This document shows positions 1 through 64,000 of a DNA stretch of 64,000 nt, one piece after another (positions within the stretch are counted from its first letter, which is position 1; each line of letters begins with the position of its first letter). Under the pieces are notes generated by a model. That model was not told the DNA's origin and searched no databases. It saw only the letters and a list, made by a program, of their open reading frames with translations. The stretch comes from Symmetrospora coprosmae. Its lineage: Eukaryota > Basidiomycota > Cystobasidiomycetes > Symmetrosporaceae. Location: NCBI GenBank assembly GCA_008802785.1, contig VUYT01000008.1, forward strand, positions 248,001 through 312,000, given 5' to 3'. The position numbers were made by a program, and so were the translations under genes.

Positions 1-1263
1 TGTCGGGCTTGTTCTGGGACAATTGGGAGCAGTACGAGCTGCGCGCGAGCGTCCCCAAGAATATCTCAAACCCAGATACCGACAGCAACGGGCCCAATGT
101 CGTTCTCGGCAAGGCCGATTTCAAGGATGGCAGAGATATCCAGTTTGCCTTCCCGGCGGATCTGTTCAATATCACCGATGCTGCCCGCCCGACTGACGGG
201 AGCGACACGGGAGACGTCGTCATCCCGCTCAAATTCGAGATTTTCTGGGAGAAGAAGCTGCTCAACACGTTCAACTTTGAGCTGCGCCAGAAGTGGATCC
301 CATATGCCAAGATGGCCATCTGCATGAAGCCTCTCTTCGGCGAGGCGGTGCCAAAGATGTTTGTCGAATGTGAGTCGGGATCTCTGGCTGCCGGCTAGGG
401 TTGGGCTGATGCATCTTCTGTTTTCTTTCAGGGAGGGAACACCACCGACAGTTGGGCTTCCCTCTGGTCCATTGGTCTTCGCGAACAACGCAGATGGGCA
501 AGGCGATCGAGAAGCTCAACGAGCTCACCGGCGGATACGATACCTTCGAGTGAGGTTGTTCGATTCGAGAAATGACATACATCCGCTAATGCATGTCATC
601 TCACGCAGCCACACTCCGCTCTTCCAAGAAGCCGAGAACGACAACCCTTGGTGGGACGAGATGCAGACGTTCAACGAGTGCTACGTCCGGTACAAGCAGG
701 CATCGGAGTTCATTGCCGTGCACGATCTAGACGAGCTGCTGGCACCTCACACCGACTTCCCGTGGACCAAGGAGTTTATTCACGAGTACCTCACAGTCAA
801 CTGGACATCTGTCGATCCAGACGCTGCCTCCTTGCAGATGCCTATGACCTGGGTAGACAAGAAGCGATACGGTCAAATGCCAGACTCGCGGTTCCTCGAT
901 GTGGATCCGACTCTATCCGCGAAGGATGTGAGCGAGATGCAGCAGCTCCTCCTCACCACGGATGGTATCGTCGAGAAGCATGACTGGAAGCCAACGTACA
1001 TCAAGTCGCTGCACCGCTCTGCCAAGGCACGAGGAGCGAACATCCACTGGGGATGGCCTGGCCCCAGCACTGAGCAATCCCCATACAGCCTCATTATCTA
1101 CCACGCGCGCAGCGAGCAGTTTTGGCCGAAGAGCGAATACCACGCTTGGCCGTTGGAGAACAAGAGCATTGTGGCGCACTGGGCGAACCTGGTCAGGCGG
1201 ATACGGCGACTCAACCTCAATTCCGTGTATAAGACGGACGTCACCTCCGGCAACGAAGTATAG
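1..1263 (+). CDS. GT92 (DUF23)-like glycosyltransferase, 5'-partial
   Basis: Three exons are visible: <1-369, 432-549 and 609-1263, joined by GT-AG introns of 62 and 59 bases. The 5' end, including any membrane anchor, lies outside the window. The product carries a hydrophobic stretch ending in DLDELL near bases 715-745, the DxDE signature expected at the metal and nucleotide-sugar site of GT92 enzymes. A segment reading LQMPMTWVDKKRYG follows, matching the layout of the second GT92-like gene at 38648-40654, which reads DTDEYP at the same point. Family members are usually type II Golgi enzymes that add hexoses to surface glycans. Substrate cannot be told from sequence. The family call rests on motif and architecture only. 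Confidence 0.6.
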
Positions 1264-1795
1264 ACAGTCCAAATGTATCTATCACTCCACCCTGCAGTAA
1301 ATAGACGCGCTATAATACGGTCGGCTTGTTTGGGCCGCGCTACCCCTTTGACGACGTGGGACAAGGCAGGCAGCTGCTACTTTCTCACGATCTGTGGCGA
1401 GACAGATATGGATTACTTTGAAGCAGCTGATTAGACGTCACAGCAGCATCTGGCTGTTCGGGCAGTTGCTCCAACGTATGTCAGCTGTCAGGCTTCGCCT
1501 TGACGCGTGCTCTGCAGCAAAGCCGCGAGGCGACGACGAGGTCTATTTCAAGACGGCTCTCTGGCCTCTTACAGACTATAAAGCGCAGTCAACTGCTCTG
1601 ATGATGTTCCTTTCCTCTCTAACAGTCACCACCTACTCCATCCCCGCCTCCAGCACATCTCCCACTTTTACTGCTCCTTGCCTTTCTAACGCACCACCAG
1701 CTCACCCGCCCTCTTACTCCACATCATCAGCAACACCAGGCCAGACCTAACTGACCATTGCATTGTCTGACCAGCCCACTCTCATATCCGGCACC
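1264..1795. other. intergenic, about 530 bases
   Basis: No convincing gene is seen here. A TATAAAG at 1577-1583 could be a core promoter element for the gene that starts near 1796. The short open frame at 1394-1750 has low-complexity, non-protein-like composition and is not called. Confidence 0.4.
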
Positions 1796-3000
1796 ATGAC
1801 TTATCAGCCACTCCGCCAGCGAAGTCCTCCACGTCAGGCTGATGCGACTGTCATCAGTCTGTCCCGCAAAGCGGAAACATATGGGGCCAGCAGACAGGAC
1901 CGCTATTGGTCTGGGCGTACTGGAATGACCCCGACGCCGAACCCGACGAAGTGGAGATTGCGTGGTATGTAGGAAAGGCAGCGTTGCGGAGATTGGAGCA
2001 GCTGCATGCGTACAACAATGGGCCAACCAACGATCGTCCTCTGGGGTTGTGGTGGGAGTATGATGAGGCTGATCATCGCAGCTGGCTCACTGATATACCG
2101 TGAGTAGATACGACCAAACAACTCTGGCTACATTGCCGAACTTGCTGACTGCTGCCGGTCTCTCGGCGTATATAGCCAAAAAGAGGAGCGGAGGACTGCA
2201 AGAACTGAGTCAACTGCTACAACTGCTACAACTGCTACCGGACAGTCCTCTAGCTCCGGGAATGGTCGTCGAGATCGTCCTCCTGCTACTGGACAGGCAT
2301 CTAACCCTGAGATTGATCGTCAACGTCATTCTCCTGCTCCACCGACCAGGAATCCGTCCCCTGCTTCAACGCCCAGAAATGCACCTAGAGCGGCAACTCC
2401 TGTTGGGCGACGCCATCCGAGCCCACCGCGCAGCCCTAGCCCCAGCCAGATCGCAGAAAATTTCGCGAGAGCTGCCAGGACTGGGCCAAGGCCCGCAGAG
2501 ATTCCTCACGAGCCTCGACAGTCCCTGCCATACCACGAAGGCTGTCTTCCTAACGGATGCAGTTCGACCCTGGACCAGGTTGTGCCTGTAAGGGTCGCGT
2601 ATGCGATGACTTACCACCACCCGTATCCCGGTACACACAACACTTACCCATTCGCCGGCTTCCAGCTAAGAATGCTGGATCAGTACGGCTTGTGGGATGT
2701 GCGCACCAGCCCGATGTTCATTGTGCGAGCCGACTGGAAGGTTATCATGGCAGGCAGCCGCAACTTCCGGCTCGGCAGAAACACAGCTGGCGAGGTGTAC
2801 CTCTCCTTCGACCGACCATCTCAATCCCGCCCGGGTCAATCACGGAATTCACGATCGTTGGCTTTTCGCAGAAGAAGCAGGTCCTGTGGGAGAAGCCGAC
2901 GCGCCAGATCTACTTCGTGGATCCTGATGGTAATCAGCGCAATGTTACCGGGAGCTTCCTGCGGACCAATCATCGCTGGTCTTTCGAGCCGGACCGTTGA
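1796..3000 (+). pseudogene. copy A of a tandem unknown gene family, frame-shifted
   Basis: This is a diverged copy of the gene at 3504-4738. Matching pieces occur in the same order: an N-terminal block around LLVWAYWND (copy B: VLVWAWRYD), one intron at the same place (2100-2175), a Pro/Ser/Thr-rich linker, then a C-terminal block with RADWKVI, SRNFRLGR, SFDRP, WEKPTRQIYFVDPDG and WSFEPD. Reading through needs two changes of frame. One is near 1880, at or close to a run of four G. The other is near 2820-2840, in a C/G-rich stretch between FDRP and FTIVGF. No GT-AG intron of normal size explains either. It is probably a decaying gene; two assembly errors in homopolymers would be the alternative. 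The family is not recognised. Confidence 0.55.
2211..2238 (+). repeat. 9-base tandem repeat, three copies
   Basis: The unit CAACTGCTA is repeated three times with the last copy slightly short. In the reading frame of copy A it encodes a Thr/Ala run within the low-complexity linker. Confidence 0.7.
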
Positions 3001-3503
3001 GCAGACCTCAGCCCCTTCGCCTCTTTATCTGGGTTTTAACTCCACCATACCAATACAAAACAGCCGTCGACATTTATGTCGCCAAAGGGCCTCAGAGCTT
3101 TGACCTTGATCCTCTCCCTGTATCAGAGTTTTTCTTGCCAACAAGCTGAGATTCGCTCCATGCACGTCTGCGACTACGGTAGTACAGCTTGGCTAGGAAG
3201 GCCCAGCCGAAAGCAAACCGGCAAGCCTCACTGCTGGTCTTTGTCAACACTGAGAGACACGCTACATTGCGATGGGCAACCGTCCGTTGTGGCCTGTGGC
3301 ACGTCACTGACGTCGATGACTAGCCCGATTGACATACTCAAAGAGTCTCACCTGACTGACATGCCGGACAAGCCTTCAAATCGCCTTCATATCGAGGCAT
3401 TAATGCGAATGTCTGCGTGACGGCTGAGCTGCCCTATCTCGACTCTTCCCCTTCCACCGAATCTATTCGCAGTCTCCTCGAAAAAGCCTGATCTAGTTAC
3501 GGC
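3001..3503. other. spacer between the tandem copies
   Basis: About 500 bases separate copy A from copy B. One open frame (3076-3420, 114 residues) begins with an ATG and a hydrophobic, signal-peptide-like N-terminus ending near SLYQSFSC, but the rest has no recognisable composition or domain and no paralog. I see no other structure. Confidence 0.35.
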
Positions 3504-4738
3504 ATGTCCAGCCTGCCCTCCCGACGCGGCCAAACGGCAATCTCCATCGGCTCGAACGGTCAAGATCCTGTCCGTACGGAACGATCCTCTTCCCGCAGCG
3601 CTCCCAGCATCGCCTCGAGCCAGCTGTACGTCCCTCGGGGCGAGAGGCCGCCTGACGGCCATGTCATCGGGATTGAGCGCACGGGCCGCCTTGGAGGGAC
3701 GGTCCTCGTTTGGGCATGGCGATACGACCTCGCTCCCCCCTGCGTCGCCGAGATGTCGAGCCTGCTCATACCCCACTCTCTCATGCGTATGGCACAGCTG
3801 TACGACGACGGAGTGGTGGTTGACGCGGAGCATCCACGGCCAACGTGGAATCTGAACGAGAGGGCAGGCACATGGAGCGATATATTGTCAGTCGTACGCC
3901 TCTGACAAAAAGCGAATATCAGTGACAAGACTGACGCTGCCTACCTTCGTACCGGAAAAGTGCGGAGAATGCGACAGTCATGACCATCGAAGACTACAAC
4001 ACCATGAGACGGAGATGTGGCCTGGGAGAGAGCTCCATGACTCGACGCAGAGCTCCATCGCCTACACGATCCGCGGATACAGCTTCGTCGAAGGAGCGGC
4101 CGTCATCTGGCAGCTCATTACTACTCAACGAGAACGCCAACGATCCACGAGGACTTGGCGCGGCTCTTGAGGCCGCAGCCATGAGTGCTTCCCTCCTGGT
4201 ACCCCGATTGCCGCCCACTCCCATCCCGTGGAGACCACAGGGTGCATCGCCTGGCCTGCCACTCGGCAGCGATCTGAATCGCCTTGTGGACGGCGGTTCC
4301 AGGCCGTGTGTGTTCTTCATGGTCTACTCCAAGATTCACCTTCCGTCAGGCATCAAATACCCGCTTGCAGCGATGCAGCTCCGGGGCATCACCAGCGAAG
4401 GACAGCTCGATCCGCATGGCAGCTACATCATTCGAGCAGACTGGGATCTCGTCGTCCCGTACTCAAAGAACTTTGCCATCGGCAAGACCCGCCGAGGGGC
4501 GGTATGGATCAGCTTTGATCGACCAGCCGAGAACGCGTCCGACGGGGGCAGGCCAGTGTACGAACGCTTCAGGATCGAAGGCTTTGAGTACAAAGGCGGC
4601 GTGTTCTGGGAGCGACCGGAGAGGAAGGTGCTGGTGACGGGGCCGGATGGCATACGCACGAGGATCGAGCAACACTTTCCTCGGAAGTTTTCGCGCTTCT
4701 CCTTCGAGCCACCAAGCTATGAGCCCACGAGCGAGTAG
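3504..4738 (+). CDS. copy B of a tandem unknown gene family, apparently intact
   Basis: Two exons, 3504-3886 and 3961-4738, give 386 residues; the intron (GTCAGT donor) sits at the position of the copy A intron. Residues 1-55 are Ser/Arg-rich. A short conserved block around VLVWAWRYD follows, then a Ser/Thr/Pro linker, and from about residue 230 to the end a compact globular-looking domain. Landmarks there are MQLRGITSEGQ, RADWDLVVPYSKNF, SFDRPAE, FRIEGFEYKGGVFWERPE, VTGPDGIRTR and FSFEPP. There is no signal peptide or membrane segment, so it is probably intracellular. The aromatic-rich beta pattern of the C-terminal domain faintly recalls DNA- or partner-binding beta folds such as velvet, but the velvet signatures are absent and I assign no function. 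Confidence 0.7.
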
Positions 4739-4894
4739 GCTCACCGTGGTGACGGCGGGACGAGCAGCAAGGGAGCAGTGGCGAACACGCAGATTAGGGA
4801 ATACTCGGAGCCGGTGGAGCCGAGCTGGGAATAATGTATAGTCCAGGACAATGTCTGCGATGTACAGGGGATTAATCTGTGCAGAGTATTGCGT

Positions 4895-6778
4895 CTAAGC
4901 GCCAACGAGCGTGCCCTTGGCGCCCTGAGTAACGCTATCCACCGTAGTGACCGGTCGCCGAGGTGCGGCCGTCGCAACCTGCGGCGCGAGAGGCCTTCCC
5001 ATTGCCTGAATGTACCTCATCGCGACCTTGCTAGGCCGGCGAAGGCTCGCTCCAGCCGCGACGCACAGGCTGAGGAGGACAAGGCTTCCTGCCTGATGTG
5101 CTGCTGCGAGCTGGATGGGGACGAGGTAGACGAGTGTGCTGATACCGAGCGCGACCTGGACGAACGCCATGCCCGTCGTCGCCTTGAGCCAGCGGAGTGT
5201 CTGTGGCGGGACGTGCGCAGCCATGGCCGGGCGGCGGGCATACAGGAACAGCGAGACGATCGCTGTGAAAGTTGTCGTTGCCAATACGCGATGGTCGAAT
5301 TGGACCGTCGTCGGATTCTCGAGAGAGTTGCGCAAGTACAGGTCCGACCCGTCGGCGGAACGCGAGTAGCGGTGAGAGTATAGCTCTGAGACGGGAGGGA
5401 CGATGCTGTCGCCCATGTAGGGGAAGGTATTGTAGAGGAGCCCAGCATCAAGGCCGGCAACAAAGGCGCCTGCGCAGTCGAGGATGGTTGAGTTCAGCCT
5501 GTGGTAGCGCAACCGAGAACGAGAGAACCCACCTGAGATGGCAGTCAGGAAGATAAGACCGGTAAGGCCGCTGACGACCACCCTCAAACGATTCGCTTGT
5601 GGGTTGTTGAGCTTCCTCAGGCTCTCCTGCACCCCACCCTGAACTCCCGCAACGCTCTGACCGAGCTTTGCGAGTTTCCAGTCGGCCCTGATGCCCATTG
5701 CGTGTCGGAGAGACAGAGCATAGACAAGGAAAGCCATGCCCAAGTGTGCGGCCAGCCTGTACTGAGACACGCGAGGCACGCCGTCTCTTGCCTGGATGGC
5801 TTCGGTCGTGATGCCTGATTTGACCATGTACCAGCCGAGAGCGCCCTGCCCTCCTATCAATGTAGCGATGCCGAAGAGCATGGCTGCCGTCTTCTTGCTC
5901 GCTTTGCGTTTGTACAGGAAGTACGGGATGGGCGCCAAGAAGGCGAGGCCAATGATGCGGCCGAGGAAGCGATGACCCCATTCCCAGCCGTAGATGCGCT
6001 TGAACTCGTCGAGTGTCATATCCTTATTCATGAGCGTGCCCTCTGGGGTGACCATGTACTTGTTGTACTCGTCCATCCATGCTTCGTGAGAGAGCGGAGG
6101 TAGAGTGCCGGTGACCAGGTTCCACTCGGTGATGCTGAGCCCGGACTCGGTCAGGCGAGTCAGGCCGCCGACGACGACAATGGCGAACACGAGACCGGAT
6201 ATGACGAAGAGGTGGGTCGATATCGCTGGTGACGTGAGGGTAGGCAGGGGATGTGTCGACGAGGAGGAGGAGGAGGAAGACGAAGAGGAGGAGGAACTGC
6301 CGTCGCCTGCGTCGGCGGCATGGCCAAGGGGGGATAGCGGGGCGGTGGAGGTGGATTGCGGGCGGGCGAGTAAGCGGGTGCTTCTCGATGATGCTGATCT
6401 GAGTGCCTGTCGCAGGGCTGATATGCTGGAGCTGGGCAGTCGCGTGCTCTTGCCTGGCGGCGTGCTGGTGGCAAAAGTTCTGGCTCTGCCCGAGGAGCTC
6501 GAGCCAGACAGCAGGGAGGACCAGGACGACTGAAGCAAGGGTGTAGATGCTGATGATGGCGTGCGCCTCGATGGTCTTGCTGCTGCTGCTGCTCCCCGCG
6601 AGCTCGTCGTGAATGCAAAGGATCTTGCTCCGACCTGGCCCGATCCCGGAGCTGGCCGCAGGAAGGAGGTGGTGGCACGTCGAGCTGAGCAGGAGAGGAA
6701 AGGCGACAGCAACGGGGACGAGGACGAGGATGATCTGAGCATGGCGTGCAATGACACAGATGCTGGATGTGCTGCCAT
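4895..6778 (-). CDS. COX15: COX15, heme A synthase
   Basis: Exons 6778-5533 and 5469-4895 on the minus strand give 606 residues. COX15 converts heme O to heme A for cytochrome c oxidase in the inner mitochondrial membrane. Family features are clear: GGLTRLTESGLSITEWN near the first membrane helix, WGHRFLGR, HLGMAFLVY, LDAGLLYNTFPYMGD, FDHRVLATT and AHQAGSLVLL, which supply the heme-ligand histidines, with about eight membrane helices. The first 190 residues are Ser/Ala/Arg-rich and include a run of 14 serines, an unusually long mitochondrial presequence. The 63-base intron is a multiple of three with no stop codon, so a retained intron would insert 21 residues. It lies head-to-head with the BolA gene, 121 bases between start codons. 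Confidence 0.93.
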   Translation of the reverse strand: MAAHPASVSLHAMLRSSSSSSPLLSPFLSCSARRATTSFLRPAPGSGQVGARSFAFTTSSRGAAAAARPSRRTPSSASTPLLQSSWSSLLSGSSSSGRARTFATSTPPGKSTRLPSSSISALRQALRSASSRSTRLLARPQSTSTAPLSPLGHAADAGDGSSSSSSSSSSSSSSTHPLPTLTSPAISTHLFVISGLVFAIVVVGGLTRLTESGLSITEWNLVTGTLPPLSHEAWMDEYNKYMVTPEGTLMNKDMTLDEFKRIYGWEWGHRFLGRIIGLAFLAPIPYFLYKRKASKKTAAMLFGIATLIGGQGALGWYMVKSGITTEAIQARDGVPRVSQYRLAAHLGMAFLVYALSLRHAMGIRADWKLAKLGQSVAGVQGGVQESLRKLNNPQANRLRVVVSGLTGLIFLTAISGGFSRSRLRYHRLNSTILDCAGAFVAGLDAGLLYNTFPYMGDSIVPPVSELYSHRYSRSADGSDLYLRNSLENPTTVQFDHRVLATTTFTAIVSLFLYARRPAMAAHVPPQTLRWLKATTGMAFVQVALGISTLVYLVPIQLAAAHQAGSLVLLSLCVAAGASLRRPSKVAMRYIQAMGRPLAPQVATAAPRRPVTTVDSVTQGAKGTLVGA

Positions 6779-6899
6779 GGTGAAGTGAAGTGAGGTGTTC
6801 TATCAAGAGGGCAAAGCATCTCGGGTCCATCCGATTAGGAGTGGTCGCCTGTGCCTGTGCTTCTCGTGCTTCTGGCGACTTCACAGCAATCGCACAACC
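6779..6899. promoter_or_regulatory. compact bidirectional promoter between COX15 and the BolA gene
   Basis: Only 121 bases lie between the two start codons, so both 5' leaders and any shared regulatory sites must fit here or overlap the coding regions. No TATA box is visible. Both products act in mitochondrial cofactor chemistry, which makes co-expression plausible; this is inference from position. Confidence 0.5.
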
Positions 6900-7739
6900 A
6901 TGAGACAGACACTTACAGCATCTATGCAGGCCTGCTTGAGGCGGGCAGCCTCTTCTCCTTCGTTGTTTTCCTCCTCCACCTCCACCTCCTCGCGCTCCTT
7001 GTCGTCCTTGCGTCTCACCTCGTCCTCCTTCTCCGCCTCGTCCATTTCATCGTCATCCTACCCTCTACTCGCCCGGCATGGACAGACATTGCGCTACGCA
7101 TCATCGACAAAGGGCACGTCATCCGATCAGAACGCAGAGAAGGTATCGGCCCATGAGCAGCCCAGCACCTCGCCAGACCAGTCGACAAAGCCTCTGGAGT
7201 GCGCACGCTGCCATGCTCTTGCTCTTTGGCCAGGAGTCGCTAACGCCCAGGTCGTTGACGCACGCAGGCACCCCGTTGGCACTGAAGGGACAAGCTCATC
7301 GAGCAGGGACGCGGCCACAGTCCACCAGGAAGCCGAAGAGGCAGCCGACGAGAGCCATACCTTGATGAGCGAGCAGGAGAAGGAGATTCTCCACAAGCTG
7401 CAGAAGAACTTTCCCTCTTCTACAATAGCCGTACAAGATGTCAGCGGTGGGTCCCGTTCACTGTCCTTCATGCTGTTTGGGAGAGGGGAGAAACGAGCTG
7501 ATGCGGGCTCGTCCAGGCGGATGCGGTACCTTCTTCGCCATCTCGGTCGAAAGCGACAAGTTCAAGGGCTTGAGCAAGATCAAGCAGCACCAGCTCGTCA
7601 ACAAGGTGCTAGAGGAGGAGGTCAAGACTTGGCATGGGATGCAGGTGAGGACGTACTCTTCCCGGACCTGTCGGGGAGGCCGTACGCTGAATCCGAGCCG
7701 CACCCTTCGCAGCTCAAGACACAGGCTCTGCAGGCGTAG
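6900..7739 (+). CDS. mitochondrial BolA-family protein (BOL3-like)
   Basis: Exons 6900-7446, 7517-7644 and 7713-7739 give 233 residues. The last 80 residues form a BolA domain: EKEILHKLQKNFPSS, VQDVSGGCGTFFAISVES, FKGLSKIKQHQLVNKVLEEE and WHGMQLKTQ. The Cys after GG and the His in KQHQLVN are the residues that coordinate or sit by a [2Fe-2S] cluster with monothiol glutaredoxin in this family. The N-terminus is rich in Ser/Arg/Ala and fits a presequence, so the protein probably helps deliver Fe-S clusters in mitochondria, as yeast Bol1 and Bol3 do. The stretch around 7198-7270 may hide an additional intron, because the residues it encodes look unlike the rest; the frame stays open either way. 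Confidence 0.85.
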   Translation: MRQTLTASMQACLRRAASSPSLFSSSTSTSSRSLSSLRLTSSSFSASSISSSSYPLLARHGQTLRYASSTKGTSSDQNAEKVSAHEQPSTSPDQSTKPLECARCHALALWPGVANAQVVDARRHPVGTEGTSSSSRDAATVHQEAEEAADESHTLMSEQEKEILHKLQKNFPSSTIAVQDVSGGSRSLSFMLFGRGEKRADAGSSRRMRYLLRHLGRKRQVQGLEQDQAAPARQQGARGGGQDLAWDAGEDVLFPDLSGRPYAESEPHPSQLKTQALQA

Positions 7740-8012
7740 GCCACTGGTAGATGTAACCATAGACGTGTATTCCGCTAGAAGCAACATCGCAAACATGATA
7801 GAGATATTGCTATCGCATGTCGTGCCCACCTTGAGCAGGAGCATGTCCCGCCAGCCCAGCTTCTTTTGCCACCCGAGAAGCGTGACGTCTTCGCGCGCTC
7901 ACGGGCGCTGCACCTTTGCTCTCCTCCACGAAGCACCCTCAGCTATAGCACAGCACCATCTGCCACAGCGTAGCATCATCAGCAGCGGCGTCTTGAGCCC
8001 CCTCCGCATACC

Positions 8013-8850
8013 ATGGACTTCTTGTGCGCTGCCCTCGCCATTCAGAGGACTGCGGTGCAAACCGGTGTTCAGCGCCACCAGCGACATGCAACTGATCAGT
8101 AACCACCCTATCCAGCTGTCTGCCCATTCTCTGCGGCTGTAGCTCAAAGCTGAGCCAGGAAGGTAAGCTCAGTGCCTGCTCCGTGCATGGTCGAGAGCCG
8201 TGACTGAATTCCCTCCGGCGCAGGCAACGATCCGCGCGTCTGTAGGCTCGAGGTCTCTCTACGGTCTCTGCAGTTTGGCAACAGTGCTGACCCAGTGCTC
8301 ACCTGTCCTCTTCAGGCCCAAAGTGCAATAACCTTGCCGTCCAGGTGCGCCTTCTCGGCAGCTGAACTGCTGCAGAGAGCCAAGCCAGGCTGACCGTCAC
8401 AACCTCGTTTGCGCGCACAGCCCGTCAAGAAGCGGGACTGGTTCGAGCTGTTCTGCATCCCTATCATCCCCTACAGCTCGTCGCACGAATGGCGCTGTGC
8501 GTTAGCTCCTGCGCTCTCTGCCGAGCCGCTTCGTGCTGATCATTTCGCTCATTCTGGTCGCCTTTCTCTTCGACACAGGTGGTATCTGCCAGGTCAGCCG
8601 CCCGCATACGCACCGTCGTCTATAAGGCTAGCTCAGCTGACATACGACCTATATTCCGCCCTTCCTCACCTATGTTCGTCCGCAACCACAGTGGGCTGTG
8701 GACCGAAAGCAAGGCGGGTGGGAGCCAATGCACCCTGGCCAGCAACAGCAAGGCCCACCTCAAGGGGGTCATTACATGCAGCCAGGATACGCGCCGCAGA
8801 ACTACGGTGGACCGCAGCAGTTCCAGCCAGGATACGGCCCTAAGCAGTAG
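8013..8850 (+). CDS. small zinc-ribbon protein with Gln/Pro/Gly/Tyr-rich tail
   Basis: Seven exons, 8013-8023, 8116-8162, 8224-8241, 8316-8344, 8421-8496, 8579-8592 and 8692-8850, give 117 residues. Only this chain of GT-AG introns joins the conserved pieces. The product starts MDFFCLPILCGCSSK, has a first Cys pair in CPKCNN, the hallmark WFELFCIPIIPYSS, and a second Cys pair in CGICQW: a rubredoxin-like zinc ribbon of the fungal zinc_ribbon_15 type. The tail (residues 72-117) is GQQQQGPPQGG followed by two GY/NYGGP-type repeats and may be disordered or phase-separating. Function of the family is not established. Exons of 11, 14 and 18 bases are very short, so automatic predictors would probably miss the gene. 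Confidence 0.8.
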
Positions 8851-9323
8851 TCGCTTCGCTGCGACCTCTTCGCCGAGCCTGCTTCGCCGTGAGGAAGTCG
8901 CCATCTGCTGGCCCTGCTCATCATCAATCGCGCCTGCTCATTCGCGCCCTATACATACATGTAGCGACAGTCACCCTTTTAATGGGTAGTGTACATCCCT
9001 CCTGTCTGCCTCACATAATTCGCGCCGGAACTCCCTCCGCCCTTAGCACAACTCCTGCACCTGCAAGAGCGACCTGCTCAGCATGGAACCAAGAAGTGTA
9101 GAGCTGTACCAGCGCAGCGATGTGGGAAGCTCCCTGTTGCACACTGCGATGCTCGTCCCTCTGTTTGCACGTACGTCTGCTACCCCTATTTTCGAGATCA
9201 GGCACAGTGCCGTTGGGCTGCGTCACTGCCCTGGTGCGCAAGATCGCATGAAGGCAGCTTCTCGTTGCACGCATCCACACACTGACTCGCGCGCAGCTCG
9301 CAGGCTACAACCATCCGCTGAAG
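8851..9323. other. intergenic, about 470 bases
   Basis: This holds the 3' end of the zinc-ribbon gene and the upstream region of the UbiB gene. No TATA box or gene could be supported. Confidence 0.4.
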
Positions 9324-11810
9324 ATGAGACGCGCTTCACCATGGATCTCTCGCTCGCAGCGGCAACATCCAGCAAGCAATGCCCGAGCAGCAACTCCGCG
9401 ATCGTCCACGGCCTTGAGATTCGGACAGCTTCAGGGGAGCTCTCGCGCCGAGGGATCAGCTTGCCCATGGCTGACGCGGGCAGGCTCGTCGACGCGGAGC
9501 TACGCAACGTCCGCTCAGCCAAACTCCCTGCCATTGACGGATGCGCCAAAGTACAAGTCATCGGGCTCGGCGGCACCACTATCTGAGGCGACTATGAGCA
9601 GCAGCAGCGGCGACCGTAACGGCGGCAGCAACGATAGCGCTCCTCACCCGTCGCGCACGCGCAGACGTCTACGCCGCCTCGCCATCCTTTCGTCGCTCGG
9701 CCTCGCAGGCTACTTTGCCGATAGAGAGCTCAACGCATCCGCCCTAGCGCGAACAGCGCGAGTAGGCTTCTACGCCTCGCTCATCCTCGCCGATTTCAAG
9801 CTCAACTTTAGCGATAAGAGCACGCCGGAGCAGATCGACGCGATACACTCGCGCGTCGCGGAGCGGCTCAACTACGTCTGCGTCGAGAATGGCGGTCAGT
9901 CTAGGGCCGTTCGTCTCCGTTCACTCCTGCCCCGCGGTGATACTGATACGGCATGAGTCGCATAGGCCTCTTCATCAAGCTCGGACAGAGCATCGGCATA
10001 CAAGCGGCCGTCCTGCCCAAAGCGTACCGCGACGCCTTTGCGACCATCTTCGACGCGGCCCCACATGTGCCATACCACGAGGTCGAAAAGGTGTTCCGGC
10101 AGGAGTTCAACGGCCAGTCGCCGTATGACATCTTCGAGTACTTCGAGGACAAGCCGGTCGCAAGCGCATCGATCGCGCAGGTGCACCGCGCACGCTTGCG
10201 CCTCCGGAACGAGCAGACGGGACAGGATGAACTCCGGGAGGTCGCGGTCAAAGTGCAGAAGCCCGCAATCCGTAAACAGCTCAATCTGGATCTGTGGTCG
10301 TATCAGTGAGCGTCTAGCAGGGGCTCTTCTCACTTCTACGATAGGGACAGCGCTGACGAGTCATGCTTGCAGTGCCATGCTGTACATCTACGAATGGGCC
10401 TTTGACATCCCCTGCTACTTCATCGCGCCCTACGTGGCGAAGCAGATCCGGCGGGAAACGGATTTTGAGAATGAGGCGCGCAACAGCGAACGGACAGCCG
10501 AGTTCCTTTCAAAAGAGCCCAACTTGAGGGACCGCGTCTTCGTGCCGTGCGTATCGTGGGGCACTTCCTCTACGCTTCCCAGATAGAAACTGAAGACGAT
10601 CCGCGCGGCGATGCTTCCATCAGGCAAATACACTGGCAAGCAACGACGCGGCGCATCATGACTGCAGAGTGGGTTGCGTTGATCTGCTCAACTTTACGCG
10701 CGAATTTCAGCTGATATGTGGGACTCCCCCGTTTCACACAGCTTCGTCCAGGGCGCTGTGAAGCTGAATGACCGGCAACGCATCGAAGACATGGGTTTCG
10801 GCGTGAAGGACGTGATGGACGCCACCGCGAACGCCTTCTCAGCAAGTGCGCAGCCAATCCATACTGGCGAGATGGTTGTTCTCGGATGCTGACGAGTTTT
10901 GCTGTCACCACCGCAGTGATCTTCGCCTGGGGACATGTGCACTGTGACCCGCATCCTGGAAATGTGAGTCGCTACCTGCTGCCGCGTCCGGAAGATCTAA
11001 GCCAACACGGACCCTCTGTCACCGCTCTTGCAGATCCTCGTCCGGCCCAATCCGTCCAACCCGAAAAAGTCGCAGGTTGTCATCATCGACCACGGGCTCT
11101 ATGTCGACCTGACGCCCAGCTTCATGCGGCAGTACTCGGAGCTCTGGCGAGCTCTGTTTGTGCTCGACACGGATACCATTGACCGCATCGGGCAGTCATG
11201 GGGCATTGCAAAGCAGAACACCAACATCTTTGCTTCTGCCACGCTGTTGCGCCCGACGACAGTGAAGAAGGAGCAGCAACTAGGTGGCAAGAAGGCCGAA
11301 GACGGTCCCGAGAAGAAGAAGAGCGCGCACCAGGCGCAGAACGAGCTGAAGGACCGGCTGCGCGGGATGCTCGAGAACGAGGCGCTCATCCCGCGCGAGC
11401 TCATCTTCCTCACGCGGTGCCAGCGCATGGTGCAGGCGGTGAACCAGGGCCTGGGCAGCCCGAGCAATCGGATCAACATCCTCGCGCACTGGGCGGCCGA
11501 AGGGTTGCGCCGTACGAACCCGCTCGAGGCTGGGAACGGCCTTGACGCGCGCACGCTTGCCACGCTGCAGATTGACAGCACGGGGCACCCGCTCCTGACG
11601 TGGCTCGCAGAGACGAGGAAGCTGTGGACATTCAAGATTGTGCTCATTTTCATCGATGCGGGCTTTATCCTCAGCAAGATCAGACAGGTCTGGGTCCGCC
11701 TCGTCCGGGGCAAGGAGGAAGGGTTTGAGGATCTCCTCCAGCAGCAGGTCAGCCAGATGGCGAAGGAAGAGTTCGGCATGGAGCTGGACGATGCGGCGTT
11801 CGCTGGGTGA
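9324..11810 (+). CDS. UbiB/ABC1-family atypical kinase (ADCK1/5, Mcp2-like)
   Basis: Seven exons, 9324-9894, 9966-10305, 10373-10546, 10624-10672, 10752-10845, 10917-10963 and 11034-11810, give 683 residues. The KxGQ motif is LFIKLGQSIGIQ, the Ala-rich loop is ASIAQVHRA, the catalytic-type lysine is in EVAVKVQKPAI, and the metal-binding end is HVHCDPHPGN followed by VVIIDHGLYVDL. The DHG variant is usual in this subfamily. The start at 9324 gives a Ser/Arg-rich presequence ending near TRSYATS and a short hydrophobic segment (LAILSSLGLAGYF), so an inner-membrane location facing the intermembrane space or matrix is likely. Yeast relatives influence coenzyme Q and lipid homeostasis; the direct substrate is unknown. 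A C-terminal hydrophobic helix (IVLIFIDAGFILS) is present. Confidence 0.88.
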
Positions 11811-12140
11811 TGTTTCGCAGGTGGCAGTGCAGTCGGTTGCTGTTGTGTCCATCTAATTCGAGCCGGAATAGACTGACAGCTGCCTGCGTGCTTTCTATGC
11901 TGCGACTGCGAGCAGGAGCTCCTGCAATCAAATGTTGCAGTTCACCACTGCCAGTCTGTTGATTGACTTTAGTGAAGCGCTTCAGCGAAGCCCAAACACT
12001 GTTGCTGGACAATCCGTGCCGCCGCTTTTCCGTCGCTGATGATACACTTTTGGTACAGACGCTGTACTGCTCTGGATTCGTTCACGTCCTGTGCAGGGCT
12101 GTCATCCCTCGCTTTTGCGTTGGCGCTCCCCGAGTACACT
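11811..12140. other. convergent 3' spacer
   Basis: This lies between the stop codons of the UbiB gene (plus strand) and the SmG gene (minus strand). No gene or defined terminator was seen. Confidence 0.4.
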
Positions 12141-12592
12141 CTATGCCGAGAGGATCTCGATGGAAGAGACGCTGTTTCCTCGGATGACCTGCGGGGGGCG
12201 AAGATGACAGCAGGTAATCAGGACGTGGCAAGAGCTGCATGACAGCCGCCATCCGCTTGTTGACACGCACCACCGGTCCACCCTCGAGGTTCTCTTCCCG
12301 CCCAGGGACCGTCTCGTCCCGTGCGTCGTCGAGGACAATGTTCAGGAAGATGTCGAACCCGCGGAGGAGGCCAGTGACGCGGCGGTTGCCCTGGACGTTG
12401 ACGAGCAGGCGCCTGTCCATGAACTTCTTCACTGCATTCGGGGAGGTTTTGCAGATGTCAGCCTTGTATGCTTGCCTGCCTTGTCCTGGTCGTCATGCAG
12501 GGCAGCGGCGATGACTTTTGGGGATGTCCACCCAACTCGGGGCAGCACAGTGAGGGGGTTCACGCACATTCGGGGGGTCCTGGCTTGGCCAT
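12141..12592 (-). CDS. small nuclear ribonucleoprotein G (SmG)
   Basis: Exons 12592-12568, 12431-12271 and 12188-12141 give 77 residues, the usual SmG size. The start exon is 25 bases and encodes MAKPGPPE, spliced to LKKFMDRRLLVNVQ. The Sm1 motif is NRRVTGLLRGFDIFLNIVLD and the Sm2 motif is VVIRGNSVSSIEIL. The protein is one of seven subunits of the Sm ring that clasps U1, U2, U4 and U5 snRNAs. The start was chosen because it is the only upstream ATG that splices in frame to the conserved helix. The gene diverges from the KH-like gene across 579 bases. Confidence 0.92.
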
Positions 12593-13171
12593 TGTGGCAG
12601 AAGTGCGCTAGAAGGAGTGACGGTGTGTGTGTGATGTCGATGTCGATGTCCTGTTTCAGAGCAGTGGTGATGCAGTCAAGAGGAGCTTCACCGTCTCAGA
12701 CTGCCTGCTCATGCTGCCGCTGCCTCTGCCAGTCTCGTGCTTCTTCGTCCTCCTGCTGCCAGCAGGATTGGGACAGAGAGGGCGCGCGTCCAGGGTAAGC
12801 AGGACGGTGCGGTAGCCACTACTGTATGCTCTCCAGCGTATTCTTTCTGCTATTACGCAACTCACCCTTCTGACCCTGACCACTCGAGTAGCAGCTGTGT
12901 GTACTCCAGCTGGCCCTGCTGGCTCGCCATGGCAACGACGCGCTGACCGGGCAGGGCACAGAGTAACGCTTTAGGGAGGACAGAGAGCAGGTGCGCTGAC
13001 ACATTGGCGGAACCGGACGTCAGCCTCTGGTGGTTAAGATCTCCTGCAGTTCTGACTTTTGTCCTGCCCTCACTTCAGTCCTGCAGCCGACGCTCTGACG
13101 CGTGCCGTGGTCCCGCACGTCCTAAAAAGACAACGAAGAGCGGACAAAGACAGCAGAAGCAAGCGGCCGCC
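12593..13171. promoter_or_regulatory. divergent promoter region, SmG and KH-like gene
   Basis: About 580 bases hold both 5' leaders. The plus-strand start is preceded by gcggccgcc, a strong Kozak context. I see no TATA box, coding sequence or repeat. Confidence 0.45.
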
Positions 13172-16100
13172 ATGGACGACGACTGGGCAGCCTGGGGCAA
13201 TCAGCCTCTCAAAAGCTACGACGAAGAGGTCCCGAACGCGCCCGCTGACAGGCCGCTCAACAAGGATGTGGCTGCATCAGCAGCGGGCTCGAGTAACCTC
13301 GCCAAGACAGAATACCACACCCGCTCACACGGCTCCTTCTACGGACCATCGGTGGCTCTTCCTCACAGAGGAGCGAGTCAGCACCGGAGCTCCATGCCCC
13401 ATCCTCAGCACCCGGCAATCCTGCCCCGCTCGAACCCGATGCACACCTCTCCGCAATCACGGCAGATGCCTGGCGTACCTCACCCCAGCAGTGGCAGCAG
13501 TGGCTCAGTCTACACTCAAGCGCGTAACAACGCTCCTCCAGCATATCCGGGTGGGGAACGACAGCCCGCATAGATCGCCGCGATTGCGACAGCCCGGCTC
13601 CCACATACGGTCCAGGACCGCACCGCGACGTCGCATGGCACTCTCCGTGACAAGTATCCAAGTGCTGTCGCATCCAACAGGCAGGAGCACGCTTCTCCTG
13701 CAAATCGCGCAGACCATAACAGGCATCCCCAAGTTCCGACCGAGAACGCCCGTGTCCGGGCGGAACTGGCGGCAGCAGAGTCCGCGACCTCACTGCTCAC
13801 ACCCGTCAGTTCTGGCCCCGTGCCTACCTCCGTCTCCAACAAGTACATGGCCGCTGGACGGAATTCCCAGTCCGTCGGGTCCGTTCCTGCGCACAGACCG
13901 CCTTCCGAGCAGGGTAGCCAGCCTCGGCAGGCTTCCCTTGCCTCCGCTCCATCAACACATTCAGCCATGCCGAGCGCATCACAGCAACTGCTAGGCATGC
14001 TGAACACGGGACGCTCAGAGCATAGCGAAACCATTCAGCAGACCGCTCCCGCCCCCGCCGGAAACCCGCCCCGCCAAGACGCCCTCATTCCGGACGACGG
14101 ACCTTCCATACCCCTCGAACTCATCATCCACCTTCCACGAAGTCTCAATCAGGAACAACTCGCACAACTCGACGTCTTCGTGTTCAAGATCCGCTCGCAG
14201 CCAGGCTTGACGCTCGGCCTGCAGCGCACACGCTACCCTACGCCACTCACCAGGCGTTTGCCATCGGACAACGAGGACAGCTCCAGCATAGCAGCGAGAA
14301 GCAGTGGGCCCTACAGCGAAAGGAGGATCTTCCTGAGCGGGGTAGGGCGGGAGAAAGCTCTCGTCTTCATCGTCAACTGGCTGGAAGACGCCCTGCAGGC
14401 ACAGTACGAGCCGCGCGATCCGCTCACGCGGGAAGTGCTCCGAAGCATGCGGCCTCCGCCAATCCAAGCGCAGCAAGACAGCACCGCGGACGATCCAGAG
14501 GTGCCCATCGTGCATGTTGCCCTCCCCGCAGAAATGGGCGGCGCGGCACTTGCGCTACTCGAGGACTTTCTCTACGGCTTGCCGGAGCAGAAAGGGCTGG
14601 AGGAGATCTATGCCGACATTGCCGAGAATGGAGATGGAGGTGAACATGGAGTCGAGCTCAGCGGGCAGGGCAGGATGCTCGCAAGGCGGGTTGTGCTAGC
14701 CTGGCTGGATGAGCACGAAGCAAGGCGACCGGTACAGGGAGCGAGCGCTCATGAAACTGCACCTATCGAAGCAACCCGAGACCAAAGCACCCCTGTGCCA
14801 GGTCCCGCTTTCCCCGTGCCGCCTGTCGACAAACCTTCTCCAGCGAGATCGTCCAATCAAGCCAGCAGACGCAGAGACGGCAACCGGCCAACTCGCGATG
14901 GAAGCGTGCGAGCTACTTTCGATACCTCGGCCCCTCAGATACGCTTCCTTCGCAACTTCCCGAAGAACGAGCCATTGAAGCAGGCGAAAGGAGGCGATAG
15001 ACTAGTGAACCGACTCGTCGAGCTGCTTGGAGGTATTTACATGCAGATGCCCGGGGCCCAGTCCAAAGGAGGCACCCTGTCGATGCGGGCGAGCACATCC
15101 GAACAGCTACGAGTCGCCGCCCGATGCCTCGGCATCCTGCTTCTCTCGGCAGGCCTCCCACTTTCTCAAGAGCAGCAGGCTGTGATGCGGCTTGAATCCT
15201 CGGACTACGGCATCGCAACCGAGTTCACTCGTCTTGATGCGAAGAGTCCACACCGACCGTATCCGACGGCCCGCATTGAGTGGATACAGAAGCGACTTGC
15301 GGAGACGCTCAAGGCCCGCTTGACAGATGCGATGCCGGCGCGCTCAAGTTCGGCACAGGCTGAGTCCTCAGATTGGGCAGAGCGCTTCCATCGCGCATTC
15401 TCCCAGAAGGCGGCCGCGCCGGCCGCAGACCAGGCTCCCCGCGAGGCCTCTGCGCCAGCTGCGCTCGACCTTTCGGTTCCGCCTCGCCTCTCTAATGCAC
15501 CCATCGAGAGCCCAGTCCGAGGAGCACCGGTGAAGAAGTCAGCCTCGCCTGTACATGACGAGCATCGCCCAATCGCGCTCGAGGACATCTGGAACTGGAA
15601 GCGCGCGCTTACCAGCACAAATCACATCCGCTGGACGATACCATTCACGAGCATCCGACCCCGCTTCTTTGGGCCATTCATGGGCAACCTCAACATGATT
15701 ACAGAATTGACTGGTGTCACGTCCATCTTCTGCCCGGATACGGACGGCGGGCCTGACACACCACGCGACGTTGTGGCCTTGGCTTCTCTCAACCCATTCC
15801 CGACGCCAGAAGAGCTTGCCAATCTACGAGCTGCAATCCAAGTCATACGTGGTATTGGCATCCTACTCAGCGGAACGGTAGTGCCGCCAAAGGAAGCCAT
15901 CCCGACGTGGTTTGGCATCGATCTCGGCAACCCACTGGACGAGGATGTCCGTGTGGCTATCACCGCATTGCGAGCCGATATCTACAACGCCGGCCGCCAC
16001 ACCGCAGACGCCGATGTACGAAAGGTTGCGAGACTCATCTTGGATGGTCCCAAGACCGGCGGAAGCGGCATCCCTCGGCTCGGAACTCAGTTCGTGCCAC

Positions 16101-18583
16101 CCGAAGGACCCGTGCAGACTTCCGCTGCAGCGGGGCGGCCTGTGCCACTGGATGTCATAGATCGACTGCCTCCTGCCAAACACAACGCTGAAGCTCTCGC
16201 CCTGTGCACACCGATGAACAGCATTCGCTGGGCGATGCCGGGTACTTCAGCCCGAGCGCGACTTTTCGGACTGCAATGCGGCAACGTTCGCAGCATTGCC
16301 GCGATGACCGGCGTGTCTGCCATCTTTGCACCCTTGCCCCCTGGCTCAGGCGATACCAGGGATCTACCTCGCCAGGTGATCATCCTAGCTTCCGATAACA
16401 TGACGCTCGGACCGCAGGAACGGAAGAGCCTGGCGCTGGCAATACGATGCATCCATGCAGTACTCCTCCTTCTCGGGCGCCCGCGGGACGGGCCACCGAT
16501 CGATAGCATCACGCCAGACGTCGGCATTGATGCGCAAGGTTGGGCACTGGACGTCGGCGAAGTGAAGCTTGTACAGGAACTTCGCCATTACAGCCAGGTC
16601 CAAGGAAGGCAGACAAGCAACCAGGAGATGCTCGATCTCGTGCGAGACATCGTGACAAGAGAGAACCGCAGACGGTCAGGGGAGCGCGACCTGGTCAGAA
16701 GCAACGACATTCTCACGACTATCGGGTGGAGAGAGCATGTGCGCGACGCGGCAAATGGCACCTCGACCGGTGCAACAGCTCACAATTCTGTTTGGTGGTC
16801 CTTGCGGGACCCGGCCGTTCGCGACAAGCTCCTCGGATTTGGATACAGGTATCTGGGTCTCATTCGACCGATCACGGGCGTTTTGGCCGTGATTCCAGAG
16901 GAGGTGGAAGACGTGGAAGGCCGGTGGGATATCGTGGGAGTGACAATTTTGGCCTCGTCGTCCCCTTCGCCATCCGAGCTCGATAAGGAGAATCTGCGAG
17001 AGGCTCTGAAGGCCATCACAGCCTTGTGTCTCGTCCTGAATGAACCGGACCACCTCCCGGCGCGACATTGTCTGCCAGAATTCCTGCAGGCAGAGGAGGC
17101 CCACAAACTGTCGACCGCCGAACTTGCTCTCGTGCAGAAGTCAAAGCAAAGGCTGCAGACAGACTGTGGCCATAGCTCGGAGAAAGAGCTCTCGCACGCC
17201 ATAAGTCAGGTCGTTCGGACACATCGTTATGCCAAGTGGCTGCCTCCGCAAAGTCAGGGTGAGGTCACATCATGCCTGCAGCTGCGCGCATCAGACAGCT
17301 GGCTTACAATCCTCTCCTGACAGAGCAATCGGCGACACACATAGAAGCTGTTGACGACTGCCTCGATGCTGACAGCGCAGTCGTTCAGTCTCTTATCGAT
17401 TCTCTGCCTGCGTCAATGATACGCTCCTACGATGAATTCCACTATCTCACCACGGACGAGGAAGTCAAGCTTGCTGCCGAACCGATCACTCCATGGAGCG
17501 AGATGTCTCCTTCCAAGCGGCGAGAGCAGCTCGGCTCTGCCTTCTGGACGTCCTATGTTCTGACTGGAATTCTAGCATCTCATAAGATGATCCTTCCCGA
17601 CGACATTGACCAGTTGGATTCCGTCAGTCAGCAGGAGTCCATGGTCGACGAGGGCTTCTCCGCTCTGCCGGAACACTACCGACCCGCTGAACTGCGCGCA
17701 GCCTGGGCAGCGCAAGTGGACAGGAAGAAGGAGGCGCCTGACGGCGCATTGAAGGTCCAGACGTGGGCCGTAGACGCCGCGCGCACGGGCGAAGTACCGT
17801 CCCCTGCCGAGACGTTGCCGGCGACGAGAATTGCGGCAAGTCAAGCAGAGGTAAGGCAGTAAGCGTACAGATGAGCTGGTATAGCACTACTGACAATGGT
17901 ATCGAACGTAGCCTGTCGGCCTTCTTTACGCTTACATCCCGAAGCAATCGCACGACCGCCGAACCATCCTCGGGGAGGACTGCTCAAACCTCGCAGAGAT
18001 CGGCAAGCGCACCGGTGCCACCTTGCGCCTCGCCGACGAGGTCGATACAGGCGACTCTCCGGTCGAGATCATAGGCACCGAGCGTGCCATCGGGCGAGCA
18101 ATTGCCGATCTGGACATAACGGTCCGATGCGTACAGCGCAACTGGCATTTCACCGGCGATGCAGGCCGTCTCCTGGCGCAGGTGGAAATGGGGGAGAGAG
18201 TGGCTGAGCAATTGGCTCGACCGAGACCAGGCTGGACGGACAAGCAGCAGGTCCTCTTTGTGCCAGTCGCCGTTCTGCACCGCCTCGGCGAGCTTAAGCC
18301 GCGCTTTATCGCCTTGGGCGTCAAGATCGATCCCGACATGGACATGCCGGACAAGCTTAGCATCAGCGCAGCTTCGGGGCAGCAGGTTCGACAGGCTTTG
18401 CGCATCATCAGGGACCTCTGCACGGAATGCAGGCCTGAGTGGATGCCGGAGGGAGAGGCAGCGGCAATCTTTGCCGAATTGGACAGCGTGAATGGCAACA
18501 GGGTGTCAGCTCGAGATACATCGGCAGGCTGGCACGACTCTGCACCGGACGCGAAGGACTACAGTGGATGGTCGACACTTTGA
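13172..18583 (+). CDS. 1738-residue protein with repeated KH-like units
   Basis: Exons 13172-13523, 13593-17258, 17324-17850 and 17912-18583 give 1738 residues. The N-terminal 270 residues are disordered (Ser/Pro/Gln/His-rich). Several segments have a KH-like beta-alpha-alpha-beta-beta-alpha pattern. The last (bases 17912-18130) is the most classical: YIPKQSHDRRTILGEDCSNL, with a GxxG-like GEDC, followed by VEIIGTERAIGRAIADL. Three central units of about 190 residues start near 15622, 16218 and 16786. Each has an IRW..P/VWW..R opening, a GN or GY helix turn, TGV(T/S/L).I or AV, an LAS strand and a helical second half. An RNA-binding or scaffold role is inferred. No catalytic motif, signal or membrane helix is seen, and the family could not be named. 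Confidence 0.75.
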
Positions 18584-19304
18584 GCAGAGAAGATGACAGC
18601 GTGCGACATCGACACTCGACGACAAGATGTCACGGCTGAAGCGAAATGACACTACAGATACCAGGACTGGCAAATCAGCAGTGCAGTGCAGAATGCAGAA
18701 GTGAAGCTCAGGGCCCCAGATACACCCTTCTTTTCAAACCTCATGCTTCGCAGCGTCAATGTAGCATAGTTGCGCCCCTCTCGATACGACACTGATCGCT
18801 CCCGCTCCCTCCGCTCATCCGGCACTGAACGTCAGAGCTACAGACTACGGCAGACAGCTCCCTATCACTGGCTTGCTTTGGCTTCGTCAGCTGATCCGCT
18901 CTCCGCTCATATATCCGTTCCAGCTGCAGCAGTCGCTTGAATAACACCGATGAAAGGCGGATCGCCGTCAGCGGAATTGCACAGCACGGTGTTGCTCTGG
19001 TCGCATTGACGGTCACCTGCACACAAAGGCAAAAGCGGAGTCTGGAACGCAAGTCAGCTGCCGCTCGCAAAGGCGGTGCAGAGTCTCCCTGCTGTGTGCT
19101 GGGTGGCAACGCTGTGACAGCTCGAGCGGAATGGTCAAGTATGCCCAATAGCAGCAGCCTATAAAATGCAGCAGACCTCGACAAACTCTGCATGGTCTCC
19201 TTTCCATTACATTCCCGCTTCACATCTACCCCTCTGACAGAATCGCTACCGCTTGCCTCGCTCTCCGCCAGCCAGTCTCACTTCCACTTCAGAACACTCT
19301 GCAA
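18584..19304. other. intergenic, about 720 bases
   Basis: This is upstream of the GNAT gene. Apart from the TATA and CCAAT-like elements listed next, nothing coding is supported. The minus-strand open frame at 18756-19223 has a composition unlike the neighbours and was rejected. Confidence 0.45.
19142..19165 (+). promoter_or_regulatory. CCAAT-like and TATA boxes of the GNAT gene
   Basis: A CCCAATA at about 19143-19149 is followed by TATAAAA at 19159-19165, about 140 bases before the start codon at 19305. The spacing fits a core promoter with a leader of roughly 100 bases. The assignment is by sequence and position only. Confidence 0.5.
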
Positions 19305-19715
19305 ATGTCCTCCAGCTCGTCCATCCCGATCGCCATCCGGGCTCCATCGAAAGCGCAAAGCGAGATGAGCGTGGTCTATGCGATCCTCGAGGAGGCCAAG
19401 TTTGACAAAGGCGTTGTGGGTGGTGCACGATGTGCTGTCGCCGTCTACAACGGCAACATCGTCGGCGTTGTGGTCTGGAAGGACCACAATGCTGGTACTC
19501 GACATCATGCCCCGGCTGTCGCGGTCGCAAAGCCCTACAGAGGTAAAGGAGTCGGCGGGAAGCTCCTCCGACATGTAGAAGGACTCGGCAAGGCCGTCAA
19601 GCTGCACCCTGACCCGGACAAGGCGGGGTGGTACCGTCGAGCTGGCTATGCGACCGACTCGCAGACGAGCACTTACGAATGCACCTCCCTCGTAAAGAAA
19701 CCCCGCCAGCGTTGA
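19305..19715 (+). CDS. small GNAT-family N-acetyltransferase
   Basis: A single exon encodes 136 residues. The acetyl-CoA site is motif A, VAVAKPYRGKGVGGKLLRHV, with the RGKGVGG pyrophosphate loop, preceded by the strand VAVYNGNIVGVVVW and followed by WYRRAGYATDSQ. The size matches a minimal GNAT domain with nothing appended. The acceptor cannot be predicted; small amines, peptides or N-termini are all possible. It is one of the few intronless genes in this intron-rich window. Confidence 0.8.
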   Translation: MSSSSSIPIAIRAPSKAQSEMSVVYAILEEAKFDKGVVGGARCAVAVYNGNIVGVVVWKDHNAGTRHHAPAVAVAKPYRGKGVGGKLLRHVEGLGKAVKLHPDPDKAGWYRRAGYATDSQTSTYECTSLVKKPRQR

Positions 19716-19957
19716 CAAGAGGAAGTGATCGTAAAGCTCCTTCCGGTCCTTGGAGCTAGCTCAGATGGTTATAGACTGTCTCCTTCTTCCTAGGTCGATG
19801 ACCTGCAAATGTGCCACTTGTTTCCCGCAGCGCCGGGCCAGTTGAGTAGGTCGGGCCACTTGCATGTGTTCATGCTTGCCTAGCCTGGCAAGGGCGTCTT
19901 CGGATCCGTGTATGCGCGACACAACAACATGAGATCAGGACTGGAGTGGTATCTAAA

Positions 19958-21550
19958 TCAATGGCTACCACGCCTTGCTAGCCGCAAGCTCTCGGACCAG
20001 ATCTGCGTGTCAAATCAGCTCACGGCCTATCAAGCACAAGGAGAATATGTACCGACTCACCTGGGAGAATCCCACTGCAGCACTGACGGTGCCTGCAACA
20101 GCCCTGACAGCTTCGCTCCCAGAGCTGAACTCGAAGACATCGTAGAGGGCGAAGACGCCGTCGGCACCGAGGCGGACGCGCTCCCACCACAGCCAGGTGA
20201 GGCGTCCGCGGAGGTCGCGGAGGGCGCGCCGCTGACTCTTGATGTGCGCCGCGCAGGCCTGGTCAGCTTCGTCGAGAGCAAGTAGTTGCTCCTCCTTCGA
20301 TGCGCTCGGAGTGTCCCCTTCTCCGCTAGCAATGGAGGCGGGACCGATTGTCGCGGTGAGAGCCTCTCGCAGCCGGTCCGCATGGGCTCGAAGCACTTCT
20401 TCGTCCCGCATCGACCGCCGGACATTCTTGCCAAACTGCCAGACCTCGCGCCGTTCCAACTCCGTCTCGAAAAGCGACAAGACGGTGCCGGTCAGCCAAA
20501 AGACGTCGGCAAGCGTTTCGGCGCGTCGGAAAGTGCGGTAGAGGAAGCTGTTGTTGCGCTTCGACCCGGATTCGGCTGAAGGCGCGATCATACGGCGGAG
20601 GAGCGCGAAAGGGATCGTCACCGTGATGCCGAAGCGGGCGAATAGCGCAACGCCGTCTGCCACTGTGTCGAGCAGGGACAGTGTGGTCTCGAGCCCGTCT
20701 AGGCGGTGTCGGAGAAGGAGACTTGCGTCGTCGGACGCTGGCGGGCAGACGCGACTGCTGGATGATGATGCCGACGCCGAGACGTCTGCCCAGGCGTGCT
20801 TCTCGGTCCAATACCATTTGGTTGTGCTGACGTGCCGGGCGGGAGCTGCCTTGTCATCTCCTTTGCCCTCGTCGATGCTGCTGCCTACCGCTCGGCTCCA
20901 ACCCAAGCCTTCAGGTGCCAGATCTTGGGTACCGGCGAACCTGTGTATCCGCTGCTTCGACAAGCCCGTAGGCACGAGCGGACTGATGAGTTCCGATAGA
21001 TTGCGGAGCTTGCGGATGGACGACAGGAGGAAGACGAGAAGGAGGAGCCGGGTTGTCTTGCCCGTCGGTCGTCCCGCCGCAGAAGTGACTGAGCGTGTTC
21101 TGAAGTACACGTAGAAACGGAGTATGTTCTGGAGAGCGCGCTGGATGTGCCAAGAGAGAGCTGTCAGATTACATTTCGCCCACCTCCGCCGGCGCAGCAT
21201 CAGGACAGAGCAAGCCCCACAAGACTTCGCTCGCGCCCCTCCGCCGTTTTGAGGAGGAGCGACATGGCTGCTTGACGTTGCAGTGGAGGGCGGGACGTGG
21301 AGGTGTCTATGAGGTGGCGGAACCACGTCAGTCGTGTCCAGCCCGATGCCGAGCAGCGAGTACGGAGGCGCAACCCACAGAAGGTGGTATGGGGACTGAG
21401 CACGTCTACCGAGCGATGCATGCGAGCAGGCGGCGTGGAGGGTCCTGACTGTGCATCCAAGGCAGGCCCATCCGCCGGCAATGGCCCACCCGAGCTCATA
21501 GCCGGAGCTCGAGGAGGCGTTCGCGTTCCGCCAGAGCCGCTGGGCGACAT
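19958..21550 (-). CDS. PEX11-family peroxisomal membrane protein
   Basis: Exons 21550-21221, 21140-20061 and 20002-19958 give 484 residues. PEX11-like landmarks are LLKTAEGRERSLRALQNILR, completed only by the first intron, then DTVADGVALFARFGI, ADVFWLTGTVLSLFETELE and a C-terminal hydrophobic pair around FALYDVF and AVAGTVSAAVGFSQIW. PEX11 proteins elongate the peroxisomal membrane before fission. The last intron has a canonical GTGAGT donor; without splicing the frame also stays open for 17 codons, so the tail could differ. The N-terminal 85 residues are Pro/Ser/Arg-rich and may contain an unrecognised intron of a multiple of three. Family call is by pattern, so moderate. Confidence 0.6.
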
Positions 21551-21961
21551 AGCTGACTGGCCACCAAGGGTGGACGGACTAATCAGATGTTTGCTGCTTG
21601 GTTGCTTATCTCCTGGACCTGCTCCTGCTGTCTGTGCTTGCTGGGTAGCGTCCTGAGCTGCTGCTGCCGTGCCTTTGCGCGTGACTTGGACTCGGACTCA
21701 GAGGCGGGGCGACACGGCCCAGCGGAGCAGGGCAAAGGAAGGGCAGAACAAGGCTGCTCCGAGCAACCTGAGTGTAATTGCCTTCTCCGCTTCGTCGCGC
21801 TGCGGTGCTCGCTCGCTGATATTGCTCTGGCTGCTGTGCAAGTGAGAGAGCTCGGCGGCCCGAGGACGCAAGTCACGCGACATCACACTCACCTTGAATC
21901 GCGCTTTGCTTTACAGATCGGTAAGTTACTGACAGGTGAGCAATGCTTCAGCGCTTTACAA
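21551..21961. other. intergenic, about 410 bases
   Basis: This lies between the 5' side of the PEX11-like gene and the 3' end of the F-box/LRR-like gene, both on the minus strand, so it holds one promoter and one 3' region. No element is recognised. Confidence 0.35.
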
Positions 21962-24193
21962 CTATGGCGTAGCATCACTGCTCTCTCCGTCTGCCTCCGG
22001 CCAGTCGACTTCCTCATCGTCGTCCTCCTCCTCGTCCTCATCGTCCCACGGGTCCTCCACGTCGAGCCCTTCATCGTCGTAGTCCGTGTCGTCCATCAGC
22101 GAGTCCTCTTCGTCATCCTCCTCATCGTCCTCTTCGACGCTGAGCGTGATGCCGTGCTGGAAGCACAGGAGCTCAAGCGAGTCCCACGCCGCCGAACCGG
22201 GTCCATCGTCGTACGCCCAATCGGCACTGAGCGAGACCTCGCGTAGCGACGGGAATGCGCGCGCTATCGATGCAACTTGCTCCCCTCCCTCCTCGGTGCC
22301 TTTAGTGGAATCTGCGTCGCCCGACCGGCTCGACTCAATGAGGCGCGACAGCTCGGTCACGCTGATCTCCTCCATCGAGCCGAGCTGTAGCCGGTACAGC
22401 TCCGGGCACCGCGCAAAGCGCTCGAGGAAATCAATCGTGATGTCGGAACTCTCGGTACTGAGCTCCTGCAGCAGCGGAAAGTCGAAGGGCGGGCCGTGAT
22501 TCAAGGCAGCTGCGCCCTCGTATGGGACCATGTCGAGGGTGATGGACCGTAGGGTCTGACCGTGCAGCATGAGTAGGTTCTGCACGCCGACGTCGGTCAT
22601 GTTCTGACAGCTGGCAACGTGTCCGTGATGCCTTCGTTAGCATGGGTTCCGCAAGATGGCCTGTCAAGCTAGAGTAGCGCTTACTCATCGAGAGCTAAAC
22701 CCCGCAAGCCGCACTTCCAGGGCGCAGCTGCCCACTCGTCGTTCACGCAGAGTGCGTCGTCCAGGTCGAGATACTTGAGGTGCTCCATGTCTGCAATCGT
22801 GCGCAGCAGACTCGGGCCATGCGAGGACTGCGTGTCCACGCCAGATAGTTCCAGGAGCTCCAAGTTGGGCAGTTGCAGAAGGAGAGGAGCAACGTTGCTT
22901 GTGAAGAGGCGCTGGTCGAAAGGGTCGCCAGTCAGACAGAGGCGAGTAAGCTGCTCGCCTCGCTCGGCGATGCAGTCGATGATGAGCTCCGTAGGAGGCG
23001 GGAGGAAGGCGGTGGTCGTGGGAAGATCGATGTCGATCTTGGACAGGTTCGGAAGAGCGTGCAGCAGCTCCAGTGCCAGCTCGTAGCGACGCTGCGGCTG
23101 GAATGCGTCCGGGTCGTCCCCTTCGCTCCAGGAGATCGAGATAAATTCCTGGTTTTCGTTGAGCGAGATGCGGAACCAGAGCTCCTGGACGAGATGCCCA
23201 TACTTTGGCGCCAGCGTGTCAATGTACAGCCTGACCTTGTGGTTGGGGAGAGCCTCGAAGTCGACGGCGCGAAAGACGAAAGGCAGCGCGAGAACACGCA
23301 GGGCTTTCGAGGTCATTGCGAGCTGGTGCACAGCCAGCACAGGCGGCGGCGGAAGGTCTGCCATGCGCCTCCTCCTCCTCGCCGCGTCGCTCTCAGAGCC
23401 AGAGTCGTCATTGTCGCCACCGCTGGGCCCGTTCCCGGGGTCGTCGTGGTAGTCGCCGCAATCGGGACAGCGCTCGAGCTCCACGATGCGCTCCCTTCTG
23501 CTGCTGGAGGTGAGAACTATTCCAGACTCCAAACCGGCATCGTCTTGGCTCGCTTTACCTGCCTTGCCGCTTCCTTCGCGCCCATAGATGCCCCAGGCAT
23601 GGTTCCGCTGCACCCGCTCTTCCTCGAGTAGCCTCCGAGCGTAGCTGTCGTCCTCGTCGTCGTCTATGCTGTCCTCTGACCCTATATCCTCCCCGTCGCT
23701 TTCGGTCTCCCAGCCATTGTCTGCATCGCCAGCGGACGCGCCAGTTGGTGCGGCGCTCCCATTTTCTGCCTTTCCGCTCGTCGCCCCGCTTGCTGCGCCA
23801 TCACCTGACGCGCCCTCGTGGATCTGTTTGATCATCTCGGTCGTCTCGCTCTCGAGCAGCTCGATGTCGTTCTCCTCGCATTTGGCTGCGCATTGTGCGT
23901 ATGGACAAAGGGAAATGACGACGAGTCGGGTCAGGCCAGGCACATGCATTGCCGCGCCTCCCTGCTGTGGCTTCGCACGCACCTATGATGCGCTCAATGA
24001 CCTCGACGGGCAGGCTAATGAAGGTAGTTTTGCGTTGACCTTCCGCAGAGCTCCTCGTCGGCGAAGGCTGTTCCTGAACGACGGGCTCAGACCGGGCAGG
24101 CGCAGCTGCAGCGTCCGCAGCGGTGAGTGCGCTACCATCCTGCACGATCTCTCTGCCCTTTCCCTTGTCCTGCTGTTGCTGCTGTATCGTCAT
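21962..24193 (-). CDS. F-box/LRR-like protein with acidic tail
   Basis: Exons 24193-23983, 23885-22685 and 22610-21962 give 686 residues. The N-terminus is Gln/Ala-rich; an F-box-like segment follows, FISLPVEVIERIIAKCEEND, made continuous by the first intron. An acidic Ser/Asp linker and a CPDCGDYHDDP block come next. Then comes a leucine-rich repeat region (QLTRLCLTGDPFD, LPNLELLELSGV, MEHLKYLDLDDA, LRGLALDDCQNMTDVGVQ, CPELYRLQLGSM, FPSLREVSLSADW). The last 55 residues are mostly Asp/Glu. F-box/LRR proteins act as substrate receptors of SCF ubiquitin ligases; target unknown. The start at 24193 is preferred to the in-frame ATG at 24283, because the latter would overlap the divergent methyltransferase transcript. 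Confidence 0.7.
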
Positions 24194-24345
24194 GTCGATC
24201 CTGCTGCTGCAAGCTGTTGAATTAATAGACGATGGAAGGGAGGCAACCCGTCGAAGCCTGCGCTGGCTCTCCCCAAGCCTCATCGATGGTGCAGCGCAGC
24301 GATGAAGGCGTCAAGGGTCAGCATAGCGAAGGAGGAGAGCGCAGC
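24194..24345. promoter_or_regulatory. short divergent promoter, F-box gene and methyltransferase
   Basis: There are 152 bases between the preferred start codons (24193 minus, 24346 plus). In-frame upstream ATGs exist on both strands (24283 minus, 24232 plus), so if they are used the two coding regions would overlap. Confidence 0.45.
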
Positions 24346-25632
24346 ATGGCATCGACCAAGAAGGATGCGGTCGCCGTCGTCGAGCACATTGAGCAGCTGA
24401 GCCTCACCGATAGCCACAGCGACAGCGACAGCGAGCCCGAGCTGTTCCGGGCCTATTCGGACGAGCAAGCGGAGGGAAATGGACGGCAGCGACCACCGCG
24501 GTATGCGGCCCTGGACGACTTTGACTTCCTCAAGACTGGCTCTGGGACTGGCAATGCACGCGGCGAGCTCAAGATTGTCACGGATGGAGGGCCAGGTGAG
24601 CGCGACGGCGAGGTCCACGCGTGTGGCGGATGGAGACGCGTATCCGGACTGACCGAGGCTGAGCCTCGACCGCACCCTCTCATCCAGGCTGCGGAGGGGT
24701 GTGTTATCGCTCTCTCCTTGCATACGCTTCCACGTCTCGTCGCTGACAGCCCGCACTTTCCCAGCACCTCTGGCCGAGTGCAGGTCCGTTGGGCACCGAT
24801 GGCCCTTATCGCCGATGAGCTTCTGCTGACCCGCAATTGCTGTCACACAGTCGTTCTCACACGCTACATCCAGCATCGCATCGCACTGAATCCTAGCCAG
24901 TGGCAGAACAAGACCTGCGTCGAGCTCGGAGCGGGGACCGGCGTCGTCGCAATAGCCTTGGCGCACCTGGACGTGCCCGGCCTCGAGATCTACTCGACTG
25001 ACCTGGAAGAGCTCCTGCCTCTGGCCAGGCAGAATGTAGAGCTCAACGGGATGCAGGACAAGGTGAAAGTCGAGGAGCTGTATTGGTTCGTCTTCCCAAC
25101 TACCCACCCGGGATGGTGGAGATCGGTGGCTGAAGTTTCTCAAACGGCGAGTAGGGGTAGACCGATACCAGATACGATCCCAAGCCAGCCGGACATCATC
25201 CTGATGGCCGACTGCATCTATGTGCGGCGCCGCTTTCGTATGCCATCACGGAGCCACCCCACTGACCCGCTTCTCTTGGCCGGGTTGGATAGCTCGAAAT
25301 CACCTTCCCCTGGCTCATTGACACGCTCCTCCGCCTCTCGAACGAGAAGACCGAGATTCTGCTCTGCTACAAGAAGCGCCGCAACGCAGACAAGCACTTC
25401 TTCTCGCTGCTCAGGAAGCAATTCACCTTCTCGCATGTGAGGCTGACCTGCTTTTTTATCGTGTAGAAGTGGCAGATGGCTGACACTTCCCTGCCACTCA
25501 CAGGTGCAGGATGATCCGATGAAGCCGACGTACGATCGAGAGGGTCTGTTTCTCTACTCGGTCAAGCGCAAGCCGACGGCCATAGCCAGCGTCAAGCGGC
25601 TTCGGCGGAAGCCGACAGAACCACAACTCTGA
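24346..25632 (+). CDS. METTL21-family protein-lysine methyltransferase (EFM6-like)
   Basis: Exons 24346-24595, 24688-24698, 24784-25085, 25155-25221, 25293-25436 and 25504-25632 give 300 residues. Spliced, the conserved GCGGVRW block precedes LTRYIQHRIAL; motif I is VELGAGTGVVAIALA, the acidic loop is IYSTDLEELLPLA, and the catalytic-region motif is DIILMADCIYLEITFPW. The C-terminus DREGLFLYSVKRKP is typical of the EFM6 group, which methylates a lysine of translation elongation factor eEF1A in yeast. Exon 2 is 11 bases. Between VRWAPM and VVLTRYIQ there are 16 extra residues (ALIADELLLTRNCCHT) with no usable splice sites to remove them. An upstream in-frame ATG at 24232 would add 38 residues. 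Confidence 0.82.
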
Positions 25633-25948
25633 AACAAACGTCTACTCGATCCGGGCCGAGGTGTTGTTGCTCCTACCTACACTGTCTCCATGCTGCAATA
25701 CTCGTTGCCTTGCAGTGATCGTTCTCAAAGCTGATTCGCGATCGGACGCGCCGAGCTGCGGGTGCCACTCGCACCACAGCATACATCGCTTTGGCTGGAC
25801 TGCCAATGCCAGTAGCCTCAGCACACGCTCGGTCCAGGGCGCATCCTCCATCTCCGTGGCACCGGCTGGACGCCGGGCCCGTTCTCACAAACAAGCTGCT
25901 TGATGTTAGACCAATAGCAAGAGCACTACTTGCGAAACACAACTGATT
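25633..25948. other. intergenic, about 315 bases
   Basis: This is the 3' region of the methyltransferase gene and the promoter of the orphan gene at 25949. No motif or gene is recognised. Confidence 0.35.
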
Positions 25949-26820
25949 ATGCCACGGCGACGTCTCGAGAACATACTCGTTAGAGAGGTACGAGTGTTTG
26001 TCCAGTACGTCAGAGTATGACATGCAGGCTTACTATCCTGCAGAGCCCGGACGGATCCCTACGCCTGGAGATCCAGCCCAGGCGGAGCGGCTCCGCAATC
26101 ATCCTTCGCGGGGTCGGTGCTGAGCATCAGGGGTGTCTAACACAACCCCGGGAGATGGTGACGGCTGATGGTGATGGGTATGTCTATGCGGACCCCAGAT
26201 CCAGAAACCCGGCGTCAAAGGCCCCCCTCCTCAGACAACGGAGATCTCGCTTGAGGCTGTGAGTAACCCATTGGGCCAGTCGTTCCTGTGCTGATCCGAC
26301 TCTCTCCCTCAATCTGCAGCTCATCGCTCTGCAGAATCAGCTTCCCGAGATTTTGGCTGCGTCAGAGGCACGACGGCTTGCCACTCAGGCTGAGGCTGGG
26401 ACGAAGACCGCAAAGGCTGCCAGGAAGGAAAGGCAGAGGGCAGAGCGTAAGAGGAGATTGGACGAGCAGGAACGCCTTTCCGCCATTCAAGTCGAGATTG
26501 TCAAGGAGAGAATTCGCTTGCAAGACTTGTCAACGACGGATCTAGAGGTCCCTTCCGAACCCGATCAAAGCGACACCAGCCACAGCACACGGACAGATAC
26601 AACAGAACGTGAGCTGTCGGACGACAACGAGCTCAGGACTGTGTCCGAGGCTATTGCGAGGACCCGCTTGCAAGAATCGGACAGCGAAATGGCCGTTCTC
26701 CAACCTGGTGAAAGCGCCAGTAATCGCAGCACAGGGAGCGAGGCAGCGGGACGTGAGCCATCGAATGACAACGAGCTCAAGGCCGTGTCTGGGGCTATCG
26801 CGGGCCTCCGCATCCGATAG
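25949..26820 (+). CDS. orphan coiled-coil protein with internal duplication
   Basis: The model is exons 25949-25987, 26044-26157, 26235-26258 and 26320-26820, 225 residues. The central part (about residues 60-120) is a strongly charged helix rich in Ala/Arg/Glu/Lys (AEAGTKTAKAARKERQRAER and on), likely a coiled coil or nucleic-acid-binding helix. The C-terminal third contains two tandem copies of about 36 residues, one with RELSDDNELRTVSEAIARTR, the other with REPSNDNELKAVSGAIAGLR. The first three exons are supported only by splice sites and phase, so the N-terminus is uncertain, while the last exon is firm. No homologous family is recognised. Confidence 0.5.
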
Positions 26821-26987
26821 CGTTGTAGCGGACCCTGCCACACCCGGACGGCCACGCGCTCCCTACCTGCCAGCGCTGCCTGAGATGAGGGGCGGGCGAT
26901 AAAGGTGACAAAGCAGTGTGGACCAGAGGGCGTCCGAGTGTCCATGTTTCCTATGCTACACATGGGCTGCTTGAGCCGTGCGTGAAT

Positions 26988-29176
26988 CTACACCGTCAGA
27001 GGTTTGCTCCAGTCTCCCGGCGCGCCATCGACCGCCATACCTCTCATCATGACTGTGCTGCCCTGCGGTGGAGTGCCATGCGGCCAAGCGAAGTGCGTCT
27101 TGCCCTCGGGCACAGCGTCCAGCACGCCCTGTGCGACACACTGCCATCCATCCTGGCCATTGCCCGGCAGGTTGAGCCACACCTCGTAACAGTTCGCCCA
27201 CGCAGCTCCACGCCAGCTGAGGGACCCGTCGTCCTTCTTCCACACGTGCGGCGCGCCAGGCACCATGTACGCGCGCGGTACCGGCTCATTGTTGATGGCG
27301 AACGAGGCGTGCCGGATGTACTCTACCACCTGGTTCTCCTTCTTGTCCCAATGGCTTGGGAGATTGAAGCCGGCTGGTGTAGCAGTGGATGGCCACCCGG
27401 GAACGTGGTACGCGCAGTTGCTCTCGTCCTCTCTATGAGTCTTGAATCCGCCGCCAGTCGCGTGGGGACGGAGCGACCAGACAAGGGAGCCGCCGATACC
27501 GACAGCGTCCGCGTTCGAGAGGTACATGGCGTAATCGTTTGCAGAGTCGAGGAATCCATACTCGCCGATGATGAGCACTTTCCCGTGCTTCTTGGCCAGT
27601 GCTGCTTCCTTCTTGGCTCGCTGGCAATCTCCATCTAAGATTGCGAGGCCTTCATCAGCGACGCTCTTCGCGTGGTGGGTGGTAGCCTGACGCTCACTGC
27701 CATAGTAGTGATAGGAGAGCAAGTCGACGTCCTTGCCTTTGAGCACCTCGGATGGGTAGCTTCTGTCGATGTCCTCCTTTGCAAAGCTGCCATCCATGAT
27801 GAGGGTTTTGGGCGCTAATGATCTGATGTGCCTGGCGATCTCGACTGGAATAGCAGGCCATGACTCAGTTCTAGTTGGCCGCGTAGGTATGTCAATGTCA
27901 TGCGGACACTCACCTGTCCAGTCGCCAGGAGCAGGCAAATTTCCCTTGAAATTGTGCTGCAGCTCATTCCCTGTCTCCCAGGCCAGGATAGACGGATCAT
28001 CTCCATAACGCCTTCCGGTGATCGTATTCACTCGATTAAGGAGGAAGGTGAAGATGAGTTTCGTGCTGTCCCGATCAAGCAGGCAAGTCAGCTGCGACAT
28101 TCTGCTCGTCGTAAGCTGTACGACGCTGCTCACGCATCGATCATCTCGCGGTCTGTGCGGATCCACGTAGCCGATCAGCATGGCACAGCCGACATCTTTG
28201 TCTATCTGGAAAAGCGACCTACCCGTGAAGAAGTCCACGTTCTTCTTCGCTTGCATGTAGTCCCAGCTTGGGTTCTTGCGGTACCGGACGAGGTCGACAA
28301 AGTTGCCTACCCAGTTGTTATTGGCACTCCCAAACTGCGCTCGCCAGGTGTATATGTCAGTTCCGCTGCGCGTCCTGTATCTGTCAGGCAGCCCAGCCGA
28401 GGTACACTCACGTCTTGACCGAGGACGGGGATGATGAGGCGAACGTCGTCTGTGTGTGGCGCAGGTCGTATGTTGGTCAACAAGCCTCGGCACAGGCAAC
28501 GGTATCGGCTCAAGCTCACATTGCTCGGCTAGCGCTAGGACCTTGTCGAGCTGTGTAATCAGAATCGGTGAGGGTTACGAACATCAGTTCCGCTACTGCA
28601 AAGCGATGACACGTCATCGCGACCCACCTTGATAAAGCATCCTTCATCGTACATCCAGTCGCCTTTCTGTGCATCCCATCCGTTGATGTGGCCCGCATCT
28701 CCAAAGTGTGGGCTGGTCCCCCTGATCTTGAGCGTGTATGAGCGGGTAACTCTTCGTCCGAACCCGAGCAGCGTGCGGAAGGTATCTTCGACCTCAAAGT
28801 CATGGCCGTCGAGCAGCTCGGGCGCGTTCAGGCCTGCGAAACGGAAAGGTGTCCCGTCCTCGAGCGCGAGCTGCCCACGCGACACGACCACAAAGGGCCG
28901 ACCTGAAGGGGCAGAGCTGGCTGGCTGTCCGCCTGGACGCGTCGCCTGCGGAATGGGCGGCGGAGGGCGTTGGATAGGTTGCTGCTGCTGCTGCTGCTGC
29001 TGCGCCGACGCGCCATCTGTCAAGCTGCCGAGCTTTGCTTTGAGCTGGTCCCTGAAACCCATCGTGTGCTGCCAAAGAGCAGTGTAGACGAGGAGCAGTG
29101 CAACTGCGAATGCGATGGATCGGAAGAGAGTGCTACTGGAGGAGAGGAGAGAGCCGCGTCTGCCATGCACTGGCAT
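26988..29176 (-). CDS. GH5 endo-beta-mannanase-like enzyme, membrane-anchored
   Basis: Exons 29176-28628, 28550-28520, 28449-28412, 28334-28219, 28065-27914 and 27844-26988 give 580 residues. Residues 20-40 form a hydrophobic anchor (FAVALLLVYTALW), then a Gln/Pro-rich stalk with a run of eight Gln. The catalytic barrel starts FRFAGLNAPELLDGHDFEV, continues VRLIIPVLGQDFGS, has the acid/base glutamate in ILAWETGNEL and the nucleophile in VLIIGEYGF. This is the GH5_7 layout. The C-terminal 130 residues form an extra beta-rich module. It probably cleaves or remodels mannan at the cell surface. Two introns (153 and 69 bases) are multiples of three. The donor of the 153-base intron (GTCGCT) is weak, but its removal restores the conserved helix. 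Confidence 0.82.
28979..29003. repeat. CAG/CTG trinucleotide tract in the mannanase stalk
   Basis: About eight CTG units on the plus strand encode the polyglutamine run in the stalk of the minus-strand mannanase-like gene. Confidence 0.8.
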
Positions 29177-29474
29177 CTATCCGTCCGCCAGACCGCAGCA
29201 GCCAAGACGCGCAGGAACTCCGCTCCTCTCTCCAAGGCAAGAGCAGCAGCGCCACAAGAATAGGGGCTAAAGTATGACGCAAAGCTGTGTTACGGAGAGA
29301 GACGAGGTGGATGCGGCCTGCGACACATGGGCATGCAGTGACATAGCCAGACGCTGCAACCTATAGTGTCCTCCTTGACCAAGCACGAGCTGAACAATAG
29401 GTTCGGCCTCGGGCGGGTTTCCCAGCCAACTGAACTGTCCCGGTAATCACCTGCGGCGACCTCGCTTAGGCGCG

Positions 29475-30499
29475 TCACCGGGACTTGGGCTTCTGAGCCC
29501 ATCCATACGCTTTCGGATCCAATGCAGCTGTAGTCTCAAAGTCGATAGACATCTCTGTAGAGTTGGCGGGTGCCATGTCAGCTGTCCCGTCCGCATTCTG
29601 ACACTCAAGGCCGCACTGCACGAACCCTTCTTGTCAGACCATTCGAAGCTGTCCAGGATCCACTTGTCTGTCGACCGGTTGACTTGGCACCCGCCAAACA
29701 GGAAGCTCCACAAAGGGTTGATGCGGTCTGCACAGACACGGGTGCTGGAAGTCAGCTGATTGACCGGGTGCCTTCGCCGGGACCGCCAGCACCCACCTTG
29801 TGTACGACGCGCTGGAGTGTGCTTTGAAGCAACATGCTCAAAGAAATAGAATTTGCCGCCTGGCTTGAGGTAGTCGTAGAGAGCCGCAATGACCGTCCTG
29901 CGTGAATGGGAGAGCCTAAAATCATGAGCGAGCCGTCGGGATAAAGGACGGTCTGTATGAGGGATCCACCTCGGCTGAGGAATGCCACAGAGCGCGAGCA
30001 GACTGGTGACGGTGTCTACGCTCTCCTTCCCGAGTCCCGTCAAGCGCTGAACTTCGGCAGCGTTCTCCGCACCCGTCGCAATGATGGTGAACTGGTCCCC
30101 TGCAAAGCCCGCCTTGATAGCATTCAAGCGGAGGTTGGCGTGCATGCCAGGGTTTGGCTCGACGAGATAGAGGTGCTTGATCTTCTTTGGCGAGAGATAC
30201 CGCAAGTTCTGACCCTGACCGGACCCGAGGTCCAGGACGACGCCGGAGACCTCGGCGAGGAACGGCTCCTTGTACCGGGCGTATCGCTCGTCGATGGGAG
30301 TCGCCATCCATTTCCACATGGAAGCAAAGGCCGCCCGCTGCGACCGCTGGAAGCTCGTAAGGATCGACGGGTCCTGCACGGCATTGACGGCCAGGAAGAG
30401 TGGCCCAAAAAAGATCCCAACGAACATGAAGGCCCACGCGCTCTGGACGCCCAGGGCGTCGCAAGCGTCCATCATCAGCTGGATTGGATTCGGTGCCAT
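29475..30499 (-). CDS. METTL7-like SAM-dependent methyltransferase
   Basis: Exons 30499-29970, 29897-29797, 29727-29626 and 29554-29475 give 270 residues. An N-terminal membrane segment (WAFMFVGIFFGPLFLAVNAV) is followed by the SAM site VVLDLGSGQGQNLRYLSP, the acidic residue in YLVEPNPGM, the LKPGGKFYFFEHVASK block and the INPLWSFLFGGCQVNR segment typical of METTL7/TMT1-type proteins; it ends GWAQKPKSR. Human relatives are ER or lipid-droplet enzymes that methylate thiols. Substrate in this organism is unknown. The three C-terminal introns are certain because each restores a conserved segment. Confidence 0.8.
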
Positions 30500-30792
30500 G
30501 GTATGTTCAGTGGACGATGTTGAGCGGATGGCAAGAAAGAGGGAGAGCGGGGACGGGGGATACACGAGCTCACGTGCGGGGGAGGGTACATCTAGCCACG
30601 CTGGGCTCCAGCGACAGTGGCACGCTAATAGTTGTACAGACAACAGAGGGCCCATACATGCTACAGATCTAGGATAGCACATCTGTGTGTGACGCAGTCT
30701 AGCTGTCCGGACGGGCAAGGCTACAGGCCGAATCTGAGACAGCATGGATGGTCAGATGCATCTCGCCTTCACCAGCCGCTGGTCAGGTCTGC

Positions 30793-32409
30793 TCACCTCT
30801 CCTTGACCATCTTAACGGCGTCCTGGTCTCCCGTCGTCTGCGAGGCCAGAGAGCTACGTCAGGATACGGTCTCACCCGCTGGAAGATGGGCCTCACAAAC
30901 CTTGTTCATCTCGTCCGAGATCTTGACACACGGGATGCCGTTGATCTTGTACAGCTTGATGACGCTGTTCGTTATCGAGTAATGGCTTCAGTCGAGCTCC
31001 ACCGAACACCCAGCGCCAACACTTACATGTTCAGAGGCTTGCTCTTTTCCGCATCTTTTGGCGGCAATGGCCCTTCTCCATCGAGATGACCGCCCTCTGG
31101 CTCGGCCTTCTTCGCAAAGTCATTCGTGAAGAACGTGCCGACACCCATCGAGCAGTTGATCCCTGCCCTCTTGGACGCTCGAGACAGGTCGATGGCCTTA
31201 TCGATGTGCAAGCCGTCCGAGAACACGATGTTCTTCGTGGCAGGATCAATGCCGAGCTCTCGGTAGAGGTTGATGGCAACGTTGATAAACTCGAATGGGT
31301 CGCCTGAGTCTTGCCGCAATCCATTCCAGTTCCTCGCTAGATCGGGATTTGATTTGAGATCGTTGAAGAAGGCTGAGCGCGGTATGCGTCAGTCAGAGCT
31401 GCTACTATCAACGGCATCTGCCAGTTCCGTCGACTCACGCTTCGTGGAAAAGGTATCTGTGAGTGCCACTCGCAGTGCGCCGTCGGGATACACCTTCTCC
31501 CATTGCCTCAAGGCCAGCGCGTTCGCTCCCTCGTAGCCTTCCAATGCAGCAATGCCTGTATAGAGAAGGAGGAGCTCAGCTTGATCATTCTTTAGACCGT
31601 TTGAGCGTGACGCCCCACCCATGATCCATTCGTGCGCAATGGTTCCGACTGGATTCAGGCCGTACAGCATGGCGAGATGCACGTTGCTGGTCCCCGTTAA
31701 CTTGCCTCTAAGCGTTCCATCCCCCGTAAAAGCGTTCCTCGCATCTACGAGAGCCTGTACGACGATCTTGTGGGCATTGTAAGAGCGTCGTCGGCGCGTC
31801 CCGAACTCGCTGAAAGCGATGCCTTCGTGCATAAGCTTGATTCCCTTGTCCTTTGCCAAAGCGTGCTGCCCGGCATAGTCCCAGGACGTGTCGACATGGC
31901 GGAAGTAGGCTTCGCTGAGGATGGCCAGGATGGGGACTTCGTAGAGAATGACGTAGCACCAGCGGCCTTCGACTGTGTGGCGTGAAGGAAAGGGAGGGAT
32001 CGTCCACACGTATATGGCAGCGTCAGGGCATGTCATCGCAAGCTGGCTAGGTAGTATATCACTGACTGTCAATCTCGAGATGTCCGTACTCGTCGCCCTC
32101 TGCTTCCTTGACGAGCTTGAGGTGGACCTCGTTCCTGCTGTCGAGCCGGAGCTCCGCAAGCCAGTCGAGGTAGTCCGCTGGGAAGTATGGACATGTCTTG
32201 CGCAGCCACGTCTTCTCTTCCTGCGACAAGCGGACATCATCGAGCGCGCGAATGGACGTCTGGATGAAGTCGAACGCGGCGTCGTTGAACCGCATCTCCG
32301 GGCTCCTGTTTGTGAACCGGTAGGCAGCTTGCGCCTCGGGATACAGCGTCCGGATGGCATTCTGCATCGAGAGCTTGTACAGATCAGTGTCGAGGATGGA
32401 GCCCGACAT
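30793..32409 (-). CDS. NPT1: nicotinate phosphoribosyltransferase
   Basis: Exons 32409-32067, 31972-31439, 31372-31027, 30964-30901 and 30837-30793 give 443 residues, close to yeast Npt1. The enzyme makes nicotinate mononucleotide from nicotinate and PRPP in the Preiss-Handler route to NAD. Clear marks are DTDLYKLSMQNAI at the N-terminus, EVPILAILSEAYFR, EFGTRRRRSYNAH, NPVGTIAHEW, GLRQDSGDPFEF, IVFSDGLHIDKA and GINCSMGVGTFFTND. The C-terminus is split over two short exons and ends KTTGDQDAVKMVKER. It diverges from the AhpD-like gene with 217 bases between start codons. Confidence 0.95.
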
Positions 32410-32626
32410 GGTGAATATGCCTGCGAGGGTGATTGAGAGGGGAAGGGTAGAGAGCAGACTGGCCCCTTGCGAACGCGTCCACTGCAGTGGCCCGGCCAGG
32501 CACGGGAGCTCGATGACGGTCACCGAGGAGGAAGGGGAGATCCCTCTTCCCTTTTCTCCGCACATCCACACCTCGCACTCTGACATATTCACACAGACCA
32601 CACAGCAGCTCACCAATCACATCACC
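32410..32626. promoter_or_regulatory. bidirectional promoter, NPT1 and AhpD-like gene
   Basis: The 217 bases between the start codons must drive both genes. The region is pyrimidine-rich toward the plus-strand gene; no TATA box is seen. Confidence 0.45.
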
Positions 32627-33532
32627 ATGAAAGGCAGCAAGATCAGCAGATCCGCCGGCGTCGCGCTGTCGCCGGCCGTCAAGAAGCTCATCGCAGCCCG
32701 AGGCGCGCCGGTCCCGGCACCAGCGACCGGCGAGCTCGCTGCTTCTCGACAGCTCGGCGTCCTGCTCGACAGGCTGCAGGCTCAGACAGGTGGTGGCAGT
32801 GGCAGCAGCGGTGGGATATCCTCGCCGCTGCCTCGCTCAGTGCTGCTCACCCTCGCGACCGGGACCTTTGTCACGCTCAATTCACCGTCGGCTCTGCGGG
32901 GACTCTGGCAGTGGTCCGGCAAGCAGGCAGCCGACGCGACCCTCATGCGTGAAGCGGGTCTCAAGTGCATCAGCTTCATCGGCATAGCCAAGGTCATCAA
33001 CAACCTGGGCGTGCTCCACGACTGCTTTGTCAAGGACGGCGTGCAAGCGCAGCTTTCGGCAGACTCGAGAAGGGACATGTGGGCCGAGTCGGCGAATCCA
33101 ACCTTTCACCGCGGCAGCGAGCTGTGGAACTCAATCTACACGCCGCACTCGGACAAGCTCATCGACAAGCTCGCAGCGTATCACCCAGACCTGCCCGTCC
33201 ACATCCTCGAGTCGCACTATTCCCTCCTGCTATCCGACCCTTCGCCTGTTGGGCCTCTGGGAAGAACCCTCACTTCGGTCCTAGCCATCGCATGCCTACA
33301 GGCGCAGACCGGAGTAGGAGGACAGACCACAAGCCATGTCTTTGGCCTGAAGAAGGCCCTGTCTGCAGAGCCATCACAGCTGGACAAGGATGGCCGAGAT
33401 GAGGAGGGTCTCACTCGAGCAGACAAGGAGTGGCTTTGCAACGATGCTGGCAACGAGTGGGCGCTCGAGTCGATCGAGGCTCTCCGCACATTCGTCAGTA
33501 GCGAGGGCGGGGCTGTCCGGGCGAAGCTGTAG
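32627..33532 (+). CDS. fungal AhpD-like (carboxymuconolactone decarboxylase-fold) protein
   Basis: A single exon encodes 301 residues. The pattern matches the fungal conserved mitochondrial AhpD-like group: TLMREAGLKCISFIGIAKVI, RGSELWNSIYTPHSDKL, HPDLPVHILESHYSLLLSDP and LTSVLAIACLQAQ near the C-terminus. The catalytic CxxC pair of true AhpD peroxidases is absent, so peroxidase activity is not implied. The N-terminus (KISRSAGVALSPAVKKLIAARG) is basic and could target mitochondria. The role of the family is not established. Confidence 0.65.
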   Translation: MKGSKISRSAGVALSPAVKKLIAARGAPVPAPATGELAASRQLGVLLDRLQAQTGGGSGSSGGISSPLPRSVLLTLATGTFVTLNSPSALRGLWQWSGKQAADATLMREAGLKCISFIGIAKVINNLGVLHDCFVKDGVQAQLSADSRRDMWAESANPTFHRGSELWNSIYTPHSDKLIDKLAAYHPDLPVHILESHYSLLLSDPSPVGPLGRTLTSVLAIACLQAQTGVGGQTTSHVFGLKKALSAEPSQLDKDGRDEEGLTRADKEWLCNDAGNEWALESIEALRTFVSSEGGAVRAKL

Positions 33533-33647
33533 AGTGGCAACCCTGGGGCGGCCTGGAGCCATGTTTGGCCGATGTCCAGCCCCTTTCAGCTCTCAGATAC
33601 CCGGCAGTGCCCCTACCAGCCTAGTGCCAGCCCTCCCCTTCCCCTTC

Positions 33648-35451
33648 ATGGCCCTGTCGCCACCCGCCAAACACTATGCGGCGGGGATGCTGAAGAGTGA
33701 CACACCTGCTCCAACGAAGGCCACATCCACGGTCTGCGCCTCACGTACATACGACATAATCATGGACACCTGCAGATTCGGCGCGCTCCGAGCTCAGCGT
33801 CATCTAGGCTTGCTTGCCTCGAGTGAGCACGCTCGAACAGACAGCGCTGACTCGACATCGCCATTGCTGGGCGTCACGGGCGACCCTGATGGCGGCCAGT
33901 CAAAGCAGGAGACGGACTGCGCTTCTGCGGAGAAGCGTATCCCAGAGTCTGCCCGCACACGCATGGGTGTTGGCCTGGGCTCAGTAGCCACCTCCGCTCT
34001 GCTAGTAAGCTTTCGGACATCGTCAACGTGCCCCACCACTGTAGGCTGACATGAGATGACGCAGGCGTTCCTGTGGCTCAGTTACTCTGCACCTCGATCA
34101 ATGATGACGCCGATGGTTGCGATAGCTAGCAGCGGTAACCTGACATGCGACGATCCCTGGCAGCTGCCTGGCTTCACATGGTACGGTCCGACTACGCACG
34201 ACATTAGGTGGGGAAGAGAAAGTGTACCAAGACGGAGTACATGAGCTCACGCCCCTGCTGGTCCGTTCTCAGGTACATCCCCTATAGGCACTTTGAGACG
34301 CTTGTCGAGCCTAGTGCGGCGGAAAACCTGAATCCGGAGCATGTCTTCAAGACTGCAGACGACGTACAGTCTCCACCAGTGTCACTTTATCCCAGCTCGG
34401 ACTTCAGCAAGATGTTCCACTCGAAGGACAGTCGCCGTGAGCATGCGTCGGAGCTAGAGTTCCTCCGCAACAGGCACATTGTCACTCTGGGCAGCTCGTG
34501 AGTTCAGTCTGTACAATCACCGCTGTCAGGCACTGACTCGCTCTTCGGCACCCAGTCTGGACAGAGAGGCGATCAGGATGTTCTGTCACCGGCACGGTGT
34601 TGAGGCCGACTACCGGTCGCACCGTCACGCTTACTGCCACTTCAAGGACTACAACTTCACCATGAGCTCGTGGCACCATTTCGGTCTTCACCAGAGTGAC
34701 TGGTACCATGGCAACGACAGGGTCGAAGACGGTACGACTCTCGAGGAACGCTTGGCAAACATCTTTGTGCCTCTAGCCAAGCAGTATGGCGCTCCTGATT
34801 TGCTGGTCTTTACGAGCGGGCTCTGGGACCTGCAGTACCTGCACCGCGTTGAGCGGAGACTGAACGCCACAGTAACGAGCTCTGCCTGGAGCCGTGTCAC
34901 TTTTCAGCAGCTTTCGTGGCACCGCGCCCGTCTGACTGAGGCTATCCGGTAAGCTAAAGCGATCTCTCAAGCGCCTGAGATTCTGAATGACACCCCCCAC
35001 TCCAGGCTCCTTCAGCGGACCTTCCCTTCCAGCACGATCATGTATCGCACGCTACCTGAGTTGAGCAAGCGGCGGGACTGGAACGACGACGAACTCATCT
35101 CGATCTACGAGATGAACCAGAGCGCTCGCGCTGTGATGAAGATGCTTGGAATACCTCTGTTCAACTGTGAGTGGGGCTCGTGAAGCACGTATGCATCTTG
35201 GCTGACACCCTCGCTCTTCACCAGGGTCTGATCTGGTTCGGGGTGCAAACGAGCACGAAGACTTGGTGCACTACAAGGTCAACTGTGCGTCCGCGTGTCA
35301 GCATGTCGGTCTACATTGCTAGCACTGGAGCTGACCGACTGTCGAGTCCTCAGCTCGTCCGAATTGGCTTTTCGGAGAGATGCTCATGTGGCATCTGAGG
35401 GAGATCGTCGTAAAGACGAAGGATGCGGCGACATGCTGGCTGGACCGGTGA
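33648..35451 (+). CDS. type II membrane protein with SGNH/PC-esterase-like domain
   Basis: Exons 33648-34004, 34065-34207, 34273-34497, 34556-34948, 35006-35166, 35225-35284 and 35354-35451 give 478 residues. A membrane anchor spans the first intron (GLGSVATSALLAFLWLSY). The lumenal part has a nucleophile block, HIVTLGSSLDREAIRMF, formed by splicing; a SGLWDL block in LLVFTSGLWDLQYL; IMYRTLPE; and a C-terminal DLVHY placed like the Asp-x-x-His of SGNH enzymes. This is the layout of PC-esterase/TBL-type polysaccharide O-acyl enzymes in the Golgi. All seven exons were joined by phase and conserved motifs. Specific activity is inferred only from fold-level resemblance. Confidence 0.7.
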
Positions 35452-35646
35452 TGCCATGCGCGCACATGTGACAAGCACTGCTTGCGAGGCTTCTCCTGTA
35501 TCAGTGTAGATGGCAAGTCGATGCATGCTTGATGCCTGAACGGGACTCCTCCGAGTTGGCAAACGACGGTGGCGTCATCGTGCTGGACCCGACGTCTCTT
35601 TGCCCTCTCGCCGCAACGTTGTAGCGTCAATAGAAGGCTCATCGAT

Positions 35647-36889
35647 ATGTGCTTCGCTTCGGATGAGGAGCCTGTAGAGGCTTATGTCGTTGCGTCTTCC
35701 GCCGGACCCCTGATCTCCTCGGCTCTCGGATGGGTGTCAACATTGTGCGCCCAAATGACCGCCGAAGGCTTGCCTCGAGAGGCAGACTACTGATTCACAC
35801 GATCTCTCAGAGCTTGGTCAATCTCCTTCTATCCTCAGGCAATCCTGAACTACAGACGGCGGAGGTGAGGCCCTCCAGTCGGGTGCGTCGCTGGAGCTGT
35901 ACTCACGTCGCTTGATGCCCCCGCAATCAGCGTCGACGGCCTCAGCCTGGACTTCGTGTATCTGAACGTGCAAGGCTTCCTCGCCTACTCTGTCTACAAC
36001 ATCGCCCTCTTCTCGTCGCACGGAATCCGGAAAGAGTACCGAGAGCGGAATCACGGCCACTCCCCGTCTGTCCGCGGGAACGACGTGGCTTTTGCCGTGC
36101 ACGCCTTCGTCCTGTCCGTGATCACGCTCATCCAGACGTTCACGTACAAGCGAGGCGCCAAGCAGGCCGTGTCGTCACAAGCGAGCTTCTTCATCGCGGT
36201 GACATCGACGCTGGTCGCTATCCTCCTCGTCACAGCCAGCTTCGGCTCGGTTGCATGGCTGGATTTGCTGTACTATCTGAGCTACCTGAAAATTGCCATC
36301 AGCTTCCTCAAGCTTATCCCTCAGGTGAGCCGCGCTCATCCGGGCTATGTGCCGACCTCCCTGAGCCCTCTTCCGCGGTGGCGCAGGCTGTGCTCAATTA
36401 CAAGCGCAAGAGCACTGTCGGCTGGTCCATACACAACATACTCCTGGTCAGTACCGTCTCATCTCTTTATTCTGATCTTCCTTGACTCGTGTCTGATTGC
36501 GCCTGCTCTGCTCAATAGGACCTGACTGGCGGAGTGTGTTCGCTGTAGGCAGCATGCATGCTTGCTTGCTTCGAGGAATTCCCAGAGCTGATGCGCCTCT
36601 GCCTCCACCTCAGGGCGCAACTTCTGCTCGATGCGTCCATCAACGACGACTGGGGATCGCTACGCGGCAACCCTGCCAAACTGTGAGCCTCAGGTCGGCT
36701 TGCATCGATGCGAGCCAATAACACTGACGTGACGGTCCACGCAGAATCCTGGGCCTCATCGCCATTAGTTTCGATGGCGTCTTCCTTGTTCAGCACTACA
36801 TCCTCTATCGCCATTCCAACGGCGAGGCTGACGAGCGTGGAGTGGAAGATGCGGAGCAGCCAGACGAACGGACTCGGCTTGTGCGATGA
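35647..36889 (+). CDS. cystinosin-like PQ-loop transporter
   Basis: Exons 35647-35735, 35811-35864, 35931-36324, 36387-36446, 36519-36544, 36614-36682 and 36745-36889 give 278 residues. Cystinosin exports cystine from the lysosome or vacuole with protons. The first PQ loop is SISFYPQAILNYRRRSVDGL followed by SLDFVYLN; the second is LKLIPQAVLNYKRKSTVGWS followed by DLTGGVCSLAQLLLDA, with INDDWGSLRGNPAKL between the last helices. Seven membrane helices are expected. The first donor (GTCAAC) is weak and a slightly different junction could restore two or three more residues after LGWV; all other junctions are firm. Confidence 0.85.
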
Positions 36890-37074
36890 AACGGCATGTG
36901 ACTGCTTCCGAGGTCCTATACATTCTGTAGCTGCCAATATCTCTGCAACATAGCTCGCGATGAGACCTTCCCTTGCATCGAGACGAGAGCACGCTGAAAC
37001 AGCGCGGTCGGGACAGGTGCGACTGTACCAGCTGACCAACCCTGATCGTCGAGTGCAGCAGGCGCCTCGCCCAA

Positions 37075-38239
37075 TTAATAGCTAAAGCAGGGTGCCCGGT
37101 CCACATGCCACCCGGTTGCACACCCTCTATCCTGCGTCCAGAGTTCTCCATCGACATAGAGACGGAGCGGCGCTGGCTCACTGGAAACCAGGGCCCACCA
37201 GATGACCATTAAAGCGAGGGATGTGGCCGAGGTCAGCGTAGTCATGACAATGATCACTTTGAGCTTGATCCACGTATGAAAGATATAATTTGCGCAGCGT
37301 CAGTTGCATTCCTTTGGTACCACCGCAGCAGTCGCAATGTGTGCTCTCTCAAAAGGAAAGATGGCTCACCTCCATACAGCTGCTGTCTTGCATGACGCGG
37401 CCGCAGAAGCCATCCGGAGCTTGGACGAGAAGGCCCAAATACATGATGCTCAAACCGAAGGAGTACATGGTGACTAGTGCGAGGAGGCTGAACATGACGC
37501 AGAACCAGGTGGTCGACACGGTCTTCCCCGAGCTCCAGGCTTTGCGGTGTATGAGCGCTGGCGCAATCATTGCGAGCGCTACGAAGGCCATCGGTAGGAC
37601 AATATCGATGCCAGAGATGCCCAGGTCTTGCTCTGAAAACACGCCAGTCTCTCGAAAGAGGCTAGATTTGTGGGAAGGGTCCATCAGACTCGGCATTTCC
37701 ATCGAATAAATGAGCTGGGAAAGAGAAGCAAGCTTACAGGTAGCATCGCCAGAGTAGAAGGTTTTCGATTCCCGCCAAGCAAGACAGTAGGTTGGCGAAT
37801 GTAGCGAATCTGCAGTTGGACATGAATGGTTGGCAGCTTCTTCGGGTCAACAAACGTAGCGCAGAACACGGCTGATTGGACAATTACAGCTCGATGAGGG
37901 ATTCGGTCGGCAGTGGCATATTGCACTCAAATGGAATTATCGGATAGGAGTGCAGAAGCAAGGTCAGGCGCAGCTCTTCACCGTTTGTACGTGCAAGGGC
38001 CTGAGCTTGAGGAGGAGGTCCCGCTACATGTAGCGGGTGTCAGTTGCGTCGTGATCAGTCGGCAGGAGGATGCGGACGGTAGTCTTGTCCCAGCGGTGCG
38101 AACTGTTAGACACACAGCTGTGTGCAGTCGGGAAGCTGTCTGGTACGACACACGCCTCGTCACCCTTGTCCAGTTCGTCGAGCGAAGCCACCACGATGGA
38201 CGCGGATAAGGGCACGGGGGACGTGCGGAGAGCTGGCAT
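37075..38239 (-). CDS. orphan multi-pass membrane protein
   Basis: The proposed exons are 38239-38078, 38000-37888, 37809-37738, 37661-37370 and 37263-37075, 275 residues. The model was chosen because it joins the hydrophobic pieces in phase. It has a soluble Ser/Asp-rich N-terminus, a first helix around FATFANLLSCLAGIENLLLW, two helices around LPMAFVALAMIAPALI and FCVMFSLLALVTMYSFGLS, and a last one around TSATSLALMVIWWALV. A Cys-containing tail follows (GCATGWHVDRAPCF). The middle exons are good; the first junction and the last acceptor are tentative. I do not recognise the family. Confidence 0.4.
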
Positions 38240-38647
38240 CGGGTGCGAGGGAGTGATGAGGGAAGGATGAGTCGGCGCATCGAGCGGCTGTGGTAGAACG
38301 GGAATGGGAAGCGTCGTCTTGTGCCGTCAGGCCAGTCAGGAGCGTTTCAAAAGCGGAGTGAGAGGCGATGTCGGACAAGCAAAGCGTCAATTGTCAGAGC
38401 AGGATGAGCATCTCGATTGCCTCTATGCATAATCTGACCATGTGCCGGCATCGGTAGTCGATAGGTTGCAGAGCTGCCACCCGCTGCTCCCCAAGCTTTG
38501 GCCTGGTCCGTGCCGACCCCTCGATTGACTTTCGACAGGGCGCGCAGAAGAGCTTCATACTCTGCAGAAGCAGCACGATAGCAGCAGCAGCAGCAGCGGG
38601 ACGCGAAGCACGGCGGGCAGACAGAACCCTCTCTGCAAGTGGGCACG

Positions 38648-40654
38648 ATGGCCGCTGCCCCGTCTCTATCGCGCACCAGCAGCGCTGTCGGGAAGTTTGA
38701 GGCGCGACTCGTCAACGGACGCGTCGGGATGCGCCGGTCGCTGCTCTTCGTCGCCGTGGCGGCTGGTCTGGGCTATCTCGTGCTTTCGCACTTCATCTCC
38801 CTCGATACGGTCCTGCCGGGCTACTTCCCCTCGTCCTCCTTCTCCTCTTCCTTGTCGTCCTCGCCGCGCTCGAAGGGCTCACCATCAGCCACAACCGACG
38901 CTGCCCTGGCGCTCCGCCCGCCTGATGAGTACCTAGACCCGCCGCGGATACGCCTTGAGCTCCAGAACCCCGTCTACAATGTCAGAGTCATGCGTAGCAT
39001 CTTACAGCATTCGAACACATCGTGGCAGGGCAAACCAGACGAAGCCAAGGGGTACTTTATACAGAGCCTAATCTGGATGCAGGTGGTACGTCCATGCCGA
39101 CGTCATCTCGCTCAGCGGACATGCCTGCTCACGGCTGTGCTTTGGATCAACAGGTTGACGGACTGCGGCCAGACAAGCCGGGAGACGCGCTGGACGCCAG
39201 ATGCAGATTTCCGGACGCGTCGAGCACGACAGCGGAGGAGCACTATACCCTCACTCCCGGTCACATCCACGCATGGCCTGTTCATCCAGACGACCGGAAA
39301 GTCGGTCACGACTTCGCCTTCTACGTCGAGTGCGAACTGCCCCAAGCCATGCAGGCGTCACCGCACCAGGTCCGGGAGTTAACGCTCGCCCTGACGATGC
39401 AGGCAGGAACTCTGCACACGGACACAGTGAAGGGCAAGGGGGAGAATATCACCATGATGGTGGGCAAGAGCGACATCCCCGTTGCAGTCACGCCGCCCAT
39501 GACCGAACGCTCGGAGTTCGCCGTCTGCCTGTCGCCGCTCACGTACAGTCTGCAAGGGGCACCGCTATGGAGCATGCTCGAATGGCGTCTGTACATGGCA
39601 GACATTGGCGTGGAGCGCGTGAACTGGTATGGTCGCGAGGCTTCGCTGGAGAAGTTCGTAACGGAGTACAAACGGCTCAAAGGCAGCAAGGACACCTTCA
39701 TGTAAGTCGAGCGTGCCATCAAGCGTTCCAGGCAGGGGCGCTGAGGAACTACAAACGATTCAGGCAAGTACCCAACCTCATCTGGCATGAGGACCGCGAG
39801 CCCATTCAATACTGGGAAAAATACGCAGACCAGGATGTCTGGTACATGGAGTGCATCATGCGGAATGCGCTCACCTCGGACTTCATCCTCGTCATTGACA
39901 CGGACGAGTATCCGATGGTGGACTGGAGCCAACCAGCCCCGCTAGACGGCTTCAAGGAGTTTATGCGCAACATCCCCGCTACGATCGGGTCCATCTCCTT
40001 CGAGAGGCAGGACATGGTGCGGGAATCGTCGTTGGGCAAGCCTAGCAAAGAGGATCTGTTCCAGACGCAGTTCTCGTGAGTACGGCCACAGCACGATGCT
40101 CTGTCGTGGGCTTCTCGCTGAGAGCGCTTCTCATCTCGCAGCTGTCTCAAGAAGGGCAAGCACAACAAGACCATCTATAGAGCTAATGCAACCTATGCCG
40201 TTAATCAGCACATGCCTCGGGTAAGTCGGGCGATAAAGCTAGCTGTAGGGTGCAGTGAGGTCTGGATACTGACTGAGATAACGCACCGACCTGTTTCTTC
40301 CTAATGTCAGCAACGGTATCCTATGCCAGCTGATATCAGAGCACAAGTACCAAAAGCAAGACCATACCAAGACTATGGATGGCAAAGCGTCAAATCGTTC
40401 GACGAAGGCGTATGGCCAAAGATGCTGCATTATCGGGTGAGTCTGGCCTGGCCGGGCTAGAGGCCGCTCCTACCTCTACTGACTGAATGGGTACTGATCA
40501 ATTGCAGTGGTACAACGACAAGACCATGGATACATGTCAAGAGAATCAGCCGTCGCCGATGGGAGGGGAGCCGGCGTACGTTGCGTACCTGGACAAGACG
40601 AAGAAGGAAGTGGCAGAGCTCGTCAAGCACATTCGGCAAGCGCAGTCAGTGTAG
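38648..40654 (+). CDS. GT92 (DUF23)-like type II membrane glycosyltransferase
   Basis: Exons 38648-39082, 39154-39701, 39764-40075, 40142-40220, 40311-40436 and 40508-40654 give 548 residues. A signal anchor (RRSLLFVAVAAGLGYLVL, residues 28-45) precedes a Ser-rich stem. The lumenal domain has FAFYVECELPQAM, WRLYMADIGVERVNWY, DVWYMECIMRNAL and the metal-site motif FILVIDTDEYPM, then IGSISFERQDMV and a C-terminal LHYRWYNDKTMDTC segment formed by the last intron. GT92 enzymes transfer hexose to glycans in the Golgi. It is a diverged relative of the partial gene at 1-1263. A CAG-rich run (about 38577-38598) lies just upstream of the start. Confidence 0.75.
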
Positions 40655-40862
40655 TGCAATAGACCAGGAGTATAGACGGACCTCACACCACCCTGTATCG
40701 TACCCCTGCGAGCGAGCAGCGCTCGTTCTCGCATTCTGCTCTGCACAGCGTGCGCTGCATGCATGCACGTGTCTCGACGTCACTGCGACTTGCGGACCAA
40801 GCAGCCAGCCATTGCTCGTCTTCTTCCCTCCTTCTGACTGTTCCAGCTCGTTCACACCCGAG

Positions 40863-43175
40863 ATGGCTTCGACGACGGAGAGTGCAGGAACAGGGCCGCC
40901 TCAGCTGGCGTCGCATGTCGACTCGTTCGACGCTCCCCTGCGCTTCCTCATTGCCATTGCAGCGAGAGCGGCAGCGGCGACCCGACTCCCTGCCAATGCC
41001 AGCATCTCAGCGGAGGATATCGACGTGGTCGCAGAGGGGCTGTCTGCTTTCTCATTGAACGAGGCGAAGGAGGCCGCAAAGGCTCGTCCGCTTGCTTCTA
41101 TTGCGGCGGACACCAAAGAGCGCCCCGCATCTCACGACGAGAAGGAGGCCCCGCTAGCTGGCGACGGAGACGACGTCAAAGAGGTAGATGTCGCCGAGGT
41201 GCAGGCGCAAGCACGGGAGATCGCTGCTGCTCAGGCACCGCAAGTCAGCGAGGAAGATATGCGGGAAGAGCGCGAGAAGCAGCGGCGAACACTCCAGGTC
41301 GTCGTCTCGCAGAACAGCGCAGCTGCGCAGGAGCGAAAGCAGGCCGCACGCGAATGGGCGGATGAAATAGCCAGGCATTGCAAGCTGGGTGAGTAGCTTG
41401 TCCCCGGATCGCAATTTCAACTGGAGCTGAATGAATCTCGACCCCACGATACAGACCCAGCGACTCTTCCGCCTAGTCCGCGTGCCGCCGATGTCAAGCC
41501 GGCTGTCCGGGACCTCTCGCACGAGAAGCACGCAGACATCCTCCACGATGTGCTCATGCTTTCACTTCACCTGCCTCCACCCCCGAAGGACGATGACACG
41601 AAAGCCAAGGGCAACGCGCAGACGAAACCGCCACCAAACGCTGGCGTCTACACACCCCTCGCTCGGTACCTAGTCTTCGCTATGGCTCAGATCCTCAACA
41701 TTCCTACTGCTACAGTCTACTCTGCCGAGAAGGCAATGGCTCAACAGCTGTACTTCGTCCTGAGCGAGACACAGAAAGCCGAAGAGGCGCAAGAGGGCAG
41801 TACTGGCGGCGCAGCGAGCACAGCGGACCGCGAGCGGATGAAGGCTGCCTCAGAGGGAGCGATAGCCGAGAGGGAAAAGAAGAACTCAACGTGGAAGTGG
41901 GCTGCGACTGGCGCAGGCTTCTTAGCCGGCGGCGTCCTGCTGGGCGTGACTGGCGGCCTCGCCGCTCCCCTCATTGCACCGCTGCTGGTGACCGCTACAG
42001 GAGGCGCCTTGTCCTTCCTCGCCACTTCCGGCGGCGCAGTCCTCCTCGGCACGCTATTCGGTGTCACGGGCGGTGGCTTGACCGCATTTAGAGCCAAGCG
42101 GCGCATGGAGGGAATCGAAGAGTTCGAGTTCGTCAAGATCGAGGAGGAGGACGTCCCGAGCATTCCTTCACTGTCAGCTACCATCGTCGCGTCCGGCTTC
42201 CTCGTGAGAGAGAGGGACTGGATCGAGCCGTACCGCAGTACGTTTCTCACCAACACGAAGAACAGGCGAGACGTCTTTGCTCTCAAAGCGGAGACGGGAG
42301 TTATGTTCCGAGCCGGCAAGGCGCTCGATAGCTATGTGTCAAAGTGAGGGTTGAGCAGAGTCGCGTTTCGATACGGTCTAATCGCTGAAGCAACCCATAT
42401 TGCCAGCTTTCTGATCGGCAAAGGCATCTCGGAAATTATCAAGCGGACTGCGCTTGCGGCAGTATTTAGCGCCATAGCCTTACCGACCACAGTCTACAAG
42501 ACGGCTACGAAGGCACTCGACAATGACTTCCAACAGGCTACGGATAGAGCGCACAAGGCCGGCACCATCCTGGCGGATGTGCTCGAAAAAGGAGTTCAAG
42601 GCAACAGGCCAACAATACTTGTGCGTGGCGTGCACTTTTCCTGAGTCGCCAGTTCAGTCAAGTCTGACACTTAAGATTGGCCCGCCTTTAACCATTCACA
42701 GATCGGCAGCTCCCTCGGCGCAGTGACGATAATGAGCTGCCTCCTAGAGCTGCATCACCGCAACATCTCCGGTGTCGTCTTTGATGCCATCATGATCAGT
42801 CTCCCTGCTGCACCTACACCTACGGAGTGGCTCAAGATGCGTCAAGTCACGTCAAGACGGCTCGTCAACGCCTACTCGTGAGTCCCTTTGCCCTTCCAGC
42901 ACCAAGAGTCCCGTCCTGGCTGACACACTGCTGGTCTCATTACTACTGCTTCCAGATCAAATGACTGGGTCTTGGCCATCATAGCGCGCCTGCACACCCT
43001 GATATCTACCAAGCTCTCGTTTGGGGTGGCCGGCCTCCAAGCGGTCAATGTTGGCACGGCTGCAGATGGCACGCCGATAGTTGAGAACATTGATCTCTCG
43101 GATATCCTCAAGGGTCATCTTGAACTAGCACCCAAGATGGACAGGGTGCTCGCCAAGATTGGCATGGAGAACTAG
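40863..43175 (+). CDS. DUF726-family membrane hydrolase-like protein
   Basis: Exons 40863-41388, 41455-42343, 42407-42620, 42702-42877 and 42956-43175 give 674 residues. The family (human TMCO4, yeast YFL034W type) has a glycine-rich membrane block, here TWKWAATGAGFLAGGVLLGV and GGALSFLATSGGAVLLGTLF. An alpha/beta-hydrolase part follows with the nucleophile elbow IGSSLGAV (G-x-S-x-G), created by the third intron, and then SSNDWVLA and LSFGVAGLQAVN. The N-terminal 190 residues are charged and Ala-rich. An in-frame TGA near 42344 is removed by a 63-base intron that also restores SNFLIGKGISEIIKRT. Substrate is unknown; a lipase or esterase role is inferred. Confidence 0.8.
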
Positions 43176-43277
43176 TCTGATCCAATTTCATAGCAATCGG
43201 CCAACATAGACCCAACCAACGCTCCAAGCGTGGATGTAGCATAGCACATGATGCGCATCAAGTATTGAAAAGCTCCG

Positions 43278-44373
43278 TCATTCGATCACAGAATCGCCAA
43301 AAAGCTTGCCATCCTGCGGGCCGTTGCTTGACTGTCCCTGGCTCTTCAAGCGGGCCTCCTCCTCCTGCTGTCTCCTCTTCCGATTCGCTTTGTTTCGTTT
43401 CCGCTTTGCAGCCTTGCTATCGCTCTTTCCCACTGCAGCCTCGGTAGATATGCTTTGCAGCGTTGATTCCGTCATTATCGACGCGTTGCCGTCCTCGTCC
43501 TCCTCCTCCTCATCTCCCTCGGCAAGTGCAGCATCTGCAGACGCTGCTTTCGCATGAGCGTCTGCAGGTGTCTCGACTGGGGCTGTTTTTGCTAAACGTG
43601 GCGGAGCTGGCGCTGCAAACATGCTTTCGCCATTCGACTGCGCCTTCTCTTGTGCTTCTGGAGCTTCAGACGCGGCTGGCGGTTCCTGCACCTTGGGCTT
43701 CGGCACAGAAGCCGCCAGAGACGTCTGCGTCTTCTTGCCTGCAGATGGTCTCTCGTGGAAGAAGCTCGTGGTGCTCGCTGCAGCAAGCTTGGGCTTCTTG
43801 ACTGAGAGCGCACGCGAACGACTGTCCTCGTCGTTATCAATATCCGACCCAGCCTTAGCGGCCATGGCACCAGACATATTCTGCGTCTCGTCTCTTGCCT
43901 TCCGCTTCTCCTTCTCGGATGCGCCCATCATGCCTTTGAGCTTCCTAGTCTCCGCTGTATCCGCCGTCGAAGTAGCGCTGTACGGTCTTGCGACTGTCGC
44001 ACCTATTCCGAGCCTGGCGGATCCGCCAATAGAGACGGAGGTCATTTTGGTTGTCCTGCCTGGGGCTATCGAACGCCGAGACGCACCTATCAGGTCTCCC
44101 GCGCGGTATTGACGCGACGTCCTCTGAGGAAGCAGTCGGAAATTTCGAGATCTGGGCACCACGGGGTAGCCATGACGAGACCATCTGTCGCACGAGACCG
44201 AGCGAGCTTTGTAATTCATCTGGAGAGGGCATCGTACAGTCAATGCTTCAGCACACGCGTCGCAATGGCTCGTCTGCCCGTGCAGGTGGGTATGGCAGCT
44301 CACGATGAAAAGCCTCGAGATCCGTGATTTCTTCCTCCTCGCGCATTGCGCTACCGTTCTGTATGCTCGTCAT
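43278..44373 (-). CDS. DUF3245-like nuclear protein
   Basis: Exons 44373-44304, 44219-44087 and 44013-43278 give 312 residues. The recognisable part is the first 80 residues: ITDLEAFHHELQSSLGLVRQ leading to MVSSWLPRG, and RPDRLGIGATVARPY, the SWLP and LGxGA landmarks of DUF3245. Each junction is completed by an intron, with phases that fit only this way. The rest is disordered: Ala/Lys/Ser/Glu-rich, an acidic patch (DEEEEDEDG) and a strongly basic end (KAAKRKRNKANRKRRQQEEE) that looks like a nuclear or nucleolar signal. Function of the family is unclear. It diverges from PIG-C with 242 bases between start codons. Confidence 0.65.
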
Positions 44374-44615
44374 CGTGATAGATTGAGCTTCCAAGGGCGA
44401 GAGTGCACTTTCGATGTTCTTCGAAAGCCGAAATGGCAGAAGATTGAAGAGCGTTCGCAGCCCCAGAGGCCTACTCGGCTTCCTTCCGTATCTCCGTGAA
44501 GAAGCATTGGGCAAGATGAACTCGATGAACGAACACGCTACTTAGTGCTCTAGTTCCTATATTTCCCTCTCTCGAAATGCACATCGGCTAGTCCTCCGTC
44601 CGCGTTGTTGCAGCC

Positions 44616-45869
44616 ATGCTCGAAGCCGAAGACAAAACTACACCTTGGCAGCGCATCCTCTGGTTGAAGCAGGACGGCTATCCCGACAACTATCTTGACG
44701 AGTCCTTCCTCGAGAATCTGCAGCGAAATGGTCGGGCCTTCCTCCACGCTCGCTTGAGCCAGTCCTAGGGCCGGCCGAGCTGACCATCGGACACGCCCTC
44801 GCGTAGTCAACGTCCGGCAGTACACCTACGCCGGTCTTGTCTTCGACACGCTTCCAGTGACCCAGCATCTCTGCTCCACAATGGTGTTCACAGCTGCATT
44901 TGCGCACATTTACTCGGGTTCGCCGAATCGCCTACACTTTCACACCTCTGCCAAGCTGACCGTTCGTCCGCGCGTGCTCTCAGGCAACATTGGACCCTGG
45001 ATCCTGCTGGGGTGTACTGGCGCATCCGCAGTCGTTGGCTTCGTATACTGGCGTGCTCTAGCACAGCCGACCCTCTCTTGTGAGTCGCTGACCCCGATTC
45101 GTACCGACCACCAGCTAATGATGCGGACCGCCTTCCCGCACTGGCTTTCTCAGCTCTTGCATCCATTGCTTCAGCATTGGTCCTCTCTGCCATTCTACTC
45201 CTCCTTTCTCCAATCTTGCAGACGCTCAGCAAGGCAACGACTTCAGACTCTATCTGGCCTCTTTCAGGATGCTTGTTCCTGCTCAACGCCTTCCTGACAG
45301 AGTACGGTCCATCCCCAGCTAGCCTTGCGACGCAATTACAGTGGGCAGCGCTCCTTTGATGCACATGCGCCCATCGGTTGACATTTCGTCGGCCTCTCTA
45401 GTTTCCCTTCGGCACTTTCGCTAAACGCGGCAATCTGTGCATCAGCGGTGCTATCGTCTCGCCTGGCATCACATATCGACGTTTTCGCCCTCATGCTATT
45501 CAGCATCGAGTGGTTTGCGCTCCTCCCGATCTTTCGGAAGGAGGTCCAGGTAGGTCTACACACATATGCTACAGCTGCACTAAAGCGCTTTGAGCTGAGA
45601 CTACGACTGCACCTGCTCTCACTGCCCATTCGATCGCACAGCGCTCCCTGAACAGCACCGTCAATTGCACTTTCACCGCGTGCGTGGGACTTCTGGGCGC
45701 CTTGCTCTTGTACCCGCTCTCCAGGCAGATCGCCGCAATATACTTGCTGGCCTTAGCGGCCTTGCAATTTGGGATGCCGCTTTGGTTGCTCAATCTCCAG
45801 AGCCTGAAGAAGTGGGTCGGTCGCATTGGGTCGGCTGTGGGCGCCGCTGAATCTGACTTGACCTCCTGA
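44616..45869 (+). CDS. GPI2: PIG-C/GPI2, subunit of GPI-GlcNAc transferase
   Basis: Exons 44616-44730, 44807-45079, 45115-45340, 45402-45549 and 45642-45869 give 329 residues. The third exon follows an intron of only 35 bases, the shortest used here, but phase and conserved sequence demand it. The protein is an ER membrane subunit of the complex that starts GPI-anchor synthesis by adding GlcNAc to phosphatidylinositol. Hallmarks are WQRILWLKQDGYPDNYLDES at the N-terminus, VRQYTYAGLVFDT, LSPILQTLSKATTSDSIW, SLNAAICASAVLSSRL and about eight membrane helices. It ends convergent to the Zn2Cys6 gene, 230 bases apart. Confidence 0.88.
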
Positions 45870-46099
45870 TCTGTCTCGCTTCGTAGCGAAGTAAGGGGTC
45901 CATGGGATGTGGCCGTCCCAAACATAGACGGCAAGCCCATTGTGAAGACGTTTTGAGGAGTTGAGAGATGTGGAAGGTACTGCATGCCTTTTGGCTCCTG
46001 CGGTCGCAGAAGAGCCGCATGCACAGGCTACGAATGGCTGTTGCACGAACGTCGAGCATTCGCCGATAACTTTCGAATACGTTGGAAGCCGGTAGGGAC

Positions 46100-49000
46100 C
46101 TAGGACATGCCGTTGCTGTTCAGGAAGGGAATACCAGCTTCTTGGAAGGCCCAGGGGAACTACAAGGAGCAAGCGTTTGATCAGCGTGACATGAGTGACT
46201 GCTGCGAAAGGCCAATGAGCGACTCACGTCCTTCTGCATTGTATTCCAATCTGCCATGAGCATGCTGTCAAAGTCTGTAGCTCCCCATGGCGGAATCGCC
46301 GAGTTGAGCTGCCGTCCAGGCGATAGCGGCGGTGGTCTTGAGCCTGCAGGCTGCATCTGTGCCAGGACTTGCAAGGACGGGTTCGGGTTCGCGTCGACTT
46401 GCGGTATGCCACTGCTGCTCGTGTTGGCCCCAAACACATTCGCAGCGCTACTCTGGCCTCCGACGTTGTTGCCACTCATGAGCCCGCTCGGGTCGATGGG
46501 CGACGAGTGCGCGGCGGCGTTCCGCTCGAGCGACTTCGCAAGGCTATGTCCGATGCTCCCAGGCTCTGAAACATACGCCCCGAAGTGCTTGCTCTTCGTA
46601 TGCGGCTTCGTCCGGATGAGCGAGCGGAGGAAGGACGCATGCAGGTTTGGCGAGTCTCCTGGGTAGAGCGACGCCGACTCCAGGGCAGTCGCAGCGCCCG
46701 ACATGAGCGAGAAGGCATGCTCGACCTCGCCAGCCTCGAGAAGGGAGGGGCCAGCATCCCGGCAGAGCGTCCAGAGGAAGAAGGCGGAATAGAGACTGAA
46801 GCTCAAGAACGTATCGGCCGCAAAGGACAGAAGCTTCTTCTCGCCGAGTGACGTCATGGCTTGGAGAATATGGCTGCGACGAGGGGTAGATCAGCGGAAG
46901 GGCGGCGAGCCAATACAGGCCGAAGGCGACTCACCAGGCAGCATTGATGGCGTGATGGAAGGCTCCGATACAGCCGAGTTCCGTAGAGGAGCCTCGCGGA
47001 ATGGCATCCTGAGATGGCCCTCGTCCTGGCGGCAGGAAGCTTGCCGAGATGGCAGAAGCCCTCTCTCGCAAGCCAGGCAGCGACATCTGTACGATGGTAA
47101 GGTTGAGCTGCACCTTGTACGTCAGCTACCACCGCTGTGAAGCCCTTCCATGACCGGCCAAGTGGACACACCTTCAACTGGATCGCGGACAGCCATACGT
47201 TAACTTTGGCGTCTATGCGCTGTATACCGACTGCGAAGTATGGGATGTGATGTCAGTCACTGTGCGCCGTGTTGCTGCATGTCCGAGTGATGCCCACCGG
47301 ATGTGCACTCGTCCTTCCAGTACTGAGCAGTCTGCTCCAGCTCCCTGTTTGCTGTGCGTGTGAGGACTGAAAGCGAGATGAGCTTTGCAGCTTTCTCGGA
47401 CGGCAGCTCGCCAATCATCTCGAAGCTCTTTGCCATGTCCGAATAGATGTGGTATAGTCGCCTGAGCTGAATGGAAGCTACAAGCAGTGTGTCTGCCGTC
47501 AAGCCAGAGCCAATGGCGAAGCGCGAGGAGATGGCGATGGCGGGGTCGTGAGGACCGATGAGTAAATTCATGTCGAATTGCATCGTTAGGCTAGAGAATG
47601 GGGGGCAAGCGAACTCTATCAGTAGCTGGCCTGATTGATAGGCTGAAGTGCCACTCACATAGTATTGGCAACGAAGAGACTGAGCCAGACTCGCTGCTTG
47701 ATGCGCGTCCACGTCTTTTCCTCTGCCGATGCACCTTCATTCAGGGCGACCTGATCCAAGCCAAGCTCGCGAGCGATTGCGATCGCCTGCAATAGAACAA
47801 TGTCGAAGTCGCATCAGCCTGGACCACCGCTCAGATGCTGAGCATGCGAATACTGACCCTGTACAGATGCAAACATGCCTTCTCGTCCTCTGGATCTTTG
47901 TGGAACGTGAGGACTGCAAGCCCTTGCACAACCTCGAGAGACGTCTCCACATTTCCCAAGACTGTCTTCAAGTGCGCCTGCGCCGCTTGCTTGCAGTATG
48001 CGTACACAGGTGAGATGAGACGCTTTGGCGAGCCATCAGAGGCGTAGGTCGTCGAGTTGAGATAGCGCGATATGACGCTCAAGATGGCCGTGTAGAGGAA
48101 CTTGGACTTGGCACGGACAAAGTCTGGCAGAACAATGACGCCTCAGCGGCGCCACTTGAAGCATAGAGAGGGTATAGGAGCACTCACCGTGCGTGTGGAC
48201 TTCTGGGTCCAGCAGTGAGTTCATGACGCTCATCTCGTCCATGTACAGCTTGAAGAGCGTCTTTGCGTCCTGGAGACTCAGTATTCCCGCCTGGATGGGA
48301 TCGACCGTGAGGAGGGACATCTCGTTGATGTGAACGAGGGACGGGCCGGGCCCAATTTCCTCGACCTGCTCCGAGGGCATGAGGGACGTGAGGCTGAACA
48401 TGCCCCGCCGGCCAACGCGGTCGCCCCGAGGAATGAGGAACGGGAATGACACCTTTTCGAGTTCTTTGCTGACTTCTGACGCCCCATTGTCCAACTGATT
48501 CTGCGTTTCTCTGCCATCGGAGCCGCCGTTCATTCGCGATGCTGCGCCGGGGCCTGAAGCCGATGCTGCGGGGACGGGCGAGTCTGATGGTTGCTGCTGA
48601 GCCTGACTTTGCCCCTGACGCTTCGGACCTATAGTGCCAACGAGCTCCACCTTGTCGAGCATTGATGATGCGTCTGTCGGTTGTTGCTGCTGCTGCTGCT
48701 GTCCTGCTGCCTGCCGCGTCGGGTTCGAGCTGGAGGACGACGACGCGCCTGGCGTGAATGCTCCCGCTGCATTCGCGGACACGCTGTTCTGCAAAGCGGA
48801 CTGCTGTGGAGCCATGGGCATCGGGGGTAAAGGCATGCCGCTGTTGACCATGTTCGATGTCGTCTGGTTCGGCTGGGACTGGTCGGCCTGGCTCAAACCA
48901 GGCGCGTCCATGCTGCTTGGCGGGAAGAAGAACGAGGAGGGCTGCTGCTGATTTTGGTAGGGTATTGACTGCTGCATGTGTAGATTCGAGGGCGGACGGC

Positions 49001-50689
49001 TCGTGACAGGCTGCGATGGCATCGTGTAATACAGAGACGATGGGTCGGAGTAGAAATGGTGTGCCATGTGCACTAGCGGCTGCTGTTGCTGGTGGTGCTG
49101 CATGACGGGCGTCGGCAGAGGCGGGAGCGGAGGCGCAAAGTTGTATGCACTGCTGTGAAACTGCTGAGGTGACGAGTTCATCGGGCCATGCCCAAAGGTG
49201 GAGGACTGCATGTGTGGCGAGATGCCATCCTTCTGATTGTTGTTGTTGTTGCTGCCGTCCCCATAGTCACTATTTGACAAGAAGTGCGAGTCCATGTGGT
49301 TGTGCTGACCATTGCTCCTCGTGCTGCTGCCCATACCAGTGTGATTATTGGACTGGCTGCCGACACCTCCTGACAGAGCAATGGCCTGCTCGAGCATGTG
49401 AAGATTGCCCTTGTCGGTCTCCATGGCCGAGCCATCCTGGAAGATGGAGGACGACGAGGCATTGCCAGCACTGCTGTTGGTGGTCTGTGCCTGTTGCTTG
49501 CTAGTACCCGCACCTGTGCGGCCTTGGTTACTGCGCTTCTCTGGCTTGCTGCTGCGGATGGTGCTCGATGCGGGGCCAACTGACTGGTGCCCATCGGGGG
49601 TGTAGTAGGTCGCTGCTTGTCGCTTCGGCGATGGCCTGGCGTGTCGAAGTAACGGGTTCATCAGGCCGCATGTCAGTATGAGCGATAAGCGCTTTGTTCG
49701 TGGCGAGCTGCGTGTCTGGGCTTGTCTACCAGTGACTGCCCGCTAGTGACTCACTCTGCCTCTCCCGGTGCCTGCTTGCGCTTCCTCCCACGGTTATGCT
49801 TGAGCACTCTGCGTGGAGCACGGCGCAGCGCAATAAAGTGAAGCGCAGGTCGAGATGGAGCGAGAGACAGCGCCAATGCCGTAATCAGGATGGAATGAGC
49901 GGTTGAGCGTGTGAAGTGGCAGATTTGTCATGGAAAGAGCAGAGCGGTGGGTGGGTGAGCACAGAGAGAGAGCGCGCTTCCCGTCAGCGACAATACCGCA
50001 TTCCCGACGGCAGCGTGGGCCTGTGCCGGAAGAGACAGCCACAGGCACCTGGTGTATACTCACTCGCAGGTCAGTCCAATGTTGAGGCAGCGCGTGCATG
50101 GAAATGGCTGCTCCAGGCTGGGAGGGACGCATCGCAGCTTGTGCCCTCTGCAGCCTGTGCACGCCTGAGCTCCGCGCTGGATGGGCCGTGCGAGCTTCTT
50201 GCCTTGCCGCCCGCTGCTGCCCGCTCCTCCTCCTCCTCCGTTGCCGCCGCTGCCGGCCGCACTCGCAGGAGCCGCTCGAGAGGAAGACGGTGTACCCTCG
50301 TGCTCGCTGCCTGGCCGTGTACCGCGTCCCGTCTCTGCATCGCTGTCGTCGTCCTCGTCTTGCTCATCCTGCTCGTGCTCGTGCTCCTGCTCGTGCTCCT
50401 GCTCGTGGTCGTGCTCATTATCGTGCTCCCGGTCGCGGTCGTTGTCGCGGTCGAGCGTCTCGGCAGGGGACTCTGCTCGAGCTCCATCATAGCGATGATG
50501 GTGCTGCCGCCCATCCTGCTGACGCGGGTGCCAGTACAGGGACGACTCCTGCTGATGTGCCTGCCGTTGCTGCTGCTGCTGCTGGTCCTCAGCCTCGTCT
50601 CGCGCGGAGTCCTCCTGCGCGCGGAAGCTAGCACCACCACCGCCGCCGCTGCTGCCGTGACTGTACTGCTCGTACGCGGCAGCGGTGGC

Positions 50690-50728
<39 letters not shown>

Positions 50729-50914
50729 CAGACCCGAATGGTGCTGATGCTGATGGCGATGGTAGACGTCGCTGTCGTATGTGCGATGCTGCTGCTGCTG
50801 CTGCAAGAGTGTGCCGCTTGTACTGCTTGCACTTGGGAATGACGAACCTGCGCCATGTCCTCCTTCGAATTCCCCTCCTCCTCCTCCTCCCTGCTCGGTC
50901 GTCTCGGTGCCCAT
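46100..50914 (-). CDS. large Zn2Cys6 transcription factor with polyQ and charged repeats
   Basis: Ten exons, 50914-50064, 49808-49755, 49707-48188, 48123-47858, 47786-47659, 47590-47298, 47230-47172, 47107-46935, 46873-46228 and 46159-46100, give 1349 residues. The DNA-binding domain is ACTGCRGHKLRC, a 10-residue loop, then CTRCLNIGLTC, spliced to the basic linker EVLKHNRGRKRKQ. Before it lie Gly, polyQ, His/Asp/Glu and Ser tracts; after it a long Gln/Ser/Asn-rich region. The effector part starts near FLIPRGDRVGRRGMFSLTSL and runs through an all-helical fungal transcription-factor domain (KSKFLYTAILSVISRYL, AIAIARELGLDQVAL, RVWLSLFVANTI). Start at 50914 is the first ATG in the open frame. Target genes are unknown; Leu3/War1-like relatives sense metabolites. 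Confidence 0.85.
48681..48700. repeat. short CTG/CAG tract in the Zn2Cys6 gene
   Basis: Six or seven CTG/TTG units encode a polyglutamine run in the low-complexity region after the DNA-binding domain. Confidence 0.7.
50345..50460. repeat. imperfect His/Glu/Gln/Asp codon repeat
   Basis: Imperfect repeats of GCTCGTGCTC type on the plus strand encode a run of alternating H, E, Q and D (HEHDHEQEHEQ and on) on the minus strand, upstream of the zinc cluster. Confidence 0.7.
50691..50730. repeat. long CTG/CAG tract in the Zn2Cys6 gene
   Basis: About thirteen CTG units with one TTG interruption encode thirteen glutamines near residue 70 of the transcription factor. Confidence 0.85.
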
Positions 50915-51466
50915 TCTCCCCTTCCTGCAGTGCCTGCCCAACTACCCGAGACTGCTCCTTCCTGCCAGTGCTGCCTGCGCTTGGACTGCACGTTGCTCCT
51001 CCTTTCCCTCAGGCTCTTTTCAGTCTCCTCCGGATCCTCCAAGAAGCCTGCTCTGGCTCAGGGACATCTATCCGGCACTGCACCCTTTTCCTTCCTTAGA
51101 TGACCGAGAGAGGATTGTCCTGATGACAAGAAGGCGAAAGCAAGCCGAGCGCGGCGGGCGAGTGTGCTTTGGTCCTGGCGCCGGAGATCTCAAGCGAGCC
51201 ACTGCGCAGCGAACAAGAGATCCATACACGACAGTGTCCTTCCGACCAGCGGAACTGTCACATGCAACGCAATGTCCATGTCTTCTCCGCTGTCCGTTCT
51301 TTCCGGCTCGCTGCGGGGTGGCAACGACATCGACAGGATCGACGACGCAGAGGCGGGCTTCGGGCTTCAAGACGCGTCTTTCAGTCGGCAGTCGGTGACA
51401 CAACAAGCACTAACAACCCTGTGAAAGAAACCATGTGGAACTACCACCTAAGAAACCAAATCTCAG
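50915..51466. other. intergenic, about 550 bases
   Basis: This is the promoter and leader of the Zn2Cys6 gene and the 3' flank of MCM5. It is C/T-rich on the plus strand near 50880-51010. Open frames run through it on both strands but have no protein-like conservation. Confidence 0.4.
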
Positions 51467-54791
<3,325 letters not shown>

Positions 54792-55235
54792 GCTGGCAGC
54801 GAATGAGCACTACGATTGACGTGTGGAGCGTGGAGATGCTGATCTGTCACTCTCCGCCTCTTCCTTACTGACTGCTTGGGTGAAGGCGAAAGGGCAATGG
54901 CCTACGAAAGAGACGCGTCTCCGAGCTGAGGGCAAGGGCCGCCACGCGCGCGGGGATATAGAGGTCGCTCTCATGTACCAGCAACAACTGAGGCAATGGC
55001 AGAAGCGAGACGGGACACGATACGGCAGGGTTTCAGTATCACTGATACACGAAATAGATGGACTGCTCTTTGACTGAATTGAGTGGTACAAATAGACAGC
55101 GATGGATAGCGAGCCAAATGTCCGCTCAGTGCAGATTAGGACGCGCGCGATACCCCCCGAAGAGAACGGTACTAGATAGATAGATAGCTGAGGATCCGCA
55201 GGCAGCCCTTCAAAGAGTATGTCCTGCTATAAACC
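54792..55235. other. intergenic, about 440 bases
   Basis: This is the promoter of MCM5 and the 3' flank of the GAF gene. No MCB-type ACGCGT doublet is obvious beside the MCM5 start, though one ACGCGT occurs near 54911. The open frame at 54823-55077 lacks an ATG and was not called. Confidence 0.35.
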
Positions 55236-57917
55236 CTAATCAAGCAAATAGATGGCCAGCTGGAACAGAGCGGCACAGGCATCAGCTTCGATGGTCCATA
55301 GGAGCGCAGATAACGGGATCGACCTACCTCTGAAGCAATAGTGTGCATGTACTCGAGGTCTGACCTCTCAAAGACCCTCTCCGGGTCATCCGTAAAGCCC
55401 GCAAGAACGTATCCAGTACTGTCGGACTCGCAGACGGGCACGAGGAGCGCCGAAGCGTACTCGACCTCTTCGCTGGTAGGCAAGCGCTCGCCTGCGACAA
55501 GCTCATCGATGTTCGGATTTTGGTAGAGGAGACCGCCCTCTTCGCTTCGCAGCGCCTTGAGATGGAGCACGGCGTCAAATGCCGGCTCAGGGGTGGGCAG
55601 GCCGTACGAGGAGAGCAGGCTCAGGCTCCGAACGTGCGTCGCCTCGTCCTCGATACCATTTGCGCTCTCCGACTGCGAAAGAGGCGACGGGCGCTTGCCA
55701 AAGTCGAGCCGAAGTATGTAGACGAGCGTGAGCTCGAGCGAGGTGCCGACGAGACGCGTCGAGATGTCGTAGATCTTTTGGCGGTTGCCCAGCTGCGCAG
55801 GCGCCGTGACGTACGAGTCCGAGGAGCGTACATCAGTGTTTGAGCCGGGCGTCCGGACGCCACTGTCCTCCTTGCCGATGTTGAGCACGTCCGACTCGTC
55901 GGCAGGAGTGCCAGACGTGGGCACTGGCGGAATGGCAGATGTAGGCGGCGGACCGGCTCGTGTCGATTTCTGGGATGGCTGCTTCTTGAGCTCTGGAGAA
56001 GCAACGCCTGTGCTGCCCTGCCGCTCGACAAGCGGAGTTGGAGGAATCTCCTCGAACCTATCGCCGCCCGTCGATGAGGCTTGTCGGCCATTCATCCCGG
56101 CGTGCTGTAGGTCGGCTACGCCAACCGCCCGGGCATTGCTGTCCATCGAGACATGGCTACCGTTGATGCTTGCAGGTCCGTCTGCAATGCCGTTCTGTCC
56201 GGGCTTCCGTGCGAGGGCGTCCGTCTCCTCCTTCCAAGTGAGGAAGCTCTTTTCCATCACGTCGAGCCTGGCTTGCAGCCGAGCGCGCGACCAGTTGGCG
56301 ATGGTCTTCTGGGCGAGGAGCGCCAAGTCGCCCATCTTGCTCTTCTGCTCTGGTGTAAAGTCATTGCGGGGCTTGTTGTCGATGATGCAGAGCGTGCCGA
56401 TGGGGACCGGATCGCTTGTGTTCCCGCTGAAATCTGGGGCAAGCAACGGAACACCGTAGTATGCTCGCGAGCCGTACCCTGTGACAAGAGGCGACTGAGC
56501 GAAACGCCAGTCCTCGTGGGTGTCTTCGAGGATGAAAGGCTGAGGTGGTCGCTGGAGCACTGCATGGGAACAGAAGGTGACTTCCCGCGGGACCTCCTTC
56601 ATGCCACCAAGTCCAGTCTCCGCTAGGAAGAGCTGTTTGTTCTCGTTGAAGACGGTCAAGATGGAGATGGACGAATCAAAGAGCGCTCGTGCCTGTGTTA
56701 CAATGTTTCGGAAGCTGCGTAGCGCCAAGTCAGTCGGTATCTGAAGCACTGAAAACACCAGGCAACTTACGCAGGGTGTCCTTCCAGACTATCTGGCAAA
56801 GGCTCCTCTCCTGCAGGCACGGCAATCTCGGAAGGCTTGATGCCTCCCCTCTTGCCCTCGTAGTCCAGCCTATTGAAGGCGAGCTGCCGCTCCCTGTGGT
56901 TCTCGGGCATCGGTGCAGCGAGATACTTTGCCTCGTGCGGCGAGGGGTCCGAAGCTCCGGCATCACGAGGTGGCGCAGGCGGCATGTCTGAGATGTCGAT
57001 GTCGCCCTGGTAGAATCTCGCGTCAGCAGGGTGCAAGCTCTTCGTCAATGGCTTTGCAGACTCACCCTTGCATACGCCCGCCTCCATTCTTCCCAATTCT
57101 TTGGCAGCTGCTCCTTCGGTGTCTTGCTGTTGAATCGGAGGTATGTCTGCTGCAGCTTTGTGGTGATCTTGCCCGAGGTCGCCTTCATCTTCTCGGCAAA
57201 ATGCGTAGACCGCGTCTTCTTGTTCGAGCTGCTGATGGCCTGATGCTTGGGCAGAGTGTTGCCAATGCCTCTGTCTCCTTTTCTCCCGGCCGACCCAGCC
57301 TGCGACTTGGGCACCTGGCTGACCTGCACGCCTGCGCTTCCGCTGCCGTTAGGCTGCCGTCCTGCGCTCTTCTCTGCAGCGTACCTGGCAGAGAAATTCC
57401 GCTGGATGAATCGCATGAACGGATTCTGCTTCTTGCGCCCACTGGCTTTCGAGGCGCTCCTAGGGGAGGCCACGATGCTGTCTCCGTTGCCAGAAGGGGT
57501 GGCATCGTAGCCAATCCCGCCCGTGTTGGAGGCGTACGAGTGGTCTCTGACGTGCCTAGCGGCTTCAGATCCGGTTGAAGACGAAGAAGCCGACCGCAAT
57601 GTGGCCAAGAAGGAAGGTCGGCCGTTGCCCTTTTGAAGCTTTCCTGCCGAGGCGGACCTGGGCAGCGTGCTGGCCTTTGATGTTGCAGGCGCAGGCGCAG
57701 CAGCGGCGGCAGCGGCAGGCGGAGCGCGGTTCTCGTCGTTCCCTGCACCGTTGACGCTCAAGTTGGCCATCCCCATCTCTGCCTTCTTTTGCTCCCAGGA
57801 GGGCAAAGCGCCTGCAGCAGCGGGGACGCGGGCGTAAGGGACCGGCTGCTGGTACGTCTGCTTGGGATACATTGCGATCCCATCGCTCGTCACGGCGACT
57901 GGACTGGCGGTCGCCAT
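55236..57917 (-). CDS. GAF-domain protein without a kinase or effector domain
   Basis: Exons 57917-57066, 57006-56771, 56714-55328 and 55259-55236 give 832 residues; the last exon is 24 bases and encodes LAIYLLD. The first 280 residues are disordered. A conserved block, TKLQQTYLRFNSKTPKEQLP to NWEEWRRAYAR, leads to the GAF domain at about residues 360-530 (SSISILTVFNENKQLFLAET, VTFCSHAVLQ, FILEDTHEDWRFAQSPLVTG, RAYYGVPLLAP, PIGTLCIIDNKPRNDF). A Pro/Ser/Thr linker and a second, GAF-like region (YDISTRLVGTSLELTLVYIL, YASALLVPVCES) follow. No histidine kinase, cyclase or phosphodiesterase is present, so it may be a ligand-sensing scaffold. Similar GAF-only proteins occur in basidiomycetes. Confidence 0.78.
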
Positions 57918-58752
57918 ATTCTGCTGGCTGTGCTGGTGTCAATTCGAGCAGCCTTCGTCGCTGTCGTCGTCGTCCAAAAGAGGGGCTGGATGTGCTGGGG
58001 CCTGGCAAGCTCCCGCTCTTTAGCGTCCAAGAACCCGACGCTAGCAAAGAGGAGACGGAAGAGACCGGCAGGCGGGCACAAGGGAGGAGCGACGGTATAG
58101 AGCGACTGACGTGCCAGTACGCAGGAGGGAAAGAGACGAGATGAAGGTGAACGCTGGCTGGCTCGCCCGTCAAATTGGCTTTCCTCATCCGAAGTGACGC
58201 GATCGGGTCTGGTCCAGCCGCTCGCGTGGCAGGACCACCCCTTGCCTAGGCCTTGTCGCACCTCGGACCTTTGTCGACAATTGGAAGGGCCTCGACCGGA
58301 GAACCTCGTCCGACTTTATGGGATCCCATCTCCATCCCAGTCGCGCTCTTGCACAGATGAAACCGCCCGTACGGTCTCAGAGGCTCTAGTCGCTCCTCCG
58401 TCGATGACGTCCTGGCCTGTCTTCTTCAACGCCTCAGCCTGCCGCAATGACCGGAGCATGCGCATTCATCCGGACTGACTCCGCTATGTGCCTGCGTATG
58501 GACAGGATTGAGGCTTGACCGACTGCACAATCCTCTGTCGCAAGTACAACTGACGTCAAAGCCTGCACAACCTAAGCCTCGGTTTCCTCTCGCATGGAAG
58601 AACTCGCTCTGCAACTGATCTTCCACGACGCCGGAAAGTCGTCGAGCTATAAAAGCAAGCTGATGGACCTCTCCTCTCTCTCTCTCTCCTTCTTCTTGTC
58701 TCGTCCATCCCTCTTTGGACCGCTGCTTCTGACTGACCCGGCTACTGACTAG
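57918..58752. other. intergenic, about 830 bases
   Basis: This is the promoter region of the GAF gene (minus) and upstream region of the unresolved plus-strand locus. A TATAAAA at 58648-58654 is followed by a CT-rich tract at about 58669-58699, a typical fungal core-promoter combination. No coding sequence is supported between 57918 and 58640. Confidence 0.45.
58648..58699 (+). promoter_or_regulatory. TATA box followed by a CT tract
   Basis: TATAAAA at 58648-58654 and a run of CT dinucleotides just downstream suggest a plus-strand transcription start near 58680-58740. Confidence 0.5.
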
Positions 58753-60427
58753 ACCCCCGCTTCTCTACCTGAAACTGCGAAGGAACAGGAAAGAGGCGAG
58801 AGACCGGGCTGCGAACGCTTTCTTGAATTCGCAGAAGAGCAGTCCCAACAGCTCTTGGCATTCACACCCATCAATAGCGACATCGTCGAGTTTGGGCTCG
58901 AGCGTCGGGAAGGCGCCCGGATGATGCCCTTCTGCTCTTGCGTCCTTGCGCGTAACTGACACAGCGTCATTCGCATACAGACGAGCAGCGTCGCATATCA
59001 CTTCCTCACAGTCACGCTCCCCATCCCCATCCTCATCCTCATTGTCATGATGGCACTTTATGGCCCGCACAGCTAGGCAGCTTTCAAGGCTGCGGTACTC
59101 GCCGAAGTCGAGCCAACGGAGATGGACAAGTATGTCCGCTTCACCCGGTGGTTCTTGCAGGCCTACCGGCCCAGCGGGACGTTGACGTAAGCAGCTTCGC
59201 TCCCTTCGCTATGCTACATATGCTACTCTCACTGACGCTGACTGTTCCACCTCAGCATGAAGCTGTCGGAGGTGGACACGGCGTACCGGACCACCACTGC
59301 TTTCGCGGTCAGCGGCAGCGACCTCCCCGTGCACATGGGACATGGGCTTTTCGCAGGCGCATGCAAGCGCGGACTGCGCGAGATGCTGGCTTCCGGCGAC
59401 ACCCCAGGCTGGGCGTCCGGAGACCTAGACAACCTCAATAGCAACGATCCTCGGTACGCTATCGCGCCAGTCGCCGTCGACTTGGATGGTACGCTGCTCA
59501 ACTACGAAGCCGAACGAGCGTACCTCCTCATCACCAGCCCAGACTCACTGATCACCGCCGGAAAGGGCGAGGGGCATACTGGTCGTATCCAGAAACTGCT
59601 GGAGTTTGGACCAATGATGGGCAGAGTGAGTTCTTGCTCCTATGCTTTGCCGTACGACTCTCATGAAAGCTAGTTCTACTCTTGCGACCCGCAGAAGATC
59701 GACCAGGTGCTCAATCGCCAGAGTGGGGAGCCCGAGGGCACCGGTCTGATGTCGTTCAAGCTCGTGCGTATAATTCAGCGAAGATGCTCTCTCGTCAGCT
59801 ACGACATCTCGCTGACTTGACAGCGCCTGGCGAACCTTCGATTTTCACCAGCTCACCATGTTCGAGGACACCCTCGACAACTCACGGGCCAGAATCGTCG
59901 ACGTCACTACGGCAACCACGCAAGTTGACATCACCATGGACCAGTTGCTGGAGGTCCACGCCGCTGCCGAGGAGGAAGCCTGGGTTGCCGACCTGCGCGA
60001 CCTCGCGATGCCCAGGGAGTTCAAGGACATACTCCTACGCGGCTTCCACGAGGAAGCTGGCGACATGGAGGATGCTCTCCCCGTGTGCCCGGACATCGGC
60101 ATGTTGCCCTGGCGAGTGCGAGCCATATGCTCGTTTCCCATATGCTCGTTTCTCGCAGAATCGCACTGCCGCGGTCGCGCTGCCGCCTGCGGGACACAAC
60201 GCTGTCATGGCTTTGAATACCATCTATACTTACACGAGTATCGACGGTTCGTCATCGAGCACAAGATTGCTTGCAATACTACTACAATATCTGAGCGGCG
60301 AAGCAAGGCAACTGCTGAGGATAATCAAAAGCCACATGCTCGAGTGGACGCGGTGGCTGGAGAGGTTCGGGTCTACAAGCACCGAATAGAGCAGGAGAGT
60401 GATAGAAGCATGACATTACAGGCATGA
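58753..60427 (+). CDS. unresolved multi-exon locus, function unknown
   Basis: Several open blocks follow the TATA box, but I could not join them into one model. The coordinates mark the region, not a coding sequence. The best blocks are 59256-59625 (residues MKLSEVDTAYRTTTAFAVSG and on, ending GPMMGR before a GTGAGT donor), 59695-59763 (KIDQVLNRQSGEPEGTG) and about 59829-60420 (WRTFDFHQLTMFEDTLDN, then an acidic helical stretch). Upstream frames contain a possible membrane helix (LTVTLPIPILILIVMMALYG) but also stops. It may be a real gene with unusual splicing, or a decaying one. A DLDGTLL sequence resembles a haloacid dehalogenase motif but lacks partner motifs. Confidence 0.3.
60124..60153 (+). 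repeat. 15-base tandem duplication
   Basis: CATATGCTCGTTTCC is followed at once by a near-identical copy ending in CT, inside the unresolved locus. It suggests a recent slippage event. Confidence 0.7.
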
Positions 60428-60560
60428 TGAGCAGACACCCGATACTAACCGACAATTTGTCCCAACATTCCTTTTTCAGTCTTCTTTTCGTGACGGAAGA
60501 GCTCTACTTAAAATGCGGTGGGAGAAGAAAAGGGAATATGCAGACAGAAGGAAACGTCGC

Positions 60561-63500
60561 TTAGGCCTTGACGGCAGCGACGGGGGCAGACAGCGCAACC
60601 CTCTTGGTGTGGCTTCGGCTCTTGATGGAGCCAGCAACTGGCAGTGGGGAAGGAGCGGACATGAGGTACGAGTCGATGGATGCGGCTGCGCGACGGCCTT
60701 CGTTGATACCCCAGACGACGAGGGACTGGCCTCTCCTGCAATCACCAGCAGCAAAGACGTTTTCGTAGCCAGTGTGGTAGTCGGTGGTGTTTGCCTTGAT
60801 GTTGCTTCGCGGGTCCTGCTCAAGGCCGAGCTGCTTGATGGCAGCGGTCTCGGGGCCGAGGAAACCAAGTGCAAGAAGGCAGAGTCTGCGGAACAACAAT
60901 GGTCAGTTGCATTCCGCCAAGCTGCAATGTCTTAAAGGCAACTCACTGTGCAGGGATGAACTTCTCCGAGCCCTTGACTTGCGCCATCTTCCAGGCACCA
61001 TTGTCGTCCTTGGTCCATTCGACCTTGATGGTGTCGAGACCCTTGAGCGCGCCGTTCTCATCGACAACAAACTTGAGCGTCGAGATGGAGTACTCTCGCG
61101 GGTCGGCACCGAAATGGTGCTCAACCTCAGTGTGGCCGTAGTCCTTGCGGAAGATGCGGGCCTGCATGAAGTGCAACAACCGCGTCAGTGAAGACGAGAC
61201 AATGGCAGCAGGTTTCGGAAAGTACGCACAAACTGCGGCCACGGGTTGTCAGCGGCTCGAGTGCCAGGAGGCGTAGGCAGAAGCTCGAGGTTGGTGACGC
61301 TCTTTGCGCCGTGACGGACACTGGTGCCGATGCAGTCATTTCCGGTGTCGCCACCGCCGATGACGACAACATCCTTGCCCTCGGCCGAGATGAACTTGCC
61401 GTCCTTGAGCTCGCTGTCCATCAACGACTTGGTGTTCTTTGTCAGGAACTCCATGGCGAAGTGGATGCCAGAGGCCTCTCGGCCCGGGATGGCCATGTCT
61501 CGAGGCCAGGTCGCACCCGTCGCGTAGAGGAGCGCGTCGTTGTTTGCCTTGAGATCGACAGCAGAGTAATTGGGGTCGGTGCCGACGTGGGCGTTCGTAA
61601 CCCACTTGATGCCCTCGGCCGCCAAGAGGTCCAGTCTCCTCTTGAGAAGGTTCTTGTCCAACTTCATGTTGGCTGTTTCGACGTGGGATTAGCTTACAGC
61701 CTGAGTTCCACGCTGAATAAAGGTTTCACTTACGAATTCCATACTGGCACAGCCCGCCTACGCGGTCCATTCTGGACCGTGACATACGGGAAGCAAGTCA
61801 GACACCTTGTCTGTGACGAGGTGGTCCTGCAGGACCCGCTTTGGCTGAGTCTTAAAGGGATCACCACTCACCGCTCGTACACGGTGACACTATGCCCGGC
61901 CTTGTTCAGCTGATCAGCAGCCGCTATACCCGCAGGTCCCGAACCGATGATAGCGACCTTCTTGCCGGTGCGGTGAGCAGGAGGACGCGGTACGACCCAT
62001 CCTTCCTCGAAGGCGCGGTCGATGATTGCCGCCTCGATGCTCTTGATGCCGACGGCATCGCTGTTGATGCCGAGAACACAGGCGCTCTCACACGGGGCGG
62101 CTAGGATGGCAAATATGGCAATAAGGCGGCGTTAGTATGCTGGTTGGCGGAAAGCGTACAGTTGATGAGGCTGATTGTCAACTTACGGCAACTGCGGAGG
62201 GATGGCAGGTTATAGATAGGCCAGGGGGCGTCAGCGGGACAGATGGCGACTGCGTCAAACATAGCGATTCAAGGACTTACACTCGACCGGTAATCTCTGG
62301 CAGGTTGTTCGTCGACATGAGCTTCTCATAGGCCTCTTGCCACTGGCCCTTGAAAACGAGGTCGTTCCACTTTGGGATGACATTGGAGATAGGACAGCCA
62401 GTGTCGCTCTGGCAGAACGGTACACCGCAATCCATACAGCGACTTGCTTGGCTCTTCAGCTCGTTCTCTGTGAGCCGGCTCGACAGTTCCTTGAAGTCTT
62501 TGGTCCTTTTGCTCGCGGGGCGATACTTCTCCGACAATCGGGCTTGCTTGAGGAAGCCACGAACTTTGTCTAGAGGAGCCAGAGCGCGCTTCTTCTCGGT
62601 CTCTCCATCGACCATGGAGTCCTCCAGGTCGATGACGGTCGGTTCGGACTTCGCCGGCTTGGCAGCCGGAACCTCTTCGACGCCGTTTGCAGGCTTCTTC
62701 GCCTTGTCCTCCTCCGGTGCGTATCCATCGGAAGAGATGTCGAAGCCGTTGAGTCCGGCTCGAGCCTCCTTGGCGGCCTTACCGGCCTGCTTCTCGAGGA
62801 CCGCCTTGTAGTCGGACGGCATGACTCGGACAAGCTTGGGCAGGTAGTCGGACCAGGCATCGAGGATCTTAGCTGCATGCTCAGATCCTGTGTAGTGCTT
62901 GTGGTTCTCGATGAGGCCCTTGACCGCGGCGATCTCTTCGGCCTCGGTGATCGGGCCGAGCTCGACGGACTCGGTGTTGCACTTGCTCTTGAAGTCGCCA
63001 TCCACGTCGAGGACGTAGGTGATTCCTCCACTCATGCCTGCTGCGAAGTTGCGTCCGGTGCTGCCGAGAATGACAACTCGACCTCCAGTCATGTACTCGC
63101 AACCGTGGTCTCCGACACCTTCGACAACAGCGTAGGCTCCGGAGTTTCGGACGGCGAATCGCTCGGCAGCGATACCCCGGAAGTATGCCTCTCCAGAGGT
63201 CGCACCGTACAGGCAGACGTTGCCGACGATGATGTTCTCCTCCGACTTGAAAGTGGACACCTTGGGCGGGTAGACGATGAGACGGCCTCCAGAGAGACCC
63301 TTTCCGACGTAGTCGTTGGCGTCACCCTCGAGCTCGACGGTGATACCCGGAGCCATGAATGCACCGAGCGACTGTCCAGCAGAACCCCTCATGTTGATGT
63401 GGATCGTGTCCTTGGGCAGACCCGCCTCGCCGTACTTCTTCGAGACCTTGTTGGACAGCGTGGTACCGAGCGCTCGATCGGTGTTGACGACGTCGCACTC

Positions 63501-64000
63501 GATCTTGACTGGCGTACCGTCGGCGATGGCCTTCTCGGACTCGTCGATGAACTTGTTGTCAAGACGGACGTAGAGACGGTGGTCCTGCTGGCGGCTCTTG
63601 AAGGTGGCAGCTCCCGGTCGCATCTTCCATGCGGGCTTGAGGATGGCGCTGAGGTCGAGGTGCTCGGTCTTTGCATTCCTGAGCGAGTCGTCGACCTTGA
63701 GGTGCTCGGCATGGCCAACCATCTCGTTGATAGTCCTGAAGCCAAGCTTGGACATGATGCCTCGAAGCTCCTCGGCGACGTAGTGGAAGAAGTTAATGAC
63801 CTGCTCGGGCTGGCCTCGGAACTTGGCTCGCAGCTCTGGGTCCTGCGTGGCGATTCCGACGGGGCAGGTGTTGAGGTGGCACTTCCTGGAGGTGCGCAAA
63901 CGCGAGAAAATGTTGTATCAGCCGAAATCCACGCTGGTAGACCGCAAAGCTAAAATATCGGACCTCATCATGATGCATCCCATCGCAATCAGGGGTGTTG
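60561..64000 (-). CDS. GLT1: NADH-dependent glutamate synthase (GOGAT), 5'-partial
   Basis: The 3' part of the gene: exons >64000-63964, 63885-62281, 62191-62187, 62100-61872, 61771-61734, 61672-61230, 61161-60947 and 60885-60561. GOGAT makes two glutamates from glutamine and 2-oxoglutarate with NADH. Visible are [20 protein letters not shown] (synthase domain), the GltS beta-helix ([39 protein letters not shown]), and the small-subunit-like part: [16 protein letters not shown] and [13 protein letters not shown] for the two [4Fe-4S] clusters, [17 protein letters not shown] for [15 protein letters not shown] for NADH and the final [24 protein letters not shown] needs a 5-base exon. The N-terminal glutaminase part lies beyond the window. 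Confidence 0.96.
62187..62191 (-). other. GLT1: 5-base micro-exon of glutamate synthase
   Basis: On the minus strand the bases TTGCC lie between an acceptor (cctccgcag) and a donor (gtaagttg). The upstream exon ends in GT and the downstream exon starts CCGCCC, so splicing gives GTT TGC CCC GCC, restoring Val-Cys-Pro-Ala of the conserved iron-sulfur motif. The flanking introns are 89 and 86 bases. Confidence 0.88.

Follow-up and report, generated by a model that had tools for sequence, protein, structure and literature searches.

A five-nucleotide coding exon carrying a probable iron-sulfur cysteine in the GLT1-type glutamate synthase gene of Symmetrospora coprosmae

The window analysed here, a stretch of 64,000 nt from a 20.05-Mb assembly, carries at its right end a GLT1-type glutamate synthase gene encoded on the minus strand. 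The part of this gene that lies within the window occupies positions 60561..64000, in such a way that the gene ends at 60561 and its start codon is found at the window-equivalent position 68089, beyond the window. The gene model comprises 12 introns (61-100 nt each), with GT-AG ends in 12/12, which add up to 884 nt of an unspliced span of 7529 nt and leave a coding sequence of 6645 nt (stop codon included) for a conceptual product of 2214 residues. The C-terminal 523 amino acids matched TIGR01317 (glutamate synthase small subunit) with 729.5 bits (cut-off, 447.7), and among solved structures this part also matched small subunits of glutamate synthase (e.g., 7mfm_I, E 6.7e-169). The product is thus a fusion of the large and small parts, as in GLT1-type NAD(P)H glutamate synthases, with the individual ligands of its clusters being putative assignments.

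One of the introns of this gene, at 63963-63886 on the minus strand, has a poor donor, GTCCGA, which scores -5.61 when those of the other 11 range between 4.91 and 10.38, and its removal is backed by the sequence of P0001, the closest protein match described below. In another region of the window, the minus-strand open reading frame at 50060-50941 shows extended runs of glutamine along with cysteines arranged as CTGCRGHKLRC...CTRC, a pattern which we take to resemble that of Zn2Cys6 transcription factors. Scans of the whole window with Rfam (gathering threshold) and for tRNAs gave no matches.

In this gene, the model places a micro-exon of sequence TTGCC at 62187..62191 of the minus strand. 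The preceding exon (62281..63885, minus strand) ends in ...CGAGT in phase 2 and is followed by intron A (62192..62280, minus strand), 89 nt long, which runs from GTAAGT to CCGCAG and bears a branch-point-like CTGAC 40 nt before its end. On the other side, intron B (62101..62186, minus strand) is 86 nt long, runs from GTAAGT to CCTAG and has a branch-point-like CTAAC 32 nt before its end, after which the downstream exon (61872..62100, minus strand) starts with CCGCCCCGTGTGAG, encoding APCESAC. TTGCC is flanked by ...CCCTCCGCAG on one side and GTAAGTTGAC on the other, so that an acceptor directly precedes the exon and a donor directly follows it (CCGCAG|TTGCC|GTAAGT), as corresponds to a coding micro-exon. 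The initial annotation had described these five bases as lying between consensus splice sites, and indeed they are bordered by two complete GT-AG introns with GTAAGT donors. Of the interval that it assigned to the feature, 62101..62281, the boundary at 62101 is right, and 62281 still belongs to the upstream exon, as its final base, so that the true composite interval of intron A, TTGCC and intron B is 62280-62101, of 180 nt. In the spliced model the order at the junction is GGTCGAGT, then TTGCC, then CCGCCCCG, and the joining of ...CGAGT, TTGCC and CCGCCCC... yields GRVCPAPCESAC, where the micro-exon completes V1797 with its third base, encodes C1798 in full and opens the codon of P1799 with its first base.

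The same five letters appear seven times on the minus strand of the gene, two of them in the final part of intron B (minus strand, 62121-62117 and 62112-62108); these extra copies in intron B may be due to chance or may be a trace of the origin of the exon. An origin of intron B as a duplicate of intron A was also considered and rejected, as the local similarity between them was unconvincing, with 110/2000 shuffles scoring equal or higher.

Possible structures for this region were enumerated over 304 nt, with one-intron models of the GT/GC-AG and AT-AC types and two-intron models of the GT/GC-AG type, with introns of at least 40 nt. None of the one-intron models enumerated produced the expected peptide, and these were rejected; exactly one two-intron model did, in such a way that the structure described above is the sole enumerated model yielding the protein. 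It had been claimed that only the inclusion of TTGCC gives VCPAPCESAC in frame, and the enumeration agrees with it, as does the presence of this junction in P0001. When stretches of 2, 5, 8, 11 and 14 nt were tried, the 180 nt contained one other frame-keeping AG..GT stretch, 11 nt long and without the right peptide. The splice signals were evaluated with matrices built from the gene's other 10 introns, a small sample. Out of 390 GT sites in this gene, 380 and 383 score below the GTAAGT donors of introns A and B, and out of 543 AG sites, 482 and 429 score below their acceptors. The same 10-intron matrix gives the two acceptors in use 3.5 and 1.6, and it favours two AGs left unused within the 180 nt, at offsets 31 (5.6) and 141 (6.4). 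The CTGAC of intron A is the sole CTNAY-type site near its end, and its spacing of 40 nt is slightly unusual, since in the other introns the best-placed site falls 17-33 nt from the acceptor.

A protein search returned 2312 matches among 4925 candidates, of which the best 120 were considered. The protein collection had been clustered at 90% identity, a procedure by which truncated isoforms were probably hidden. The top match was P0001, a jgi protein of 2214 amino acids that represents a cluster of 13 sequences from 5 contigs, the longest of 7025 nt. It is identical to the spliced model at 2212/2214 residues, differing only by T1734S and N2089K, and it contains VCPAPCESAC, ungapped, across the micro-exon junction. 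With 7025 nt at most, these contigs cannot accommodate the 7529 nt of the unspliced gene, so that P0001 is almost certainly the product of spliced RNA, assembled from this species or a very close one. With its RNA origin deduced in this way from length, the junction in P0001 places the micro-exon in the mature mRNA. In a tree built by FastTree from 28 of the 49 proteins aligned (see below), based on this one protein, P0001 and P0002 were located beside the rust fungi, among Pucciniomycotina, with a local support of 0.96. Another match, P0003, of 2900 amino acids and labelled Polarella glacialis, scored 538 bits, above the rust fungi, yet its best local alignment was only 46% identical; it may contain repeated domain copies or correspond to a mixed gene model.

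Conservation around the micro-exon was followed in an alignment of 49 of the best 120 listed proteins, whose named members are all fungi. Seven cysteines (C1745, C1748, C1753, C1759, C1798, C1802 and C1806) were invariant in 49/49 of them, and so were, within 1690-1850, the glutamates E1714, E1728, E1792 and E1821. Of the three columns that the micro-exon helps to encode, 1797 holds V in 44 proteins and I in 5, and both C1798 and P1799 are present in 49/49. Two [4Fe-4S] clusters have been described in the small-subunit part of glutamate synthase, with a glutamate serving as a ligand in one, and in the bacterial enzyme the association between the two subunits is abolished when cysteine ligands are mutated (PMC8097209). 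Two such clusters could be accommodated by seven cysteines plus one glutamate, and the invariance of C1798 agrees with the previous assignment of the micro-exon as the source of an iron-sulfur cysteine of glutamate synthase, a role that we consider probable for this residue from the alignment. The glutamate ligand is presumably E1821, judging from the spacing in the related dihydropyrimidine dehydrogenase.

The consequences of failed splicing were deduced from the sequence. Skipping of the micro-exon leads to ...ITGRVRPV followed by a stop, which bears out the claim that skipping breaks the frame; retention of intron A leads to ...ITGRV and a stop, and that of intron B adds 29 residues after GRV before a stop. 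The skip product and both retention products lose the FAD/NAD(P)H part, so that inclusion must be the productive path. The fact that any of these failures is unproductive could be taken in favour of a regulated process, in which skipping or retention would lower glutamate synthase through unproductive splicing and the exon would act as a switch for nitrogen assimilation; a glucose-dependent microexon switch is known in Trichoderma Xlr2, according to excerpts of that report (PMC11121469). However, an early stop is also produced by retention of any single intron of the gene (12/12), so the effect is not special to the micro-exon and gives no sign of special regulation at this point. No skipped or intron-retaining form came to light either, a negative of little weight because the clustering at 90% identity probably hides truncated proteins. 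The suggestion of the initial annotation that skipping might tune nitrogen assimilation thus finds no support here, and we consider such a switch to be very unlikely. A more elaborate version, even less likely in our opinion, would make the five-nucleotide exon a checkpoint whose inclusion is tuned, with messages being sent to decay according to nitrogen demand or splicing capacity, and which has been kept for that purpose across the rust relatives.

The arrangement could also be a stwintron, in which one intron is nested within a splice signal of a second one and TTGCC forms part of the nest. The two introns are indeed very near each other and are probably removed sequentially, as are the adjoining fungal introns of stwintrons described in excerpts of two reports (PMC9024468, PMC12403724). 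In those systems, however, one intron splits the splice signal of the other, whereas here donor, branch-point-like site and acceptor are all complete in each of the two introns, with no outer signal interrupted by an inner intron, and the five intervening bases are kept in the coding sequence behind P0001. This leads us to reject the assignment to that class as extremely improbable.

The chance of finding a structure of this kind was estimated by shuffling the interior of the 180 nt 20000 times with its dinucleotides preserved, keeping the outer splice sites and counting only 5-nt exons. Short exons arise easily by chance, since an AG..GT exon of 5 nt that restored exactly this peptide turned up in 53/20000 shuffles, and this could favour an artefact of the gene model or the assembly, consisting of a single intron plus a sequencing error with five bases that match fortuitously; but a GTRNGT donor was present as well in only 1/20000, no single intron produces the peptide, and P0001 independently contains the junction, provided that it derives from RNA, so that such an artefact is hardly credible.

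All these data lead us to conclude, with very little doubt, that TTGCC is a genuine and normally included 5-nt coding exon between two complete short introns. Regarding the mechanism, introns A and B would each be recognised across themselves (intron definition), because they are only 86-89 nt long and the skip product needs an intron of 180 nt, when the gene's other 10 introns measure 61-100 nt, with a median of 66.5. Both introns would be removed sequentially, because the factors that bind the acceptor and the donor can hardly share an exon of 5 nt. Selection would likely retain the exon, because its skipping or the retention of a neighbouring intron puts a stop inside the iron-sulfur domain.

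This gene thus provides a clear case in Basidiomycota, with support at the RNA level, of a 5-nt exon that encodes, in a core metabolic enzyme, an invariant cysteine which probably binds metal. Gene prediction with standard programs would probably fail to keep the GLT1-type gene whole at the micro-exon, which makes it valuable for testing annotation tools, and it is also useful for studying the splicing of short introns separated by a few bases where intron definition seems to be used. In the openly licensed literature, no published account linking glutamate synthase with a microexon was found, and among the matches listed for the broader micro-exon literature, also openly licensed, there was no title on this gene.

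The size of the exon has precedents, which we compare here from excerpts of the corresponding reports. The proposal of the initial annotation that five bases are near the lower limit of exons was overstated, as exons of 1 nt have been published in the APC11 gene of Arabidopsis (PMC4674806) and in the CYP621A P450 genes of Fusarium (PMC12940212). The Fusarium exon is comparable in several respects, being also fungal, tiny, placed in a conserved motif, essential for the frame and backed by RNA (RNA reads in the case of CYP621A), and in both cases an overlong apparent intron gives the micro-exon away; unlike the 5-nt exon described here, it has 1 nt, belongs to Ascomycota and is common to 20 Fusarium orthologues (PMC12940212). 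The APC11 exon is likewise tiny and constitutive, and its authors suggest intron definition combined with recursive (sequential) splicing, but it is a plant exon of 1 nt that was tested with reporter constructs (PMC4674806). Plant microexons of up to 15 nt, which include one of 5 nt in rice, fall in the same size class, are coding and are frequently absent from the annotation, the difference being that they belong to plants and that some have been demonstrated to be conserved between species (PMC8831610). Among basidiomycetes, the P450 genes of Phanerochaete chrysosporium also combine short introns with very short coding exons, but these exons are larger (down to 6 bp) and are found in a family of P450 genes, not in a single metabolic gene (PMC1184071). 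Tiny exons were therefore already known, and the 5-nt exon of GLT1 is a well-supported extreme example of them and not a new phenomenon.
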